IMG/VR virus record: IMGVR_UViG_3300035181_001603
Coordinates: 1 to 54,110 of that record
Strand: one strand, 5' to 3'
Length of the DNA stretch: 54,110 nucleotides
Source of the DNA: a virus
Part shown: positions 1-54,110 of the stretch, in pieces
How the letters are laid out: every line of letters starts with the position of its first letter
How positions within the stretch are numbered: position 1 is the first letter of the stretch
Notes under the pieces: generated by a model
What the model saw: only the letters and a program-made list of their open reading frames with translations
The model's database searches: none
Told to the model about the DNA's origin: nothing
Made by a program: the position numbers and the translations under genes

Positions 1-82
1 CCGGGTGTACGCTGAGGCTTTACTGGAACTGGCGACTGCCGTCTGCCCAGTTACAATGAAGCACTTTAAAGAAACCCTGTAA
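1..82 (+). CDS. 3' end of a gene cut by the window edge
   Basis: An open frame enters from the left edge in the frame beginning at base 2 and ends with TAA at 80-82. The visible C-terminus reads RVYAEALLELATAVCPVTM then KHFKETL. No family can be assigned from 26 residues. It runs in the same direction as the following cluster of small genes, with a 25 bp gap before the next start, so it is probably the preceding member of that operon. Confidence 0.5.
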   Translation, partial: RVYAEALLELATAVCPVTMKHFKETL

Positions 83-107
83 GTAACCCATAACCAAGGG
101 GATTGAT

Positions 108-311
108 ATGTACATACCATACGACAAAGAAACCGCAAGTACAAAAGACCGCATTGCATGGGCTTTGTGCCAGATTATTGACGACGATGCACCTATGCGC
201 TGGACTCGCTACAGATTCGCTGCCTGGTGTATAGCCATGAATAAAGAAGTAATGGCAGACTTGCAAGAGTTGGCGCTAACCATTGATACTACCCCAGGGA
301 GATTGAAATGA
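108..311 (+). CDS. Small hypothetical early-type protein, 67 aa
   Basis: A 67-residue soluble protein with no signal peptide or membrane segment. It contains an acidic DDDA stretch near residue 25 followed by an aromatic and basic segment (MRWTRYRFAAWCIAMN). The ATG is preceded by AAGGGG, which supports this start. The stop overlaps the next start (ATGA), so the two are translationally coupled. I do not recognise the family. It is the first complete member of a run of small phage accessory genes. Confidence 0.7.
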   Translation: MYIPYDKETASTKDRIAWALCQIIDDDAPMRWTRYRFAAWCIAMNKEVMADLQELALTIDTTPGRLK

Positions 312-607
312 GCAAGAAAGCAATGGAACTGGCGCTTGATGCCTTAGAAAAATGGGACGCAACTATAGCACATAAGCACTCAGGATCAAATGCTGGAATG
401 TCGGTCCTGCAAGAAGCTCTATTCTATGGATGCACAGCCACAGATGTACTCAAAGAAGCGATCAAGCAGCTGGATGAGCCGTTCGGCTATGCTAGATACA
501 TGTTAGACGATCTAGGTTATCGGCGTTTACATTCTATTGCAATGACAACTGAGGGTTGGAATGTCTCTCTTTGCCGCCCACTCTACTTAGGTGATAGAGT
601 TGGATAA
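308..607 (+). CDS. MSKKAME-family small phage protein, copy 1
   Basis: A 99-residue protein opening with MSKKAMELALDALEKW, an amphipathic helix shared almost exactly with the genes at 972 and 1531. The C-terminal half (FGYARYMLDDLGYRRLHSIA..TTEGWN) closely matches the end of the gene at 1531 (YGYSRFLVDDAGDWHYHSFA..TTDGWN), so both ends have paralogs. The middle contains LKEAIKQ, a pattern frequent in small proteins of proteobacterial phages and prophages. GGGAGATTGAA lies just upstream of the ATG and the start overlaps the previous stop. Function is unknown. Confidence 0.75.
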   Translation: MSKKAMELALDALEKWDATIAHKHSGSNAGMSVLQEALFYGCTATDVLKEAIKQLDEPFGYARYMLDDLGYRRLHSIAMTTEGWNVSLCRPLYLGDRVG

Positions 608-608
608 G

Positions 609-680
609 ATGCCAGATACAACCCCATGTGATTGTATTGATGCGATTCGTAAGAAATTCGCTATGGCGGCGATTGAATAG
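609..680 (+). CDS. Possible 23-aa small ORF
   Basis: A short frame begins two bases after the preceding stop and encodes a 23-residue peptide with a CDC motif followed by IDAIRKKF. GGATAAG directly abuts the ATG and is a weak ribosome site. It fills most of an otherwise non-coding 100 bp gap in a densely packed operon, which is the main argument for it. It could equally be chance. Confidence 0.3.
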   Translation: MPDTTPCDCIDAIRKKFAMAAIE

Positions 681-709
681 TTCGACCACGGCTAACAACG
701 GAGTAAAAC

Positions 710-970
710 ATGAACAAAAACGAAGCAATAACGCTGCACCTAACGTACTGTGGAAGGTTTCCTGTATTTGTGTGGCAAGAGGGCGACCACTTTGTTACTG
801 AAGTGGATGGCGTTGTAGTTCGGGAAAAACTTCTCTGGATGCTTGCTGCAAAACTTGATGGCCTTGCACCTTTGCCGAGAAATTTTTATTTCGTGGACCC
901 GCCAGATTATGAGAATGAGGTGGCTAACGCTGGCAACGCACTTACGGATGGACTACCCTATGGAGATTGA
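710..970 (+). CDS. Hypothetical phage protein, 86 aa
   Basis: An 86-residue soluble protein preceded by GGAGTAAAAC before the ATG. The body (FPVFVWQEGDHFVTEVDG) looks like a small beta-rich domain. The last 14 residues, NAGNALTDGLPYGD, are identical to the end of the unrelated protein at 972-1529. The two genes therefore share a 3' junction, as described for the repeat entry. The stop is one base from the next ATG. Function is unknown. Confidence 0.65.
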   Translation: MNKNEAITLHLTYCGRFPVFVWQEGDHFVTEVDGVVVREKLLWMLAAKLDGLAPLPRNFYFVDPPDYENEVANAGNALTDGLPYGD

Positions 971-1010
971 AATGAGCAAGAAAGCAATGGAACAGGCACT
1001 TGAGGCGCTG
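926..1010 (+). repeat. Gene-junction repeat, copy 1 (second copy 1487-1571)
   Basis: About 85 bp spanning the end of one gene, its downstream ribosome site and the start of the next gene recur at 1487-1571 with roughly nine differences. The shared stretch encodes ...NAGNALTDGLPYGD, stop, GGAGATTGA, then MSKKAME. The second half alone (from GGAGATTGAAATG) recurs a third time at about 299-348. These junctions join different upstream bodies to different downstream bodies, which points to recombination at gene boundaries. Confidence 0.8.
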
Positions 1011-1529
1011 GAATATCACCGTGAGCAGACGCGGGCGATTCCTAAAAGTGATGCTGCCATCGCCGCACTTAAGGAAGCGATCACTCAACAAGATAATGGC
1101 CCAGAGTTTGAAGATGGCTGCTCATTAGAAGGGTTTGTAGGTGGCTGCGAACGCATGGGTTGTCACGCTTCGACTGTTGAAGCAATCAAGCAGCAGGGTG
1201 AGTCCGACTCGAATGCCGAAGTTGAAATGTTGCGCGCCGCGATGGCGAGCTACGCTTTTGGGGAGTCGCTCTCGAATGTAGGGTTAGGCGGCACGATATG
1301 GGGATATGGTGAGGATATAGATGGCTGGTATGTCTGCCCACCGGGAGAGAAAATCGGCTACGCAATTTCTGAGTCCGACGCTAAGCGGATTGCGGCCTGC
1401 GTTAATGCCTGCATTGGGATACCTATAAATGTGCTCAATACTAATGGTGTGTCGCCTAACCCGAACAACCCGGAGCAGCAAGGAAACGCTGGCAATGCGC
1501 TTACAGATGGACTACCTTATGGAGATTGA
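972..1529 (+). CDS. MSKKAME-family phage protein, copy 2
   Basis: A 185-residue protein. The ATG at 972 is chosen because it has GGAGATTGA upstream and gives the family N-terminus MSKKAMEQALEALEYHREQ; an earlier in-frame ATG at 843 lies deep inside the previous gene. Residues around 20-45 contain AIAALKEAI. A second domain follows (about residues 80-165) with SYAFGESL...YVCPPGEKIGYAISESDAKRIAACVNACIGI. The C-terminus repeats the end of the gene at 710. Together it looks like a composite of shuffled small modules. Function is unknown. Confidence 0.7.
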   Translation: MSKKAMEQALEALEYHREQTRAIPKSDAAIAALKEAITQQDNGPEFEDGCSLEGFVGGCERMGCHASTVEAIKQQGESDSNAEVEMLRAAMASYAFGESLSNVGLGGTIWGYGEDIDGWYVCPPGEKIGYAISESDAKRIAACVNACIGIPINVLNTNGVSPNPNNPEQQGNAGNALTDGLPYGD

Positions 1530-1530
1530 T

Positions 1531-2028
1531 ATGAGCAAGAAAGCAATGGAACTGGCGCTTGAGGCGCTAGAAGAAATATCTATACTGGGCGGCAGTTACT
1601 ACAGAATATGGGAAAAGAAATGCCGTCCAGCCATCATTGTACTCAGAGAAGCACTAATAGCACAAATGGAAGAGATCAATCATCGGCCAGAAGACGCATT
1701 CAAAACCTACGTCCATAAACGCGTTTTAACTGAGAAGGCCGAACTCGACAAGAAGCTGATAAAGTTATCTACCTTCTTTCATACGATTCAGTTTGCCGAT
1801 CTGTCGGAAGCCGAACAGTCACGGTTGCGCAACCAAGCCCGTTGCATGGACGGCTACGCGGCGGTGCTTGAAGAGCGCATTGCCGCCTACAAAGTACAGA
1901 GTAAGCCTTATGGCTATTCTCGATTCCTAGTGGACGATGCAGGAGATTGGCATTACCACTCTTTTGCAAAGACGACTGATGGTTGGAATGAGAGTTTTTG
2001 TCTCCCGCTCTACACTACGCCCAAGTAA
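1531..2028 (+). CDS. MSKKAME-family phage protein, copy 3
   Basis: A 165-residue protein. The ATG at 1531 has GGAGATTGAT upstream and yields the same MSKKAMELALEALEE start as the gene at 308. A central charged helical stretch (about residues 50-110, EKAELDKKLIKL...MDGYAAVLEERIAAYK) is probably coiled. The C-terminus (YGYSRFLVDDAGDW...TTDGWNESFCLPLY) is a paralog of the end of the 308 gene. It can be read as the 308 gene with a helical insertion. No function is known. Confidence 0.75.
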   Translation: MSKKAMELALEALEEISILGGSYYRIWEKKCRPAIIVLREALIAQMEEINHRPEDAFKTYVHKRVLTEKAELDKKLIKLSTFFHTIQFADLSEAEQSRLRNQARCMDGYAAVLEERIAAYKVQSKPYGYSRFLVDDAGDWHYHSFAKTTDGWNESFCLPLYTTPK

Positions 2029-2094
2029 TAAGTTAATTGCCCGGTACAGAAGACGCGCCAAGATGCTGCCAGATAACATTCAAGGAACACCACT

Positions 2095-2676
2095 ATGAAC
2101 TACCCGCTAACAATAACCCTTTCCTCCCTAAGTAAAAAAAGAGCCTGCTTTAATGGATATAACAAGGTAGTTAGAAGCCTTCAGGGACTCCCGTTCACCA
2201 GCCTGGATTCCACCCGAGAATACTACATCAGCTACGAACATAGGGGGCCTCTACCGTTGGCTTCCATAGTCTCTAGTAATTGCCTGGGTGATGCCCTGTG
2301 GGCTCTCCTATGTATTCCAGGTACAGAAAGGGACTCCCGCCTATTTGCTGTTTGGTGTGCTAGGAGGGTGCAACACTTGATGACTGATCCACGCAGCATA
2401 GCCGCGCCAGACGTAGCTGAGCGCTATGCCAATGGAGAGGCTACGGATTCTGAATTGGCTGCTGCGTGGACTGCTGCGAATGCTGCTGCGTGGACTACTG
2501 AAGGGACTGCTGCGTTTGCTGCTGCGTTTGCTGCTAGGGCTGCTAAGGCTGCTGCGGGGGCTGCTGCGTTTGCTGCTAGGGCTGCTACTGGAGCTTCTGA
2601 GGAAGATGCTCAGAAATCGATGTTCATCAAAATGTGTGAAGGCCGAGCGCCATGGCAAACAGAGGAGAAAATATGA
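2095..2676 (+). CDS. Alanine-rich repeat phage protein, paralog of 5885 gene
   Basis: A 193-residue protein. Residues 1-120 form a conserved domain (NYPLTITLSSL...YNKVVRSLQGLPFT...ALWALLCIPG...RLFAVWCARRVQHLM) about 60 percent identical by eye to the protein at 5885. Residues about 122-170 are almost only Ala with Trp, Thr, Phe and Arg. They are encoded by repeated GCTGCTGCG-type triplets, so the tract probably grows and shrinks by slippage. The C-terminus (QKSMFIKMCEGRAPWQ) is again shared with the 5885 copy. This organisation, with an Ala-rich helical tract before a short conserved end, occurs in many proteobacterial phages. Function is unknown. Confidence 0.75.
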   Translation: MNYPLTITLSSLSKKRACFNGYNKVVRSLQGLPFTSLDSTREYYISYEHRGPLPLASIVSSNCLGDALWALLCIPGTERDSRLFAVWCARRVQHLMTDPRSIAAPDVAERYANGEATDSELAAAWTAANAAAWTTEGTAAFAAAFAARAAKAAAGAAAFAARAATGASEEDAQKSMFIKMCEGRAPWQTEEKI

Positions 2677-2906
2677 ATCGTATGGAATGGATTATAGTAG
2701 TTATCTTAACAGGCATCTTTGCTGTTGTTAGTGTTGGCTTATGGAAAGAAATCAATCAGCCAACATTTGAACTTAAGAAAGGCGACTGGGAATGCGTGAA
2801 TCCTGTGTATCGCACACATATACAGCCAATGTATATAGGGAAGATAGCAACCATGCAGACGGTCACAGATACTGTATGCATGGAGTACCGGCGCATAGGT
2901 GGCTAA
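2673..2906 (+). CDS. Small single-pass membrane protein, 77 aa
   Basis: Starts at the ATG overlapping the previous stop (ATGA), with GAGGAG upstream; an earlier in-frame ATG at 2652 lies inside the previous gene and lacks a ribosome site. Residues 5-24 (WIIVVILTGIFAVVSVGLW) form one clear transmembrane helix. The polar C-terminal domain (about 50 residues, two Cys) is probably exposed on one side of the inner membrane. It is not recognised. Its placement in an early-type operon suggests an accessory role in host takeover. Confidence 0.7.
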   Translation: MNRMEWIIVVILTGIFAVVSVGLWKEINQPTFELKKGDWECVNPVYRTHIQPMYIGKIATMQTVTDTVCMEYRRIGG

Positions 2907-2950
2907 GGTTAACCGCCTACCTTTGAAGTGAGGCACTTTGAAAAGGAGAA

Positions 2951-3136
2951 ATGATGGATACACTACTGCATGAAGACAAAACATATACATGGGTCGAAGA
3001 CAACGACGGAGAAGGTTTTTGGGTTAGCACCTGCGGAAACTGCTTTGGGTTCGTCAGGGGAAACCGGTCAGAGAGGCACTCACGTGTATGCCCATACTGT
3101 GGCGAGAGCCTTCTAACAAAGGAACAATTGAAATGA
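2951..3136 (+). CDS. Small zinc-ribbon protein, 61 aa
   Basis: A 61-residue protein containing CGNC (residues 27-30) and CPYC (residues 47-50), the two knuckles of a rubredoxin-like zinc ribbon. The WVEDNDGEGFWVSTCGN segment is duplicated in the next gene (WVEDNNGFWVTGCGN). AAGGAGAA precedes the ATG. The stop overlaps the next start by four bases. Such one-ribbon proteins are common in phage early regions; the binding partner cannot be told from sequence. Confidence 0.75.
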   Translation: MMDTLLHEDKTYTWVEDNDGEGFWVSTCGNCFGFVRGNRSERHSRVCPYCGESLLTKEQLK

Positions 3137-3291
3137 GTGAACAGTGTAACTGGGTTGAAGACAATAATGGCTTTTGGGTTACCGGATGCGGAAACCTTTT
3201 TGACATAAGCGAGGGCACACCATCGGATAATAAAATGCACTGTGGCAAGAGACTGCAAGAGGTGCAGACAGATGATAGGAGGCTGAAATGA
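3133..3291 (+). CDS. Degenerate paralog of the zinc-ribbon protein, 52 aa
   Basis: Starts at the ATG overlapping the preceding stop; a longer in-frame start at 3088 would run through the preceding gene. The protein repeats the WVEDNNGFWVTGCGN block of its neighbour but has lost CxxC pairing: only CG (residue 19) and HCG (around residue 37) remain. It looks like a tandem duplicate that has lost metal binding. Coupling at both ends shows it is still inside the operon. Confidence 0.65.
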   Translation: MSEQCNWVEDNNGFWVTGCGNLFDISEGTPSDNKMHCGKRLQEVQTDDRRLK

Positions 3292-3554
3292 TAGAAGCTA
3301 AGGATGAAGATTTGAAGCGGTTGCTACCGTGCCCGTTTTGTCCCGGCGGTATAACCGAATTCAAAGACAACGGGAGAGTCTGGGTTGGCATGAGGTATAG
3401 CGACCCGGTCAGCGTTTCGGTGCGGCATTGGTGCGCTGAAGCCCCTGGCCCAAGCCGGATGATCGAACGGATCGGGCGTGACAAAGAGCAGGCAATAGAG
3501 CGATGGAATACTCGCTATAATGCTGAAATAACCAACGTACCAAGTGACACATAA
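3288..3554 (+). CDS. Lar-like restriction-alleviation family protein
   Basis: An 88-residue protein with the layout of the Lar family. LLPCPFCPGG (residues 12-21) makes the first zinc knuckle and HWC (about residue 47) provides another ligand. The C-terminal RDKEQAIERWNTR motif is the characteristic end of this family. Lar proteins of Rac-type prophages modulate type I restriction and modification; many phage members have never been tested. The second knuckle is incomplete here (one Cys), so metal binding may be weakened. Assignment rests on motif recognition. Confidence 0.6.
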   Translation: MIEAKDEDLKRLLPCPFCPGGITEFKDNGRVWVGMRYSDPVSVSVRHWCAEAPGPSRMIERIGRDKEQAIERWNTRYNAEITNVPSDT

Positions 3555-3613
3555 CATAGAGTTAACCGGATGAAGCTTTTGCGGGTCAGGGTTTTTAAAT
3601 AGTGGTAGACCTT

Positions 3614-3652
3614 ACCAAGTAAAACCTTGGTCACTACTCTAGGCCCTTTATT
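3614..3652 (+). terminator. Probable terminator of the first small-gene operon
   Basis: ACCAAG (3614-3619) pairs with CTTGGT (3626-3631) around a TAAAAC loop. Flanking AGTG/CACT can extend it across a bulge. A T-rich run follows at 3647-3657. It precedes the promoter module at 3646-3696. Confidence 0.5.
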
Positions 3653-3695
3653 TTTTTAGTCAAAGTACACTTATTTTGGTATAACAATAGTAGGA
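3646..3695 (+). promoter_or_regulatory. Promoter module copy A (TTGGTATAAC)
   Basis: The block CCTTTATTTTTTTAGTCAAA, then GTACACTTATTTTGGTATAAC, then AATAGTAG, is repeated nearly base for base at 3983-4033 and 33251-33302. TTGGTATAAC is at 3676-3685. The core matches an extended minus-10 (TGnTATAA) except that the last base is C, not T. The transcript would begin about 45 bases upstream of the 3740 start. Confidence 0.7.
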
Positions 3696-3739
3696 TAAAA
3701 CATACCGTTTGTCCAAATATAATATAAGGAGTATTACAA

Positions 3740-3925
3740 ATGAATGCACCTGCCAAAGAAGCAAGTTTTACATCTAAGGTCTTGGATCACCTTAAGTCCA
3801 ACTATGACACCTATCTGAGTATACTGGGGCTTTCTATCACGGCCTATGGGTGTTACAAGGTAGAACAGTATCTGAAGACCAGTCTATCAGAGGTGTTTGA
3901 TGACCACACGGTCGGAGCTATGTAA
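3740..3925 (+). CDS. Small membrane protein, paralog of the 32909 gene
   Basis: A 61-residue protein with one probable transmembrane helix (YLSILGLSITAYGCY, about residues 29-44). FTSKVLDHLKSNY and the C-terminus DDHTVGAM are shared with the 99-residue protein at 32909, which carries an extra 40-residue helical N-terminal segment. Promoter, 5' leader, ribosome site (AAGGAG) and terminator are also shared, so a whole transcription cassette was duplicated across 29 kb. Strong signals on both sides imply a monocistronic, abundant early message. Function unknown. Confidence 0.75.
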   Translation: MNAPAKEASFTSKVLDHLKSNYDTYLSILGLSITAYGCYKVEQYLKTSLSEVFDDHTVGAM

Positions 3926-3931
3926 CAACAG

Positions 3932-3959
3932 CAGCGCTCAATTCAGAGCGCTGTTTTTT
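3932..3959 (+). terminator. Intrinsic terminator, CAGCGCTC/GAGCGCTG
   Basis: CAGCGCTC (3932-3939) pairs with GAGCGCTG (3946-3953) around AATTCA, followed by TTTTTT. The homologous terminator at 33215 has CAGGGCTC/GAGCCCTG. Both arms have changed together, which supports the hairpin. Confidence 0.9.
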
Positions 3960-3983
3960 AAATAAGGGTGACCTTACCAGGTC

Positions 3984-4034
3984 CTTTATTTTTTTTAGTC
4001 AAAGTACACTTATTTTGGTATAACAATAGTAGAG
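3984..4034 (+). promoter_or_regulatory. Promoter module copy B (TTGGTATAAC)
   Basis: Second copy of the repeated T-rich tract plus AGTCAAAGTACACTTATTTTGG, with TTGGTATAAC at 4015-4024 and the AATAGTAG continuation. It begins 25 bases after the terminator at 3932 and should drive the long run of small genes from 4085 to 9461. Confidence 0.7.
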
Positions 4035-4084
4035 AGATACTCTCTATTTATATTAGTAATGGCCCGCATAACCTTGGAGAGAAC

Positions 4085-4345
4085 ATGAAAATTTTGAAAT
4101 GGACGCTGACAGTTACTGACTTGCAAACCCTACACATCCACAAGGGTGCGAAGCTACTTAAGGTGCAAGCACAAGACGGCATACCACAACTGTGGGCTTT
4201 AGTGGATGAGATGGAACCTATCGTGCCCCGCAACTTTGCCACCTACGGCACAGGCAATCTAATACATGACGGTCCGGGCGAGTACGTGGGAACCTATGGG
4301 ATTCACGGAGGCTACCTAATATTCCATGTATTTGAGTTGGCCTAA
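4085..4345 (+). CDS. Small conserved phage protein, 86 aa
   Basis: Starts at ATG 4085 after TTGGAGAGAAC; the in-frame ATG at 3968 lies upstream of the promoter and is not credible. The sequence VTDLQTLHIHKGAKLLKVQ, then GIPQLWALVDE, then YGTGN, GTYG and FHVFELA is a pattern I recognise from a widespread family of small phage proteins of unknown role. It is probably a compact beta-rich domain. It is the first gene after the promoter at 4015, so it should be among the earliest transcribed. Confidence 0.75.
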   Translation: MKILKWTLTVTDLQTLHIHKGAKLLKVQAQDGIPQLWALVDEMEPIVPRNFATYGTGNLIHDGPGEYVGTYGIHGGYLIFHVFELA

Positions 4346-4403
4346 CGCAAAAGTGAGCAACTTGTAAGGGTCAGCTAGACTGCCAGGTTAAATCGGAGAA
4401 AAT

Positions 4404-4730
4404 ATGGACACAAAGAACGAAGTAATTAACAGGGCGATAGCCGCACTGAAAGATGCGGAGAAGTTAGCAAAGATAGCCTTCGCCTTTGACGACGGTGATA
4501 TGTTTGGGGTACACCACAATGATGCCGTCAATGCCATTAACAAGTACTCCAATGCGATTGCAGACCTTCTCACTTTGCGAGATGAGGCAGCCGAGATTGA
4601 GCGACTCAGAAAAATTGCCAACCTTTTCGCTAGACTGGTCATTCGCAGGGCTGATGGGTCCGTGGGTATAGCATACGATCCTGCTGCATTACTTGAAGCA
4701 GGCGAGGTTTTGAAGACACGAGCAATTTGA
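4404..4730 (+). CDS. Hypothetical helical protein, 108 aa
   Basis: A 108-residue, mostly alpha-helical protein (NEVINRAIAALKDAEKLAKIAF..., DLLTLRDEAAEIERLRKIANLFARL) with a short beta-like middle. The EIERLRKIANLF stretch is a likely coiled coil. CGGAGAAAAT precedes the ATG. No catalytic motif is visible and the family is not recognised. It lies between two familiar small phage proteins in a same-strand cluster. Confidence 0.65.
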   Translation: MDTKNEVINRAIAALKDAEKLAKIAFAFDDGDMFGVHHNDAVNAINKYSNAIADLLTLRDEAAEIERLRKIANLFARLVIRRADGSVGIAYDPAALLEAGEVLKTRAI

Positions 4731-4742
4731 AAAGGAAACGAA

Positions 4743-4967
4743 ATGCGGACAAACTATGAAATGACAGCCGATGATCTTACTGCGCTGTTTGACGCAATGA
4801 GGCCAGTACCGATGATCGCGCTCCAATGTGCCACGGTGCGTAGCGTTCAGGAAAACGCAAATGCAGCCTGGGCCAAACTTGGCGAGAAGATGGGATTTGA
4901 CCCAATGACTGTACAGCCTACAGGTAAAGGCGACAGGTTCTTTTCGGCGGTAACAAAGGAAAGCTGA
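4743..4967 (+). CDS. Small conserved phage protein (ENANAAWAKLG type)
   Basis: A 74-residue protein with the pattern TADDLTALFDAMRPVPMIAL, then QENANAAWAKLGEKMGFD, then GKGDRFFSA. I recognise this as a recurrent small protein in phages of proteobacteria; its role is not established. AAAGGAAACGAA provides the ribosome site. It is separated by 12 bp from the previous gene and one base from the next, so it is co-translated. Confidence 0.75.
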   Translation: MRTNYEMTADDLTALFDAMRPVPMIALQCATVRSVQENANAAWAKLGEKMGFDPMTVQPTGKGDRFFSAVTKES

Positions 4968-4968
4968 C

Positions 4969-5226
4969 ATGAGTGAAGAACAGCAAAGCGTAGTAGTAGC
5001 ACAGTGGATTACTAAGTACTGCACGCTACTGCGATTATTCAAGACTGATGGGCAGGCTTTGCAGTGGCGCACAGAGATAGCCGTGGTTAACTGGGACGGT
5101 GAGTTCCCCGATTATCCCAAACCTGAAGATTGTAATATTGGCAGTACCTACTTTAGTGTAATGAGAAATAGGTCCGAGCTGGCTGAGTATTTCCAAATTA
5201 ACTTAACAACCATAGAGGGGGATTGA
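4969..5226 (+). CDS. Hypothetical protein, 85 aa
   Basis: An 85-residue soluble protein beginning MSEEQQSVVVAQW, with a central NWDGEFPDYPKPEDC stretch. The ATG follows AAAGGAAAGCTGAC and is one base after the previous stop. No motif or family is recognised. It lies in the middle of the same-strand cluster and shares its tight spacing, which is the main support for it being expressed. Confidence 0.65.
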   Translation: MSEEQQSVVVAQWITKYCTLLRLFKTDGQALQWRTEIAVVNWDGEFPDYPKPEDCNIGSTYFSVMRNRSELAEYFQINLTTIEGD

Positions 5227-5227
5227 A

Positions 5228-5473
5228 ATGAAACTCGAAACAGCACAAGTGGCATACAAGAAAGGCGACGTATGTCTATTCCATCGCTGCGGATGGGGAT
5301 TATCAGAAGTAATTATCTTGGATGTATCTCAAGCAGCCAAGGCGATCAAGACGGACATAGACGGATGGATGACCGTAGAAAGCTTTAACGAAATGGTAAA
5401 AGGAAAGATCGGGCACGTAGAGATGCGTGGATTTTTTATATTCAAGTGGCGCGTAGTGGTTCGTGTGCCATAA
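5228..5473 (+). CDS. Hypothetical protein, 81 aa
   Basis: An 81-residue protein with alternating hydrophobic and polar residues (VAYKKGDVCLFHRCGWGLSE, then KIGHVEMRGFFIFKWRVVV), suggesting a small beta-barrel. AGGGGGATTGAA lies directly before the ATG. No catalytic signature or known family is seen. The start is one base after the previous stop. Confidence 0.6.
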   Translation: MKLETAQVAYKKGDVCLFHRCGWGLSEVIILDVSQAAKAIKTDIDGWMTVESFNEMVKGKIGHVEMRGFFIFKWRVVVRVP

Positions 5474-5566
5474 CGTGTAGTTGAGGGGCATGACGCTTTA
5501 CCAGCGTCCGCTCGAACGTAGGGTTAGCCCACTGCCCTTGAAGTGTGGCGCAACAAAGGAAATACC

Positions 5567-5842
5567 ATGAATGCAAGCTTAGAAATGCCAAAGTACAGAT
5601 GCCACAAGGAAGTGTGGGCGCTGAAAATTTACAACATGGTTGACCCGACTCAACCAGGAAATGAGAGTGACGGCAGCATGATGATTCACCCAGCCAACAC
5701 GAGGTATGAACCGTTTCGTGTGCCGCATGAATATATGCAAAAGCACAGTCCTGATGTGGGCGGCTACTATGTTGTATATGAGGACGGGTATCAGTCATAT
5801 TCACCAGCAAAAGCTTTTGAGGACGGATACTCGCTGGTTTAG
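5567..5842 (+). CDS. Conserved small phage protein (KYRCHKEVWALKI / GGYYVVYEDGY)
   Basis: A 91-residue protein whose motifs MPKYRCHKEVWALKI, then VPHEYMQKHSPDVGGYYVVY, then EDGYQSYSPAKAFEDGY are typical of a small protein found in many phages and prophages. The start at 5567 is preferred over 5543 because AAAGGAAATACC precedes it and it gives the expected N-terminus. It is likely a small beta-rich domain. No biochemical role is established. Confidence 0.75.
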   Translation: MNASLEMPKYRCHKEVWALKIYNMVDPTQPGNESDGSMMIHPANTRYEPFRVPHEYMQKHSPDVGGYYVVYEDGYQSYSPAKAFEDGYSLV

Positions 5843-5884
5843 GAGTCTAACGTAGAGATAACCAGCGATAGCAGAGGAACTAAA

Positions 5885-6487
5885 ATGAACTATCCTATTA
5901 CAGTAACCCTTTCCGATCTACGTAAAAAAGGAGCCTATTTTGAAAGTTATAACAAGGTAGTTAGAAGCCTTCAGGGACTCCCCTTCACCTGCAAAGATTC
6001 CATTAGAAAATCCTATATACGTTACGCACATAAGGGAGATATACTACTGTCTTCAATAGTACATAGTAACTGTCTAGATAACGCATTATGGGCGCTCCGC
6101 TGTATCCCAGGTATAGAAAGAGACGCACGTCTATTTGCTGTTTGGTGTGCTAGAAGGGTACAACACTTGATGACTAGTCCACATAGCTTAATAGCTCTGG
6201 ACATAGCAACGTTATACGCCAATGGAAGGGCTACAGATATGGACTTAACTGATGCGTGGGTTGCTGCTAGGGATGCAGCTCGCGCTGCACAGAACGCCGA
6301 TGAATGGGATGCTTCTCGCGCTGCTGTCTGGGTTACTTCGAAGTATGCTCCACAAGCAGCAGAGCAGGCTACTCTATGGGCTTCTGATAGGGATACTGAG
6401 GAAGAAGCTCAAAAAGCGATGTTCATCAAAATGTGTGAAGGCCGAGCGCCATGGCAAGAGACTGCAAGAGATATGGAAAGGTCCTAA
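5885..6487 (+). CDS. Paralog of the 2095 alanine-rich protein
   Basis: A 200-residue protein. The first 120 residues (NYPITVTLSDL...YNKVVRSLQGLPFT...ARLFAVWCARRVQHLM) closely match the 2095 gene. The middle (about 120-180) has more varied residues (AARDAARAAQNADEW, then DASRAAVWVTSKYAPQAAEQ) than the near-pure Ala tract of its paralog. The C-terminus (QKAMFIKMCEGRAPWQ) is again conserved. GAGGAACTAAA precedes the ATG. Comparing the two suggests the Ala tract of the 2095 copy expanded recently. Function unknown. Confidence 0.75.
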   Translation: MNYPITVTLSDLRKKGAYFESYNKVVRSLQGLPFTCKDSIRKSYIRYAHKGDILLSSIVHSNCLDNALWALRCIPGIERDARLFAVWCARRVQHLMTSPHSLIALDIATLYANGRATDMDLTDAWVAARDAARAAQNADEWDASRAAVWVTSKYAPQAAEQATLWASDRDTEEEAQKAMFIKMCEGRAPWQETARDMERS

Positions 6488-6595
6488 AGACTGACCATAG
6501 GAGAACTGAAGATGAAAAGTACCCCACTAATTTGATATCAAAACATGCTGGAGAGGCTGAACCCACTACGCTACACTTTGCTTCAAGGACTTAGA

Positions 6596-6967
6596 ATGAA
6601 AATCAAAACAGCAGAACTATCGGGAAAGGCCCTTTGCTATTCCGTCTGCATGATAGAGATGCCACACTTGGTGTGGGGAGAAACAATAGGGATACACTAT
6701 GCAAGTGATCAGATTGTTGTACCTGAGCTACCATCTCCAGCCTGCTACACGCCGTTCCTGGGTTGGGAAGAAGTCGGGCCGATTATTGAGCGGGAAAGCA
6801 TAGACATCATAAGAGATCCTAACGGTACAGCCGGATGGGGAGCACGTACGTATAGAGATAGAAAAGCACTGTGGAGTTATGGCCCCACGCCTATAATCGC
6901 AGCCATGCGCTGTTACGTTGCCAGCAAGCTGGGTGACGAAGTGGAAATTCCAGAGGATCTGAAATGA
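6596..6967 (+). CDS. DUF2591-like phage protein, copy 1
   Basis: A 123-residue protein. The start at 6596 follows AAGGACTTAGA and gives the family N-terminus MKIKTAELSGKAL; the in-frame ATG at 6545 has no ribosome site. The motifs GPIIERESI and the C-terminus PTPIIAAMRCYVASKLGDEVEIPE match the pattern of DUF2591, a family frequent in proteobacterial phages. Four copies occur between 6596 and 9461. Here the usual LDWAVAKCE block is replaced by LCYSVCMIE. Role unknown. Confidence 0.75.
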   Translation: MKIKTAELSGKALCYSVCMIEMPHLVWGETIGIHYASDQIVVPELPSPACYTPFLGWEEVGPIIERESIDIIRDPNGTAGWGARTYRDRKALWSYGPTPIIAAMRCYVASKLGDEVEIPEDLK

Positions 6968-7413
6968 AAACCAAAACTATTACGATCAAAGGTGTGAGTC
7001 TCAAGAAAATGCCAGCCCCCAGGAAGGGCCTATGCTTCGGCTGTTACCTGTTTGAGAACTACAACACCAAGGACTGCTCCGGGGGGAAGGACGGACACTT
7101 GATCTGCCAAGAGGAAGAGGAAGATATTGTTTGGGTTGAGGCCACGCCAGTCTATGTGGTCAGTAGTTGGCAGGACGGATACACCCTGCCCCAAGAACCA
7201 GGCCTGTATCAGCGCCAGTTCTCAGTAATACCTGACACTCTATTCGATGTCCAAGATGATGATAATAACTATCACTACTTCGACGGTGAGGTCTGGTACA
7301 TCTGGGGCTGTGGCAAGCAGAATGCGATATACGAGTTCGGGTGCAAGCACCATGATCAGAGCACAAAGTACAAGCACGCCCCGTGGCGCGGGCTCATTGA
7401 GGAGTCGAAATGA
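6964..7413 (+). CDS. Cys-containing small phage protein, 149 aa
   Basis: A 149-residue protein with an N-terminal Cys cluster (CFGCY near residue 21, then C near 37 and 49) that could bind zinc. The C-terminal domain (YQRQFSVIPD, then YFDGEVWYIWGC, then APWRGLIEE) resembles a domain seen in small phage proteins. The N-terminal 50 residues (KGVSLKKMPAPRKGLCFGCY) recur at the start of the 8470 gene. It overlaps both neighbours by four bases. Function unknown. Confidence 0.7.
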   Translation: MKTKTITIKGVSLKKMPAPRKGLCFGCYLFENYNTKDCSGGKDGHLICQEEEEDIVWVEATPVYVVSSWQDGYTLPQEPGLYQRQFSVIPDTLFDVQDDDNNYHYFDGEVWYIWGCGKQNAIYEFGCKHHDQSTKYKHAPWRGLIEESK

Positions 7414-7649
7414 ACCCTGATATTTTCTGCGTGGGCTTTCGGCGTGGCGTGGACATTCACTTTGCCGCCAACGACAAAGGCATCGCCCAACTTCCCGACC
7501 TGATAAAAAAGAGCAAGCACCCTAACTGGACCTCGGGTATGTATGACGTATGGATTGCGGCAACAGTGCCAAACGTAATTGCACTGCGTTTAATGGGCAT
7601 CATCACCGCCGGGGATGCAACGAATATCTTAGATGGAGTGAAAACATGA
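7410..7649 (+). CDS. Hypothetical protein, 79 aa
   Basis: A 79-residue protein (MNPDIFCVGFRRGVDIHFAA, then WTSGMYDVWIAATVPNVIAL). ATGA overlaps on both sides show tight coupling with the flanking genes. No membrane helix, signal peptide or catalytic motif is visible and I do not recognise the family. Confidence 0.65.
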   Translation: MNPDIFCVGFRRGVDIHFAANDKGIAQLPDLIKKSKHPNWTSGMYDVWIAATVPNVIALRLMGIITAGDATNILDGVKT

Positions 7650-7930
7650 GACATACACCAGGCCCCTGGGTCGTCAAAGGCACCAACCCTCACCGTGTTT
7701 ACGCACGGGATGGGATTGGTATTATCTGTCAATGTGACAACATGGAGCTTCCTCTAGCAACCGAAAAAGCAAATGCCCACTTAATCGCGGCGGCACCGGA
7801 TATGCTGGCGGCCTTAAGCAAGCTGGCGAATGAATGCATCGGCGGGGAAGTGGGGACGTCTAAAGCGCCGACATGGGAGACGCTGTGCGCAGTTGAAACT
7901 TTACTTCATAATCTGGAGTTGAAAACATGA
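7646..7930 (+). CDS. HTPGPW / LIAAAPD-type small phage protein
   Basis: A 94-residue protein starting MRHTPGPWVVKG and carrying AHLIAAAPDMLAALSKL. This combination is a very common small protein in phages and prophages of Proteobacteria; its function has not been established. The start at 7646 overlaps the previous stop; a longer frame back to 7550 would run through the previous gene. It is one of the better indications that the host is a proteobacterium. Confidence 0.8.
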   Translation: MRHTPGPWVVKGTNPHRVYARDGIGIICQCDNMELPLATEKANAHLIAAAPDMLAALSKLANECIGGEVGTSKAPTWETLCAVETLLHNLELKT

Positions 7931-7984
7931 GGTCGGACTCTATGCACAAGAAGTTGAAATAGACTAGGCTCTGGAGGGTTACCT

Positions 7985-8473
7985 ATGAAAATAAAAGTAG
8001 CAGACGCAACCAAGTTGCAGCTCGACTGGCTGATGGCCAAAGCAGAAGGTATGCAAGTAGCCGTTGTAATGAACGAAAGAGTGCCCCAGGTGTGGAACTG
8101 GGATGACATCAATCCAAACACTACCTACAAGAACAAGGTAGGGGAGCATCGTTTCTTGCTGAACGGCAAGCCTGTAGGTCTATTCGGTAATCCCGTTGAG
8201 TACACGGGCGCTGATATGTGGCCTATTATTGAGCGTGAGGGTATTGGTATCTTTCAGTGTTCCCGTGATTTAGGTAAGCCGTGCAACTACTGGGTAGCAA
8301 CAATAGAATCGCAATCCTGGGATTGGAGCTACACTACCTGGCACGAAGACAAATCTATAATACTTTACAAAAGTGACACATATGTCGGCCCAACTCCACT
8401 CATTGCTGCCCTACGATGTTATGTTGCCAACACACTTGGTGAAGAAGTTGAAATACCTGAGGAACTGAAATGA
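7985..8473 (+). CDS. DUF2591-like phage protein, copy 2
   Basis: A 162-residue member of the same family as the genes at 6596, 8692 and 9057. The N-terminus is diverged (MKIKVADATKLQLDWLMAKAEG). The central WPIIEREGIGIFQ and the C-terminus PTPLIAALRCYVANTLGEEVEIPEE are retained, with an extra 30 residues in the middle. GGAGGGTTACCT precedes the ATG. It overlaps the next gene by four bases. Confidence 0.75.
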   Translation: MKIKVADATKLQLDWLMAKAEGMQVAVVMNERVPQVWNWDDINPNTTYKNKVGEHRFLLNGKPVGLFGNPVEYTGADMWPIIEREGIGIFQCSRDLGKPCNYWVATIESQSWDWSYTTWHEDKSIILYKSDTYVGPTPLIAALRCYVANTLGEEVEIPEELK

Positions 8474-9060
8474 AAATCAAAACGAACGTTACTATAGTCA
8501 GGGAGGTGAGTCTCAAGACAATGCCTACTCCCATCAAGGGCAAGTGCTTAGGCTGCTACATATGGGAAAACAAAAGCATGGATTGTTGCCCCAGGACAGA
8601 GAGTGGGAAGCTGCTCTGCATTGGGAATGTATGGGCCAATAACCATACTAGTATATGGGTTGAGGACCTAGACGGGATAAGGGGGATTGAAATGAAAATC
8701 AAAATAGCAGAACTAACAGGCACTGCTCTAAATTGGGCTGTGGCAAAGTGTGATAATCGCAAGGTTAGATTCAGCATAGGTGGAAGTATGGAAGTAAGGG
8801 GACAAACTGAAGACGGTAACGAGTTACCAGATCACTGGGACTTGTGGATGCCATGGAATCCATCCACTTATTGGGAACAAGGCGGGCCTATTATTGAGCG
8901 TGAGAAGATAGGGGCGAACTGGATTGCAGGGAAGTGGCAAGCCCGAGGTTATTTATATGGAAGGATAAGCTATGGGGAAACCCTACTCATTGCTGCCCTA
9001 CGATACTATGTTGCCAGCAGGCTTGGTGAAGAAGTTGAAATGCCGGAGGAGCTGAAATGA
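8470..9060 (+). CDS. In-frame fusion: Cys-rich N-domain plus DUF2591-like copy 3
   Basis: A 196-residue open frame made of two parts. Residues 1-74 (VSLKTMPTPIKGKCLGCYIW, Cys cluster) match the N-terminus of the 6964 gene. Residues 75-196 start again with MKIKIAELTGTALNWAVAKC and form a complete DUF2591-like protein. Directly before the internal ATG at 8692 lies GGGGGATTGAA, a good ribosome site. The internal start may therefore still be used, giving both a fusion and a 122-residue protein. The layout suggests the region between two genes lost its stop codon. Confidence 0.7.
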   Translation: MKIKTNVTIVREVSLKTMPTPIKGKCLGCYIWENKSMDCCPRTESGKLLCIGNVWANNHTSIWVEDLDGIRGIEMKIKIAELTGTALNWAVAKCDNRKVRFSIGGSMEVRGQTEDGNELPDHWDLWMPWNPSTYWEQGGPIIEREKIGANWIAGKWQARGYLYGRISYGETLLIAALRYYVASRLGEEVEMPEELK

Positions 9061-9461
9061 AAATGAAAACAGAAGAACTAACCGGACTAGCCCTGGATTG
9101 GGCGGTGGCGAAGTGTGAAGATGCCATGTACCCAATTGGTAATGTCAAATTGATTGAGGGCAAGTGGCTTCTTATCTGTGTTGGGGGCGACCCAGATCAC
9201 GGCGGAAGTCGTGTGTATTTCAATCCTTCAACCGACTGGGAACAAGGCGGGCCTATTATTGATCGCATCAAAGGGCTTACACAGCATACATGGCTTGAAG
9301 CATACAGACTAGAAAGCCAATGTGAATGTCACATACACAACTACGAAGGAAATTGGATTAAGTTTGGGCCCACCCCACTCATAACAGCCATGCGCTGCTA
9401 CGTTGCCAGCAAACTTGGTGATGAGGTTGAAATTCCAGAGGAACTGATCAGCTCAATATAA
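9057..9461 (+). CDS. DUF2591-like phage protein, copy 4
   Basis: A 134-residue protein with the best family match in the window: MKTEELTGLALDWAVAKCE, then FNPSTDWEQGGPIIDRI, then PTPLITAMRCYVASKLGDEV. Overlaps the preceding gene by four bases. It closes the long early-type operon. The family is widespread in phages, with no established biochemical role. Confidence 0.8.
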   Translation: MKMKTEELTGLALDWAVAKCEDAMYPIGNVKLIEGKWLLICVGGDPDHGGSRVYFNPSTDWEQGGPIIDRIKGLTQHTWLEAYRLESQCECHIHNYEGNWIKFGPTPLITAMRCYVASKLGDEVEIPEELISSI

Positions 9462-9493
9462 GTTACCAAGGTTTTAAATAAGGACTCTGATTT

Positions 9494-9512
9494 TTGGTAT
9501 AAGAATAGTAGA
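9494..9512 (+). promoter_or_regulatory. Promoter motif TTGGTATAAG
   Basis: TTGGTATAAGAATAGTAG sits 33 bases after the last gene of the early-type cluster and faces away from it. It shares the AATAGTAG continuation with modules A to C. It would transcribe 9513-9660, which holds only a 35-codon frame and the convergent terminator. Its target is therefore a tiny gene or a small RNA. Confidence 0.6.
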
Positions 9513-9540
9513 TAGAAGTCTTAGGGATTTCTCAAATGTT

Positions 9541-9648
9541 ATGGCTAGCATTTCCCTGAGGCCTATACCTCTGAAAGGATACCATCTTGTGGAAGTACCG
9601 GATCTTTACAATAAAGCAGTACAGAGGTTTGTAGTACCTTTTAATTAA
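9541..9648 (+). CDS. Possible 35-aa ORF (or small RNA) behind its own promoter
   Basis: A 35-codon frame (MASISLRPIPLKGYHLVEVP, then DLYNKAVQRFVVPFN) is the only sizeable plus-strand frame in the transcript predicted from the promoter at 9494. An AGGGA lies about 22 bases upstream of the ATG, too far for a good ribosome site, so translation is uncertain. The transcript would end at the hairpin at 9659. It could equally be an untranslated regulatory RNA running towards the end of the tail operon. Confidence 0.35.
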   Translation: MASISLRPIPLKGYHLVEVPDLYNKAVQRFVVPFN

Positions 9649-9658
9649 CCTAAACTAT

Positions 9659-9682
9659 CCTCCCTATTGGGAGGCCTAGTTT
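9659..9682. terminator. Convergent terminator CCTCCC/GGGAGG
   Basis: CCTCCC (9659-9664), loop TATT, GGGAGG (9669-9674), followed by CCTAGTTTT on the plus strand and ATAGTTTA on the minus strand. It lies between convergent units and directly follows the stop of the spike gene, so it can serve both. Confidence 0.7.
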
Positions 9683-10719
9683 TAGCCAAAATGAACTCCG
9701 GAAGTATCCACTCTCATATAATGACTATGAGATTCTATTCTAACCCCGGTTGAATCAAAGATGGCCGTGGAAACATCATTGAAGTTTATTGAAATTGAAC
9801 TTGGATTGATGGTTACTGAAGAGTTGGATACAATGTCCTGTATTTGATTGGCTACAGTAGTCCTAGTCGAAGTCCCGACCCGGTCTATTATCGTACCGGC
9901 ATTTGCCGTCTGAGTACTGTTACCGATTACAATTATCATTTCCCCAGATTCATCCAGGGTTTCTACCATTACATCCCCAGCACTACCCGCACCTATCAGT
10001 CTTTTTTTAATTACTATAGAAATTGGGCTGGGTATTGGCTTAGGTGTTCCAAAAGGTGCGTCCTTACAGTGTTCTCCTGCGGCTACATCTCCATGGATTT
10101 CAGTGTACTCAAAATGACTATTCTTAGATCCGGTTAAATCCCGGTTAAATCCATAATATCTATATAGCCTGCCATATATATTGGCTATGGTCTCACTACT
10201 GAAATCACACATCAGATCATAGTTGCGGCCAACCACTCTCACCAGATCATCCCACCTAGAGACTATTATTTGGGCCAGGGGACTTGCCCTTACCAGAGCA
10301 GTACCCTCTCTCAGAAGTCCTACCAATCCTCCTGACAAGTTAGTCTGGATATGATCTCCGGCAGTAAAATCTGCTGGTTTATACGGATTGCTTTGAAAGC
10401 CACTAGAAAGGCCTGTAGCTGATCCTTGGTCCGTAGAGGGACCTGTGGTACCTATTTGTGAAGAAAAATCAACTGAAGGCCCTATGGCTGGAATTAGACC
10501 TAGTATTAAAGGATATGAGGTAGCAGTAGTTATTAACACTCTGTCTCCAGAAGTTGGGGTGAAGCTGTCTGTTCTGCTGGAAAGTAGCCAGGTAACACCT
10601 CGTAGACGTTGTCCTTTAAGGGTTTTACAGTCACACAAGAACTTAATGGGATCTACAGAGGTAACTATGGCCTCCATCATGCCAGAATCAGATCTGAAAG
10701 AACTATTTAAAATACTCAA
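9682..10719 (-). CDS. Baseplate/tail spike-like protein (gpV/gp5 type)
   Basis: A 345-residue protein following the tail tube. The N-terminal ~90 residues (EAIVTSVDPIKFLCDCKTL, then GDRVLITTATSYPLILGLI) look like the OB-fold of baseplate spike or hub proteins. The C-terminal third is polar and beta-repeat-like (SVTINPSSISINFNDVS, then GVRIESHSHYMRVDTSGVHF), as in beta-helical spikes with a His-rich metal-binding tip. The start is TTG with CGGGG upstream; an in-frame ATG at 10680 is the alternative. Assignment combines fold pattern and position after sheath and tube. Confidence 0.6.
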   Translation of the reverse strand: MSILNSSFRSDSGMMEAIVTSVDPIKFLCDCKTLKGQRLRGVTWLLSSRTDSFTPTSGDRVLITTATSYPLILGLIPAIGPSVDFSSQIGTTGPSTDQGSATGLSSGFQSNPYKPADFTAGDHIQTNLSGGLVGLLREGTALVRASPLAQIIVSRWDDLVRVVGRNYDLMCDFSSETIANIYGRLYRYYGFNRDLTGSKNSHFEYTEIHGDVAAGEHCKDAPFGTPKPIPSPISIVIKKRLIGAGSAGDVMVETLDESGEMIIVIGNSTQTANAGTIIDRVGTSTRTTVANQIQDIVSNSSVTINPSSISINFNDVSTAIFDSTGVRIESHSHYMRVDTSGVHFG

Positions 10720-10735
10720 TTTAATTACCCCGAAA

Positions 10736-10762
10736 AAAAACCCGTAAAAGCTACGGGTTTTT
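10736..10762. terminator. Strong hairpin terminator after the tail tube gene
   Basis: AAAAACCCGTA (10736-10746) and TACGGGTTTTT (10752-10762) pair around AAAGC. A long U-tract follows on the minus strand. It lies between the tail tube gene and the spike gene, so the abundant tube message can be separated from the less needed spike message. Confidence 0.85.
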
Positions 10763-10772
10763 ACTTTTCTTT

Positions 10773-11444
10773 TTAGACCAGAGAGACTGGAACGGTTCGA
10801 TCATATTCCATTGCCACAGAGTCCATGATTACAGGTTGGCCTGAGCTTATACTAAAACTATAGTTGGCAAACATGCAATTTTCTAAGTAGATAGCCGTCA
10901 GGATTTTACCTGTACCAGAGTCATCACCACCCCTAGACTTGAATACTAATAGAAGGCCGAATGGAACCCCAAAAACTTCTGAGTCCAAGTTCATTTGAAT
11001 CTCTGGATTGGTATTATTACCCGGAGCTTTGGTACCAGTAGAATCGGTAACAGGCTTATATGAATTTTGGGTACATGCGGCCAAGATGTTTGCCTGGTCG
11101 GCCAACATCTTACTAAAGCTTACACTTGAGACGGTTTTACCACGAGTGAAGAAACTGCGGTTAGAACCAATCTCATAAAGTCTACTAAGGCTTGGATTCT
11201 GTTGGATACCAATACCATCTACTAGACCGATTGGGGTCAAGGACACCGTGGGTGAGCTAATTGCCGAAAACCGGGCAGGCCCCGCCAAAAGCAGAGTACT
11301 ATCTGGTGAAGCCGAATATTGACTAAATCGCTCAAGACCATCATCATTAAGGCTGGATACGTAGTTGCCTTTCCAGTCAAAGTCTGGAGCAAAGCCCGCA
11401 CCTACGGTAGTGCCTAATCTATCATTTACTGATTCTACAGCCAT
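10773..11444 (-). CDS. Tail tube protein
   Basis: A 223-residue protein immediately downstream of the sheath gene, the usual place for the tube subunit of contractile tails. The C-terminal part (ILTAIYLENCMFANYSFSIS, then QPVIMDSVAMEYDR) has the pattern of T4 gp19-like tube proteins, where a strand ending in an S-x-x-Y-D-R-like segment closes the barrel. AGGAAATTAAC precedes the ATG. A strong terminator follows, fitting a high-copy structural protein. Many copies would stack inside the sheath to form the DNA-conducting channel. Confidence 0.75.
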   Translation of the reverse strand: MAVESVNDRLGTTVGAGFAPDFDWKGNYVSSLNDDGLERFSQYSASPDSTLLLAGPARFSAISSPTVSLTPIGLVDGIGIQQNPSLSRLYEIGSNRSFFTRGKTVSSVSFSKMLADQANILAACTQNSYKPVTDSTGTKAPGNNTNPEIQMNLDSEVFGVPFGLLLVFKSRGGDDSGTGKILTAIYLENCMFANYSFSISSGQPVIMDSVAMEYDRTVPVSLV

Positions 11445-11456
11445 GTTAATTTCCTA

Positions 11457-14093
11457 TTAAATAACTAAATAAATATTCAGATAGTTTAATGGATAAACTA
11501 CACTGACTGACATAACTACATTACCAGTATCTTTGTTAACCGGATCTTGTCCCATGCTTTTAATTTTTGCATCAATCAAGGGAGGACCAATTCTGGGAAG
11601 AGGCTTACTCTTCAATAGGGCAGAGCCTGCATCAATGGTTTGGCGAATAATACCAAAGGTTGCCGTAGTGGTATTCCAGGTTCCGATAAAGGACTTAACC
11701 AGATCATAATAAAAGTAAGACAGGAAGTCCCAGTTTTTTACAACAAGCTGTTCACGATACTCTAGAACTGTAGTATCCGTGGTAAGAGCATGTCTAATAT
11801 AAGGTGTACCCGTCTGACTATCTTGGACATACATACATACACCGGCTGCGGCCATTGTATTGAGGTCGTCCTTGGAAAAATAATAGTTGGAATGGACTAG
11901 ATTGGTAATACCTGCAACACCGATGTTGGTCATACCTTGTTGAACGGGTAGACCTGAAACAAGACCGGCATGGGCACATGCAATATAATAACCTGGAAGA
12001 TTCTTTACCACTCCATCTACTTCAATACCAGCTACATCGGGACCAACCATCCAAGTACGGTTAGAATTATAGTTATGGGCACTTGCAGCAACCTCGGCGG
12101 CCTGTTGGCTACGGGTCAAGGGGCGGGAAATGTATAACTGTACTGCTGTAGCTCCGGAAGTGGCTGAAATAACCAATTGCTGATTACTGACAATAGATAG
12201 GACAGTATAAGAAAGGTTTGTAGCCCCTAGACTGGTTGCAACCACTTTGACCGTATCTCCGGCAGAGATACCATCACTTATAAAGGTTGAGGCCGTAGAG
12301 GTAAGAACATAGCTACTACCTGACAGGGCTATAGAAGCCCCAACAGTAGGATTGGTCGCAGAGGCGGCACCAATATCTAAATTCTGTGGAATAGCCTTAT
12401 TAACAACTACCACTCTCCAGGCTGCTTTGTCTGGTGTAGACTGTTCTATTGCATGTAGACTACATGCCTCTAGAATAGAGGGGTCTTGGGTCAATGGTAC
12501 GATACAATATAGTCGTTCTGCCTGACTGGTAAATAAAGCTTGTTCATATCCAAAAAGATCTTCACTTCCAACTGCAATAGCCTTGATACGGCCAGTAGTA
12601 TTGGCCAAGGCCATTATACATCCTAGACCCAGAGGGTTGGCATCTGTAAGATCACCAAGTTGGCCTGCTGCATCACTTGCGTTATTTATAGTAAGGATCT
12701 GATTGGTCTTGTCGGTACGAAGAGCTCTGTAGCCGAAGTAAACATCGCCTGAGGCAATCTGTCCAAAATTAACTTCTGGGTTGGGATTAATTACTACATT
12801 ACCGGTAGTTCCAGTGGCAGTAGTGTTATATGAGGTTCCGCCTGAAATTGGACGTGTAATTGGAACGACCAAATCCTGATATGACTTTAAGACCATCAAA
12901 GAGACGGTAGGACTACTAATAACGGCGGCCCCTGCTACGGCAGTACTTGCCCCGGCAAGAAGAGTTAAGGTCAGACCTGACAAACCAGTAATATCAGTAA
13001 CTAGGTCAGAACCACTCGTGCCAGCTCCAGATACAACTATTTTTTGCCCGGCGGCAAAACCTGGATTAGATACTAAGGTCAGTGTCGTAGGAGTACTTAG
13101 TGAAATGGTACCTACACCTACAAAACTCATATCAGCAGGCATTTGATCAAATGCATTGATAGTAGACATAGTGCCACTGTTACCTGTAGAGGTAACTACA
13201 CTTCTAATAACTGAACTGTACAGTACTGAAGAGCCAGAAGTATTTACATAAGATAGGCTTAGTGTATCACCTGGTTCAGCTCTAAGGGTATTGGTCACAC
13301 TGTTCAAGTTAGACGGAATCGTCTTTGTGACGGCGGCAGTATTTACTGTGCCTACCAGGGCAGCTGATAGGGTCAATACAGTACTAGTTTTAGATGTAAT
13401 AATAGCTGAGGACCCACCACCTGCAAAAGTGGTACCTGCCACAGAGATTACATCACCAACAACTAGTTTATTAGCACTCGATACACTATTCAGTGTCAGA
13501 GAGTTAGTTCCGCCAGTACCGGTTCCTGTAATACCACTGGGAATTAGGACAGATAATAGACTAGAGCCTGATTGCCCTAGAAAACCGGTGAGCATAGTCT
13601 GAACTTTAGCATTGCTTACTACCAAGTTAATCGAGGAAGCATCTACCATCTGACCTGGGATTTGATTGGGTAGAGAGAAAGTATTGGACGCCTGTGGATT
13701 TGTAATAGAAGCTTTAGTAGAGACAAGTACATCAGTCACAGTGGTACTGGCTACAGTATCTAGAGTAATTACATTACCTGCAATCCCTAGGACTATTGCC
13801 TGTAGGGTGGCCGCCCCTAGACCAGCTCCTGGGACCAGGGCTACTGCTCCGACTGCAATACTACCAGTGGCGGTTACGGTCAACAGGGCAGACTTGGCCG
13901 TCATAGAACCAGTGGTATAGACAGTTGATTTGGCCGCCGTTTCAATTTGGCTAGCCAAGCTACCTGGGACATAGGCCAGGTTATTATACAGCGGACCAAT
14001 AATACAGGTATCCAGATCAGGGGTGGAATTGGCTACACCACCGGAGTTTTGTAACTCCTGATAAATCTGGGGGCTTGGCTTGATATAAGACAT
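11457..14093 (-). CDS. Tail sheath protein, 878 aa
   Basis: Identified as a contractile sheath from the C-terminal domain: YYIACAHAGLVSGLPVQQG, then GVCMYVQDSQTGTPYIRHAL, then VLEYREQLVVKNWDFLSYFY, and a closing NVVMSVSVVYPLNYLNIYLVI-type strand. The N-terminus (IYQELQNSGGVANSTPDLDT) also fits. At 878 residues it is longer than typical sheaths (about 500-660). Residues ~100-450 form a Val/Ser/Thr/Gly-rich series of beta-sandwich-like repeats that probably decorates the outside. The TAGRGTTAAAATA motif lies 24 bases upstream of the start. The sheath gene leads the sheath-tube pair. Confidence 0.85.
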   Translation of the reverse strand: MSYIKPSPQIYQELQNSGGVANSTPDLDTCIIGPLYNNLAYVPGSLASQIETAAKSTVYTTGSMTAKSALLTVTATGSIAVGAVALVPGAGLGAATLQAIVLGIAGNVITLDTVASTTVTDVLVSTKASITNPQASNTFSLPNQIPGQMVDASSINLVVSNAKVQTMLTGFLGQSGSSLLSVLIPSGITGTGTGGTNSLTLNSVSSANKLVVGDVISVAGTTFAGGGSSAIITSKTSTVLTLSAALVGTVNTAAVTKTIPSNLNSVTNTLRAEPGDTLSLSYVNTSGSSVLYSSVIRSVVTSTGNSGTMSTINAFDQMPADMSFVGVGTISLSTPTTLTLVSNPGFAAGQKIVVSGAGTSGSDLVTDITGLSGLTLTLLAGASTAVAGAAVISSPTVSLMVLKSYQDLVVPITRPISGGTSYNTTATGTTGNVVINPNPEVNFGQIASGDVYFGYRALRTDKTNQILTINNASDAAGQLGDLTDANPLGLGCIMALANTTGRIKAIAVGSEDLFGYEQALFTSQAERLYCIVPLTQDPSILEACSLHAIEQSTPDKAAWRVVVVNKAIPQNLDIGAASATNPTVGASIALSGSSYVLTSTASTFISDGISAGDTVKVVATSLGATNLSYTVLSIVSNQQLVISATSGATAVQLYISRPLTRSQQAAEVAASAHNYNSNRTWMVGPDVAGIEVDGVVKNLPGYYIACAHAGLVSGLPVQQGMTNIGVAGITNLVHSNYYFSKDDLNTMAAAGVCMYVQDSQTGTPYIRHALTTDTTVLEYREQLVVKNWDFLSYFYYDLVKSFIGTWNTTTATFGIIRQTIDAGSALLKSKPLPRIGPPLIDAKIKSMGQDPVNKDTGNVVMSVSVVYPLNYLNIYLVI

Positions 14094-14117
14094 TTATTAT
14101 ATTCCTAAATAATACTT

Positions 14118-14130
14118 TATTTTAACTCTT
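14118..14130 (-). promoter_or_regulatory. Late-type motif before sheath (AGAGTTAAAATA)
   Basis: On the minus strand this reads AGAGTTAAAATA, followed by AAGTATT, and it overlaps the stop of the preceding gene. The same 12-mer occurs before the portal gene (48519-48530). It belongs to a six-member set found only before minus-strand virion-type and RNAP genes. Confidence 0.55.
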
Positions 14131-14701
14131 AGTCTATACTAAAGTTAATGTTTTTCAAAACTATGGCATCGTCACTTATGCTCCAGCTTTCTTCCATGCT
14201 CCAAGGTATACCAAGGGAGACTTCGAATATCTCATTATCCTCCCGGTTTGGGGTACAAGGACTTACCTGAAGAGGTAATCCAAAGGTTTTAAATCCTTGA
14301 GTATTACACAAAAACTGTGCCGCCCAAACCAGAAAGTGTTCTGTATAATCTGTAATCTTTTCACAGGTACCTTCGAATCTTGACTGGATTAATATCTGGA
14401 CAGTACCGTTTATCAATACTAGTTTAGTCTCCTTGGTAAGACCAAGTTCAGACCTGGGCCCTTTTGAAGTCATCATATTGTCAGAAAGACCGGTCTTGTC
14501 AATTATATGGCTACCTCGGCTAATCAGTATACGAGGCTTGGCCTGAATGACTTTTTTATTGAAGTTATTTATTGTGTCAATTTCGATATTGCTTTTAACT
14601 TCGTCAGAATCCCATTTAAGCTCAGGGTCTACATAGTTTTCAAACATATACCGTAAAGGCCTAATGATGCGAGACGACAGGTAGGCAGGAGAGAATATCA
14701 T
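14129..14701 (-). CDS. Putative neck or tail-completion protein
   Basis: A 190-residue protein between the Zn-ribbon virion protein and the sheath. An N-terminal helix (FSPAYLSSRIIRPLRYMFENYV) is followed by a mixed alpha/beta body. The position just before the sheath matches where contractile phages encode tail terminator or neck subunits. No family signature is recognised. ATGA overlap with the preceding gene indicates coupling. Confidence 0.5.
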   Translation of the reverse strand: MIFSPAYLSSRIIRPLRYMFENYVDPELKWDSDEVKSNIEIDTINNFNKKVIQAKPRILISRGSHIIDKTGLSDNMMTSKGPRSELGLTKETKLVLINGTVQILIQSRFEGTCEKITDYTEHFLVWAAQFLCNTQGFKTFGLPLQVSPCTPNREDNEIFEVSLGIPWSMEESWSISDDAIVLKNINFSID

Positions 14702-15549
14702 ATATTTTGAATTGCCTTATAGACTAGATTAAACTCTACACTCTCTTTGTCAAGTTCGGTTATCTGTAACATTTGGCGGACCAGTACAGATTGAAGTTCC
14801 GTAGTCTGTATAACATTAACCCTATACATACTAGAATCAGGTATTCGAAATATTATATCGAAGGTATCTATTTTAGGGTAGCCTACGGTCCAGGCGGGAA
14901 TAGTATTCTGTTCTATACTACCCTGACTGGCCAATACAGATTGGTTAGGGGTTGGATCATATTGTATCTTGGTCTTAAATCCTGGGAAATAACCACCTAT
15001 AAAAGAAGTGCCCAAACAGGTTTGGCAATGATCTTGAGTAACTTTTTCTAGTTCAGTATCCCAGCAGACATTACATCGTTTACCAAAAGTCCTCTTTTTA
15101 AATATATAGGAATCAACCCCTGTAAATTTAGACAATAGAAGAGATTCTCTTCGTTGGATCTCCTTGGCCCTTAGCTCTACCCAACTGCTACGTTTATTCT
15201 CCCAAGTCACCGGGAACGACTTTGTCTTTTGCCCAGTAGGAAACTCCACTTCTACTACAAAGAAGCTGGTTCTGTATTTAGAATCGGACTTTATTGTGGA
15301 GTCCACAAAATGATTGCCGACCAAGGCACTTGTATTAATCTTTACAAAAGGTCCTTGTTCATTAGGGCTTGAATAGACATTAAAGGTACAGTTGTTCCAA
15401 GTAGCTGGTATGACCCACTCCACTACTGCCTCTTTTAAAAAAACTATATTGATCTTGACCTTTATTGCAGCCGTCGTAGGGCTTTTTAGACCAAGCCCAA
15501 TCTCCTGGAATTTTAAAAAAGAATCTGGCCTAGGGCTAAAGGCCAGCAT
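14698..15549 (-). CDS. Virion protein with zinc ribbon, 283 aa
   Basis: A 283-residue protein with a beta-rich N-terminal domain (residues ~25-110, fibronectin-like alternation: KVKINIVFLKEAVVEWVIPA) and a zinc ribbon in the C-terminal half (C159-x2-C162 and C175-x2-C178). It lies in the connector/neck cluster between the 15550 gene and the sheath-proximal gene. It is probably a head-tail connector or neck component. A zinc ribbon here matches similar Cys clusters in the portal and protease of the same phage. The exact role is inferred from position. Confidence 0.55.
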   Translation of the reverse strand: MLAFSPRPDSFLKFQEIGLGLKSPTTAAIKVKINIVFLKEAVVEWVIPATWNNCTFNVYSSPNEQGPFVKINTSALVGNHFVDSTIKSDSKYRTSFFVVEVEFPTGQKTKSFPVTWENKRSSWVELRAKEIQRRESLLLSKFTGVDSYIFKKRTFGKRCNVCWDTELEKVTQDHCQTCLGTSFIGGYFPGFKTKIQYDPTPNQSVLASQGSIEQNTIPAWTVGYPKIDTFDIIFRIPDSSMYRVNVIQTTELQSVLVRQMLQITELDKESVEFNLVYKAIQNI

Positions 15550-16029
15550 TTAAACTCCACCAGAAGAAATGGTTTTGAGGGTAAGAGCCGGGGAAAGGAC
15601 GTTAGTAACTGTCAGGATAAACTTTCTACTGGTATTACTTGCAATGGTGGCCACCCCAGAGATGGTTACACTGGAACCGCCCAGCAAAGTCTGAGTAAAT
15701 CCTGAGGTATTTGCCACTACTAATTCTAAATTCAATCCAACAAAGACATTGGGAATCATGGCCAAAATATTAAAGGCCGAATCAGTTGTATCCGAAAAGC
15801 CAGCCAAAGGACCTGACCTGAGTATATTCCCCGTCAAAACTTGACCGGCGGAAATGACGGCACCAGAAGTAGAGGTTATAGAAACTAGCCCTCTGCTTAA
15901 AAATAGATTGAGCATAGAAGCTACAGTAGCTTGATTAGCGGCCAAATCTGTCAGAGGTCTATTATCAATAGACCAATAATAAGGATCGCCTTCTACATAG
16001 TATCTTATTGGTGTTTGTGGTATTGACAT
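15550..16029 (-). CDS. Virion structural protein (YYWSIDNRPLTDL motif)
   Basis: A 159-residue protein starting with RYYVEGDPYYWSIDNRPLTD. I recognise this opening from structural and tail-associated proteins of many large phages, where the block precedes a coiled or beta-rich part. The remainder is Ser/Thr/Val/Gly-rich and beta-like. It ends directly against the next gene (stop then ATG). It is probably a small fibre- or whisker-like or connector-associated protein. Confidence 0.55.
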   Translation of the reverse strand: MSIPQTPIRYYVEGDPYYWSIDNRPLTDLAANQATVASMLNLFLSRGLVSITSTSGAVISAGQVLTGNILRSGPLAGFSDTTDSAFNILAMIPNVFVGLNLELVVANTSGFTQTLLGGSSVTISGVATIASNTSRKFILTVTNVLSPALTLKTISSGGV

Positions 16030-16034
16030 TTAGT

Positions 16035-16475
16035 TTACCATACAGGTATATAGGCGTATTCACTTGAGACATTACCCCAACCTGATTCCAGGTTTAAGTG
16101 GGTTTTTAAAGCCCTAGCACTTGTCTGGAACTCTTGTTGGTACATGTTGCCAAGAGTAGCATATAGTTGAAATCGTTCTTCTACAGGGATACTTATCCCA
16201 CCGTCAGAATAGCTCATGGTATTTCTAGCCAAAAGAGCCGCCTGACCTAGGAACATTTTATAAAGTGTCCCAGACATAAGTAAGGCCTTACTTGGAAAAA
16301 TACTTACTGTGGCCAGGCTCAATGGTGGGATAAGATTGTATTCACTAACTGCAAGATCCATTGCCACAGAAATAACCGTAGGAGAAAACTCCACTCCGTC
16401 TATGAGGAGGTTATTTTCCGCCTTGTCTCTAATGTATTCCGAGACTTCTTCTACGGTCAAGACTGGAGAAATCAT
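16035..16475 (-). CDS. Putative head-tail connector/adaptor protein
   Basis: A 146-residue helical protein (TVEEVSEYIRDKAENNLLID, then AVSEYNLIPPLSLATVSIFP, then GQAALLARNTMSY). Size, helical content and position between the capsid block and the sheath resemble connector (gp6-like) proteins that bind under the portal. The start overlaps the previous stop (ATGA). No sequence signature proves this. Confidence 0.5.
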   Translation of the reverse strand: MISPVLTVEEVSEYIRDKAENNLLIDGVEFSPTVISVAMDLAVSEYNLIPPLSLATVSIFPSKALLMSGTLYKMFLGQAALLARNTMSYSDGGISIPVEERFQLYATLGNMYQQEFQTSARALKTHLNLESGWGNVSSEYAYIPVW

Positions 16476-16849
16476 TCAGCAGCAGGAGCAGGAGCTTCAG
16501 CAGCAGCAGCAGGAGCAGGAGCTTCAGCAGCATCAGTAGTTTCTTCAACTACAACAGCGTCTACTACTTTCTTAGATGCCTTTGGTTTTGGACTAGGGGC
16601 CTCGACTTCGTTGATCACCTTACCGGGGTTTTCGATGACGGGGGCGGCAGGCATTTCTGGAAGAGGTACATTACCTACTTCACCCTGGGTGTCAACCATC
16701 TCTACAATACCATGTCTAAGGGCATTCATTACTTCTGGGATTTCTGATTCCATATTGGAAATGGTAATAGTACCGCCGGGGGCAATCTGCATGGCACCAC
16801 CGTTTAAATGGACAGTACCGATTGTTTTGTTTACTAGAATTTTACTCAT
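16472..16849 (-). CDS. Small virion-type protein with Ala/Pro tail
   Basis: A 125-residue protein. The first ~75 residues (VNKTIGTVHLNGGAMQIAPG) form a compact beta-like domain. The last ~50 residues are a low-complexity Pro/Ala/Glu linker ending in repeats of APAPAAAAE encoded by GCAGCAGGAGC-type DNA. Such tails are flexible and often act as tethers. Location among connector genes suggests a minor structural or assembly protein. Function unknown. Confidence 0.55.
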   Translation of the reverse strand: MSKILVNKTIGTVHLNGGAMQIAPGGTITISNMESEIPEVMNALRHGIVEMVDTQGEVGNVPLPEMPAAPVIENPGKVINEVEAPSPKPKASKKVVDAVVVEETTDAAEAPAPAAAAEAPAPAAE

Positions 16850-16861
16850 TTTATTTCCCTT

Positions 16862-17383
16862 TTAATAGTTGCTATATTGATTTTGGTCACTAGGTGACAT
16901 AATTTTATGGGCTCCATATAAACCCAAGCCAGATACTACACCCAGCTTAAGTCTACCGTCAAGTGTTTGTTTACTGGCCTGGTCTAGTTTGGCATTACCG
17001 GCATTCTTAAAGTCTGTAGATTCTGGGTTACGAACAAAGCCACCCATACCATCAGACTTGAGAGGAGCCGGGGCAGAGGCTAAAGGTCTTACCAGTCTCT
17101 TCTGTGCTCTTAGGTTGGCATTGAAATTGGCATTAATCGACTTTACACCTACCGGTCTAGTAGGTAATTTGTTCATTGCCTGACTGGTACTATGAAGTTG
17201 CCTAGCCGTCCCATTGCCGCCGAATTTAGCTTCATTGATTAGGTTCATCCTAGGGCCACCAAGGGCATCTGTTGCAATAGATTTAAGTCCTGAGGATGCC
17301 TTTAGACCAGCTCTACCCAAAGAGCTGAGGACACCGGTAAGCAGGTTGGCCTCTTTTTCAATCCAATTTAGATATTTGTTCAT
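16862..17383 (-). CDS. Minor head/neck-type protein with MNKYL N-terminus
   Basis: A 173-residue basic protein beginning MNKYLNWIEKEANLLTGVL. Its first residues match a recurring N-terminal peptide (MNKYLEKIA) found on four other proteins near the capsid genes. It has Gly/Ala-rich hydrophobic segments at both ends and a basic, disordered middle. The late-type motif lies only five bases upstream of the ATG, with no clear ribosome site, so the message may be leaderless. Function unknown. Confidence 0.55.
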   Translation of the reverse strand: MNKYLNWIEKEANLLTGVLSSLGRAGLKASSGLKSIATDALGGPRMNLINEAKFGGNGTARQLHSTSQAMNKLPTRPVGVKSINANFNANLRAQKRLVRPLASAPAPLKSDGMGGFVRNPESTDFKNAGNAKLDQASKQTLDGRLKLGVVSGLGLYGAHKIMSPSDQNQYSNY

Positions 17384-17388
17384 AGTGA

Positions 17389-17401
17389 TATTTTAACCCT
17401 A
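17389..17401 (-). promoter_or_regulatory. Late-type motif TAGGGTTAAAATA
   Basis: Minus-strand TAGGGTTAAAATA ends five bases before the start of the 17383 gene. It is nearly identical to the element before the beta-prime C-terminal gene (32806-32819, one extra T). It faces the plus-strand promoter at 17422 in a 79 bp divergent gap. Confidence 0.55.
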
Positions 17402-17421
17402 TTAGATTAAATACCTATTCT

Positions 17422-17436
17422 ATGGTATAAGTAATA
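17422..17436 (+). promoter_or_regulatory. Promoter motif ATGGTATAAG
   Basis: ATGGTATAAGTAATA lies 32 bases upstream of the nucleotidyltransferase start. It matches the TGGTATAA[G/C] set and sits in the divergent gap with the minus-strand late-type motif. Confidence 0.65.
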
Positions 17437-17462
17437 TACAAACAAGATTTTAGGAAATTAAA

Positions 17463-18419
17463 ATGGGTGGCAATGCATTAAAAGCCTTTGGTGTCACTAG
17501 AGTATCTAACGATAGATACGTCATCTTAAAGGAAGAAATTGAATATAAGCTTCTGAAATATTTACCCAACACCGTAAAATTCAGAGTACCTGCAAGTTAC
17601 TTAGCCAAAGAATCCCATGGAGATATAGATATAATTATCTCCGGATGGGATCCTGTATTTATAGAGTTGTTGAAGAGAATCTTTAACACCGATGCCATCT
17701 GTTTAAACGGTCCCTATTTCTCAATCAAATATAAAGAAGTACAGGTGGACTTTATTGTGGTTGACGACTCAGATTTTAAATCAGCCTACTACTATCTATC
17801 TTATAATGACCTAGGCAACCTGCTGGGAACTATCTTCCACAGTAATGGATTTAAATATGGCCACAAAGGACTCCTTTTTGAGGTCATGGATGGAACTCTT
17901 AAGAAGGGTATTATTTATGTATCTAAGGATCCAGTAGAAATTCTAGGCTCTTTGGGACTTAGCTATGACACCTATAAAAATGGGTTTGTCAGTCTAAAGG
18001 ACATCTTCGATTTTATAATCTCCAGCCCTATGTTTTCTCCTGAGATATTTCAACTGGACAACCTGATTTCTGGTAATAGACATAGGCCTGTCTATATCCA
18101 GTTCCTGGAATATATCAAAGACCTGCCTAAGAGAATACCGGGTTATATTCTATTTTCCAAGTTCCCAGAGTTACCTGGACTAGTAGAAGATGTAAGACAG
18201 GAGTATGATCTGGACCGGGCCCGTAGACAAAAGATAAATGGGTTCTTGGTTAGGGGTTTGACAGGATTGGATGGGCCTGATCTAGGTCTGCTTCTTAGAT
18301 ATTTGCGTATGAATATTGACCCAGAAATCCAGGAGGTTGAGCCTGAAATTCTAAGACTTTGGAGTAGGTTTAAGATACAAATGGAGATGGATGTATGCAG
18401 TGTAAATACAGAGAAGTAA
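17463..18419 (+). CDS. Nucleotidyltransferase-fold protein
   Basis: A 318-residue protein starting MGGNALKAFG. It carries GDIDIII (residues 53-59), the D-x-D metal-binding pair of the polymerase-beta nucleotidyltransferase fold, and a further acidic strand at QVDFIVVDDSD (about 97-107). The C-terminal ~150 residues are helical. Proteins of this type recur in large phages, but substrate (tRNA, protein or nucleotide) cannot be deduced. TTTTAGGAAATTAAA precedes the ATG. It forms a plus-strand islet with two small genes inside the minus-strand virion region. Confidence 0.7.
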   Translation: MGGNALKAFGVTRVSNDRYVILKEEIEYKLLKYLPNTVKFRVPASYLAKESHGDIDIIISGWDPVFIELLKRIFNTDAICLNGPYFSIKYKEVQVDFIVVDDSDFKSAYYYLSYNDLGNLLGTIFHSNGFKYGHKGLLFEVMDGTLKKGIIYVSKDPVEILGSLGLSYDTYKNGFVSLKDIFDFIISSPMFSPEIFQLDNLISGNRHRPVYIQFLEYIKDLPKRIPGYILFSKFPELPGLVEDVRQEYDLDRARRQKINGFLVRGLTGLDGPDLGLLLRYLRMNIDPEIQEVEPEILRLWSRFKIQMEMDVCSVNTEK

Positions 18420-18568
18420 AGATATGGTCAACCGTGGTTGACCCTGTGACCGGAGAGATTACTAAGTCATTCCGGATTTCAAATGAGTGTGGTAAGAAAG
18501 TAGTTCTTAGTCACAGTCAAAGTAAATGTCGTAAATGTAAAAAGGTGATTGATAATGGTGCTGACTAA
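18395..18568 (+). CDS. Small Cys-rich protein, 57 aa
   Basis: Begins inside the 3' end of the nucleotidyltransferase gene (25 base overlap) in another frame and encodes 57 residues. Cysteines at residue 3 (QCKY), mid-protein (NECGKK) and CRKC near the C-terminus suggest a zinc knuckle. It overlaps the next gene by 14 bases. Overlaps on both sides and the conserved-looking Cys pattern argue that it is real. Confidence 0.55.
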   Translation: MQCKYREVKIWSTVVDPVTGEITKSFRISNECGKKVVLSHSQSKCRKCKKVIDNGAD

Positions 18569-18707
18569 AGAACACTGGGAACAATTATATGAATATTCTC
18601 GTTGGGCAAAGGAGAGTGACATCTGCTATGGTGATCAGGACGAATTTGAAAAGCGTCACAATGACATAGAAGAATACTTAGCCGAAATGATTGACTCGGA
18701 GGATTAA
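18555..18707 (+). CDS. Small acidic protein, 50 aa
   Basis: A 50-residue acidic helical protein (LTKEHWEQLYEYSRWAKESD, then EEYLAEMIDSED). The ATG lies in the end of the preceding small gene. AAAGGTGATTGATA is a plausible ribosome site. A strong terminator begins six bases after the stop, marking the end of this three-gene islet. Function unknown. Confidence 0.55.
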   Translation: MVLTKEHWEQLYEYSRWAKESDICYGDQDEFEKRHNDIEEYLAEMIDSED

Positions 18708-18712
18708 AATGG

Positions 18713-18757
18713 AAAACGCCCTGAATTTTGTCCAGGGCGTTTTCGACAGTTTTTTTT
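18713..18757. terminator. Bidirectional terminator between convergent units
   Basis: AAAACGCCCTG (18713-18723) pairs perfectly with CAGGGCGTTTT (18733-18743), followed by CGACAGTTTTTTTT on the plus strand. On the minus strand the hairpin ends the capsid unit. An 11 bp perfect stem makes this one of the strongest terminators here. Confidence 0.9.
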
Positions 18758-18762
18758 AGCTA

Positions 18763-19665
18763 TTAGATGAAGTCAACTGCTACTACACCGTTAGTGTTAC
18801 CAAGACCAATACCTAGGTATTCATAGCTCTCAAATGAAATTATATCAGAGCGACTTTCCAGGTAAACCGTAGCATCCTTCAGTAGATAAAACTGACCTAG
18901 ATACTCAGGAGCCGTAAAGATCATAACCCGATTATCTTGAACGATGTCATTTTTGTTGGTTACAACAAAGGGGAAACCGAAGAAATTATCCAGGTTCTCT
19001 TTACCAGAAACCAGACCGCTAGCCAATGGGCTACCCAGGGTCGTAGCTGGTTGAGCCAGTAGACCTGCATAGGTGCTTTGGTTGATCAGAATTTTACCAA
19101 CTGGCAGTTGATTTTTAGTCATCAGACGAACAGCCTGCATCAGACCTTGAACGGTCAAAGAGCCACCGGAAAGACCAGTAATAGTACTGTAGTTACTAAA
19201 CTGGGTTGCCATGGTCATACAGCTACTGAAGAAGTTAGTATCTTCTTGACGTTGTAGGTCTTTTACTGAGTTCTGTTGCAGAACCGTAGAGATGTCCGTA
19301 CGATAGGTTGCCAGTTCAGCCATGCTCTTTTCAAAGCGTGGGCTAGAAATCTTGGTAAACTGTACGGGATAACGAGCACCGGTAAAGTAACGGTTGTCAG
19401 GACGGCCAGAGAAGGCCATTGAGACGGCCACAGAATCAGGCTCTTTTTCTGCAATGATCGTAGGAGTGTCCGTTGATTGACGATCCAGGTCAGCAGCCGT
19501 GATCATCATTGGCTCGAGAATTTTACGAGCAAACGATTCTTCACGCAGTCTTTGCCGGACAAAGGCAGTCATGGCAACGCCAGCTTCCTTGGTCATACCT
19601 GCTTCGATCTTATCAGAAAAAGCCTGATTGATCATTTGTACATTTAGAGTTTCAGTGTTATACAT
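18763..19665 (-). CDS. Major capsid protein
   Basis: A 300-residue protein placed downstream of the protease, scaffold-like and decoration genes and just before a strong terminator, as expected for the most abundant virion protein. The body (RPDNRYFTGARYPVQFTKIS, then LMQAVRLMTKNQLPVGKILI, then DNFFGFPFVVTNKNDIVQDN) has the spine-helix and P-domain pattern of HK97-fold capsid proteins. The N-terminal ~40 residues (MINQAFSDKIEAGMTKEAGV) may be a short delta-like or E-loop arm. AAGGACAAACTAAA provides the ribosome site. Assembles the icosahedral shell. Confidence 0.8.
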   Translation of the reverse strand: MYNTETLNVQMINQAFSDKIEAGMTKEAGVAMTAFVRQRLREESFARKILEPMMITAADLDRQSTDTPTIIAEKEPDSVAVSMAFSGRPDNRYFTGARYPVQFTKISSPRFEKSMAELATYRTDISTVLQQNSVKDLQRQEDTNFFSSCMTMATQFSNYSTITGLSGGSLTVQGLMQAVRLMTKNQLPVGKILINQSTYAGLLAQPATTLGSPLASGLVSGKENLDNFFGFPFVVTNKNDIVQDNRVMIFTAPEYLGQFYLLKDATVYLESRSDIISFESYEYLGIGLGNTNGVVAVDFI

Positions 19666-19679
19666 TTTAGTTTGTCCTT

Positions 19680-20372
19680 TTAATATGCATTAATTACAAG
19701 ATGAGCAGTCTGACCTGAAACACCAGCGACAGCGCCTTGTACAGATAGGACGAAACCAACTTCAGGGTCAGTAGTACCGTTAGCCAGAGAGAATACACCA
19801 TTGGTAGAAGTAACAGGTGAGCCTGGAACATAGGCACCGGCTGCATATCCAGTAGTACGAACGATATAGTTGCCCCACAGAACAACGGCTCTGCCCGTGT
19901 TGTTGAAACCACGATTTAGAGTAGAATTACCTTGGACAGTAACGGCAGCAGTAGTAGCATTTGCATAGGTAAAAGTTGTTGAGGTAAAGCCCGTTACTGC
20001 AAAAGTACCATTATAACCGGCAGGAGTAACACCGGCGATGGTTACAATGCTGCCAACTACCATACCTGAGGTAGTTGCCACGGTGACAGTTACTACACCG
20101 GCAGCACCGGACATAGCAGTAACAGGAGTCGTATAGGAAAAATCACCAACAGCATTAGCTGCTGAAGCATCTTGACCTGGAGCATTGCCACGGACTACAA
20201 GGCCGACACGTTTGGTTGCCGTGGCAGTAGACAGGGCTACTGAACCATCTGGTTGTTTGATGACCAGGTCACCAGTATTAAGTAATGAGCCTGAGGCTAC
20301 ATTTTCATTCCGTTCACGGGCGCCATCATTAGGCCAACCGCGAATTACCTCTGCTCTTGATTCCATTAACAT
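19680..20372 (-). CDS. Capsid decoration-like protein
   Basis: A 230-residue protein directly upstream of the capsid gene. The flanking parts (GDLVIKQPDGSVALSTATAT, then YVPGSPVTSTNGVFSLANGT, then VGFVLSVQG) resemble decoration proteins of the capsid-stabilising type that form small beta-barrel trimers. Between them (~80-150) is an inserted Thr/Val/Gly-rich beta domain with GYNGTFAVTGFTSTTFTYAN, an Ig-like or phage-surface module. AAAGGAAAAATAAG precedes the ATG. It probably studs the capsid exterior; the inserted domain could bind host or environmental glycans. Confidence 0.65.
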   Translation of the reverse strand: MLMESRAEVIRGWPNDGARERNENVASGSLLNTGDLVIKQPDGSVALSTATATKRVGLVVRGNAPGQDASAANAVGDFSYTTPVTAMSGAAGVVTVTVATTSGMVVGSIVTIAGVTPAGYNGTFAVTGFTSTTFTYANATTAAVTVQGNSTLNRGFNNTGRAVVLWGNYIVRTTGYAAGAYVPGSPVTSTNGVFSLANGTTDPEVGFVLSVQGAVAGVSGQTAHLVINAY

Positions 20373-20385
20373 CTTATTTTTCCTT

Positions 20386-20408
20386 TAAAAACCAGGTCAC
20401 GGACCTGG
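20386..20408 (-). terminator. Terminator-like hairpin in the leader of decoration/capsid genes
   Basis: On the minus strand CCAGGTC, loop CGT, GACCTGG, then TTTTT. It lies only about 20 bases before the decoration protein start. It follows the late-type motif at 20427, so it is inside the predicted leader. It may stop read-through from the upstream genes, act as an attenuator, or protect the 5' end of the capsid message. Confidence 0.7.
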
Positions 20409-20426
20409 GGAGTTGTTACATAATAT

Positions 20427-20439
20427 TATTTTAGCCTAA
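20427..20439 (-). promoter_or_regulatory. Late-type motif before decoration/capsid (TAGGCTAAAATA)
   Basis: Minus-strand TAGGCTAAAATAATATTATG, 55 bases upstream of the decoration gene start. It differs from the consensus TAGRGTTAAAATA mainly by GCT for GTT. It should drive decoration and major capsid genes. Confidence 0.5.
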
Positions 20440-20460
20440 AAACAAAGAGTTGTAATTAGT

Positions 20461-21387
20461 TTAGTTAGTATTACCTTTTTCTGCAATATGTTTTAAAATT
20501 GGGTTTTTCATAGCTTCTTTTAATTTTTTTCCTGTATATGCCCCAGCTACTGCACCAGTACCTACCCCTACGCCAGTACCTACTACCGTACCTCCTATGA
20601 GTCCTAGGCCAGCCTTAGCTAAAAAATCCGCACCTGTGGCCCCATGAGCCAAAAAGTTAGCCCCAAGCTTAGCCCCAAGAGGAACCCCGAGCTTCGCACC
20701 AACTAATGCTCCAGTAACTAATCCAGCTGCTGGAAGGTATTCCTTAGCTTTGTCAACAATACCGCCAGCAGCCTCTTTTACAAGTTCTACTGCTTGATCA
20801 TAGTCAACACCAGCTTCTAGGAGTTCACTAAGGGCGGCAGTCTTATCATGACTAGTCATTTTCTGGATGGCATGGAAGGCCCTCTTACCTACCTCTATAG
20901 CTGTGAGTACACCAAGTGCTGCGCCAACGGGGTTACTTTTTTTGGCAATGTTTATTAAAGAATTAGGCTTGTTTTTTTGTTCATTAGCTAGGACAGAGTC
21001 CACATACTTTACTTCGTCTTTCAAATATTCTGGCCCAGCAGCCTCTTTTACAAGCTCTACTGCTTGGTCATAGTCAATACCATACTCTAGGAGTTCACCA
21101 AGGGCGGCAGTCTTATCATGACTGGTCATTTTCTGGATGGCTATACCACTTGCGGCCCCAGCTATTCCGCCAGCAACCATCCCTGAGTTAGCACCGAATA
21201 TCTCACCTAATAGGAGTCCTCTTCGCTCACCTCTAGCTAAAGCCTCCACATCTGTGACCCCATGAGTCAAAGCTTTAACTCCAAGTTTAGCCACAAGAGG
21301 AGGCCCGAGCTTCCTACCAACTGCTGCTCCAGCAACTAAGCCAGCTGCTGGAAGGTATTTCTTAGCTTTTTCCAGATACTTATTCAT
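20461..21387 (-). CDS. Repeat-containing inner-head/scaffold-like protein, 308 aa
   Basis: A 308-residue protein with the MNKYLEK N-terminus. It contains two glycine-zipper domains (YLPAAGLVAGAAVGRKLG near the start; YLPAAGLVTGALVGAKLG after residue 215) and two copies of the helical motif ending DYDQAVELVKEAA (about residues 93-115 and 183-205). The same modules recur in the 531-residue protein at 22173. Gly-zipper segments tend to insert in or pack against membranes. Location between protease and capsid suggests packaging in the head, possibly with protease processing and later ejection. The role is inferred. Confidence 0.55.
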   Translation of the reverse strand: MNKYLEKAKKYLPAAGLVAGAAVGRKLGPPLVAKLGVKALTHGVTDVEALARGERRGLLLGEIFGANSGMVAGGIAGAASGIAIQKMTSHDKTAALGELLEYGIDYDQAVELVKEAAGPEYLKDEVKYVDSVLANEQKNKPNSLINIAKKSNPVGAALGVLTAIEVGKRAFHAIQKMTSHDKTAALSELLEAGVDYDQAVELVKEAAGGIVDKAKEYLPAAGLVTGALVGAKLGVPLGAKLGANFLAHGATGADFLAKAGLGLIGGTVVGTGVGVGTGAVAGAYTGKKLKEAMKNPILKHIAEKGNTN

Positions 21388-21869
21388 GCTGTCCCCAGAA
21401 TCCAGCTAATTAAGGGGTCAGTCCTGTTTAGACTAGGACCGACTCTATGACCCATTTCCAGGGGACCTGAGGCTGCTGCAATTTTCTCCAGCAGTTTTGA
21501 ATCCAGACCAGACAAAGTTTTAAGCTCTTCTTCTTCCAGGCCAAAAGAGGCTAGTTTAGTCATCGGCTCTTTGATTGCCTGTTCTTTAGAAGTGGTTTCA
21601 AGATTTTGAACTTTGCTTTCTAGGAAGTCTACATATTCTGCAACTTTATCCATCATAGAAATGGTAGAAACTTTGTCTCTTATGTCTTCAGATACTTCAA
21701 ACTCTGCTGCAACAAGAGAGGCAGCTTTTTCAAAGGGGAGGCCAGCCGTCACCAGTGATTTAATAGATTCAGAAGTTGCAGTTTTGACATATTCAGAATA
21801 TGCTTTTTTCTCTAGGGCGACACTCTGTTTTAACAGATTATTGATTTCGTTCATTTTTTCTTTGCTCAT
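21384..21869 (-). CDS. Scaffold-like helical protein, 161 aa
   Basis: A 161-residue, mostly helical, charged protein (NEINNLLKQSVALEKKAYSE, coiled-coil stretch KVAEYVDFLESKVQNLETTS). It includes SLVTAGLPFEKAASLVAAEF, a diverged version of the repeat motif in its neighbours. Between the protease and capsid genes, and with such composition, it is a candidate scaffolding or core protein. The start overlaps the end of the upstream gene; ATG 21854 is an alternative start. ATGA coupling with the next gene. Confidence 0.5.
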   Translation of the reverse strand: MSKEKMNEINNLLKQSVALEKKAYSEYVKTATSESIKSLVTAGLPFEKAASLVAAEFEVSEDIRDKVSTISMMDKVAEYVDFLESKVQNLETTSKEQAIKEPMTKLASFGLEEEELKTLSGLDSKLLEKIAAASGPLEMGHRVGPSLNRTDPLISWILGTA

Positions 21870-22176
21870 GTTTTAAAACTGCATAGTCAGCTATGCCGCC
21901 TGCCACTCCAGACCCTACAAATTGCCCCAGACTAGGGGCATCTATGTCGGCAAACTCCCCAACTGTTTTTTTCATAAAGGGCATGGTTGTTGAGGCTAAA
22001 CTTTCTGGAACCTTTAAGGCCATGCCTGGAAATTTAGTTCCTAATTTGTGGCCTATTGCTGCACCGGCTGCATGAAGAGGAAGAGAAGCAGCACCCATCA
22101 TAACCATTACCTTTAGAGGACTAGACTTATCCTTGTCCTCTAAAGATTCTGCTATCTTTTCCAAATACTTGTTCAT
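21838..22176 (-). CDS. Small MNKYLEKIA protein, 112 aa
   Basis: A 112-residue protein opening MNKYLEKIAESLEDKDKS, followed by small-residue hydrophobic stretches (MVMMGAASLPLHAAGAAIGH) of glycine-zipper type and ending in a basic tail. It shares the N-terminal peptide with the 16862, 20461 and 25309 proteins. The start overlaps the stop of the 22173 gene by four bases. Probably a minor inner-head component; no family is recognised. Confidence 0.5.
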   Translation of the reverse strand: MNKYLEKIAESLEDKDKSSPLKVMVMMGAASLPLHAAGAAIGHKLGTKFPGMALKVPESLASTTMPFMKKTVGEFADIDAPSLGQFVGSGVAGGIADYAVLKHEQRKNERNQ

Positions 22177-23768
22177 GCCTCTAAGGATTCACAAGCCTCT
22201 TTTACAAGTTCTACTGCTTGATCATAGTCAATACCGGCCTCTAGGAGTTCACCAAGAGCGGCAGTCTTGTCATGACTGGTCATTTCCATTGCTGAGTTTA
22301 CGATAGCATTTTCTTTAGCTTTGTCGACAATACCGTCAGCAGCCTCTTTTACAAGTTCTACTGCTTGGTCATAGTCAATACCAGCCTCTAGGAGTTCACT
22401 AAGGGCGGCACGTTTTTGCATTTCAAAGTCATGGTCAACTGCTTTTAATTTTTTTCCTGCATATAATCCAGCTGTTCCGCCAGCAATCATACCTAAGTTA
22501 GCACCTACTACCGGACCTAATAGGAGTCCTCCTAGCTTAGCTCTAACCAAAGCATCCGCATCCGTGACCCCTTTAGTAAAAGCTTTAACTGCAAGTTTAC
22601 CCCCAAGAGGAGCCCCGAGCTTCGCACCAACTGCTGCTCCAGCAACTAAGCCAGCTGCTGGAAGGTATTTCTTAGCTTTGTCAACAATACCCTCAGCAGC
22701 CTCCTTTACAAGTTCTACTGCTTGGTCATAGTCAACACCAGCTTCTAGAAGTTCACTGAGGGCGGCACGTTTTTGCATTTCAAAGTCGTGGTCAACTGCT
22801 TTTAATTTTCTTCCTGCATATAACCCAGCTGCTCCGCCAGCAATCGACCCTAAGTTAGCACCTAATTCCTCATCTAATACTAGTCCTCTTGGCTTACCTC
22901 TAGCTAAAGCATCCGCATCATGAGCCAAAGCTTTAACTCCAAGTTTAGCCCCAAGAGTACCCCCGAGCTTCTCACCAGCTAATACTCCAGCAACTAAGCC
23001 AGCTGCTGGAAGGTATTTCTTAGCTTTGTCAACAATACCCTCAGTAGCCTCTTTTACAAGTTCTACTGCTTGGTCATAGTCAATACCAGCCTCTAGGAGT
23101 TCACCAAGGGCGGCACGTTTTTGCATTTCAAAGTCGTCAGCCTGGATCGCTACTTCTGCTTGTTTTACCAGGTCAACTGCTGATTCAAAATCCATTCCAG
23201 CCTCTACGAGGGCAGAGCAGGCCGCAGCCTTTTCAACGGCATCAGCATCAATATTGTTTGAGGTACCACCGGCTGCAACCGTTTTGTCGATAATTGCCTG
23301 TAGAACTTCATTGGGTTGACCTTCACTTGGAGTGGGATCTGCTACTGCCTGGGTTGCCATCATTTCAGCATTTTGTTCGGTAATTTCTGTTGCTAGTTTA
23401 TTCATATTCTGATCCTTTTGGTCATCGAAAACCGTGTCTGCCTGATCGGCTGTCTGTACTCCATTATCTATTGCTTTTTGTAAAGTATCTTGTGTAACTT
23501 CTGCAACCGTACCAGGGTCTATCGGAGTGGCCGCAGGGGCTTCAGCCACCATAAGGTCATTGCCATTACTAATTTCTGTGGCAAATTTCTCCATCAGTTT
23601 CTGGGCCAATTTCTCGCCTTCTAGTTGAGCCTTTTTGGTCATAGACATTTCGTCTTTGGCTCCTAAGATGTCTGCCAGTTCTTGGCTTACATTTGGAGCG
23701 GCAGCTACCTTTTCCATGCCAGTTTCAATTTCCAGGTCTTTCAGTAATTGGTCTAGATTGTGATTCAC
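22173..23768 (-). CDS. Repeat-rich inner-head/scaffold-like protein, 531 aa
   Basis: Start taken as GTG 23768 because AAAGGAAAATTAC precedes it; a longer frame begins with ATG 23807 inside the protease gene. Residues ~1-190 are acidic and helical (DQLLKDLEIETGMEKVA, then EGEKLAQKLMEKFATEISNG), as expected of a scaffold. The rest has five helical motifs of the LLEAGIDYDQAVELVKEA type and two glycine-zipper domains (YLPAAGLVAGAAVGAKLG). It directly follows the prohead protease gene. I infer a core/scaffold protein fused to packaged or ejected modules. Confidence 0.55.
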   Translation of the reverse strand: MNHNLDQLLKDLEIETGMEKVAAAPNVSQELADILGAKDEMSMTKKAQLEGEKLAQKLMEKFATEISNGNDLMVAEAPAATPIDPGTVAEVTQDTLQKAIDNGVQTADQADTVFDDQKDQNMNKLATEITEQNAEMMATQAVADPTPSEGQPNEVLQAIIDKTVAAGGTSNNIDADAVEKAAACSALVEAGMDFESAVDLVKQAEVAIQADDFEMQKRAALGELLEAGIDYDQAVELVKEATEGIVDKAKKYLPAAGLVAGVLAGEKLGGTLGAKLGVKALAHDADALARGKPRGLVLDEELGANLGSIAGGAAGLYAGRKLKAVDHDFEMQKRAALSELLEAGVDYDQAVELVKEAAEGIVDKAKKYLPAAGLVAGAAVGAKLGAPLGGKLAVKAFTKGVTDADALVRAKLGGLLLGPVVGANLGMIAGGTAGLYAGKKLKAVDHDFEMQKRAALSELLEAGIDYDQAVELVKEAADGIVDKAKENAIVNSAMEMTSHDKTAALGELLEAGIDYDQAVELVKEACESLEA

Positions 23769-23787
23769 GTAATTTTCCTTTAAATTA

Positions 23788-25308
23788 TTAATTTGATTGA
23801 GATACATTATACACTATATCTCCAACTTTAATACCGCCAGCAATTTTACCGGTAGTCTTATTCATCCTAAATAGCCTTCTAATTATCTTAGAAATAAGCC
23901 TCTCGGAATTTACTGGCTCGGCGTCGTTATTACTTTCAGGAAGCCCGTTCTTACTAAGAACAGAAGCCACTCGATAATCCGAAGCCTGCTTTATAATAAC
24001 TATTTTAGCATTATTTTGAAGTTTAGCCTCTATTTCCTTGTTTATGTACCATTTGGCCATAAGGGCCCCACCACCCAGAGCCATAAGAATTGGATAGTTG
24101 GTTTTTAGAAAGGAGCTCAGGTCTGGTCTTTGTTCAGGTTGGGCTACAGAGTGGTCATACAAAGGTTCTATATGTGGACCTAGTCCTGCATACCCGATGC
24201 CAGAAGCCCGTTTTTCCACATATGCAGGTAACAAGGAAGAAGAGTCTAGATGTTTGGCCAAGGCATGGTCAACCAATGGATTTTGTCCTAGGCTTTTTTC
24301 AACCTTGTAAACCTCCATTATAGTATCTGGATGAATCTCCGACATCATAGCTTCTACGACAGGCCCTACACCTTTAAGGTTAGGGGCAATCAGTTCGGCC
24401 AAGAACCCTATAGAAGGACTAATCCCGGCAGTTGCCATTGAATTCAAAACTTCAGCCAGACTAAAGACACTCAAGGAATGGGCCAGGGACATTGGAAGAT
24501 CTGAGGTCTTGTTCAAAATATTGTCCAAGGCTTCTGATGACACCACGTCACCTCTAATCTCTTTCACAAGTTCAGACAACTTATACTGCTCGGCTCGTTT
24601 TTCTCCTTCGGCCAAGTTTTCCAGGTCAGCCATCTCGGCAGAACCTATTACCCTGTCTTCCCCGGCCACCTTTACAAGTATGGAACTAGTAGGGTCAGCA
24701 GGTTTTACCACCAAGCTAATGTCAAAGAATTTAAGTGGGCCATTGTTCAAGGCCATTACCCTACGACCATCTGTATAGACTCGGTTTAACTCGTTGGATA
24801 AATGACTACAATATTCAGCCCTAGTATGAGCTCTATTATTACAGATAGAACAAGTATCAAAAGGAGTTTTACAGGCCATTGATGTGGCTGGGTAATCGCC
24901 TCTGGCAATACGGGCCTCTATGTCAGAAGTCAAGGATTTGTCCGCTTCTACAATCAGTTCAACCCTGTGCATTGTTTTATTATAGATTGCCAGCAAGACC
25001 ACGCCATTGGCCCTTTTTGGATCTTTGTTTATATGATGTCTGAAAAGATGGGCTGGACTAGTTTCAAAAGTCTTATGGTATTCGATTAACTGTGCCTCTG
25101 GAAAGTAGTCACCATTACGATTTGAGCCATAGTATTCCCCGGCTCCCATTGCATTTATATGGAGATAGGATTTACCTGCCTTTGGTCTAATGGTTTTTAC
25201 ATAGTCTACCAAATCCTGATGAGCAGCGGCCTTGACCAAACCTTGATCCGGCCCGGCCAGGTCGATTATAGTAATAGTTTCTTCTGAATTGTCTAGGAGT
25301 TTAAACAT
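23788..25308 (-). CDS. Prohead maturation protease with C-terminal extension
   Basis: A 506-residue protein. HLFRHHINKDPKRANGVV (His91/92) and YPATSMACKTPFD (Ser143) supply the His and Ser of phage prohead serine proteases. The following CSICNNRAHTRAEYCSHL (C153, C156, C167, H170) forms a metal-site-like insert, and KFFDISLVVKPAD closes the fold. I recognise this His/Ser/Cys-cluster type from other large myoviruses. Residues ~220-506 are an extra helical region, perhaps a scaffold or packaging part. It cleaves scaffold and capsid proteins during head maturation. The stop abuts the previous gene's layout with no gap to its start. Confidence 0.8.
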   Translation of the reverse strand: MFKLLDNSEETITIIDLAGPDQGLVKAAAHQDLVDYVKTIRPKAGKSYLHINAMGAGEYYGSNRNGDYFPEAQLIEYHKTFETSPAHLFRHHINKDPKRANGVVLLAIYNKTMHRVELIVEADKSLTSDIEARIARGDYPATSMACKTPFDTCSICNNRAHTRAEYCSHLSNELNRVYTDGRRVMALNNGPLKFFDISLVVKPADPTSSILVKVAGEDRVIGSAEMADLENLAEGEKRAEQYKLSELVKEIRGDVVSSEALDNILNKTSDLPMSLAHSLSVFSLAEVLNSMATAGISPSIGFLAELIAPNLKGVGPVVEAMMSEIHPDTIMEVYKVEKSLGQNPLVDHALAKHLDSSSLLPAYVEKRASGIGYAGLGPHIEPLYDHSVAQPEQRPDLSSFLKTNYPILMALGGGALMAKWYINKEIEAKLQNNAKIVIIKQASDYRVASVLSKNGLPESNNDAEPVNSERLISKIIRRLFRMNKTTGKIAGGIKVGDIVYNVSQSN

Positions 25309-26034
25309 TTAACCCAGATCTCTTTTCCCTAAGGAGATTTGGCCAGCCAATTTGGACAACCCAGAATCCCTTATCTGTTTATTCAGACCAGACTCAGCCT
25401 TTAAGTAGGTATGGGCCTTTTGTAGGGCGGCATGACTCTTGACTAATTCATCATACTTGGCCTTAAGGTTAGAGTGAGTAATACTGTCCACCATTCCAAA
25501 GCCAGAGAGTTCTGCTGACTTTTCTAGTACAATATTTTTGCCATGCTCCTTACCACTTATAAAGGACTCAGCTAGAGGATGATTACTCTTTACCTGACCC
25601 TCAGAGAATCCTCTTTCACTTCCCACTTCTTCTGCTAAGGGCAATAGGCTCCCACCAAGAGCTGCACCAATAAGCCCATTGCGAACTCTATGATCTTTGT
25701 TTGACAAAGCTCCAGCTACCCCACCAAATACTGCTCCTGTTAAAGGCATACGAAGTGCAATCTTTTCTAGATACTTATTCATTTTATTTAAACCTTCGTG
25801 TTCCACACCCTGCCCAAAGGAATACTTTTGATTATACTTCATTTTCGAAGCCTTTGAATATCCTTCCTTATACCCTAATGAATCTCCCCCCTCACCAAGA
25901 TATGTACCAAGACCTGCACCAATAATCCCATTGCGAACTCTGTGATCTTTGTTTGACAGAGCTCCAGCTACCCCACCAACTGCTGCTCCTACTAAAGGCA
26001 TACTAACTGCAATCTTTTCTATATACTTATTCAT
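25309..26034 (-). CDS. Tandemly fused glycine-zipper protein, 241 aa
   Basis: A 241-residue protein made of two homologous halves. Residues 1-84 start MNKYIEKIAVSMPLVGAAVG and contain GALSNKDHRVRNGIIGAGLG. At residue 85 the sequence restarts MNKYLEKIALRMPLTGAVFG with GALSNKDHRVRNGLIGAALG. DNA before the inner ATG (25782) resembles the leader of the gene itself (AAGGTTTAAATAAA versus AAGGGTTTAAAGAAA). Two tandem gene copies appear to have fused in frame. The second half has a helical extension. Likely head-packaged and membrane-active, by analogy with its neighbours. Confidence 0.6.
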   Translation of the reverse strand: MNKYIEKIAVSMPLVGAAVGGVAGALSNKDHRVRNGIIGAGLGTYLGEGGDSLGYKEGYSKASKMKYNQKYSFGQGVEHEGLNKMNKYLEKIALRMPLTGAVFGGVAGALSNKDHRVRNGLIGAALGGSLLPLAEEVGSERGFSEGQVKSNHPLAESFISGKEHGKNIVLEKSAELSGFGMVDSITHSNLKAKYDELVKSHAALQKAHTYLKAESGLNKQIRDSGLSKLAGQISLGKRDLG

Positions 26035-26039
26035 TTTCT

Positions 26040-26540
26040 TTAAACCCTTCCAAAACTAGGGATTCCCCTGGGACTATTATTATCTAAGTATCTACCTTCT
26101 AGGTCAACTAGAGCCTTAATTGTTCCAGCATCCACACCCTCACCTTGGATTACATTACTAAGAATCGAACTTAGCAGGTTAGGATCTCCTGCGACATTGG
26201 GGGCGAACTTGAAAATGGTTTCGGCGTACTGCCTGGCCTTTTCAGGAGAAGCCTTAATAATTTTGTTGGTATTCATAACCTGGGCTAAAGATTTGAAAAA
26301 TGCCGTTCTAAGCTCAGAGCTACTTACTATTTTTGTGGCCTTATAAATTCCAGTGGCCAGGGCAGCACCAGCCAGGGCAATCCCTAGACCAGCCACGCCT
26401 TTACCGGCAGAACCGAAGGCCTCTGCCGTGAATTTTGGGTCCAGGGTAAAAGCTACTTTCTCCATAAGGCCGTCTAAGAAGGCCTCTTTCTCTGCCTGGG
26501 TTTCAAACTGCTCTACTGCTTCTTTTATTAGTTGTTCCAT
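26040..26540 (-). CDS. Virion-type protein with central hydrophobic helix, 166 aa
   Basis: A 166-residue protein. An N-terminal helix (EQLIKEAVEQFETQAEKEAF, then LMEKVA) leads to a Gly/Ala hydrophobic segment (GVAGLGIALAGAALATGIYK, ~48-67) that could span a membrane. A C-terminal helical domain follows (SPEKARQYAETIFKFAPNVA, then LVDLEGRYL) of a kind I have seen in minor virion proteins. AAAAAGGAACTTAAGAA precedes the ATG. Position among virion genes suggests a packaged protein; role unknown. Confidence 0.55.
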   Translation of the reverse strand: MEQLIKEAVEQFETQAEKEAFLDGLMEKVAFTLDPKFTAEAFGSAGKGVAGLGIALAGAALATGIYKATKIVSSSELRTAFFKSLAQVMNTNKIIKASPEKARQYAETIFKFAPNVAGDPNLLSSILSNVIQGEGVDAGTIKALVDLEGRYLDNNSPRGIPSFGRV

Positions 26541-26555
26541 TTCTTAAGTTCCTTT

Positions 26556-27602
26556 TTAATTCCCTGTGTCTGGATGTAGTTTGGTCCAGACGCTATCTTC
26601 TTTTTTGGCCAACGACAATCCAGCAGTGGCCGATACAATACCACCTACTCCAAGTTTCCCGGCTGTGGTAAGTTTAAATCCATGTTTGGCCTCTGCCGCA
26701 TCTTTTCCATACATCCCGGCATCACTTGTATATTGGGAGATGGCAGCCTCCCTATTAGGTATACCGACCTTACCCACCATGTGGTCCAAACCCTTACTAG
26801 TAGCTGACATATTTTTGGCAGTATTGACGGCCAGGTTAGAAACCCCTTTTATACCCTTACCAATCAGGCCTCCTACAAACCCAAAGACGGCAGTTTTTTC
26901 AAGGGCATTTGTTGCCCGACCTACTGAGGCAGATACTGAGTTATATTCTGTCACCAAGGCTTCGGCCTGTTTCAATAAGCCATACAATTTTTCAACCCGG
27001 ACAAGATCAGCGTCTCTGAACAACACTTTTTCTGAGGCCGACTTTGTAAGACCCAAAAGACCCCTAAGTCTAGCCAGGTCATCTGGGCTGTCTTTGGTTA
27101 CATAGGCCACTTTACTCATAAGGTTCTTTTCAGAGGCCAGACCTTTTACTGCTGAATTGATCTTATAAAAACATTCTTCTTTATCATAGGAAAGCTTGGT
27201 CAAGTAGCTCTTCTGACTAATAACTTCTTTAGAAATCATTGCAAGCTTTTCATGCTCTGTCAGACAGCTGCTCCAAGTGGCAACTTTACTAAGTGGGGAA
27301 ATTACTTCTGGTACTATAGCATCCCTAGGAACATGCACTCCTGGAGTAATCATATGATTTAGTACGTCTTCATACCTACAGACAGGAAACTCAAAAGTCC
27401 GGTCAGTATTGTCTTGTAACTGTCTAAGGTAGGCAATGGAGTTAGAGGCCTCGATAAGTCTCTTAGTCTGCTCCGGATTAAGTTCAGATGCCTTTGCTTC
27501 GTAAGCTACTGCCTCGGTCAAAGAGGCTTCTTTGCTCATAAATGAGGTTACTGCTCTTACGGACATTGCCTGTAAAAGGGATGGTGTTAAATCAATTGTC
27601 AT
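26556..27602 (-). CDS. Hypothetical virion-type protein, 348 aa
   Basis: A 348-residue, mainly helical protein with repeated EKxA-type segments (SKEASLTEAVAYEAKASELN, then EHEKLAMISKEVISQKSYLT, then KSASEKVLFRDADLVRVEKL). A short Gly-rich hydrophobic stretch lies near residue 245 (FGFVGGLIGKGIKGVSNLAV) and another at the end. Overlaps the preceding gene by 11 bases. Not recognised; composition and context resemble inner-head or ejected proteins. Confidence 0.5.
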   Translation of the reverse strand: MTIDLTPSLLQAMSVRAVTSFMSKEASLTEAVAYEAKASELNPEQTKRLIEASNSIAYLRQLQDNTDRTFEFPVCRYEDVLNHMITPGVHVPRDAIVPEVISPLSKVATWSSCLTEHEKLAMISKEVISQKSYLTKLSYDKEECFYKINSAVKGLASEKNLMSKVAYVTKDSPDDLARLRGLLGLTKSASEKVLFRDADLVRVEKLYGLLKQAEALVTEYNSVSASVGRATNALEKTAVFGFVGGLIGKGIKGVSNLAVNTAKNMSATSKGLDHMVGKVGIPNREAAISQYTSDAGMYGKDAAEAKHGFKLTTAGKLGVGGIVSATAGLSLAKKEDSVWTKLHPDTGN

Positions 27603-28254
27603 TGCCTAAATTCTCTTCTAGTATGGAGTCCAAACCATCAAACTCCGGTAGTACTTCTCGTATTGCAATTTCTAAGTCTTTTCTGGCGGCATTGGAGTCC
27701 ATCACCCAAAGTTTCAACAGTCTAGAAATGTCAGTACTCAGCTTGACCCATTTAACACTTTCCTTACCGGTCTCACTAGTAGAGGAATTGTACATTGCCT
27801 CTTTGGATTTAAAAAGGCAAATGTTAAACAGGTCTTGCAGTCCAGTAACAGGACTAATCTCTGCCGTCTTACCTAGTCTCCAGGATATAAAATCAAGCCC
27901 ATGATTCAAGGCCCATCTTTTGAGACTACCCTCGGCCAGGTCTACTTCAGAAACTCGGTCTATATGATCTATTTTAGTCAGTCTATCCCAAGATGTTATG
28001 CTAAAAAAGAACTCAGAATAAACTTTTAATACCTCCAAGTCTACTTCCAAGACTTCGGCAATCTTTTCAAAGTCCTGGCTACAGATTAGACTGGCTTCTA
28101 TATATCGTTTTTTAAGTGGATTGTTGTAGGCTGCCTTTGCTTCTTTGAACTGTAATCCTAATACCCCATCTGGATTTTCCAGAATAGAGTCCACCCTAGA
28201 GTCCAAACCTTTAATGGCATCGACCGTAAGATTAAACTTATTCTTTGGGTTCAT
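27592..28254 (-). CDS. Hypothetical protein, 220 aa
   Basis: A 220-residue soluble helical protein (NLTVDAIKGLDSRVDSILEN, then DFEKIAEVLEVDLEVLKVYS). An ATG start at 28254 is preferred over a TTG at 28269 because the latter lacks a ribosome site. The start lies inside the end of the upstream gene. No motif is recognised. It lies in a minus-strand run of virion-type genes between the 611-residue protein and the 348-residue protein. Confidence 0.5.
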   Translation of the reverse strand: MNPKNKFNLTVDAIKGLDSRVDSILENPDGVLGLQFKEAKAAYNNPLKKRYIEASLICSQDFEKIAEVLEVDLEVLKVYSEFFFSITSWDRLTKIDHIDRVSEVDLAEGSLKRWALNHGLDFISWRLGKTAEISPVTGLQDLFNICLFKSKEAMYNSSTSETGKESVKWVKLSTDISRLLKLWVMDSNAARKDLEIAIREVLPEFDGLDSILEENLGNDN

Positions 28255-30073
28255 TAGGCTCTGATGCAAGTCTACTCAGCTTCAAGTAGGCATCGCCCAA
28301 AGATCTATACACGTTTCTAAGTGAACCAACCAGGGCCAAAATCTCAGAAGCATTACTACCATTAAACATTTTGGACATGTTCAGCCGGTAAAGTAGTAGC
28401 AGTCTACCTAACCGGTCTATGCTTGTTTTAATGTCTGGCAAGTATTCTGACACATACTCATTCATATCAGGAGCCTGTAATAGCTCGGCCAACAAGGTGG
28501 CTTCGATTGTCTGGTCATCGTTGGTACTGAAGGACTGGTTAGTATTACCAACCATGCTTGGGCCAAAGGAATAATCGTTAGAGGGATCTCCTGGAAACTC
28601 TCCAAAGGTAGGAATATCTCCAGTACTGAAGTCGGCCTTTTTAGACATCAAAAACTTAAACTGTTTTCTGATCCTAGCTTTTTCCATGAAGGATTCGGCC
28701 ATATCAGGGTCAATGCCTAGATCAATCAAATTACCAATCATTGAGGCGGCAGAGGCCACAGGCTTGTTATTAAAGGTAAACTCAACTCCGTCATGACTGA
28801 TGACACCATGGTCACCTAGATGCATCATACTAGCCATTTGGATTTTCATCTGGGCCGTATTTGGATTACATTCCAGTTCACAATAAATGTCTTTGCCTAG
28901 TTCTACCATCAAGGTATCAGCTGGAATGATTACCTCATCGTCGCTAATTTTAGTAATATTGGTACAGTTTGCATAGGCATTGATGGTCATAGGCTGGTCA
29001 GTGACTAAAGATCTACAGTATAATGTTATACCTATAGAGGAGGCCATAGCCCGATTGACTCTAAAGGCTCCAGCCATTTCTAGACATGGAGTCAAAATCA
29101 TTACCTTGGTGCCGCCCAATACCTGACTAGGAACCATAGGAGGACAGTTTTGGAACACTTGCTTAAGAACAGAATGCCCTTGAACTCCCTGACCGGCCCC
29201 TACTGATTTATGTGTAGTAGAAAAATCTCCATTAGAAAATAAGACAAATAACGGATTGGCGGTGCCATCGGTAGGTAAGGTTTGTTTCATTACCGTACCT
29301 TGACGGGTTTCTCCTGACTTCAAGACAATCTCGAAGGTCATATTTGAGTCTAGTGCCCCCAGTTGTCTGACAGCCCCAGATAGGCAGGCATCTACCACAA
29401 TTCGTGGATTGGTTTGTTTACCACGGACTGCATACCCTTTGTCCAGGATACTTTGAATCTCAGGCTCAGACAGGTTGTCTCCACCAGTAATTACCATGAC
29501 CTTTACTTCTGGAGTTGTACCAGTTTCAGATTCCACTTTACTTTTCAAGGCTTGAACAATAGAACTGATGTCAAAGTGACTGTCTAGCCCGTTGGCCATT
29601 TCAGAATTGTTTCTAAGGACTTCAGTAAAGGCCTTCTTGACCATATTAGAGCTTGAGGCCAGGAGATCAATAAATCTACCTGTAGAGGCGTATGCCACCT
29701 TACCTGTTCGTGGAGGTACCACCAGGTTATGTAGGCTTGGATTTTGTATTACTGTCTGGGGAATCTTGGTAGATTTACCCATTTGGTTCAAGGACTGGGT
29801 TTCGGTCAAGTTCTCTACAAAACCTTTTGTCATGGGTAGAAATTCTGAGGCAGCCGGGTTAAAGATTGAGTCAATAGGTTGAACGACGCCTGCCTTAGCC
29901 ACCACAGGAATGAAATACATCTGACCACCAAAAGACACAACACAGACTCCTGCCTGGGTGTCGTCACCTTCCCGATTCATTTCCTCAGTAATGTCCTTAA
30001 AGGACACAATGAATTGAGAAAGCTTGGGAAATAGCTGGAGAATTTTGGTAATTGCCTGCGCTGAAAAGTCCAT
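28238..30073 (-). CDS. Large hypothetical virion-type protein, 611 aa
   Basis: A 611-residue protein. Residues ~1-100 form an alpha/beta start (CVVSFGGQMYFIPVVAKAGV). Residues ~180-290 have alternating strands and helices (VKVMVITGGDNLSEPEIQSI). Near residue 450 it contains LIDLGIDPDMAESFMEKA, resembling the repeat motif of the inner-head proteins. The C-terminus is helical. The late-type motif lies 31 bases upstream. It resembles no portal, hub or polymerase that I know. As a single large protein in the virion region it may be a tail or inner-head component. Confidence 0.5.
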   Translation of the reverse strand: MDFSAQAITKILQLFPKLSQFIVSFKDITEEMNREGDDTQAGVCVVSFGGQMYFIPVVAKAGVVQPIDSIFNPAASEFLPMTKGFVENLTETQSLNQMGKSTKIPQTVIQNPSLHNLVVPPRTGKVAYASTGRFIDLLASSSNMVKKAFTEVLRNNSEMANGLDSHFDISSIVQALKSKVESETGTTPEVKVMVITGGDNLSEPEIQSILDKGYAVRGKQTNPRIVVDACLSGAVRQLGALDSNMTFEIVLKSGETRQGTVMKQTLPTDGTANPLFVLFSNGDFSTTHKSVGAGQGVQGHSVLKQVFQNCPPMVPSQVLGGTKVMILTPCLEMAGAFRVNRAMASSIGITLYCRSLVTDQPMTINAYANCTNITKISDDEVIIPADTLMVELGKDIYCELECNPNTAQMKIQMASMMHLGDHGVISHDGVEFTFNNKPVASAASMIGNLIDLGIDPDMAESFMEKARIRKQFKFLMSKKADFSTGDIPTFGEFPGDPSNDYSFGPSMVGNTNQSFSTNDDQTIEATLLAELLQAPDMNEYVSEYLPDIKTSIDRLGRLLLLYRLNMSKMFNGSNASEILALVGSLRNVYRSLGDAYLKLSRLASEPNEPKE

Positions 30074-30103
30074 ATTAATATAGGGTCCAAAAGATTATAG
30101 ACT

Positions 30104-30115
30104 TATTTTAACCTA
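30104..30115 (-). promoter_or_regulatory. Late-type motif TAGGTTAAAATA
   Basis: Minus-strand TAGGTTAAAATAAG, overlapping the TAG stop of the lysozyme-like gene and 31 bases before the ATG of the 611-residue protein. Member of the six-copy set. Confidence 0.45.
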
Positions 30116-30982
30116 GGAACAGCCTATTGTCCCTTTAGGTGTGCTGTTTGTTGCGGCCACCGTAGTCTGTTTGCTGTCAGCCTCTACGGGTTTTAAGGAA
30201 TCACTATAGTTCGCCACTTGATTGAAGGCATCTAGTCCAGATTTAGTTATGTTAGAGTTGGCCAATAGTATGGCAATACCATCAGTTTTACTATTTACAT
30301 CAATAGCCCTATTACTGGCGATATATCCATTAATATCCGCTCCCCTACCAACATAGGCTATAGTGGCTGCGACTATAGAATCATGGACCGATCTTTTGTG
30401 TCTACGATAAATTTTATATTTAGAATCTAAAACTAGTAATCCAGCTGCAATGGACCTGGTTAACCCCGTATCATTATCAGGAAATAGTGCTATTATACTT
30501 TCCCCAGGATTGACTTCTAAACCAAGGTCTGTGATAACTTTTCGGTAATAGCTGTGCCCAAACATATCTATATTAGGGCCGGTGTTTTTTACACAGTAAC
30601 ATCCCATTACCCCAGAGGCCCCGTGGGCAGCCCTGCCTTGATTGATATTTATAAGTACTTGTGAAGGGGTGGACCCGTTAGAAATCAAGCTCCTAATGGC
30701 TGGGCTATTCATATACTGGGGGATAAGTGATCCAAAATTAGAAGGAGTTACCCCTGGATGGATAGAACTACTACCATTGAGGCCAGAGTTCTCTCCCCAG
30801 AATTTAGTATTACTCCAGGACATATTGAAACTACTTTCATGTCCCCATATTGCCATGGCAATATAGACAATGTCAGGAATACGGGCTAGGTCTGGAAAAT
30901 ATTGTTTTAACAGATTTTGAGTAATTACCGCATAGTGTTGGACTTTGTTATACCTGGCCGAGGAAACACTAGTATTTCCCAT
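30113..30982 (-). CDS. Lysozyme/transglycosylase-like virion protein
   Basis: A 289-residue protein. IAMAIWGHESSFNMSW (Glu49) matches the catalytic Glu-Ser helix of lytic transglycosylases and lysozyme-like domains. GASGVMGCYCVKNTG follows in the position of the G-x-x-G/Q substrate segment. There is no signal peptide. The start at 30982 is chosen because GGAG lies nine bases upstream; longer starts at 31003 or 30991 are possible. It overlaps the end of the beta-prime C-part gene. It probably locally digests peptidoglycan during DNA entry, because it sits among virion genes. Confidence 0.55.
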   Translation of the reverse strand: MGNTSVSSARYNKVQHYAVITQNLLKQYFPDLARIPDIVYIAMAIWGHESSFNMSWSNTKFWGENSGLNGSSSIHPGVTPSNFGSLIPQYMNSPAIRSLISNGSTPSQVLININQGRAAHGASGVMGCYCVKNTGPNIDMFGHSYYRKVITDLGLEVNPGESIIALFPDNDTGLTRSIAAGLLVLDSKYKIYRRHKRSVHDSIVAATIAYVGRGADINGYIASNRAIDVNSKTDGIAILLANSNITKSGLDAFNQVANYSDSLKPVEADSKQTTVAATNSTPKGTIGCS

Positions 30983-32801
30983 CAGTACCATCTCCAAATT
31001 CATTACCCATTACATAGCTAGTAATAGGCTCTGTAGAGTGTATCGGTGATTTATGATTAAAGAAGGCAGCCTCTTGAATTGTCTTTGACAGATGGTTAAA
31101 GGCCAATTTAGAAACCCAGTTTTTATCCAATAGCTTATTTGTCTGAAGCCCGGGGACAATAGGTTTGACCTTAAGGTTATCTGTTGAAACTGAAACCAAC
31201 TTGACTCCTTCATCTTTAAGATAATCCAGATGATTCTGCCCCAGGATTGTTCCAGGAGTAAGTTCTAGAGAACCTTTGGCCAATGATTTTCCTAAGGCCT
31301 GATCCACTGCAATTTCTTTGGAGTTTTCTGCAAGGTGCTGGTTCAGACTACCAATATCCACTGTGTCACCAACCAAGAGTCCGCTAAGACCCGGGTCTTG
31401 GACTACTACGTGCTTGATCATGTTTCTAGAAATGACATCAAAGTGTCGTGGATCCAATCCTTTACCAGACCCACTAGAATAGACTTCCCTTAGTTGGTTA
31501 GACAAAGAGATTCTACCTGCCCCGGCTCCTTTTAGATCTACCAACTGTCTAGGGTTGGTAACGCCAGTAGAGAGAACGTCTCCCAGTCTTACCTTCTGGC
31601 CCACAGAAACCAATGGGGTTTCATGACGGTCAACGAAGTGCTGAATACCATTTACTGAAATATTGGTGTCATTCAGAGCAGTTTTTTTAATGTCCGTAAC
31701 TTTGCCGTTTAGGGTGGAAAGGGTGGCTTCGTCTTGGAAGTTCTGTCTTGGGTTATTTAGAAGATTAGCAGCCGACTCATAGGCATTTCTACGGGCACCA
31801 GCTCCACTACCAGTATGTTTGACCGATAACATTGCCTGGGTCAAGACTTCAGAAATACTCTGAGCTGCAATAATACCTGGGTTGGTGCCTATTTCTGGAG
31901 GTCTACCGTTGGCTGCCAGGCCGTAACACATTTGACATAGTCCTTGTTTGGCCTCACAGGTTAGACTACTTCTAAGGAGCAAGAATTTTTGGCCGTCATT
32001 GATTTTGCTCTTTAGATACTCTAAGTCTACTAACTTATTGGTCTTGGCCTCAAATTTGCCTACTGAGGCTAGTTTGTCTGAGGTAGGAATTTGAACACCG
32101 TTCTTCGTTCCACAGTCTTTGACGGTAATCACCTCGTGAAAAACAGAAGGAGTTAGTTTTTTAAACAAGGCACCAGGATACTGGGTGGCCAATTGGGCCA
32201 AGACGGTACTGGCCCTACCAGAATAGGCCATTGCTAAATGCTCGGCAGTAGTAAGCCCTTCGGCAAAACTATGTTTTACTACTACTGGAATTGGATTACC
32301 CTTGATGTCGGCTGCCATCAGGGGGGAGTATGTAGCCTGGGCCAACTGACCAGTTGTGGCTCGTGCTCCTACATTGGACATTTGGGCCACTACAGATCCT
32401 TTGCCCAACATGTACTGTAAGTTCTGCTTACTTATTCTACCCTGATATTCTCCTGCAAGTTTACCCAAGGCAGCTGCCTGCTCTTGTTTGGTCTGCTTAC
32501 TGGCCAGTATTTGATTGACCTTAAATTCAAATTCTTTGAGGGTGGCTTGTCTTTCATCGGACTCGTTTGTATATGCCTCAAGGGGGGTTGTGGCACCGAT
32601 TTCAGTAGCTGTATCGAAGAATTTCTTGGTAAGAGTATTGATGGTATTATGAGCTTCTGGACCACCGTTTTCCAGTAGGTTATTAATTAGATTGGAGATG
32701 CCATGCTTGTCCAATGGCTGGGCCAGGTCATAGACATCTCTAGACTTTTGAGTTGGTAAGGAGGCCTTGATGGCCAAAGATCCTGGAGTAGTGATAGTCA
32801 T
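30969..32801 (-). CDS. RNA polymerase beta-prime, C-terminal part (bridge helix, trigger loop)
   Basis: A 610-residue protein equivalent to E. coli beta-prime from about residue 600 to the end. Landmarks in order: bridge helix around 130-165 (NVGARATTGQLAQA), FAEGLTTAEHLAMAYSGRAS, a four-Cys zinc site (C230, C282, C289, C292; GLCQMCYG), trigger loop NPGIIAAQSISEVLTQ with His329 in the catalytic position, then LREVYSSGSG...IMIKHVVV-like clamp parts and the closing LSKTIQEAAFFN segment. The large E. coli trigger-loop insertion is absent. The other beta-prime parts are encoded at 42089 and at the end of the 43227 gene. It has the late-type motif four bases upstream and no clear ribosome site. 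Confidence 0.9.
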   Translation of the reverse strand: MTITTPGSLAIKASLPTQKSRDVYDLAQPLDKHGISNLINNLLENGGPEAHNTINTLTKKFFDTATEIGATTPLEAYTNESDERQATLKEFEFKVNQILASKQTKQEQAAALGKLAGEYQGRISKQNLQYMLGKGSVVAQMSNVGARATTGQLAQATYSPLMAADIKGNPIPVVVKHSFAEGLTTAEHLAMAYSGRASTVLAQLATQYPGALFKKLTPSVFHEVITVKDCGTKNGVQIPTSDKLASVGKFEAKTNKLVDLEYLKSKINDGQKFLLLRSSLTCEAKQGLCQMCYGLAANGRPPEIGTNPGIIAAQSISEVLTQAMLSVKHTGSGAGARRNAYESAANLLNNPRQNFQDEATLSTLNGKVTDIKKTALNDTNISVNGIQHFVDRHETPLVSVGQKVRLGDVLSTGVTNPRQLVDLKGAGAGRISLSNQLREVYSSGSGKGLDPRHFDVISRNMIKHVVVQDPGLSGLLVGDTVDIGSLNQHLAENSKEIAVDQALGKSLAKGSLELTPGTILGQNHLDYLKDEGVKLVSVSTDNLKVKPIVPGLQTNKLLDKNWVSKLAFNHLSKTIQEAAFFNHKSPIHSTEPITSYVMGNEFGDGTDGKY

Positions 32802-32805
32802 TCTA

Positions 32806-32819
32806 TATTTTAAACCCTA
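32806..32819 (-). promoter_or_regulatory. Late-type motif TAGGGTTTAAAATA before beta-prime C-part
   Basis: Minus-strand TAGGGTTTAAAATATAGA runs into the ATG, leaving four bases. Matches the element at 17389-17401 except for one extra T. If it is a promoter the message would be leaderless or nearly so. Confidence 0.5.
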
Positions 32820-32844
32820 AATAATTAGATATTGGTATCATATC

Positions 32845-32866
32845 TTGGTATAACAATAGTAGGATA
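32845..32866 (+). promoter_or_regulatory. Promoter motif TTGGTATAAC, cassette copy D
   Basis: TTGGTATAACAATAGTAGGA, followed by a leader (ATACCGTTTGTCC to AAGGAGTATTACAA) almost identical to that of the 3740 gene. The upstream T-rich tract of modules A to C is absent here. The promoter core and leader were therefore copied, but not the far-upstream part. Confidence 0.7.
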
Positions 32867-32908
32867 AAACATACCGTTTGTCCAAATATAATCTAAGGAG
32901 TATTACAA

Positions 32909-33208
32909 ATGAATGCAACTACAAAAGACCAAGCCGTTGAAAAACTGATGGAAGCTGCCAGAGAAGCTGGCCGCAGCCCTGACGAAATTGAGGCCCTTCG
33001 TAAAGAGGCTGAGGGTATGTTGGCCAAGGCCACCCAAGAAGAAGGTTTTACATCTAAGGTCTTGAATCACTTCAAGTCCAACTGGTACCTGTACCTGCTT
33101 GGATTGATGGTTTCTACCAGTGTATACTTGACCTACAAACGTGTTAAAGAAACACGGGAGGTTGAGGACCAAGCATCGCTTGATGACCACACGGTCGGAG
33201 CTATGTAA
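32909..33208 (+). CDS. Small membrane protein, paralog of the 3740 gene
   Basis: A 99-residue protein. The first ~45 residues form an acidic helical segment (AVEKLMEAAREAGRSPDEIE, then LRKEAEGMLAK) absent from the 3740 copy. The remainder (GFTSKVLNHFKSNW, hydrophobic YLYLLGLMVSTSVYLTY, and DDHTVGAM at the end) is paralogous. One transmembrane helix is predicted around residues 62-78. Same promoter, leader and terminator type as 3740, with AAGGAG before the ATG. The domain gain or loss makes it a useful pair for dating the duplication. Confidence 0.75.
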   Translation: MNATTKDQAVEKLMEAAREAGRSPDEIEALRKEAEGMLAKATQEEGFTSKVLNHFKSNWYLYLLGLMVSTSVYLTYKRVKETREVEDQASLDDHTVGAM

Positions 33209-33214
33209 CAACAG

Positions 33215-33242
33215 CAGGGCTCAATTCAGAGCCCTGTTTTTT
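33215..33242 (+). terminator. Intrinsic terminator, CAGGGCTC/GAGCCCTG
   Basis: CAGGGCTC (33215-33222) pairs with GAGCCCTG (33229-33236) around AATTCA, followed by TTTTTT. It is a homolog of the 3932 terminator with paired changes in both arms. Confidence 0.9.
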
Positions 33243-33250
33243 AAACCTTG

Positions 33251-33302
33251 TCCTTTATTTTTTTAGTCAAAATACACTTATTTTGGTATAACAATAGTAG
33301 AG
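33251..33302 (+). promoter_or_regulatory. Promoter module copy C (TTGGTATAAC)
   Basis: Third copy of the T-rich plus AGTCAAAATACACTTATTTTGG block, with TTGGTATAAC at 33283-33292 and the AATAGTAG continuation. It directly follows the cassette terminator, exactly as module B follows its own. Confidence 0.7.
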
Positions 33303-33332
33303 AAACATTTCTCTGTTTATAAAGGAATTAGT

Positions 33333-33515
33333 ATGTTTCATGTGAATAGAAAGGTGATACCGTATACTGGACAGCCTTTATGTATGGCCGGTATTCCTTG
33401 GGAGTTTCAATCCAAGGATAAGGCCATAGAATCGGCCCAGAAGTTTGAGGATCAAACCCAGGAACAATGGAATGTATATAATTCTGAAACGGGGGAAATA
33501 GTATATGGTACATAG
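33333..33515 (+). CDS. Hypothetical protein, 60 aa
   Basis: A 60-residue soluble protein (MFHVNRKVIPYTGQPLCMAG, then KAIESAQKFEDQTQEQWNVY, ending GEIVYGT), a small alpha/beta domain. The start has AAAGGAATTAGT upstream and is the first gene after the promoter at 33283. The next gene begins inside its 3' end. Not recognised. Confidence 0.65.
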   Translation: MFHVNRKVIPYTGQPLCMAGIPWEFQSKDKAIESAQKFEDQTQEQWNVYNSETGEIVYGT

Positions 33516-33639
33516 CCTGTTATTGATCTGGGGAATCTCCACGTTGGTATTTCTACTGATTGGTTTCAAAGATCCCACGGAGATCCCAAGGGTTTTCCAT
33601 AGAAGAACCAGAGAAAGAAAGGCCAGGTTTGGAAGATGA
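33505..33639 (+). CDS. Small membrane protein, 44 aa
   Basis: Starts in the last codons of the previous gene and encodes 44 residues. LLLIWGISTLVFLLIGF (residues 5-21) is one transmembrane helix, followed by a strongly basic tail (RRTRERKARFGR). It overlaps the next gene (ATGA). Tiny membrane proteins with basic tails are common in phage early operons; no role can be assigned. Confidence 0.55.
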   Translation: MVHSLLLIWGISTLVFLLIGFKDPTEIPRVFHRRTRERKARFGR

Positions 33640-33827
33640 GAGTTCAAGTTATAGAAAAACTGATAGAATTCGAAGTCTACCAAGCCAAGTGCCGAGATGT
33701 AAAAAAAGAACTCCGGAGGCTGGCAGTAGAATGTGGCATGGATCAAGCAGAAGCCCTCAAAGGATCGTTCGTAGATTTTCTTAGAGGTTATATTTCTAAT
33801 AAAGGAGTATGCAATGAAAATGACTAA
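33636..33827 (+). CDS. Small charged helical protein, 63 aa
   Basis: A 63-residue, highly charged helical protein (RVQVIEKLIEFEVYQAKCRD, then KKELRRLAVECGMDQAEALK). Start by ATGA overlap with the previous gene, end overlapping the next by 14 bases. No family recognised. The tight overlaps place it in a four-gene operon ending at 34506. Confidence 0.6.
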   Translation: MRVQVIEKLIEFEVYQAKCRDVKKELRRLAVECGMDQAEALKGSFVDFLRGYISNKGVCNEND

Positions 33828-34506
33828 AGTACAAGTTTATAAGGTTATGGAACCTGGTAGATGGTATACCTGTAAGGATTTTAATGGTAAGACTCAAGTG
33901 GAAATCGAGGCTATCTCTAGCCACCTATCCCAGCTGTACAGGGACAAGAAGCTTGATCGACAAAAGAGGGTTTCGCCGGGGTCTCCTTTCAGGGCCATGT
34001 TTGAATACAGGGTTAGAATAAACCCTTTGCCAGACACCTTGACTTCCAGGGTTATTGCGGCCATTTCTCAACCTCCTGTAGAAGTTCACCAAGAACCTTC
34101 GAAAATGGAACAAGCCCTGACCTATTTAGGGCTTATAATCCGAGAGGAAATAGAAGAGGTAGTAGAAGATCGTATGGCCCTCCTTTTGGAGAATATGTAC
34201 TTCGAGTCTCCTATGGCCAAGAATCCTGAACGGGCTAAACTGAAACGGGTTGTAGTAGCCGGTCTGTTACCAGGCCAGGAAAAAATGATAAAGACGGAGT
34301 TTGGTAAAGACTTTAACCTAGGCTTTTATGAAGTCAACCAACCCGTTAGTACTCTTGGGTTATTGGCCAAACGGGCGGATCATGTCTTGCTGATTACCGG
34401 TAAGATAAGTCACAAGCATCAGACCCCAGTAAGGCATCACCCAGGCTTGATATGGGTTAATGGTTTAATGACCGACATCCGTAATAAGCTTGTAGATTTG
34501 GCCTAA
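33814..34506 (+). CDS. Winged-helix DNA-binding protein with conserved C-terminal domain
   Basis: A 230-residue protein. Residues ~1-65 (VYKVMEPGRWYTCKDFNGKT, then IEAISSHLSQLYRDKKLDRQ) have the pattern of a winged helix. A helical linker follows. The C-terminal ~75 residues (RVVVAGLLPGQEKMIKTEFG, then ADHVLLITGKISHKHQ, then GLIWVNGLMTDIRNKL) form a Rossmann-like domain that I recognise as a partner of similar N-terminal domains in other phages. It may be a transcriptional or replication regulator. AAAGGAGTATGCA is the ribosome site. A strong terminator follows. Confidence 0.6.
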   Translation: MKMTKVQVYKVMEPGRWYTCKDFNGKTQVEIEAISSHLSQLYRDKKLDRQKRVSPGSPFRAMFEYRVRINPLPDTLTSRVIAAISQPPVEVHQEPSKMEQALTYLGLIIREEIEEVVEDRMALLLENMYFESPMAKNPERAKLKRVVVAGLLPGQEKMIKTEFGKDFNLGFYEVNQPVSTLGLLAKRADHVLLITGKISHKHQTPVRHHPGLIWVNGLMTDIRNKLVDLA

Positions 34507-34512
34507 GTAAAG

Positions 34513-34541
34513 GTCCTGGGAAGTCTCCCAGGACTTTTTTA
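34513..34541 (+). terminator. Intrinsic terminator before thyA
   Basis: GTCCTGGGA (34513-34521) pairs with TCCCAGGAC (34526-34534) around AGTC, followed by TTTTTT. No promoter motif of the TGGTATAA type is seen between it and thyA, so thyA may rely on read-through or another promoter. Confidence 0.9.
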
Positions 34542-34557
34542 ATATTGGAAAATTAAA

Positions 34558-35337
34558 ATGAAACAGTATTTAGATCTACTACAAGAAATTGTAGACAAGG
34601 GTAAGAAAAAGGGAGATAGGACCGGGACTGGGACTACTTCTATTTTTGGATATCAGATGAGGTTTAACCTAGCCGACGGATTTCCTTTGGTTACTACCAA
34701 GAAAGTCCATCTCAAATCCATTATACTAGAGCTTCTCTGGATAATAAGTGGTGATACCAATACCAAGTACCTTACTGATAATGGGGTAAGGATTTGGAAT
34801 GAATGGGCAGACGAAAACGGTGACCTTGGCCCAGTTTACGGAGCACAATGGCGCAATTGGAATGGCTTTGATCAATTGGCCTGGGTTATAAATGAGATTA
34901 AGACTAATCCCAATAGCAGACGGTTAATTGTGTCTGCCTGGAATGTGTCTGATCTCGATAAGATGGCCTTAGCCCCTTGCCACACCTTTTTTCAGTTCTA
35001 TATACAAGATGGAGAACTAAGTTGTCAGCTGTACCAGAGATCGCTCGACGCCCTACTTGGCGCTCCCTTCAACATAGCCTCCTATGCCCTTTTGACAATG
35101 ATGGTAGCCCAGGTCACCGGACTCAAGCCAGGTTCATTCATACATACAATAGGAGATGCTCATATCTATGACAACCACCAAGAACAAATCCAATTACAAC
35201 TAACCCGGTCTCCTTATCCATTACCAGAGATGAAGATCAACCCAGAGGTTAGGAGTATAGATGATTTCAAATTTGAGGATTTTACTTTGGAATCGTATCA
35301 AAGCCATCCTGCAATAAGCGCCAAGGTAGCCATATGA
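34558..35337 (+). CDS. thyA: Thymidylate synthase (ThyA type)
   Basis: A 259-residue protein, about the length of E. coli ThyA. It converts dUMP to dTMP with methylene-tetrahydrofolate. Visible residues: RTGTGT and [14 protein letters not shown] at the N-terminus, R121-R122, catalytic Cys141 in [17 protein letters not shown] with D164, and N172 in PFNIASY. The Asn at that site indicates dUMP rather than dCMP (a dCMP hydroxymethylase would have Asp). VFLGL is replaced by ALLGA. It works with the DHFR at 39953 and the dCMP deaminase at 40723 to supply dTTP during phage DNA replication. Confidence 0.97.
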
Positions 35338-35399
35338 ATTTCCCAGCTGGAAACCTTTGACCAAACAAGTAATAATTAGAAATTCCAAAGGAGGAATAA

Positions 35400-35582
35400 A
35401 TGTCTTATGAAAATATGGTACAAATGATTCTTTTCCCATTATACTATTTCACCAAAAATAATAGATTTATATTGGTCAGGCAAATAACCGCCTTTTTGAG
35501 TATCACCCTCTTATTACCCTGGGTAGTATTCTCCTTCTGTTTTATGGGTATAGTTAGTATAGTAATGGGTTTAGTAAAATGA
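35400..35582 (+). CDS. Small membrane protein, 60 aa
   Basis: A 60-residue protein with AAAGGAGGAATAA before its ATG, one of the best ribosome sites in the window. It has a long hydrophobic C-terminal half (ITAFLSITLLLPWVVFSFCF, then MGIVSIVMGLV) that can span the membrane once or as a hairpin. No holin signature can be claimed. It follows thyA by 62 bp on the same strand. Confidence 0.65.
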   Translation: MSYENMVQMILFPLYYFTKNNRFILVRQITAFLSITLLLPWVVFSFCFMGIVSIVMGLVK

Positions 35583-35675
35583 TCTATAGGTGAACCCGTA
35601 AGGGGTATTACGATCTATAGACGGACCGTTTATGGCGTGGGATGGACAACTGTCCCTACTTAGGAAGATGACAAA

Positions 35676-35879
35676 ATGACTTATGACGAATATGCACCAA
35701 CTGTTAAACATGGATATGAAATCCCTGAAGATAGTCCAAAAACCACACCAAAGAATCCACATAGTCAACCGACCGGAGACTATACTGGCAGATGTTGGAA
35801 ATGCGGCAGTTCTAATCTCTGGGACGACAATATGTCCTATGGTTGCAATGATTGTGGTATGATGAGGATTGGATCCTGA
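35676..35879 (+). CDS. Zinc-ribbon protein, 67 aa
   Basis: A 67-residue protein with a Pro/Thr-rich N-terminal half and a C-terminal zinc ribbon: CWKCGSSNLW (C at residues 40 and 43) and YGCNDCGM (C at 56 and 59). AGGAAGATGACAAA precedes the ATG. The 93 bp before it (35583-35675) hold no gene, only a short GGAC/GTCC hairpin near 35642-35655. Function unknown. Confidence 0.65.
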   Translation: MTYDEYAPTVKHGYEIPEDSPKTTPKNPHSQPTGDYTGRCWKCGSSNLWDDNMSYGCNDCGMMRIGS

Positions 35880-35880
35880 G

Positions 35881-36057
35881 ATGCTGAATCATAACATAAT
35901 CGTAATGGGAATCAAACGTGGAAAATATGCGCTCTTGATATGTAACCAGACCGGGTTAGATACCTTACCAACACCGATGCGAATAGAGAAAGGTAAAGGT
36001 TGGCTTGAACTTCCAAGAGCTTCTACACTTGGATCGAGGCAACTGTGGCCAATGTAA
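35881..36057 (+). CDS. Hypothetical protein, 58 aa
   Basis: A 58-residue protein (MLNHNIIVMGIKRGKYALLI, then GKGWLELPRASTLGSRQLW). ATG 35881 is chosen; an upstream in-frame TTG at 35869 overlaps the previous gene. It resembles the start of small phage proteins of the type MNxxIxVMGxKRGKY, but I cannot name a family. Stop and next start overlap (TAATG). Confidence 0.5.
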   Translation: MLNHNIIVMGIKRGKYALLICNQTGLDTLPTPMRIEKGKGWLELPRASTLGSRQLWPM

Positions 36058-36125
36058 TGTCGTTGGTTATGTTGGAACTCACTACCTATAACGATGCGAG
36101 GAAACTTCTGGAAGGAATAGTATAA
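36057..36125 (+). CDS. Possible 22-aa ORF
   Basis: A 22-residue frame (MSLVMLELTTYNDARKLLEG) overlaps the previous stop by one base. Its own TAA overlaps a further seven-codon frame at 36125-36148. No ribosome site is evident apart from coupling. It may be the remnant of the C-terminal part of a longer small gene. Confidence 0.3.
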   Translation: MSLVMLELTTYNDARKLLEGIV

Positions 36126-36149
36126 TGAAACTTATGTTTGGAGACTAAA

Positions 36150-36851
36150 TTGAAGACAGATTACATTTATAATGCTTACTTAAAAGTAGGAGCAGAGTAT
36201 TTAATCATTGCAGCAACAATGGTTTTGGCCCTATGGATAAACCACCCTGTGGCCTGGGTCACTGCCTGGGTAGTAGTTGGCCTTTGTCAGCACGGACTCT
36301 TGGTAATAGGTCATATGGCAGCCCATAAATTGGTCGATGGTAATCCAAGACTAATCCATTTCCTAGGCATGGGTATGATGGGTATTGACTGGCAGAAATA
36401 TAGAGACTTCCACTTTGCCCACCATAGAAATCTAGGTAGAAGAGAGGCCGATCCCGAGTGGATATTGATAAAACGATATAAGTCCAACCAAAGACCTTAC
36501 AGGTTTATCACTGTAGTTGCAGATCTTTTATGCCTTCATTTAAATGAGTCAGTCTGGCTCCTGGGACAAATGTCTACGAGAATGTCTATCTTGATATACT
36601 TATTAATATTGTCGATGGCCCTGCTTTTGACTGGACCAATAATTTTACTTTGGCCTCTGTCTTTGATGACTTGGGGCCAACTATTAAATAGACTTAGGAA
36701 TAGGAAAGAGCATGACCACTTAAACTTGCCAGGTATTACCTTGACCCAAAAGGAGCCTTCTTTTATTATGAAAATTTTGCTATTTCCTTTTGACGTCTGG
36801 AAGCATAAAGAGCACCATGGTAAGCCAGTTAAGGATAGAAGAGGGGACTAA
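36150..36851 (+). CDS. Membrane fatty-acid desaturase/hydroxylase-like protein
   Basis: A 233-residue membrane protein. TTG at 36150 is chosen as start because GGAG lies six bases upstream; an in-frame TTG at 36138 is less well placed. Histidine boxes typical of membrane di-iron desaturases are present: HMAAH (55-59), HFAHH (88-92) and HKEHH near the C-terminus. Hydrophobic segments lie around 13-58 and 135-165. It is shorter than most desaturases (300-400), but keeps all three boxes. Such enzymes use oxygen and an electron donor to modify acyl chains. This is a candidate auxiliary metabolic gene altering host membrane lipids. Confidence 0.75.
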   Translation: MKTDYIYNAYLKVGAEYLIIAATMVLALWINHPVAWVTAWVVVGLCQHGLLVIGHMAAHKLVDGNPRLIHFLGMGMMGIDWQKYRDFHFAHHRNLGRREADPEWILIKRYKSNQRPYRFITVVADLLCLHLNESVWLLGQMSTRMSILIYLLILSMALLLTGPIILLWPLSLMTWGQLLNRLRNRKEHDHLNLPGITLTQKEPSFIMKILLFPFDVWKHKEHHGKPVKDRRGD

Positions 36852-36874
36852 ATATTACATATAACGGCCTGAAT

Positions 36875-36890
36875 TTGATATAAGTAGGTA
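36875..36890 (+). promoter_or_regulatory. Promoter-like variant TTGATATAAG
   Basis: TTGATATAAGTAGGTA, one base different from the TGGTATAAG consensus, 59 bases before the lipoprotein start at 36943. It is the only one of the set with GA for GG. Confidence 0.45.
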
Positions 36891-36942
36891 ACGGATGAAT
36901 TTAAATGAACAAAATATTTTACTGACGACCCAGGAGAGATCT

Positions 36943-37155
36943 ATGAACAAACTATTTTTATTAGGGGTAATCCTCCTATCTGCATGTACTGTCTCAGAAA
37001 AGGTAAGCTCCGGTGTGGCCTCGGATGTTACAGAGGAACTTACCTATTTTAAAGATAAGCATGGTCTTTGTTATGCCACCATCTCCTCTCAAACCCATAT
37101 AGTATATCAGGTTATTTCTATAGCCAACGTCCCATGTAATTCGGTAGGGCTTTAA
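36943..37155 (+). CDS. Small predicted lipoprotein, 70 aa
   Basis: ATG 36943 follows GGAGAGATCT and gives MNKLFLLGVILLSAC, a signal peptide ending in the lipobox LSAC (Cys15). The mature part is ~56 residues, beta-like, with two further Cys (HGLCYATISS, VPCNSVG) that may form a disulfide. An in-frame ATG at 36895 would bury the signal peptide and is rejected. It would be anchored to the host outer or inner membrane. Candidate roles include superinfection exclusion or lysis, but none is proven. Confidence 0.7.
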   Translation: MNKLFLLGVILLSACTVSEKVSSGVASDVTEELTYFKDKHGLCYATISSQTHIVYQVISIANVPCNSVGL

Positions 37156-37244
37156 AGGGTACAGGTAAGATTTAAACAAATTCTACTGACCAGTTAACAT
37201 CCATTTAGGGATAGGTTAGTACGATATTCTAAAGAAAGGGTATT

Positions 37245-37591
37245 ATGAAAGCTTTTTTGTTTGCACTATTCCATCCATCTTATTGGATACAACCGTACAA
37301 ATATAGTAAAAATCTTGATCAGTGGTTTTTAGAGGGATTGAGTACAGGAGAAAGTTTCACCTACATTAACCAGTATATGACTACATTAAGGGGGTATCGA
37401 TTTGGATAAAGGGTAATCCATCCGGATATTTTACTATATACCCCGCATATGTTAAAGTTATTCCTGCCAGGTATACTAGGTATTTACTAAATGAAAAACT
37501 TATTTTGGACAGCTTAAAAAATGAAAATCTTATTTGCAGTAATACTATTATCAATCTCAACCGTGGCCTCCGCAATTCAGACTGCCTATAG
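37245..37591 (+). pseudogene. Frameshifted (or programmed-shift) small phage protein
   Basis: Frame 1 (37245-37409, 54 aa) begins MKAFLFALFHPSYW and runs through DQWFLEGLSTGESFTYINQY. At the G-run AAGGGGG (37388-37394) the minus-1 frame continues with SIWIKGNPSGYFTIYPAYVK then VIPARYTRYLLNEKL and has no start codon of its own. Together they match the plan of a common small phage protein (short hydrophobic start, charged middle, then an IW-x-G/N-x-P-Y-aromatic block and a [R/A]-R-x-T-x-x-x-L end). AAAGAAAGGGTATT is the ribosome site. It could be a real frameshift mutation, a sequencing error in the G-run, or programmed slippage. Confidence 0.55.
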
Positions 37592-37937
37592 TTACTCTTG
37601 GCCTAAAGAATTTGTAGTGGCTAACTCAACCGGGGCCCCCGCAATTCAGACTGCCTATAGTTACTCTTGGCCTAAAGAATTTGTAATGGCTAACCCAACC
37701 AGGGCCTCCGCAATTCAGACTGCCTATAGTTACTCTTGGTTTGAGGAATTTGTAATGGCTAACTCAACCGGGGCTTCCGCAATTCAGACTGCCTATAGTT
37801 ACTCTTGGTCTGAGGAATTTGTAGTGGCTAATTACTGCTACCTACCTACTACTGCTGTGCCCGAACCAGAAACCTATGCACTGATTTTGTGTGGATTAGG
37901 AATGATAGCCTTGAAGCGGAGAAATAGACTAGTATGA
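37521..37937 (+). CDS. PEP-CTERM sorting-signal protein with four tandem repeats
   Basis: A 138-residue exported protein. Residues 1-17 (MKILFAVILLSISTVASA) are a signal peptide with an ASA cleavage site. Four 23-residue repeats follow (IQTAYSYSWPKEFVVANSTG type). The C-terminus is VPEPETYAL (Val-Pro-Glu-Pro at residue ~113), a hydrophobic helix and RRNR, the hallmark of PEP-CTERM proteins that host exosortase processes. In bacteria these occur in strains making exopolysaccharide. A phage copy implies use of the host exosortase pathway. No catalytic domain is present. Confidence 0.8.
   Translation: MKILFAVILLSISTVASAIQTAYSYSWPKEFVVANSTGAPAIQTAYSYSWPKEFVMANPTRASAIQTAYSYSWFEEFVMANSTGASAIQTAYSYSWSEEFVVANYCYLPTTAVPEPETYALILCGLGMIALKRRNRLV
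37572..37847 (+). repeat. Four 69 bp tandem repeats in the PEP-CTERM gene
   Basis: Units start at 37572, 37641, 37710 and 37779, each beginning GCAATTCAGACTGCCTATAG. They differ at a few bases (CCTAAAG, TTTGAGG or TCTGAGG in the centre; GTAGTGG or GTAATGG later). The period is exactly 23 codons, so the reading frame is preserved under expansion and contraction. Confidence 0.95.
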
Positions 37938-38005
37938 ATTGGCCAGAAGCATTTGCTATAGCATCATCAGCCTGGGCAGTAGCCTATTTTCTCACTCACC
38001 TTTAA
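37934..38005 (+). CDS. Possible 23-aa membrane peptide
   Basis: ATGA overlap with the end of the PEP-CTERM gene starts a 23-residue frame (MNWPEAFAIASSAWAVAYFL) that is one hydrophobic helix. The next gene has its ribosome site AAGGAGG directly after this stop. A small membrane peptide of this kind is plausible but unproven. Confidence 0.4.
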   Translation: MNWPEAFAIASSAWAVAYFLTHL

Positions 38006-38014
38006 GGAGGTCAA

Positions 38015-38350
38015 ATGTGGCTGCTGATTGATGACCTGAGAAATCTTAATGTCGATGTTATAGCTCGTACCCCAAGAGCTGGTAAAGCAATGCTTGCCTT
38101 TGGTGGGTGGAAATGTCTATGTCTGGACCACGACCTGGGCGCAGATGAGTCAGGGTATGATATTTTAGTCTGGGGTCTTAAATATAAGTTTATACCTGAT
38201 AAGGTGCAGCTTGTGACTAGCAATCCGGTTGGCAGAGAGAGGATGAGGAATGCCTTAATTTCTGCCGATTTTTATACAAAAGACGGAATTAATTTTAAAA
38301 GGAAAATAATTGAAAAATTTTATCCAGCGCACTACCAAACTGATGCATAG
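38015..38350 (+). CDS. Receiver-like domain protein (cyclic-phosphate-processing type)
   Basis: A 111-residue protein with MWLLIDDLR, TPRAGKAMLAFGGWKCLCLDHD and LGADESGYDILVWGL. The two acidic clusters IDDLR and LDHDLG plus the GYD-W segment are the pattern I know from the receiver-like domain associated with cyclic-phosphate processing (cREC). AAGGAGGTCAA is an excellent ribosome site. It could bind a phosphorylated nucleotide end or a signalling nucleotide. Role in the phage is not known. Confidence 0.6.
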   Translation: MWLLIDDLRNLNVDVIARTPRAGKAMLAFGGWKCLCLDHDLGADESGYDILVWGLKYKFIPDKVQLVTSNPVGRERMRNALISADFYTKDGINFKRKIIEKFYPAHYQTDA

Positions 38351-38387
38351 CCCAGGTTACTGCCCAACCCGGCGAAAATGTGGCTGA
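38310..38387 (+). CDS. Possible 25-aa ORF overlapping the receiver-like gene
   Basis: TTG 38310 with AAAAGGA seven bases upstream opens a 25-residue frame (KNFIQRTTKLMHSPGYCPTR, Cys near the end). In an adjacent frame ENVAEALVFVKIVGSWARY continues to 38430 without its own ATG. Either this is a small coupled gene, or a decayed one. The remaining stretch to the promoter at 38442 has no other frame. Confidence 0.25.
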   Translation: MKNFIQRTTKLMHSPGYCPTRRKCG

Positions 38388-38441
38388 AGCCTTGGTCTTT
38401 GTCAAGATAGTAGGAAGCTGGGCTAGATATTAGCCTCAGAA

Positions 38442-38456
38442 ATGGTATAAGTACAT
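38442..38456 (+). promoter_or_regulatory. Promoter motif ATGGTATAAG
   Basis: ATGGTATAAGTACATA, 40 bases before the lipoprotein start at 38491. It matches the consensus TGGTATAA[G/C]NA and opens the lipoprotein, secreted-protein and dihydrofolate reductase group. Confidence 0.65.
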
Positions 38457-38490
38457 AGGTCAATATCGACCCAATTCAAGGAGTAGTAAA

Positions 38491-39222
38491 ATGAAATTGG
38501 CAGCCGCAATACTTATAGCATTAATGGCCTCTGGATGTGCTCGTCAGGAGCAGGGCCAAGGTCCTGCTCCAGCCCCTGAAGCGACTCAACCTGCCCCCGC
38601 CCCTATATCCTCGGCTAGATCTTTAGAAGAGCTTAAAAGACTGGATGCAGAATATCAAAGTGCTCTAAGGCAAACACATCTACAAGAAATGTTTGTAGAG
38701 GGGTATAGTAAGAGAGTGGACACCCTTTTCCAGGCAGCCACCGACCTTACGGGCCTTACTGACAGATGGCGGATAACTACCATGTATCCCAATCTGGTAC
38801 CAGAGGCCAATAGGTTAGATGATCTCCGGGAGCAGTTGAGATATGCTAAGGAAGAAGACCAGAAACTTGACCCCCTGTTCACCCAAGAGGAAGTAGATAT
38901 ACTTAATGCCGACAGGCGGCCTAAGGCTACTATTGCTCCAGAGGTTGGGTCAGTAATGGCAAAGAAAATAGCCAAGCTAGAGGAAAATGGTTGGGGTAAT
39001 TGGACCGAAGACGATAGCATTAAAGTTATCAATCTTCTGTCCCACCCCAATACTGATTCTGACCGCAAGGCAATTAAAGAGGCAGAGGACTTCAATAGTA
39101 GTAATGAATGCTCTTCAGGTTCCTGTGTTATAATTCAACAAGAGTACGCCGCCGCCAAGCTTATCCGAGAAGGTAAGGCAAAGACGGCAGTAGAAGCACT
39201 ACATCAACTTCAAAGGAAATAA
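38491..39222 (+). CDS. Predicted lipoprotein, 243 aa
   Basis: A 243-residue protein. MKLAAAILIALMASGC is a signal peptide with lipobox ASGC (Cys16). A Pro/Ala-rich tether follows (PAPAPEATQPAPAPISSA), then a helical, charged domain (AEYQSALRQTHLQEMFVEGY, then WGNWTEDDSIKVINLLSHPN, then AVEALHQLQRK). Two Cys (NECSSGSCVI) could form a disulfide. AAGGAGTAGTAAA precedes the ATG. It is likely membrane-anchored in the periplasm. No domain is recognised. Exclusion or envelope-modifying roles are possible. Confidence 0.65.
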   Translation: MKLAAAILIALMASGCARQEQGQGPAPAPEATQPAPAPISSARSLEELKRLDAEYQSALRQTHLQEMFVEGYSKRVDTLFQAATDLTGLTDRWRITTMYPNLVPEANRLDDLREQLRYAKEEDQKLDPLFTQEEVDILNADRRPKATIAPEVGSVMAKKIAKLEENGWGNWTEDDSIKVINLLSHPNTDSDRKAIKEAEDFNSSNECSSGSCVIIQQEYAAAKLIREGKAKTAVEALHQLQRK

Positions 39223-39225
39223 AAA

Positions 39226-39906
39226 ATGAAATATCTAGTAATTGTTGCAATGTTTTTGACCACAGGGGCGATGGCCAACCAACCTGGGAATTACATGTCA
39301 ATGTCTTCGGACATTGATATTGGAATGAGCCAAGGGCAGGGGCAAGGGCAGGGGCAAGGGCAAGGGCAAAGTCAGGTTGGTGGTAACCAGTCCGTAACCC
39401 TGACCAATACCAGTCCGGCCAAAGTTACAATCAGAAACACCCCAGCCTTGGCAGCAATAATCTCGTATCCTACTGCCGTCTGTATGGGTACTTCTGGTGG
39501 CGGTGTCTCTGGGACCGCCTTTGGGTTAAATTTTGGGACCAGTTGGTCTGACGAAGAGTGTAAATCACTACGTTTATCTGATGACCTTTGGAATCGTGGC
39601 ATGAGGGAAGATTCCATAGTGGTCCTATGCCAGGTTAAGCGGATGAAGGATGCTCCTAGTTGTCAGCCTGGATATAAATTTCCAGAGCCTATTGCAGTAG
39701 TGGAGCCAGTCAAACCTATTGCAGTAGTGGAGCCAGTCAAACCTGTTACAGTAGTGGAGCCAGTCAAACCTGTTACAGTAGTGGAGCCAGTCAAACCTGT
39801 TGCAATAGTGGAGCCAGTCAAACCTGTTGCAATAGTGGAGCATATTAAGCCCGTAGCTGTCAGTGTCAAAAAATGGCCAAAGAAAAACTCTTGCGGTAGT
39901 ATTTAA
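39226..39906 (+). CDS. Secreted repeat-rich phage protein, 226 aa
   Basis: A 226-residue exported protein. Signal peptide [18 protein letters not shown] Gly-Gln run ([15 protein letters not shown]) precedes a conserved middle ([20 protein letters not shown], then [20 protein letters not shown] and VVLCQVK). I recognise this Cys-containing middle from exported proteins encoded near lysis or morphogenesis genes of other phages. The C-terminus has six repeats of 9 residues ([10 protein letters not shown]) and a basic tail. The proline repeats are expected to be extended. Starts four bases after the previous stop, so they are co-expressed. Confidence 0.65.
39691..39852 (+). repeat. Six 27 bp tandem repeats encoding VVEPVKP
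   Basis: Units begin at 39691, 39718, 39745, 39772, 39799 and 39826. They encode nine-residue units around VVEPVKP. The sixth is degenerate (VEHIKP). Third-position changes (GCAGTA, ACAGTA, GCAATA) pair neighbouring units, which suggests pairwise duplication. Confidence 0.95.
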
Positions 39907-39909
39907 GTA

Positions 39910-39942
39910 AATACTAGGCCAAGCCCGGCCTAGTATTTTTTT
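39910..39942 (+). terminator. Intrinsic terminator before DHFR
   Basis: AATACTAGGCC (39910-39920) pairs with GGCCTAGTATT (39927-39937), followed by TTTTTTTT. A perfect 11 bp stem. The dihydrofolate reductase ATG is only 16 bases beyond the stem's 3' arm and no promoter motif lies between. Confidence 0.9.
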
Positions 39943-39952
39943 TGGAGATATA

Positions 39953-40585
39953 ATGATTAATGTAATTGTAGCAGTATCAGAAAATGGTATTATAGGCAAC
40001 AAAGGCAAGATTCCCTGGGATATTAAAGAGGACATGGCTTTTTTCAAGGCCAAGACTATTGGACAAATAGTGATCATGGGCCGGAAGACATATGAATCCC
40101 TAAAAGGGGCCTTACCTAAAAGAATTAATATTGTCATTACTAGAGACTTGGGCTATATTGCCCCGGGGTGTATAGTGGTCAAATCTTTGGCAGCAGCCAT
40201 TAAAGAAACCAGTAATTTCCCAGAGCTTGAAACCTTTATTATTGGTGGGGCTACCATCTACGAACAGGCCTTAAAGGCCAACCTAGTTGACTTCGTCTAC
40301 TACACTATGATTAATAAGTATTTTGAGGGTGACACATATTTTCCATATTTTTTCATGGACTTAGTTTACAGTAAAAAAGGGGAGACCGACCCGGTAGTTT
40401 TTGTGGTCTATGAAAAGCCAGGAGTGACGGCAGGCCTGAGACGAAAGGCCAAACAGATAGGACACTCTGCCATGGCTGGGTATCTGAAGAACCGAAACTA
40501 CACTCTAGATCATGCCCTTAATATTATCTTAGGAAAACCAGATGGAGACACGTCACTTAGTCATCTTGAACAACATGGGACTTAA
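39953..40585 (+). CDS. folA: Dihydrofolate reductase with C-terminal extension
   Basis: A 210-residue protein whose first ~160 residues are a DHFR: VIVAVSENGIIGNKGKIPWD (Trp22 and acidic residue for substrate), IVIMGRKTYESL (cofactor), INIVITRD, FIIGGATIYEQAL. It regenerates tetrahydrofolate from the dihydrofolate released by ThyA (34558). Bacterial DHFRs are ~160 residues, so the last ~45 residues (AGLRRKAKQIGHSAMAGYLK, then LDHALNIILGK) are an extra basic helical tail of unknown use. TTGGAGATATA precedes the ATG. Overlaps the next small gene. Confidence 0.9.
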   Translation: MINVIVAVSENGIIGNKGKIPWDIKEDMAFFKAKTIGQIVIMGRKTYESLKGALPKRINIVITRDLGYIAPGCIVVKSLAAAIKETSNFPELETFIIGGATIYEQALKANLVDFVYYTMINKYFEGDTYFPYFFMDLVYSKKGETDPVVFVVYEKPGVTAGLRRKAKQIGHSAMAGYLKNRNYTLDHALNIILGKPDGDTSLSHLEQHGT

Positions 40586-40736
40586 GGCTGCCTTAGATTT
40601 TGCCTCCAGAAGCGCAGCCATCTATAGGTCATGCCTAATCGGTATCAAATATAGCCATGCCAAACTACCAAGCTATCGCCGTAGTTTCATTCGTAGTTAC
40701 ACAACCTGGAAGAAATTTATTAATGAACATAGCTGA
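40575..40736 (+). CDS. Small basic protein, 53 aa
   Basis: Starts within the last codons of the dihydrofolate reductase gene and ends inside the deaminase gene (14 base overlap). The 53 residues are basic and aromatic (AALDFASRSAAIYRSCLIGI, then SYRRSFIRSYTTWKKFINEH). No ribosome site is evident, so it would depend on coupling. Moderately likely to be real because it fills an otherwise empty gap between two coupled enzymes. Confidence 0.45.
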   Translation: MGLKAALDFASRSAAIYRSCLIGIKYSHAKLPSYRRSFIRSYTTWKKFINEHS

Positions 40737-41154
40737 TTTTATAGGTGTGGCCAAGGCCATTTCCAATATGTCCGTAGATCCTGGTACCAAAGTTGGAGCC
40801 TTGATTTTTGGAAAAGGACTAAACATTGTTAGCCAGGGATGGAATGGTTTTCCCAGAGGGGTAAAACACCTAAGCCACAGGTATTATGACAAGGAAAGCA
40901 AATATGCCTATACGGTTCATGCTGAGGCCAATGCAATAACCAATGCTGCCAGGGCCGGTTCTAGCACCTGTGATTGTAGTATTCTAGTCTGGGGTCTGCC
41001 ACCATGTAGCTCTTGTGCTGGTTTGATTATCCAGGCCGGTATCAAAGAAGTTTATATCCCATCAATTTTAAACATACAACAGGTATGGAAAGACTCCTTT
41101 GAAATATCAAAAAAAATGTTCGAAGAATCCGGTGTAGTGGTCAAATCAATTTAA
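40723..41154 (+). CDS. Deoxycytidylate deaminase
   Basis: A 143-residue cytidine-deaminase-fold enzyme. HAEANAI supplies the zinc His and catalytic Glu; PCSSC supplies the two zinc Cys. FIGVAKAISNMSVDPGTKVG at the N-terminus is typical of dCMP deaminases, which make dUMP for thymidylate synthase. The start at 40723 follows GGAAGAAATTTATTA; upstream in-frame ATG 40657 lies in the previous gene. It acts upstream of ThyA and downstream of dCTP breakdown. The 3' end is convergent with the endonuclease gene (four base overlap). Confidence 0.85.
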   Translation: MNIADFIGVAKAISNMSVDPGTKVGALIFGKGLNIVSQGWNGFPRGVKHLSHRYYDKESKYAYTVHAEANAITNAARAGSSTCDCSILVWGLPPCSSCAGLIIQAGIKEVYIPSILNIQQVWKDSFEISKKMFEESGVVVKSI

Positions 41155-42092
41155 GGGCCAACTAATCTCAGTGTGACTGACCCACAATCCCATATCTTAA
41201 CCATTCTCTCACCTATTTCCCTAAGCCCCGACTTAAGAGAGTAGGCAAACAGTTTTGGTTTATTAGTCCTTACCAGTTCAAAGCCAAGGGATATAAAGTG
41301 TTTTTGGTCTAGGAGACACCTGTCTAGGTTGACCTCTACTGGCCCAAGTCCTTTTAGGAGAATCTCCAAGGAATTACTTGGGGCGGTGGCCTGAAAGGTA
41401 TAGCTTGTAATTTTGTTGTCGGCCAATGTTATACTGGCCACAATAATCTTATTTTTAAAAAGGCCCAAGGCCCGGTCAAACTCAGGTGGTTCTACTAGTA
41501 TACTGTTCTGATCTAAAAAAAGGAGAGCCTGGGCTTGACTGAGTTCTGTAACAGTCTTGATTCTGGTTTTTTTTAGCCCATCAAAAGAAAGGTGTCTGAC
41601 CAAATACTCCTTTACCTGATCCTTACGAGTATTCCATTGGTCTTCCCATATATGAATCAGGTCATATCCCTCCTCTGCTGCCTTAGTAGTCTTAGATAAG
41701 TGATACCCTTGTCTTTTGCCACGTTGTTGGCTGTGGAAATACATTCCATTAAACTCGATGGCCAATTTGGCCTCAGGTATTACTAGGTCAATTTCAAAGC
41801 CTTTGAGAATTGATCTATCACTAGTAATGACTTCGAAGCCGAGCCCAGAAATGAATTCGGCCAATTCTCTTTCTGGACCTGAAACGTACTTATTACGGGA
41901 GACGCACTTAGGACAAGAGGCTTGTTTACGAATCAGGTTATGGGCCACAATGTTAAAGTCACCGTGTTTTTTACAAGTTACCGTAACCTTGGACTTGGCC
42001 CTAAAGTATTCTGACCTTGCGTATTCATATTTATCCCCATAGATCTTCTTGGCCTTGGCTATAAAAGAGGCCTTACGTTGGGCCAGGTTCAT
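41151..42092 (-). CDS. Homing-type endonuclease (VSR-like/EDxHD type)
   Basis: A 313-residue protein. Residues ~1-65 (FIAKAKKIYGDKYEYARSEY, then KVTVTCKKHGDFNIVAHNLI, CPKC) match the DUF723-like DNA-binding repeat common in phage homing enzymes. Residues ~75-170 contain a very-short-patch-repair-like nuclease core: FEIDLVIPEAKLAIEFNG, then YFHS, then DLIHIWEDQW. The C-terminal half is unrecognised. The start overlaps the stop of the central RNAP beta-prime gene (ATGA). Enzymes of this kind often insert in conserved phage genes. Here it sits exactly where beta-prime is interrupted. Confidence 0.75.
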   Translation of the reverse strand: MNLAQRKASFIAKAKKIYGDKYEYARSEYFRAKSKVTVTCKKHGDFNIVAHNLIRKQASCPKCVSRNKYVSGPERELAEFISGLGFEVITSDRSILKGFEIDLVIPEAKLAIEFNGMYFHSQQRGKRQGYHLSKTTKAAEEGYDLIHIWEDQWNTRKDQVKEYLVRHLSFDGLKKTRIKTVTELSQAQALLFLDQNSILVEPPEFDRALGLFKNKIIVASITLADNKITSYTFQATAPSNSLEILLKGLGPVEVNLDRCLLDQKHFISLGFELVRTNKPKLFAYSLKSGLREIGERMVKIWDCGSVTLRLVGP

Positions 42093-43225
42093 CCAGTAAT
42101 TTCTACAGGAGAGTTAACCTCCAGGTGTCCGGCATGGAAAGCCTTCAAGGCATCAGACTCAGTTTTAAACTTGGTAGGGGTTCCAGAAGCCGGGTTGGTT
42201 AGGTGGAAAGATCCTAGGATAGATTCGTGTTGTGGTCCTATGAGGGAATTACCCAAACCAAGTCGGTAATCATGCATTTGATGCTGGGGCAGTAGCTTGT
42301 CCTTGGCCTCTTTAACAGCCTCTGGTGACATTGGGCAAAATATCGACAAGGCGTCACCGTCGAAATCCCCTGCAAAATAACGGAGGTGTAGGAGGTTTAT
42401 GCCAATAGTACTACCCTCCACCGGGACAGGCATCATTGCAATTATATTAGACTTCATAAGAGTAGGTGCCCTATTCAGAATTATAGGTATGTTTTTTATG
42501 ACCTTATTAAAACTGCTGGTTGCTACTGTATTACGATCACTCCAAGCCTTTTCTGATGTAACATAATCAAGACCCTGCTTGGCCAAATCTCTCAGTATAT
42601 GGAATTTATATAGTGTCCACAGCATATCTATAGGCACGGCTGCCTCGTTAAACCCTAGATCTGGATTTGCCGAAATCGTGGCCCTACCACTGAAGTCTTG
42701 TTTTTTAGATAATAAAGTAGAGTGGAATAGGCCTGTCTTAGGGCCTCCAGAGCCAGAGATTTGAGCCAAGAGCCCTCGGGCACCCCTGCCCTTGGAATTA
42801 GGACTTATAGCCTCCCCTAGGCCCATTATAGCCTTAACACCATTATAGGCATCAGTCCTCTCTTTTATCAGTTCAGAGTTTTCCAATAAGTCCTTGTTTT
42901 CACCCAGAGGTTTATTGACCAGCATATGATCTTTATATATGCTGGTAATGTCAGCAAACTTGGCCTGGTTTCCCATGATGGCCGTAGGACGCATAGTAGG
43001 AGGTAAGACTGGTATGTTATTTAGAATGTAGGCGTTTTCTGCCGTCAGCCCAGAACCTTTAAGGCCAGATACATACTTAAGACGCTTAATAAGTTCGTCT
43101 TTCTTAGAAATTGACTTGGCCGTCTTGATTTCTTCAGTAATCTCTGCTATTTTCTTGTCCGGGTCTAGACCTGATAGTAGAGCCTTAAAGGCCTCTCCAG
43201 ATACTTTCGGTTCTTGATTATTCAT
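42089..43225 (-). CDS. RNA polymerase beta-prime, central part with DFDGD active site
   Basis: A 378-residue protein equivalent to E. coli beta-prime residues ~215-560. Landmarks: NNIPVLPPTMRP (71-80), switch/dock region KKQDFSGRATIS (174-185), PIILNRAPTLMKS (247-259), and the catalytic GDFDGD with Asp287, Asp289, Asp291. The usual NADFDGD is AGDFDGD. It lacks the N-terminal clamp, which is on the preceding polypeptide, and the bridge helix and trigger loop, which are on the 30969 gene. It starts one base after the upstream stop and is followed by an overlapping endonuclease. It must assemble with the other two subunits to be active. Confidence 0.92.
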   Translation of the reverse strand: MNNQEPKVSGEAFKALLSGLDPDKKIAEITEEIKTAKSISKKDELIKRLKYVSGLKGSGLTAENAYILNNIPVLPPTMRPTAIMGNQAKFADITSIYKDHMLVNKPLGENKDLLENSELIKERTDAYNGVKAIMGLGEAISPNSKGRGARGLLAQISGSGGPKTGLFHSTLLSKKQDFSGRATISANPDLGFNEAAVPIDMLWTLYKFHILRDLAKQGLDYVTSEKAWSDRNTVATSSFNKVIKNIPIILNRAPTLMKSNIIAMMPVPVEGSTIGINLLHLRYFAGDFDGDALSIFCPMSPEAVKEAKDKLLPQHQMHDYRLGLGNSLIGPQHESILGSFHLTNPASGTPTKFKTESDALKAFHAGHLEVNSPVEITG

Positions 43226-43226
43226 T

Positions 43227-46200
43227 TTAATGTTTAACTTCCCGTATAAACCTATTCTCGTTCACCGTATCAACCAAATGAAATTTATTGTCTTTTTTGA
43301 CCACCCCAATCTTACCAGAGTTAATATCATTAAACTCCTTGGTGCTTAATCCTAGGATACTCTTGACTGGGTTCTCAAAAATAGGATTTAAAACTGGTTC
43401 GGCCAATCTATAGTGACTCCACTTATTTCCCCTCAAACCCCCAGTAATAACTTGGTCGAATAGTCCACCCTCTTCTGGCTCCAGATTTCTGGAATTCAGG
43501 ATTGAAGGTTCAGTAATTTCACCGTTTGACTGAGACACGATGTCATGGTCAGTCATAGGACTAGCCACCAAAGAGTCTTTACTAATTTTAACATTGACAC
43601 CAGAAGCTTTTAAATAGTCTAAGAATTTAGTAGTAGCAAAGGTAGACCGTGGCTTAGGCAGGGCTTCACCTCTAATGAACTTAGACCAATACTCTTCGTT
43701 ATTTTCTGACTTTGTGGTCCCGATCTCTTTCAGGTTATGCCTGGCATTAGAGCCTAGTAGTCCAAGAACTTCCATATAACCCACGGCCTTAGAGCCTTCT
43801 TCACCACCTTTGACGGGCTGACCAACGGCATCATACCCACCTACATTCCTGGCAGAATAATTGCTGTCTGTGGTCTTATACAATTTAAGAATATACTGTT
43901 TACCACTAAGTATATTATTATATTCCTTGCCTGATTCAGGATCAACCAGGTTTTCAGTGTCTTTTAATCCATGGCTCTTAAGCTCGGCAGAAAGATCCTT
44001 TACATTACTGTTACTACTGTAATTCTTAACCATATAAGGCTTACCGGTCTTTTCGGCAATCTTACTGGCCACGGTTTCCATTACTTGACCTAGGTTAATA
44101 CGACTGGTCACAGAGGCCGGGTTTAATAGTAGGTCAACGGTCTTGCCGGTATCCTTATTATATGGCATCTTGGAGTCAGGTAGAATCAAGGATACAATAC
44201 CCTTATTGCCATGAAGGCCCGTGAGCTTATCACCGATCTCCAAAGGTTTTACACTTCGCAATAGGATACGAATTGAGTTACCAGAAGTATGGGAATCTAC
44301 TACAGAACCAGGTTCCTCATGTGACCATATTTCAGTAACCAGCCTATAGGGGTTGACCAGAAACTTATGTAGTTTTCCTAGTATTCTATCCTCTGGAGTA
44401 GGCTCTCTTTTTTCCAGGACTGCATAGACCGGATCACCATTGTGAACTACTACTCCTACTTTGGCATACCCTGAGTCGTCTAAGTTGGCTAACTGCTCTG
44501 GAGTAAACTTACCTGGGAAGAAACGTTTGACCAAATTCTTTTTGGCAACTGTGTCAATTACTACGTCGTAGTCTACTTTATAGGCATGGTGACTACTCAA
44601 CCCTTCGGCGGCAGCCTTGGATATTACAATACCATCTTCGTGGTTATAACCTTTCCATGGTAGATAGGCTACTTCCAGGTTTTTACCAAGGGCAAGATGA
44701 CCATCCTTAGTATAGTTGTTTTCATATACGGCAGTATATTTATCAACATCCTGTCCTAGGGATACCAATGGTTTCTCATCATCAAAAAACCCCTTCATAT
44801 TGAATGGTAGATTCTTTACTGCCTTAATTTTTTCTATAGATCCATCTTTAGACTTGAGATGTATTTCTTCATCATTTACTTTGACTACTATACCCCCAAC
44901 TTTGGACGTGGTAGAGACCTTTCTTCCCAAGTAATGTGCAAAAGTCTGTTTGTTGGCCATAACGGTCTGAACCAAAGGAGCCTCTCGGTCAACCAATGAA
45001 AGGGCCTGGGGAATAGACTTACCGGCCATGGTCAATCTACCCGAACTGTTACTATTGAGGAAGGGGACCAGGTTAGTAGTGTAGGTGTACATTGAAGTAG
45101 GGTCGGAAACCCAGTAGTTGACTGACTTGGTTGGCACCCGTTTCAGGACTCCATGATCTTGGGCCTGGACAGTAGTTCCTTCTACTGAATCAGGGAATCC
45201 AATTACAGAACTCATCATTTCCAAAACAGACAAGTGTTTGATTTTACCTGCCAAGTCTTTTACTTCGGCATACATCTTGCCAGCCTTATCCCTCATGGCA
45301 TTAATGGCAAATCTTTGGTCGATACCTGCATGACCAGATTCCGGAGTACGGGCCGGGTCAAGAATACCAAGGTGACTTGGGTCGATATTACGGGCGGCCA
45401 TTGGGACAGCCCTTTCCTCTCCAATACCGCCCTCTTCAGGCCCCAAAATCGTTACCTTACCGACATTTTCCAAACTCTCAATTGAGTTGGTTTCAGATGG
45501 GGTAGAGATCAAAGAGCTCTTTTGTAAATAGGAAGAATAGACTTTGCTATAAGGCTTACTAGGAATGGCATCTCTAATTCTAGGATTATTCTGATCTATC
45601 TTTTCAAGTCCGAAATGAAGATTATTCTTTATTCTTTGGACGGACTCTTGCCCTTTACGGAAGCGTGTGGCTAAGAAGTCGGGCAAGTTCTGGACTTTTT
45701 TGAATTCAAGACTATCCCGATTATCTTCAATCCTATCCCCTTTGTGAACCTGCACCAGGTTCTTCAAGGTGGTCAAGAAGACCGCCGGAGTAATATTGGT
45801 GAAACTAGAGCCGAGTAGAGCCTTAGTGGTCTCAGGGTGTAGTTCAGTTTTCTCAATAGAGGCCTTAAGTTCCTGTATCATTACGGGGAGGGTTACATTA
45901 GGATCCTTAGAATAGACCATCCTAGAGTAAAGAGCTTTGATTATCTTATCTTCTTTACCGGCTGTGGCCACCTTGTTACTTTCCCAGACTTCTTTTGGTA
46001 TATATTTTTCTATTTCCGAGTCCGAAAGGCCGAAGACTTTTGTCAGTAATGGGGCAATAGGGTTGGCAGAATTACCTGCCTCCAAGTAGAAAAGCTGAGT
46101 CTTAGGCTCTAGGACAATTCTAAAAGAAGCTCCCTTGTCAGTATTAAAGTGGGCCTCTAGTTCGCCGGTATTTTCACGGGTACGAGTATAGACTCCAGGA

Positions 46201-46565
46201 AGCAGTTGTAGAAGATTGGAAACAATATAGTTATTGCCTTTGTAAAGCAGGGTATGCTTACTGGTCATATGGAAGGCATCCATAAGAGGGAAGTTTGTAA
46301 TATGGTCTACTACCTTACCCGTGGCCTTGGAGGTCAAGGTTAGGTCTCCTCTAATTGGATAAGTCAAAGACTTGGATTGTAGGATGGCCGTCTTTTCATC
46401 ATTTGCCGTAAACTTCTTAGGATCTGCTTTTACATTACTGACCTGTAAGATATAATTCTTGCTCTCAATAGGGAACTGCTCGGTCAAGGCCGTTTCCAGG
46501 ACAGAATCGGCATGTCTATTAATGTCGCTAGGGTCAGAATAGATGGGAGTTAATTTAGGCTGCAT
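43227..46565 (-). CDS. RNA polymerase beta fused to beta-prime N-terminus
   Basis: An 1112-residue protein. Residues ~1-1000 are a beta subunit: VTILGPEEGGIGEERAV with DPSHLG (fork region), WKGYNHEDGIVIS (hybrid-binding), GDKLTGLHGNKGIVS and ASVTSRINLGQVMET. Residues ~1013-1112 (43227-43529) match the start of bacterial beta-prime: SNGEITEPSILNSRNLEPEE, then GGLF, then a HxxL-x-x-P segment; compare E. coli [24 protein letters not shown]. The usual N-terminal zinc finger is deleted between these. Natural beta::beta-prime fusions exist in Helicobacter and Wolbachia. Here only the first segment of beta-prime is fused. It overlaps the previous gene by 11 bases. Confidence 0.9.
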   Translation of the reverse strand: MQPKLTPIYSDPSDINRHADSVLETALTEQFPIESKNYILQVSNVKADPKKFTANDEKTAILQSKSLTYPIRGDLTLTSKATGKVVDHITNFPLMDAFHMTSKHTLLYKGNNYIVSNLLQLLPGVYTRTRENTGELEAHFNTDKGASFRIVLEPKTQLFYLEAGNSANPIAPLLTKVFGLSDSEIEKYIPKEVWESNKVATAGKEDKIIKALYSRMVYSKDPNVTLPVMIQELKASIEKTELHPETTKALLGSSFTNITPAVFLTTLKNLVQVHKGDRIEDNRDSLEFKKVQNLPDFLATRFRKGQESVQRIKNNLHFGLEKIDQNNPRIRDAIPSKPYSKVYSSYLQKSSLISTPSETNSIESLENVGKVTILGPEEGGIGEERAVPMAARNIDPSHLGILDPARTPESGHAGIDQRFAINAMRDKAGKMYAEVKDLAGKIKHLSVLEMMSSVIGFPDSVEGTTVQAQDHGVLKRVPTKSVNYWVSDPTSMYTYTTNLVPFLNSNSSGRLTMAGKSIPQALSLVDREAPLVQTVMANKQTFAHYLGRKVSTTSKVGGIVVKVNDEEIHLKSKDGSIEKIKAVKNLPFNMKGFFDDEKPLVSLGQDVDKYTAVYENNYTKDGHLALGKNLEVAYLPWKGYNHEDGIVISKAAAEGLSSHHAYKVDYDVVIDTVAKKNLVKRFFPGKFTPEQLANLDDSGYAKVGVVVHNGDPVYAVLEKREPTPEDRILGKLHKFLVNPYRLVTEIWSHEEPGSVVDSHTSGNSIRILLRSVKPLEIGDKLTGLHGNKGIVSLILPDSKMPYNKDTGKTVDLLLNPASVTSRINLGQVMETVASKIAEKTGKPYMVKNYSSNSNVKDLSAELKSHGLKDTENLVDPESGKEYNNILSGKQYILKLYKTTDSNYSARNVGGYDAVGQPVKGGEEGSKAVGYMEVLGLLGSNARHNLKEIGTTKSENNEEYWSKFIRGEALPKPRSTFATTKFLDYLKASGVNVKISKDSLVASPMTDHDIVSQSNGEITEPSILNSRNLEPEEGGLFDQVITGGLRGNKWSHYRLAEPVLNPIFENPVKSILGLSTKEFNDINSGKIGVVKKDNKFHLVDTVNENRFIREVKH

Positions 46566-46770
46566 TTCGTTCCATATAAGAAATTATCATAAAGTACCGA
46601 TCCATAAAAGTGAATTTATCACGGGTCATTATTTGTACACCAGCATCCCTTAAGGCTCTAGTTTCTATATCTTGTAAGTCCACTATTCCAGAGGCATCAT
46701 CAAGGTCAACCTTCAGGTACTTAATGTTATAATCATTGGCCTCATTTTTAGTAGAGGACATTAATGGCAT
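46555..46770 (-). CDS. Small protein between portal and RNAP, 71 aa
   Basis: A 71-residue protein (MPLMSSTKNEANDYNIKYLK). ATG 46770 is chosen because GGGACAGTAAT precedes it; a start at 46791 would lie further inside the portal gene. It contains DLQDIETRALRDAGVQIMTR and a C-terminal DRYFMIISYMER. It overlaps both the portal gene and the RNAP beta gene. Not recognised. It could be a portal partner or an RNAP accessory. Confidence 0.5.
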   Translation of the reverse strand: MPLMSSTKNEANDYNIKYLKVDLDDASGIVDLQDIETRALRDAGVQIMTRDKFTFMDRYFMIISYMERNAA

Positions 46771-46771
46771 A

Positions 46772-48496
46772 TTACTGTCCCTGTTTAGCATCCGTATTCT
46801 CCTGAGGTTGTGGTTGTTCTACCTGAGTTTGGGGTTGTTCTTCTTGTAGGACTCCTGCCATCAATTGACTGACCATCCAATATTGACCATAGTCAGCCAT
46901 TTTTAGCTGATTGAGCATAGCCTTTTTATCTTCTGGACTAGCTCCAGATATCTGTTCGTATATCATCTGACTCTTGGCCAAGGCGGATACGAAAGATAGG
47001 TCTTTGGTAATATCCTCTCCTGCCTTGGAGGCCGCCATAAATTGGGCCTGCTCGGACCTAACCTGAGTTTCGACTACAGAAGAGGCTGCGGCTGCGGCTT
47101 CGTCAATAAGATTTTCCATCTCGCTGTGAAAATCTAAGCCATTCTCTTCAAACAACGTGGTAAGGGAGGCTTTACCGCTTGAGGCAAGACTAAGTAGTAA
47201 TTGTTTAAAGGCTGGGTCGTCCAACAGACGGAAAGGCACCATTGAGACTTCTACATTAGCTAATCCCAAGTAGGCTGTAATCTTGGCCATGCTCCAAGAT
47301 ACAAGGTCTTCAATCCTAGAGATATAAGACAGAAGAGTATTCTCCATCATACGTAGACCTACGCTGGTACTAGTCCAGTTGGTAGTACCACTAAGCAGTT
47401 CCTGAGAGACTCCTAGACTAATAAGGATCTGTTCCTCGGCCTGGGCAATCTCCTGGCTTACCATTAGGTTTTTACCCTCCCCACTCAGAGCATTATATCC
47501 AATAGGTACCGGAGCAATCAGATAGTGGTTCTTATCCCTTTTGTGTAATCTAATGGCATTTTCCATTATATTACGGAAGTTTTTCAGGTTTAGGGCCAGG
47601 GACGGGTCTGAATTACCCGTCTGGGCCTGTGGGAAGATTGTTCTGAGCGGGGTCAGATACTCTGTGGCTATGGCCTCATTTGCCTTCCTAAGGGTTGCCT
47701 GATAAAAGACCAGGCTAAACAGGGACAACATTGGAGGGACGGCCACGCCTTCAATACTACCACCAGTAGAAATATTCTGTAAATGAAAGATGGCATCAGT
47801 ATCAAACTTAAAGTCCTGATTATGTCTGATAGCCTCTATAAACCCCCAAGGGGTTGAATTGACGGCTAACCTATCTCCTCTTTGAATCTTCTGTTTGAGT
47901 GAATTGGGTATCTTATAGTAAAAGTCTTTTTCTCCAGTAATAGGATTATGGTTTACTACGATATGTTCTGGAGTCCACTTAATGATATTGATGTCGGCTA
48001 CGTTCATTGACTTGGAATCATGACGAGTAAATACACCAGAATATCCACATCCATGGGTAGGGCAGGCTCCTGTAAATTCCCACTTCTTAAAGGATAGGAA
48101 AGAGGCTTTTTTACTACTATGTCTAGTCAAACACTTAGGGCAGACCAGTTCACGGTTTATTGGCAAGTAGATTGAAACGAATACATTACCAATTGAAAAG
48201 AACTCGAACCCACAGTTCTGTAAGGACTCCTTAAGTTTTAAGGACTTGAAAATATCCCTATACCTCTTTTTTAAAGGCTCACTCTTGGTGTCTATATTAA
48301 AGTCAGTAATTGGGTAGGTGGCCAATTTCCGTATAACTTCTGTGGCCGTTGGTGATTGTAAGATAATATACCTGGCCCAACGAATGATGTCATGTAGGTT
48401 CCTGGGAGCATATTGGTTGGCCAAGTTAAACCAGGGATTTCCTGATTGATTTGCACCAAAGCCGGGGCCACTTATAGTAGTAGGATCAAGGTTCAT
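46772..48496 (-). CDS. Portal protein with zinc-ribbon insertion
   Basis: A 574-residue protein. The plan fits a portal: N-terminal helical stretch (RNLHDIIRWARYIILQSPTA), FFSIGNVFVSIYLPIN strand region, long helix ISLGVSQELLSGTTNW then SVGLRMMENTLLSYISRIED, and a C-terminal Gln-rich tail. Residues 119-150 hold a zinc ribbon (CPKC and CPTHGC), an unusual insertion. A dodecamer would form the DNA entry vertex. It is the first minus-strand gene of its unit and has the late-type motif 23 bases upstream. No ribosome site is seen. The large terminase is not beside it. Confidence 0.75.
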   Translation of the reverse strand: MNLDPTTISGPGFGANQSGNPWFNLANQYAPRNLHDIIRWARYIILQSPTATEVIRKLATYPITDFNIDTKSEPLKKRYRDIFKSLKLKESLQNCGFEFFSIGNVFVSIYLPINRELVCPKCLTRHSSKKASFLSFKKWEFTGACPTHGCGYSGVFTRHDSKSMNVADINIIKWTPEHIVVNHNPITGEKDFYYKIPNSLKQKIQRGDRLAVNSTPWGFIEAIRHNQDFKFDTDAIFHLQNISTGGSIEGVAVPPMLSLFSLVFYQATLRKANEAIATEYLTPLRTIFPQAQTGNSDPSLALNLKNFRNIMENAIRLHKRDKNHYLIAPVPIGYNALSGEGKNLMVSQEIAQAEEQILISLGVSQELLSGTTNWTSTSVGLRMMENTLLSYISRIEDLVSWSMAKITAYLGLANVEVSMVPFRLLDDPAFKQLLLSLASSGKASLTTLFEENGLDFHSEMENLIDEAAAAASSVVETQVRSEQAQFMAASKAGEDITKDLSFVSALAKSQMIYEQISGASPEDKKAMLNQLKMADYGQYWMVSQLMAGVLQEEQPQTQVEQPQPQENTDAKQGQ

Positions 48497-48518
48497 ATAG
48501 AAGTTATAGGTTACCCAG

Positions 48519-48530
48519 TATTTTAACTCT
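48519..48530 (-). promoter_or_regulatory. Late-type motif AGAGTTAAAATA before portal
   Basis: Minus-strand AGAGTTAAAATACTGGG, 23 bases before the portal ATG. It contains the same 12-mer as before the sheath. It should drive portal, the small protein, RNAP beta and the beta-prime middle. Confidence 0.55.
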
Positions 48531-48551
48531 GGTAGAGAATACGGATTAAAA

Positions 48552-48566
48552 GTGGTATAAGAACAT
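48552..48566 (+). promoter_or_regulatory. Promoter motif GTGGTATAAG
   Basis: GTGGTATAAGAACAT, 39 bases before the start at 48600. It lies divergent from the portal late-type motif, only 22 bases away, so two promoter classes face opposite ways in one gap. Confidence 0.65.
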
Positions 48567-48599
48567 AGAAGGACTTATTTGTCAACAGGAGAAGATGGG

Positions 48600-48788
48600 A
48601 TGGAAAAAGAGGTTAGACTATTATTGGCCGAAAAAGCCATTACCGACTTAAAAATTAGTGATCTTGAGAAACAAGTGTTAGAGTACGATGGATTTGAACA
48701 AAATATGATACAGGCTCATATAGATGCCCTGAAGCTATGTGTTCGAGTAATTGACCTGAGAATTTCCTATTACAATAAAATACATTAA
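48600..48788 (+). CDS. Small coiled-coil protein, 62 aa
   Basis: A 62-residue helical protein (MEKEVRLLLAEKAITDLKIS, then LEKQVLEYDGFEQNMIQAHI), probably a coiled coil. ATG 48600 follows AGGAGAAGATGGG and is preferred to an in-frame TTG at 48579. It is the sole gene between two promoters (48552 and 48805), so it is probably transcribed alone. Function unknown. Confidence 0.6.
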   Translation: MEKEVRLLLAEKAITDLKISDLEKQVLEYDGFEQNMIQAHIDALKLCVRVIDLRISYYNKIH

Positions 48789-48804
48789 ATAACAGTGGGT
48801 AATT

Positions 48805-48820
48805 TTGGTATAAGTATCAT
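48805..48820 (+). promoter_or_regulatory. Promoter motif TTGGTATAAG
   Basis: TTGGTATAAGTATCAT, 44 bases before the start at 48858, with AAAGGAGCAATAA as the ribosome site of the first gene. Member of the TGGTATAA[G/C] set. Confidence 0.7.
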
Positions 48821-48857
48821 GCAGGAAATTTCACTCAACTATATAAAGGAGCAATAA

Positions 48858-49142
48858 ATGAACAGAACTGAAGTATTAATTAGTCTACCAAGCCAATCCC
48901 GTCTGATGTATATGCGGATTCTGTCCCTAGGACATCTACTAGAGGTAAACAAAAAAGAAGAGAATTCTTTACAGTTCCAACAGGCCAAAAAAGTCTTAGC
49001 TAGTTTTGAGACAAAAATTGCTGATCCAAAAATTGACAACTGTGGGCGGGAGGCAGTATTTGCCGATTTCCTGTCTTTTGAAAAAGAGGCCAAAGACGTG
49101 TTCCGTACATTACTTAAAGGTGAAGAAAATGAGCGAACTTAA
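48858..49142 (+). CDS. Hypothetical protein, 94 aa
   Basis: A 94-residue soluble helical protein (TEVLISLPSQSRLMYMRILS, then QFQQAKKVLASFETKIAD, then FADFLSFEKEAKDVFRTLLK). AAAGGAGCAATAA precedes the ATG. The next gene begins inside its 3' end. Not recognised. First gene of the unit starting at promoter 48805. Confidence 0.6.
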   Translation: MNRTEVLISLPSQSRLMYMRILSLGHLLEVNKKEENSLQFQQAKKVLASFETKIADPKIDNCGREAVFADFLSFEKEAKDVFRTLLKGEENERT

Positions 49143-49371
49143 TGAAACTGAAACTGGAGCATTTGAGGTTCTGCAACTTGTCAGTAGGCTGAAATTGGAA
49201 AATAAGCAGCGGACTGATGACCTCCTAGGTGGCCTTGAAGAGTGTAACAGTATTGACCTGAAACTAGAATCATTTTCCCACAAGTTGATGGAGATGATGA
49301 AGTCGGGTACCGTTGACCCTGTAGAAATAGAAATCCTTAAGGGCATAGTATTGGAAGTATTGGAAGTCTGA
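49129..49371 (+). CDS. Small acidic helical protein, 80 aa
   Basis: An 80-residue acidic helical protein (TGAFEVLQLVSRLKLENKQR, then DLKLESFSHKLMEMMKSGTV, then VEIEILKGIVLEVLEV). AAAGGTGAAGAAA lies before ATG 49129. It overlaps the previous gene by 14 bases. Coiled-coil-like heptads suggest oligomerisation. Function unknown. Confidence 0.55.
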   Translation: MSELNETETGAFEVLQLVSRLKLENKQRTDDLLGGLEECNSIDLKLESFSHKLMEMMKSGTVDPVEIEILKGIVLEVLEV

Positions 49372-49385
49372 AAGGTAGGTTGGAA

Positions 49386-49793
49386 ATGCAGGCTCTGGAA
49401 GAGATAAGAATAGTTGAAATTGAAGACCCGAAGGGATTAATACCAGCAATGGAAGATGTTCTTTCAGATATTACTGAGCAGTATGAAGATTGTACTGACC
49501 TGGCTGCCAAGATGGAGCTGGGTCGTAAAGTCTTGGAATTAGGTATTGTTCTGGATAATATTAGAGAGGATCCTGATAGCTGGGATCGTCGAACTGTTGT
49601 CGAAAGAAGGGCCAAGTACGAGATTACCGAAGTGGATAGATCCTGGATAAGAAAAACCCTAGATCATATCTATGACAACCGAGGCAAATACAGTTTTGTC
49701 CTTGGGGCGGCAGTTGTAATACTTGGTAGTCTAGCCCTATATAAGGCTTCTGGGGAAATGGACCAGGATCAAGATATAGTCTCTTCCCTCTGA
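49386..49793 (+). CDS. C-terminally membrane-anchored protein, 135 aa
   Basis: A 135-residue protein. ATG 49386 follows AAAGGTAGGTTGGAA; TTG 49380 is an alternative. The N-terminal ~95 residues are acidic and helical (EEIRIVEIEDPKGLIPAMED, then LGRKVLELGIVLDNIREDPD). YSFVLGAAVVILGSLALY (about 106-123) is a transmembrane helix near the end. It is a tail-anchored topology with the main domain in the cytoplasm. No family is recognised. A terminator follows directly. Confidence 0.6.
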   Translation: MQALEEIRIVEIEDPKGLIPAMEDVLSDITEQYEDCTDLAAKMELGRKVLELGIVLDNIREDPDSWDRRTVVERRAKYEITEVDRSWIRKTLDHIYDNRGKYSFVLGAAVVILGSLALYKASGEMDQDQDIVSSL

Positions 49794-49804
49794 CTTGACA
49801 TAGA

Positions 49805-49835
49805 AATCCGAGAGAGTATACTCGGGTTTTTTTAG
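49805..49835 (+). terminator. Intrinsic terminator
   Basis: ATCCGAG (49806-49812) pairs with CTCGGGT (49821-49827, one T-G pair) around AGAGTATA, followed by TTTTTTT. It separates the 48858-49793 unit from the next genes. Confidence 0.75.
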
Positions 49836-49843
49836 GAGACAAA

Positions 49844-50050
49844 ATGACTAAGGTAAAGATACCCCTGGCCTTATTAGCTACTAAAGGTAGTAATTTCGCG
49901 GTAGTCGACTTCCTGATTTCAGAAGGGATAAAGTTTAAGGTCACTACTAGGTTAAATGACGATAATTTCACTGACTTCCTGAAACCACCATGGTCAATTA
50001 GGTCAGATATAGATGGAATGGGATACGAGGTAATACAAGGCAATGAGTGA
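49844..50050 (+). CDS. Hypothetical protein, 68 aa
   Basis: A 68-residue protein (KVKIPLALLATKGSNFAVVD, then LNDDNFTDFLKPPWSIRSDI). TTAGGAGACAAA precedes the ATG, and it lies directly behind the terminator without a visible promoter motif. It overlaps the following gene by eight bases. Not recognised. Confidence 0.55.
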   Translation: MTKVKIPLALLATKGSNFAVVDFLISEGIKFKVTTRLNDDNFTDFLKPPWSIRSDIDGMGYEVIQGNE

Positions 50051-50381
50051 TTTCAATTTTTCTTTTAATAATCCAAAAATAAAGAAGTTTTTTGAAGGTG
50101 ATGACACTGACCCTCCGATTTCAGAACTTCTTTATTTACACGAGCATCCACTGATCTCAGATAACTTCTTAAATGAAGTAAGGGGCAAGGCTTTGAAAGG
50201 CACTGAAATATGCCTTTCAGTAAGTGTTAAAGTACCCAAGAATCTAGAGGAAGATGCCATCAAACTAGGACAGCTGATCTACCTGTTATCTAAAGAGAAT
50301 GCAGTAGAGACCTTAAAGGTCTTACGCAGTATCAATAACTACTTAGATTCTTTTCTCAAAACCTATGATCAGAATAGCTGA
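50043..50381 (+). CDS. Hypothetical protein, 112 aa
   Basis: A 112-residue soluble protein. Aromatic N-terminus (DFNFSFNNPKIKKFFEGDDT), then helices (EDAIKLGQLIYLLSKENAVE, then LKVLRSINNYLDSFLK). Overlaps both neighbours, which are read in different frames, so it is part of a coupled series. No motif recognised. Confidence 0.55.
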   Translation: MSDFNFSFNNPKIKKFFEGDDTDPPISELLYLHEHPLISDNFLNEVRGKALKGTEICLSVSVKVPKNLEEDAIKLGQLIYLLSKENAVETLKVLRSINNYLDSFLKTYDQNS

Positions 50382-50742
50382 AAGGCAGGCCAAGAAAAGT
50401 ACCTTTGACAGGGCCAGAGTAGGGGCGGTAATTACAAAAAAGAAGTGTTTGGTATCCTATGCCCATAATGCAATACGATGTTATAGAGATCCCAAAGGCT
50501 TTATCTTACCCAGGAAAGTAGAACATACCCTACATGCAGAACAGGCCGCCATAATCAAAGCCTTAAATGCCGGACTACAATCAGACCTAGTAGGATCTTA
50601 CCTATATGTAACCAGAATTAAAAAAGATGGTACTAAGGCCTTGGCATTGCCCTGTGTTACCTGTCAGGAATTGATAAGGGCAGTTGGTATTAAAAGAGTT
50701 TTTTATACAACCGATAAAGGTATAAGTAAATACGATGTTTAA
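50365..50742 (+). CDS. Cytidine/deoxycytidylate deaminase-like enzyme
   Basis: A 125-residue protein with the zinc-deaminase motifs LHAEQAAI (His and Glu) and PCVTC (two Cys). It starts ERQAKKSTFDRARVGAVITK, in the plan of small cytidine or dCMP deaminases. It is shorter than the deaminase at 40723 and only distantly similar. It could act on free nucleotides, on a modified base, or on nucleic acid. TGGTATAAG-like AGGTATAAG at 50719 lies near its end but is inside the coding sequence. Confidence 0.7.
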   Translation: MIRIAERQAKKSTFDRARVGAVITKKKCLVSYAHNAIRCYRDPKGFILPRKVEHTLHAEQAAIIKALNAGLQSDLVGSYLYVTRIKKDGTKALALPCVTCQELIRAVGIKRVFYTTDKGISKYDV

Positions 50743-51073
50743 TTGGATAAGAAGATGGACTAGAAATAGACAAGAAGATGTGAATGTGATTGGATTCGGG
50801 ATGGCTAGTATAGTGTCTTCCTGGGCCCTTCATGAATCAGAAATAACAAAAAGTAATTTAATAGTCTTGTCAAAAATAAATTTTTCAGACAGATTAGATA
50901 TATACCAGAGGATACCTTGTGAGCAACAAATACAGTGGAATTACCCTGTAGTTTTAGTTTTTCCAAAAAGCTATGCAGAATTAATCAGATTAAGGGAAGT
51001 TATACCAAGGGCGTTTGCAGTGGCCGAGGCATTTAGTTTTGGTAAGAAAGTATGGGATAATGAAAATATATAG
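50735..51073 (+). CDS. Hypothetical protein, 112 aa
   Basis: A 112-residue protein (MFNWIRRWTRNRQEDVNVIG, then LIVLSKINFSDRLDIYQRIP, then VVLVFPKSYAELIRLREVIP). Basic N-terminus, then an alpha/beta body. Overlaps the deaminase gene by eight bases and the helicase gene by 14. Not recognised, though co-translation with the helicase suggests a functional link. Confidence 0.55.
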   Translation: MFNWIRRWTRNRQEDVNVIGFGMASIVSSWALHESEITKSNLIVLSKINFSDRLDIYQRIPCEQQIQWNYPVVLVFPKSYAELIRLREVIPRAFAVAEAFSFGKKVWDNENI

Positions 51074-52781
51074 TGACCTGGCTAAAACTTGTGTAATTTT
51101 TGAGCCGGAAGGCAGCAAAGAATTATCCAAACTACATAAATTTCCAGGGCTTCTACCAAGAGGCTCTTTTCTTTCCTGTAAGTACGACCAGAGATTAGTT
51201 CAGAACCTTTATAGTAGAATCAAGACCAGATTTAAAAAGATAAGCTTTTCTGCCGACATAAAAGAGATGGTCCAGACCAAGATTAAGATTCTGGACCTAC
51301 CCTCAGACTTTACCTTTTTTACCAATCCAGAAAGGCATCAACTAATAGCCTTGAGGTTTGCCTATACCTTTAGAAATCTAGGGCTTTTATTAGAACCTGG
51401 CATGGGTAAGACAAAAGTTGTCCTGGATTTTATCTTTTTGATGAAATTTGTAAAGTCGTTGGTCATCTGCCCTGTAACACTAAAAGGGGTCTGGGTAGAG
51501 GAGGCCCTTAAACATAGGCCTGAACTCAAGGTATATGTAATTGAAACAACCAATTGGGAACAAGAGCTTCCAGGAATATTACAGGCAGACCTGGTGGTGA
51601 TCAACTATGACAAGGCAGTAATCTTGGAAGGTCCGCTGTCCAAGATACAATGGCAGTTTATGGGTGTTGACGAAGCCCTTATAAAGAATATCAAGACTTC
51701 TAGGACGGAGTCCATACTTAGACTATCCAGGATTTTTAGCCTAGAATCAAAAATGATTATGTCTGGGACCTTGGTAAATAACTCTCCTTTAGACATCTAC
51801 GCCCCTGTCAAATTCCTGGAACTAGAGATTGTGGGTAACTACTATAGTCACTTCAAGAACGAATATACTGTCCAGGTAAATCAGAAGGATTCAAAAGCTC
51901 CAAAGATTGTAGTGGGTTACAGAAATATTGAAGAGGTCAGGGACATATTAGCCTCTGTTTCTGTGGTTATGACAAAAGAGGAATGGCTAGACCTACCAGC
52001 CAAAAAGTTTCATGATATACAAGTAAGTATGGCCTCAGACCAGAAGGACCTGTATGAAGCCTTGGCATCTAACTATATGTGTACATTAGCCGATGGCAGT
52101 ATAGTTGAAGTAGATAACCCACTCTCCCTTCTGAGTAAACTAAATCAGATTTCAAATGGGTTTATCTACTATAAAGAATCTGAGTCTGATACTAAAAGTT
52201 TATTGGCTGACTTATTCGGCCAACCGGGTAAGGTCAAAGATGACAGGCCTAGGAAGACCCAGGTTTTTAGCGGGCAACCCAAGGCCGAAGCCATGGTCAA
52301 ACTATTGACAGAAGGGCTCAAGACCGAAAGAGTAGTTCTTTGGTTTAATCTACGGGCTGAACTGGCCATAATAAAAGAGTATCTTGATAAGGCTGGTATT
52401 ACGTATGAAGTAATTGCCGGTGGGGAAAAGGATGCAGCCGGTAAGGTGGCGGATTTTAATAAAAACAAGACAGTAAAGGTTTTAATCTGTCAGGCCAAGA
52501 GTATCAACTACGGGGTAACTATTACTGGTCACCAAGAAGAAGAGATTTTACCAGGGTTTTCTTCTGACGTCTGTAACATGGTTTTTTATAGTATTAACTT
52601 CTCATTAGAGGTATACCTACAGCAGCAAGATCGGATACATAGAATGTCTCAGAAAAGAGAGTGCCATTACTGGAGAATTTTATCAGACTCACCAGTAGAG
52701 TATAGAGTATTAGAAAGACTTGACCAGAAGCTTGTTTGTAATAAGGCAATCCTAGTAGATATAGTGGAAAGTCTTAGATAA
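51060..52781 (+). CDS. SNF2-family DNA helicase/translocase
   Basis: A 573-residue protein. ATG 51060 overlaps the previous stop; an in-frame start at 51015 lies inside the upstream gene. Motif I LEPGMGKTK (114-118), motif Ia LVICPVTL, motif II VDEALI (204-207, DEAL instead of DEAH), motif III MIMSGTL, then the C-terminal lobe with KVLICQAKSINYG and motif VI QQQDRIHRMSQ, all in SNF2 order. The N-terminal ~80 residues are a phage-specific extension. Such proteins translocate on duplex DNA and remodel protein-DNA complexes, often in phage replication or recombination. Coupled to small genes upstream. Confidence 0.85.
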   Translation: MKIYSDLAKTCVIFEPEGSKELSKLHKFPGLLPRGSFLSCKYDQRLVQNLYSRIKTRFKKISFSADIKEMVQTKIKILDLPSDFTFFTNPERHQLIALRFAYTFRNLGLLLEPGMGKTKVVLDFIFLMKFVKSLVICPVTLKGVWVEEALKHRPELKVYVIETTNWEQELPGILQADLVVINYDKAVILEGPLSKIQWQFMGVDEALIKNIKTSRTESILRLSRIFSLESKMIMSGTLVNNSPLDIYAPVKFLELEIVGNYYSHFKNEYTVQVNQKDSKAPKIVVGYRNIEEVRDILASVSVVMTKEEWLDLPAKKFHDIQVSMASDQKDLYEALASNYMCTLADGSIVEVDNPLSLLSKLNQISNGFIYYKESESDTKSLLADLFGQPGKVKDDRPRKTQVFSGQPKAEAMVKLLTEGLKTERVVLWFNLRAELAIIKEYLDKAGITYEVIAGGEKDAAGKVADFNKNKTVKVLICQAKSINYGVTITGHQEEEILPGFSSDVCNMVFYSINFSLEVYLQQQDRIHRMSQKRECHYWRILSDSPVEYRVLERLDQKLVCNKAILVDIVESLR

Positions 52782-52793
52782 TAACAAGGTTTA

Positions 52794-52808
52794 TTGGTAT
52801 AAGATCTC
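52794..52808 (+). promoter_or_regulatory. Promoter motif TTGGTATAAG
   Basis: TTGGTATAAGATCTC, 38 bases before the start at 52841. It opens the unit containing the secreted transglycosylase and small membrane proteins. Confidence 0.7.
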
Positions 52809-52840
52809 TGAAGTAAACATACATAAATAAGGAGATACAA

Positions 52841-53104
52841 ATGAATATTTGTAAAAGTCTTAAAGGTGTTCCAAAGAAGGAGGTCGTGTTTGACCTTGAT
52901 AATCCAACTCATACTGCTGCCGTTAAAAGCCTGATGATCGAGGGTAGACAGCATCCAACCTTAAGGTTTGTACTGGAGGACCAATTCCCATCAGTTCCAA
53001 TAATGATCTTGCACAAAATAGCCTTACAGTATCTGAAGGAGAAGACTGGTGAAAACTATATGCTTCCTGGTTCTAATTGTAAGCTCCATCTGTGCGCAGG
53101 CTGA
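52841..53104 (+). CDS. Hypothetical protein, 87 aa
   Basis: An 87-residue soluble protein (MNICKSLKGVPKKEVVFDLD, then TAAVKSLMIEGRQHPTLRFV, then MILHKIALQYLKEKTGENYM). TAAGGAGATACAA precedes the ATG. The transglycosylase GTG start lies inside its 3' end. First gene of the lysis-type unit. Not recognised. Confidence 0.55.
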   Translation: MNICKSLKGVPKKEVVFDLDNPTHTAAVKSLMIEGRQHPTLRFVLEDQFPSVPIMILHKIALQYLKEKTGENYMLPGSNCKLHLCAG

Positions 53105-53489
53105 GTCTCTCTGCCTGGAGGTCTTCAAAAAAGCCTCTACCACAGGGTTTCCCAATGGCTCTGAAGTCCTGGCAATAATACAGGTAGAGTCCAATTTCAA
53201 ACCTAAGGCCAAGTATCAGAAATCAGTAGGTCTGATGATGGTTAGATCTGAAAGTCCAAAACGTCGTAAAGAGCTTCTAAGGCCATCTGAAAACATTCAG
53301 GCTGGGGTAGTACTGCTTGAAAGCTACTATGGCCTCCTAGGATCTAAAAAGGCTGCCGTCGAGGCTTACAACATCGGTATCGGTAGTTATCTTAAAGGCC
53401 AGTTTAAAAAGAGTGCAGCAATCTACTGGCACAAATTTGAAAAATCTGAAAGGAAAATAAATGAAGAGTATGACTCAATCTGTAGTTAA
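53049..53489 (+). CDS. Secreted lytic transglycosylase (SLT-type)
   Basis: A 146-residue protein. GTG 53049 with AAGGAG seven bases upstream. Signal peptide MKTICFLVLIVSSICAQA. Mature part has the lysozyme-like SLT plan: LAIIQVESNFKPKA with catalytic Glu47, SVGLMMV in place of the usual GLMQ, and NIQAGVVLLESYY followed by AVEAYNIGIGSYL. It is exported by the host Sec system and cleaves peptidoglycan glycan strands. As the only secreted muramidase in the window it is the lysis endolysin candidate. Overlaps both neighbours. Confidence 0.75.
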   Translation: MKTICFLVLIVSSICAQAESLCLEVFKKASTTGFPNGSEVLAIIQVESNFKPKAKYQKSVGLMMVRSESPKRRKELLRPSENIQAGVVLLESYYGLLGSKKAAVEAYNIGIGSYLKGQFKKSAAIYWHKFEKSERKINEEYDSICS

Positions 53490-53685
53490 AAATCTGCTGA
53501 TAGTAATTTGTGCATTAGGAGCCACATATGTGTTAGGTAGTGAGTTCAAAGAATATCTTGACCAACCTACAGTAATATTTGACGGGATTTCTGGTAAACC
53601 CGTCAGTATCGAAACCCCTACTGGTATTACAGTAGTTAAGCCGGGGGACACTTTACCAGAGAAGTATGAAAAGGAAGTGAGGTAG
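53461..53685 (+). CDS. Small anchored periplasmic protein, 74 aa
   Basis: A 74-residue protein starting MKSMTQSVVKNLLIVICALG. The hydrophobic helix (NLLIVICALGATYVLG, 11-26) followed by ~48 polar residues (FDGISGKPVSIETPTGITVV) suggests a signal anchor with a periplasmic domain. Overlaps the transglycosylase gene by 29 bases. Position after a secreted muramidase fits a lysis-cassette member such as an inner-membrane spanin-like protein, but no coiled coil is present, so this is tentative. Confidence 0.5.
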   Translation: MKSMTQSVVKNLLIVICALGATYVLGSEFKEYLDQPTVIFDGISGKPVSIETPTGITVVKPGDTLPEKYEKEVR

Positions 53686-53688
53686 CAA

Positions 53689-53784
53689 ATGGTAATAGTC
53701 CTAAAAGTATTGCTAACAATGTATTTAATTCCAGTAGTAATGATGATGGTCTTGATGTCCCTAGTAGCAATGTTACCGGAATGA
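53689..53784 (+). CDS. 31-aa hydrophobic peptide, holin-like candidate
   Basis: A 31-residue peptide (MVIVLKVLLTMYLIPVVMMM, then VLMSLVAMLPE) that is almost entirely hydrophobic. It has GAAGTGAGGTAGCAA before the ATG and a good terminator six bases after the stop. It could form one membrane helix. Such small peptides at the end of a lysis unit are sometimes holins or regulators. This is a weak inference from position and composition. Confidence 0.45.
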   Translation: MVIVLKVLLTMYLIPVVMMMVLMSLVAMLPE

Positions 53785-53789
53785 AATAA

Positions 53790-53817
53790 CCTAGGGAGAA
53801 ATTCCCTAGGCTCTTTT
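53790..53817 (+). terminator. Intrinsic terminator of the lysis-type unit
   Basis: CCTAGGGA (53790-53797) pairs with TCCCTAGG (53803-53810) around GAAAT, followed by CTCTTTTT. It closes the plus-strand unit and precedes the AT-rich non-coding region. Confidence 0.9.
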
Positions 53818-54110
53818 TAGGTTTGTCAAAGCCATTTTCCAAACTTTTCGTTTGAAATCAAGTACTTACCTTCCCAACTGACAAACTGACAAACTTTCTT
53901 GAAAAAAATGCCCCCACCTCTCTATAAAAAGCTCTATTAGAACGAAAGTATGACAACCTCTATATATATATAATATAATATAATATAATATATATATATA
54001 TAGAACAAGGGGTTAGCTCTTTTTTGTAGAGACCCAGGCTTTTCCTTTTATAGAGGTTGGCAAATAATTTTATGCTGTAGACAGAAAAGATGTGACATTT
54101 TCACGAAAAG
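53818..54110. other. AT-rich, repeat-rich non-coding region
   Basis: About 290 bases to the window edge without a credible gene. It holds an 8 bp direct repeat AACTGACA (53876-53891), with TTTGTCA in inverted orientation at 53822. It also holds a 43 bp alternating AT tract (53961-54003) and a perfect 11 bp inverted repeat CAACCTCTATA (53954-53964) / TATAGAGGTTG (54049-54059) enclosing the tract. The organisation resembles replication-origin or regulatory regions, but no initiator box is recognised. Confidence 0.6.

Follow-up and report, generated by a model that had tools for sequence, protein, structure and literature searches.

The beta subunit of a phage-encoded RNA polymerase (RNAP) carries the beginning of beta-prime as an in-frame tail, while the rest of beta-prime is divided between two further genes. 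Profile comparisons confirmed that residues 997-1112 of the beta polypeptide correspond to the N-terminal segment of beta-prime (N1). The locus lies in the window, by which we mean the whole stretch of 54,110 bases that was analyzed (positions 1-54,110 of IMG/VR record IMGVR_UViG_3300035181_001603, from an uncultured phage). We consider it highly probable that fusion of the two subunits, followed by fission in a linker of beta-prime, produced a three-chain core RNAP in which N1 would act in docking and which is probably packaged. The genes concerned are the following:

46772..48496, minus strand: portal protein gene (PHROG portal, E 2.7e-11), upstream of beta, as in Salmonella phage Arash
46565..43227, minus strand: beta open reading frame (ORF), 1112 aa, with its stop codon at 43227-43229
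43578..46565, minus strand: beta proper, residues 1-996 (PRK00405 and a beta C-terminal profile)
43230..43577, minus strand: beta-prime N1 tail, residues 997-1112 of the beta ORF (hhalign and PDB matches)
42089..43225, minus strand: beta-prime N2, 378 aa (TIGR02386 positions 161-534, E 9.6e-51)
41151..42092, minus strand: homing-endonuclease-like ORF (phrog_3339 homing endonuclease, E 1.2e-40)
30969..32801, minus strand: beta-prime C, 610 aa, with Rpb1 domain 5 and the second zinc site (TIGR02386 positions 549-1078, E 1.3e-47)

Read along the minus strand, the order is portal, beta, N2 and the homing-endonuclease-like ORF, with beta-prime C further on (32801-30969). N2 starts one base past the beta stop in another reading frame, and the homing-endonuclease-like ORF overlaps its end by 4 bases.

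The initial annotation had proposed, from the sequence by eye, that the C-terminal residues of beta are the N-terminus of beta-prime, and this was borne out by significant matches of a tail profile to RpoC domain 1. Queried alone against PDB sequences (phmmer, residues 988-1112, E<=1), the window tail matched 42 sequences, the best 27 of which were beta-prime chains, at a best E-value of only 0.0035; these 27 were matched near their N-termini (residues 12-65, or 61-103 in one construct). Three of the 42 matches were to unrelated proteins (SusD and two exonuclease entries), none with an E-value below 0.16. A profile built from 26 tails of split-type loci (A3), with no fused sequence included, matched 60 PDB sequences at E<=0.1 and 27 at E<0.001 (best 2.7e-4), every one of the 60 within residues 13-102 of beta-prime-sized chains. 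The Pfam family RNA_pol_Rpb1_1 was matched by 25 of the 26 tails (E<=1, best 8e-6), and by the window tail at 1.7e-4, under the curated score (21.5 versus 39.7 bits). With hhalign, the 26-tail profile aligned to a four-row beta-prime N-terminal alignment (E. coli, one bacterial contig and two phages) at 97.9% (E 3.3e-13), collinearly and on both sides of a missing zinc finger. The same profile had no match to a three-row beta C-terminal alignment (0.1%, E 0.52), which argues against the tail being a C-terminal element of beta. One entry among the tail-profile matches, 3iyd_D, is labelled 'subunit beta'; it has 1413 residues and the same N-terminal match position.

Directly before the tail, the polypeptide aligns with the C-terminus of beta to residue 996 (profile, 97.2%), and the alignment with beta-prime runs from 997; the best stretch matched by the PRK00405 beta model covers residues 257-994 and reaches model position 1094 of 1096. 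With no residue between the two homologies, the alignments bring the natural end of beta directly up against the natural start of beta-prime. The tail had been placed at 43227-43529, and its identity stands, but the beta-prime part starts at 43577. The tail profile matches likewise support the view that the border between the subunits has been moved, so that the beta gene ends inside beta-prime. Window residues 997-1092 align with E. coli beta-prime 18-149, leaving out the N-terminal zinc finger, which is absent from the window, from phages Arash and D69, and from loci L083, L091, L107 and L099. AlphaFold models of beta residues 887-1112 (34 rows) and of a fused fragment of locus L046 (18 rows) had mean pLDDT of 55.3 and 52.5, respectively, too poor to lend support; only the final portion of the tail, comprising two helices and strands, scored ~70-83, which does not suffice for claiming a fold. 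Many split tails have an extra C-terminal stretch, often acidic, of up to ~25 residues.

The remainder of beta-prime is encoded separately, as had also been proposed, but in two genes and not as one piece. TIGR02386 matches the beta tail at positions 8-48, N2 at 161-534 and beta-prime C at 549-1078, with no overlap, and phrog_25354 (1216 positions) matches them at 14-56, 170-540 and 591-1105. Judging by these separate matches, beta-prime occurs as three stretches, with the first carried by beta. Positions 49-160 of TIGR02386, which hold the missing zinc finger and the second part of N1, were unmatched by HMMER; the second part of N1 aligned only by profile-profile comparison. N2 starts a few residues before a motif at E. 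coli position 181, ends near 552 and has the active-site DFDGD at its residue 287. Its match to cyanobacterial rpoC1 extends no further than 550 of 619, which puts the cut between N2 and beta-prime C close to the cyanobacterial cut but not at it. Pfam matches included PF00562 (E 1e-55), PF00623 (E 4.7e-18) and PF04998 (beta-prime C, E 2.1e-12), and beta-prime C has four conserved cysteines (C230, C282, C289 and C292) at the second zinc site. The window thus has the beta and beta-prime domains and the aspartate motif of a bacterial-type catalytic core. The catalytic aspartates, the large beta domain and the four zinc-site cysteines suggest that this phage core RNAP is likely active.

Among cultured phages, Salmonella phage Arash and Vibrio phages D69, D148 and D181 are nearest; of 41 matching records, these four alone cover at least 80% of beta. 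Arash beta is 53% identical to that of the window (Arash-group betas, about 50-53%), and the two portal proteins (Arash gp204) are 42% identical. Arash and D69 encode beta through N1 and N2 in one ORF (1525 and 1527 aa) with beta-prime C separate; fused ORFs of ~1500-1560 aa with the same tail in frame occur in Arash, D69 and IMG/VR relatives. Aligned with these, the cut of the window type falls in a variable-length linker just before a conserved G-x-A-x-x-x-(M/L)L motif. The beta gene of D181 is interrupted by a group I intron. In remoter phages the fusion is complete: L107, on a 208-kb contig, has a single ORF of ~2115 aa comprising beta and beta-prime, and L099 has one of 2460 aa that includes an intein-like stretch (below Pfam's curated score). 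This stretch was considered as a marker of the cut between N2 and beta-prime C and set aside; by eye its location is the DFDGD motif, which precedes that cut.

The split is conserved. Among 57 IMG/VR loci classified from two scans, several of which are near-copies of one another, N2 is a separate gene in 31, one of them the window's own virus (counted as L007, with L002 left out). Ten loci are of the fused type, including L044, counted as such since its ORF continues, without a stop and in frame with N2, past the contig end; in 11 the beta ORF ends after N1 and N2 is absent from the fetched stretch, and in 5 beta is cut by the contig end. In L047, one of the 11, N2 lies ~12 kb off on the same contig (L090). 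Scanning with N2 brought in a further split locus, L074, where the two genes share 20 bases, as well as L083 (1506 aa) and L091 (1500 aa), both of the fused type. The distance from the beta stop to the first possible N2 start ranged from -4 to 8116 bases in the 31 split loci. Proteins scanned from these gaps were head-decoration-like, collagen-like, papain-type peptidases, weakly DnaJ-like or unknown, which makes N2 a gene in its own right. The order and limits of the pieces, and their conservation in this phage group, are thus established, with the cut in a variable-length linker of N-terminal beta-prime.

This conservation bears on whether an Arash-type beta::beta-prime-N gene was interrupted at 43227 in this one genome by a recent frameshift or by a mistake in sequencing or assembly. 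Stop and next start are one base apart in different frames in the window, and the joined ORF exists in relatives, as such an error would require. However, N2 is separate in 30 further loci (some near-copies), the gaps reach 8116 bases, the longer ones hold other genes (~12 kb in L047/L090), and the window sequence is repeated in two other contigs. A conserved split with intervening genes therefore excludes this explanation for practical purposes, and we give it almost no credence.

The same gaps weigh on the idea that N1 and N2 are rejoined by programmed ribosomal frameshifting, splicing or a split intein, which would effectively restore the Arash fusion. Gaps of -4, 0 or 1 base in some relatives are compatible with rejoining, as are the intron that does interrupt beta in D181 and the intein-like stretch, below the curated score, in the beta-prime part of L099. 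Nevertheless, some gaps between N1 and N2 span several kilobases and hold whole genes, no Rfam intron reached the gathering threshold in the window, L006 and L010 (the sole split-type loci searched), and alignments viewed by eye had no intein-like extra domain at the end of N1 or the start of N2. We regard rejoining as very unlikely.

A homing endonuclease was also considered as the maker of the N1/N2 break, without gaining support. No endonuclease family (Pfam, E<=0.01) was found among 10 gap proteins of L015, L016, L018, L025, L026, L028 and L032, a part of the gap ORFs, or among 8 proteins encoded past the beta gene in L010, L003 and L005 (no N2 was seen in the latter two), nor among the 9 of these 18 proteins run against PHROGs. 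The endonuclease-like ORF of the window sits after N2, outside the break.

The dN/dS of the tail was 0.028-0.095 in the 4 of 8 pairs for which it was computable, two of which rest on dS above 2; for the 500 codons preceding the tail it was 0.014-0.066 (5 of 8 pairs). Tail dN was clearly above that of the preceding codons in two pairs, L059/L062 and L020/L021. Exactly one tail match was found per record in all 13 split-type records searched whole (the window and L007 being one virus), a count that holds within records that may be incomplete.

A tree of beta without the tail (49 rows, after dropping rows with identical beta cores and L007) was used to order these arrangements. D181 (L012) was excluded because its beta is interrupted by the intron, and only the first tree included L099 and E. 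coli. The 37 split-type rows, 27 with N2 seen and 10 without, fell on one side of a single branch (support 89/93), which recurred in 88% of the 200 bootstrap replicates. Two changes are required for the fused rows, with fused L091 branching between L107 and the rest. MT836236 (L014) was dropped as a phage outgroup as it is bacterial DNA, with neighbours resembling ribosomal proteins and EF-G by eye; it was kept as a bacterial row in alignments A6 and A7.

These placements of related phages suggest that the two subunits were first fused and then cut again elsewhere. The simplest reading of the order, with outgroups that make fusion ancestral sitting on long branches about which the tree program warned, would be separate subunits, complete fusion, beta joined to N-terminal beta-prime, and finally three pieces. 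The opposite order, in which the three pieces came first and the Arash fusion was derived from them, has a precedent in the argument that multisubunit phage RNAPs are old unfused forms (PMC7824862). But a beta-prime tail on beta presupposes an earlier fusion, fused L091 branches off beneath both groups, and the complete fusions of L107 and L099 fall outside them (on long branches), so we judge a split-first history to be very improbable. Extending fusion and fission further, one could arrange these phages as a stepwise series from L107/L099 through the Arash type to the window type, have many-chain phage RNAPs arise by fusion and fission and not as unfused relics, and see in N1 a covalent anchor replacing alpha in a packaged enzyme; we offer this broader scheme tentatively, as somewhat more doubtful than even.

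How the three-chain enzyme might have arisen and might work can be sketched as follows. The ancestor would have had beta and the N-terminal half of beta-prime in one ORF, as in Arash and its kin; in one lineage the linker would have gained a stop codon and a fresh start, with the N1 and N2 genes drifting apart later. The resulting core would consist of beta::beta-prime-N1, beta-prime-N2 with the catalytic aspartates, and beta-prime-C. In RNAP the C-terminus of beta adjoins the N-terminus of beta-prime at the base of the clamp, and bacteria have lineage-specific inserts near the N1/N2 cut site. N1 may have been kept on beta because these two termini are neighbours at the clamp base, and it would then be a built-in docking piece joining beta to the N2 and C chains. 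For the RNAP of yeast virus-like elements, detaching beta from its beta-prime part was described as not tolerated (PMC6211774), which agrees with a need for a link between beta and beta-prime.

The enzyme would be packaged in the virion and start early transcription. By analogy with one phage, Arash, 53% identical in beta, the window RNAP is probably a virion protein: the fused Arash Gp206 was the most detected virion protein (3516 spectra, 100% coverage), and beta-prime-C (Gp216) and a sigma factor (Gp10) were also detected, with the authors allowing for carry-over of RNAP enzymes from infection (PMC10585845). Sigma region 4 was matched in 11 of 14 records, above the curated score in 10. The L045 record had no such match, yet holds a 91% identical copy of the annotated Arash sigma gp196, so this model is not a full measure. 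No alpha subunit, which a bacterial-type multisubunit RNAP has, was detected with PF01000 in the 14 records searched (control, 13 of 14 genomes), some of which may be incomplete.

Few features of gene organization are as conserved as the border between the two largest RNAP subunits, and here it has moved inside beta-prime in a whole phage group. It would appear that RNAP can undergo fusion and a second cut elsewhere, presumably without losing function, and the phages offer naturally occurring places at which to cut split or engineered polymerases. They also bear on whether phage RNAPs with many chains descend from ancient unfused forms, the view argued in PMC7824862, or arose by splitting. Because Arash is cultured, the fused form could be purified from virions. 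In the open-licence PMC literature, covered mostly at the level of titles and abstracts, we found no report of a phage beta ending inside beta-prime or of the Arash fusion as such; the Arash paper (PMC10585845) calls gp206 'subunit beta', and the word 'fusion' is absent from its main text.

The initial annotation had found the arrangement unfamiliar, which holds only in part: partial fusions were partly known already, as K2ORF6p of yeast virus-like elements (PMC6211774) and as Arash gp206, annotated only as 'beta', and splits of beta-prime are known from jumbo phages, cyanobacteria and archaea. The closest likeness is to Arash, D69, D148 and D181, which share the enzyme family, the joined beta/beta-prime border and a separate beta-prime-C and, for Arash, a portal gene upstream of beta and partial synteny with the window. 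They differ in having beta, N1 and N2 in one ORF (~1525 aa, intron-interrupted in D181), whereas the beta ORF of the window, like that of 30 further loci with a separate N2, ends after N1. K2ORF6p likewise combines beta with part of beta-prime, whose C-terminal part is a second protein, K2ORF7p, but there the break is described as falling between beta-prime regions a15 and a16, giving two chains (PMC6211774), whereas in the window it follows the first beta-prime segment and gives three.

The virion and non-virion RNAPs of phiKZ and AR9 also have several chains and a beta-prime cut after the catalytic barrel (PMC7598289), as between N2 (to TIGR02386 534) and beta-prime C (from 549) here. Their beta, however, is cut in two or three, and the description mentions no beta-prime segment on beta (PMC7824862); window beta is one chain, residues 1-996. 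The crAss-like phage RNAP combines beta- and beta-prime-like parts in one protein, but is set apart by its description as a single, highly divergent chain, and the mReC Caudovirales RNAP of Weinheimer and Aylward is a phage enzyme described as having beta and beta-prime subunits, with no partial fusion mentioned in that description (both PMC7481178).

Helicobacter and Wolbachia have a complete beta::beta-prime fusion, with the C-terminus of beta joined to the N-terminus of beta-prime and no fission; matches to NCBIfam beta/beta-prime models were also obtained. The window protein, in contrast, ends inside beta-prime: the beta ORF stops at 43227, and N2 and beta-prime C are separate ORFs.

One conserved protein of these phages, some 285 aa long, contains a segment homologous to beta-prime:

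L111 739-1593 (equal to 72738-73592 of genome G001; also present in G002 and G005-G011), conserved ~285-aa protein
Salmonella phage Arash 7425-8105, gp7, 226 aa, a member of the same family

What the family shares with beta-prime is the region of DCGT and the second zinc site; hhalign against beta-prime-C gives 97.3%, E 2.1e-11. Of 13 split-type records, that is, phages whose beta ORF ends after the beta-prime N-terminal segment (N1), 9 have the protein at close to its whole length. Arash, L045, and Vibrio phage D69 match it as two separate parts; a search for it in the remoter phage L107 found none. Gp7 is a protein of the Arash virion, with 202 spectra (PMC10585845). The family is perhaps a beta-prime fragment recruited as a virion part, or else a dock for RNA polymerase.

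The beta tail itself varies among split-type phages, many of which carry an acidic, probably disordered extension after N1 (e.g., L021:12959-13390); the tail in the window has none. Two remoter phages encode what look like complete beta::beta-prime fusions:

L107 9677-16024, ORF of ~2115 aa
L099 6749-14131, ORF of ~2460 aa

The L099 ORF contains an intein-like stretch, by eye at the DFDGD motif, which also matches a homing endonuclease weakly; the two matches score below the Pfam curated values.

Group I introns or homing-endonuclease-like ORFs were noted in Vibrio phage D181 (L012) and in the window. Whereas beta is uninterrupted in D69, in D181 it is broken by a group I intron together with a homing endonuclease ORF:

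L012 9512-9792, group I intron interrupting beta
L012 5715-5922, second of two group I introns
window 41151-42092, minus strand, homing-endonuclease-like ORF that shares 4 bases with the end of beta-prime N2

Judging by neighbouring ORFs, the phage-labelled record MT836236.1 seems to hold ordinary bacterial rpoB/rpoC, and we suspect the same, from their matches alone, of several phage-labelled OR84- and OR85- records. An ORF of the window (39625-40137, minus strand), directly upstream of a gene resembling dihydrofolate reductase by eye, encodes the peptide LHYCNRFDW about six times over, corresponding to a 27-base tandem repeat.
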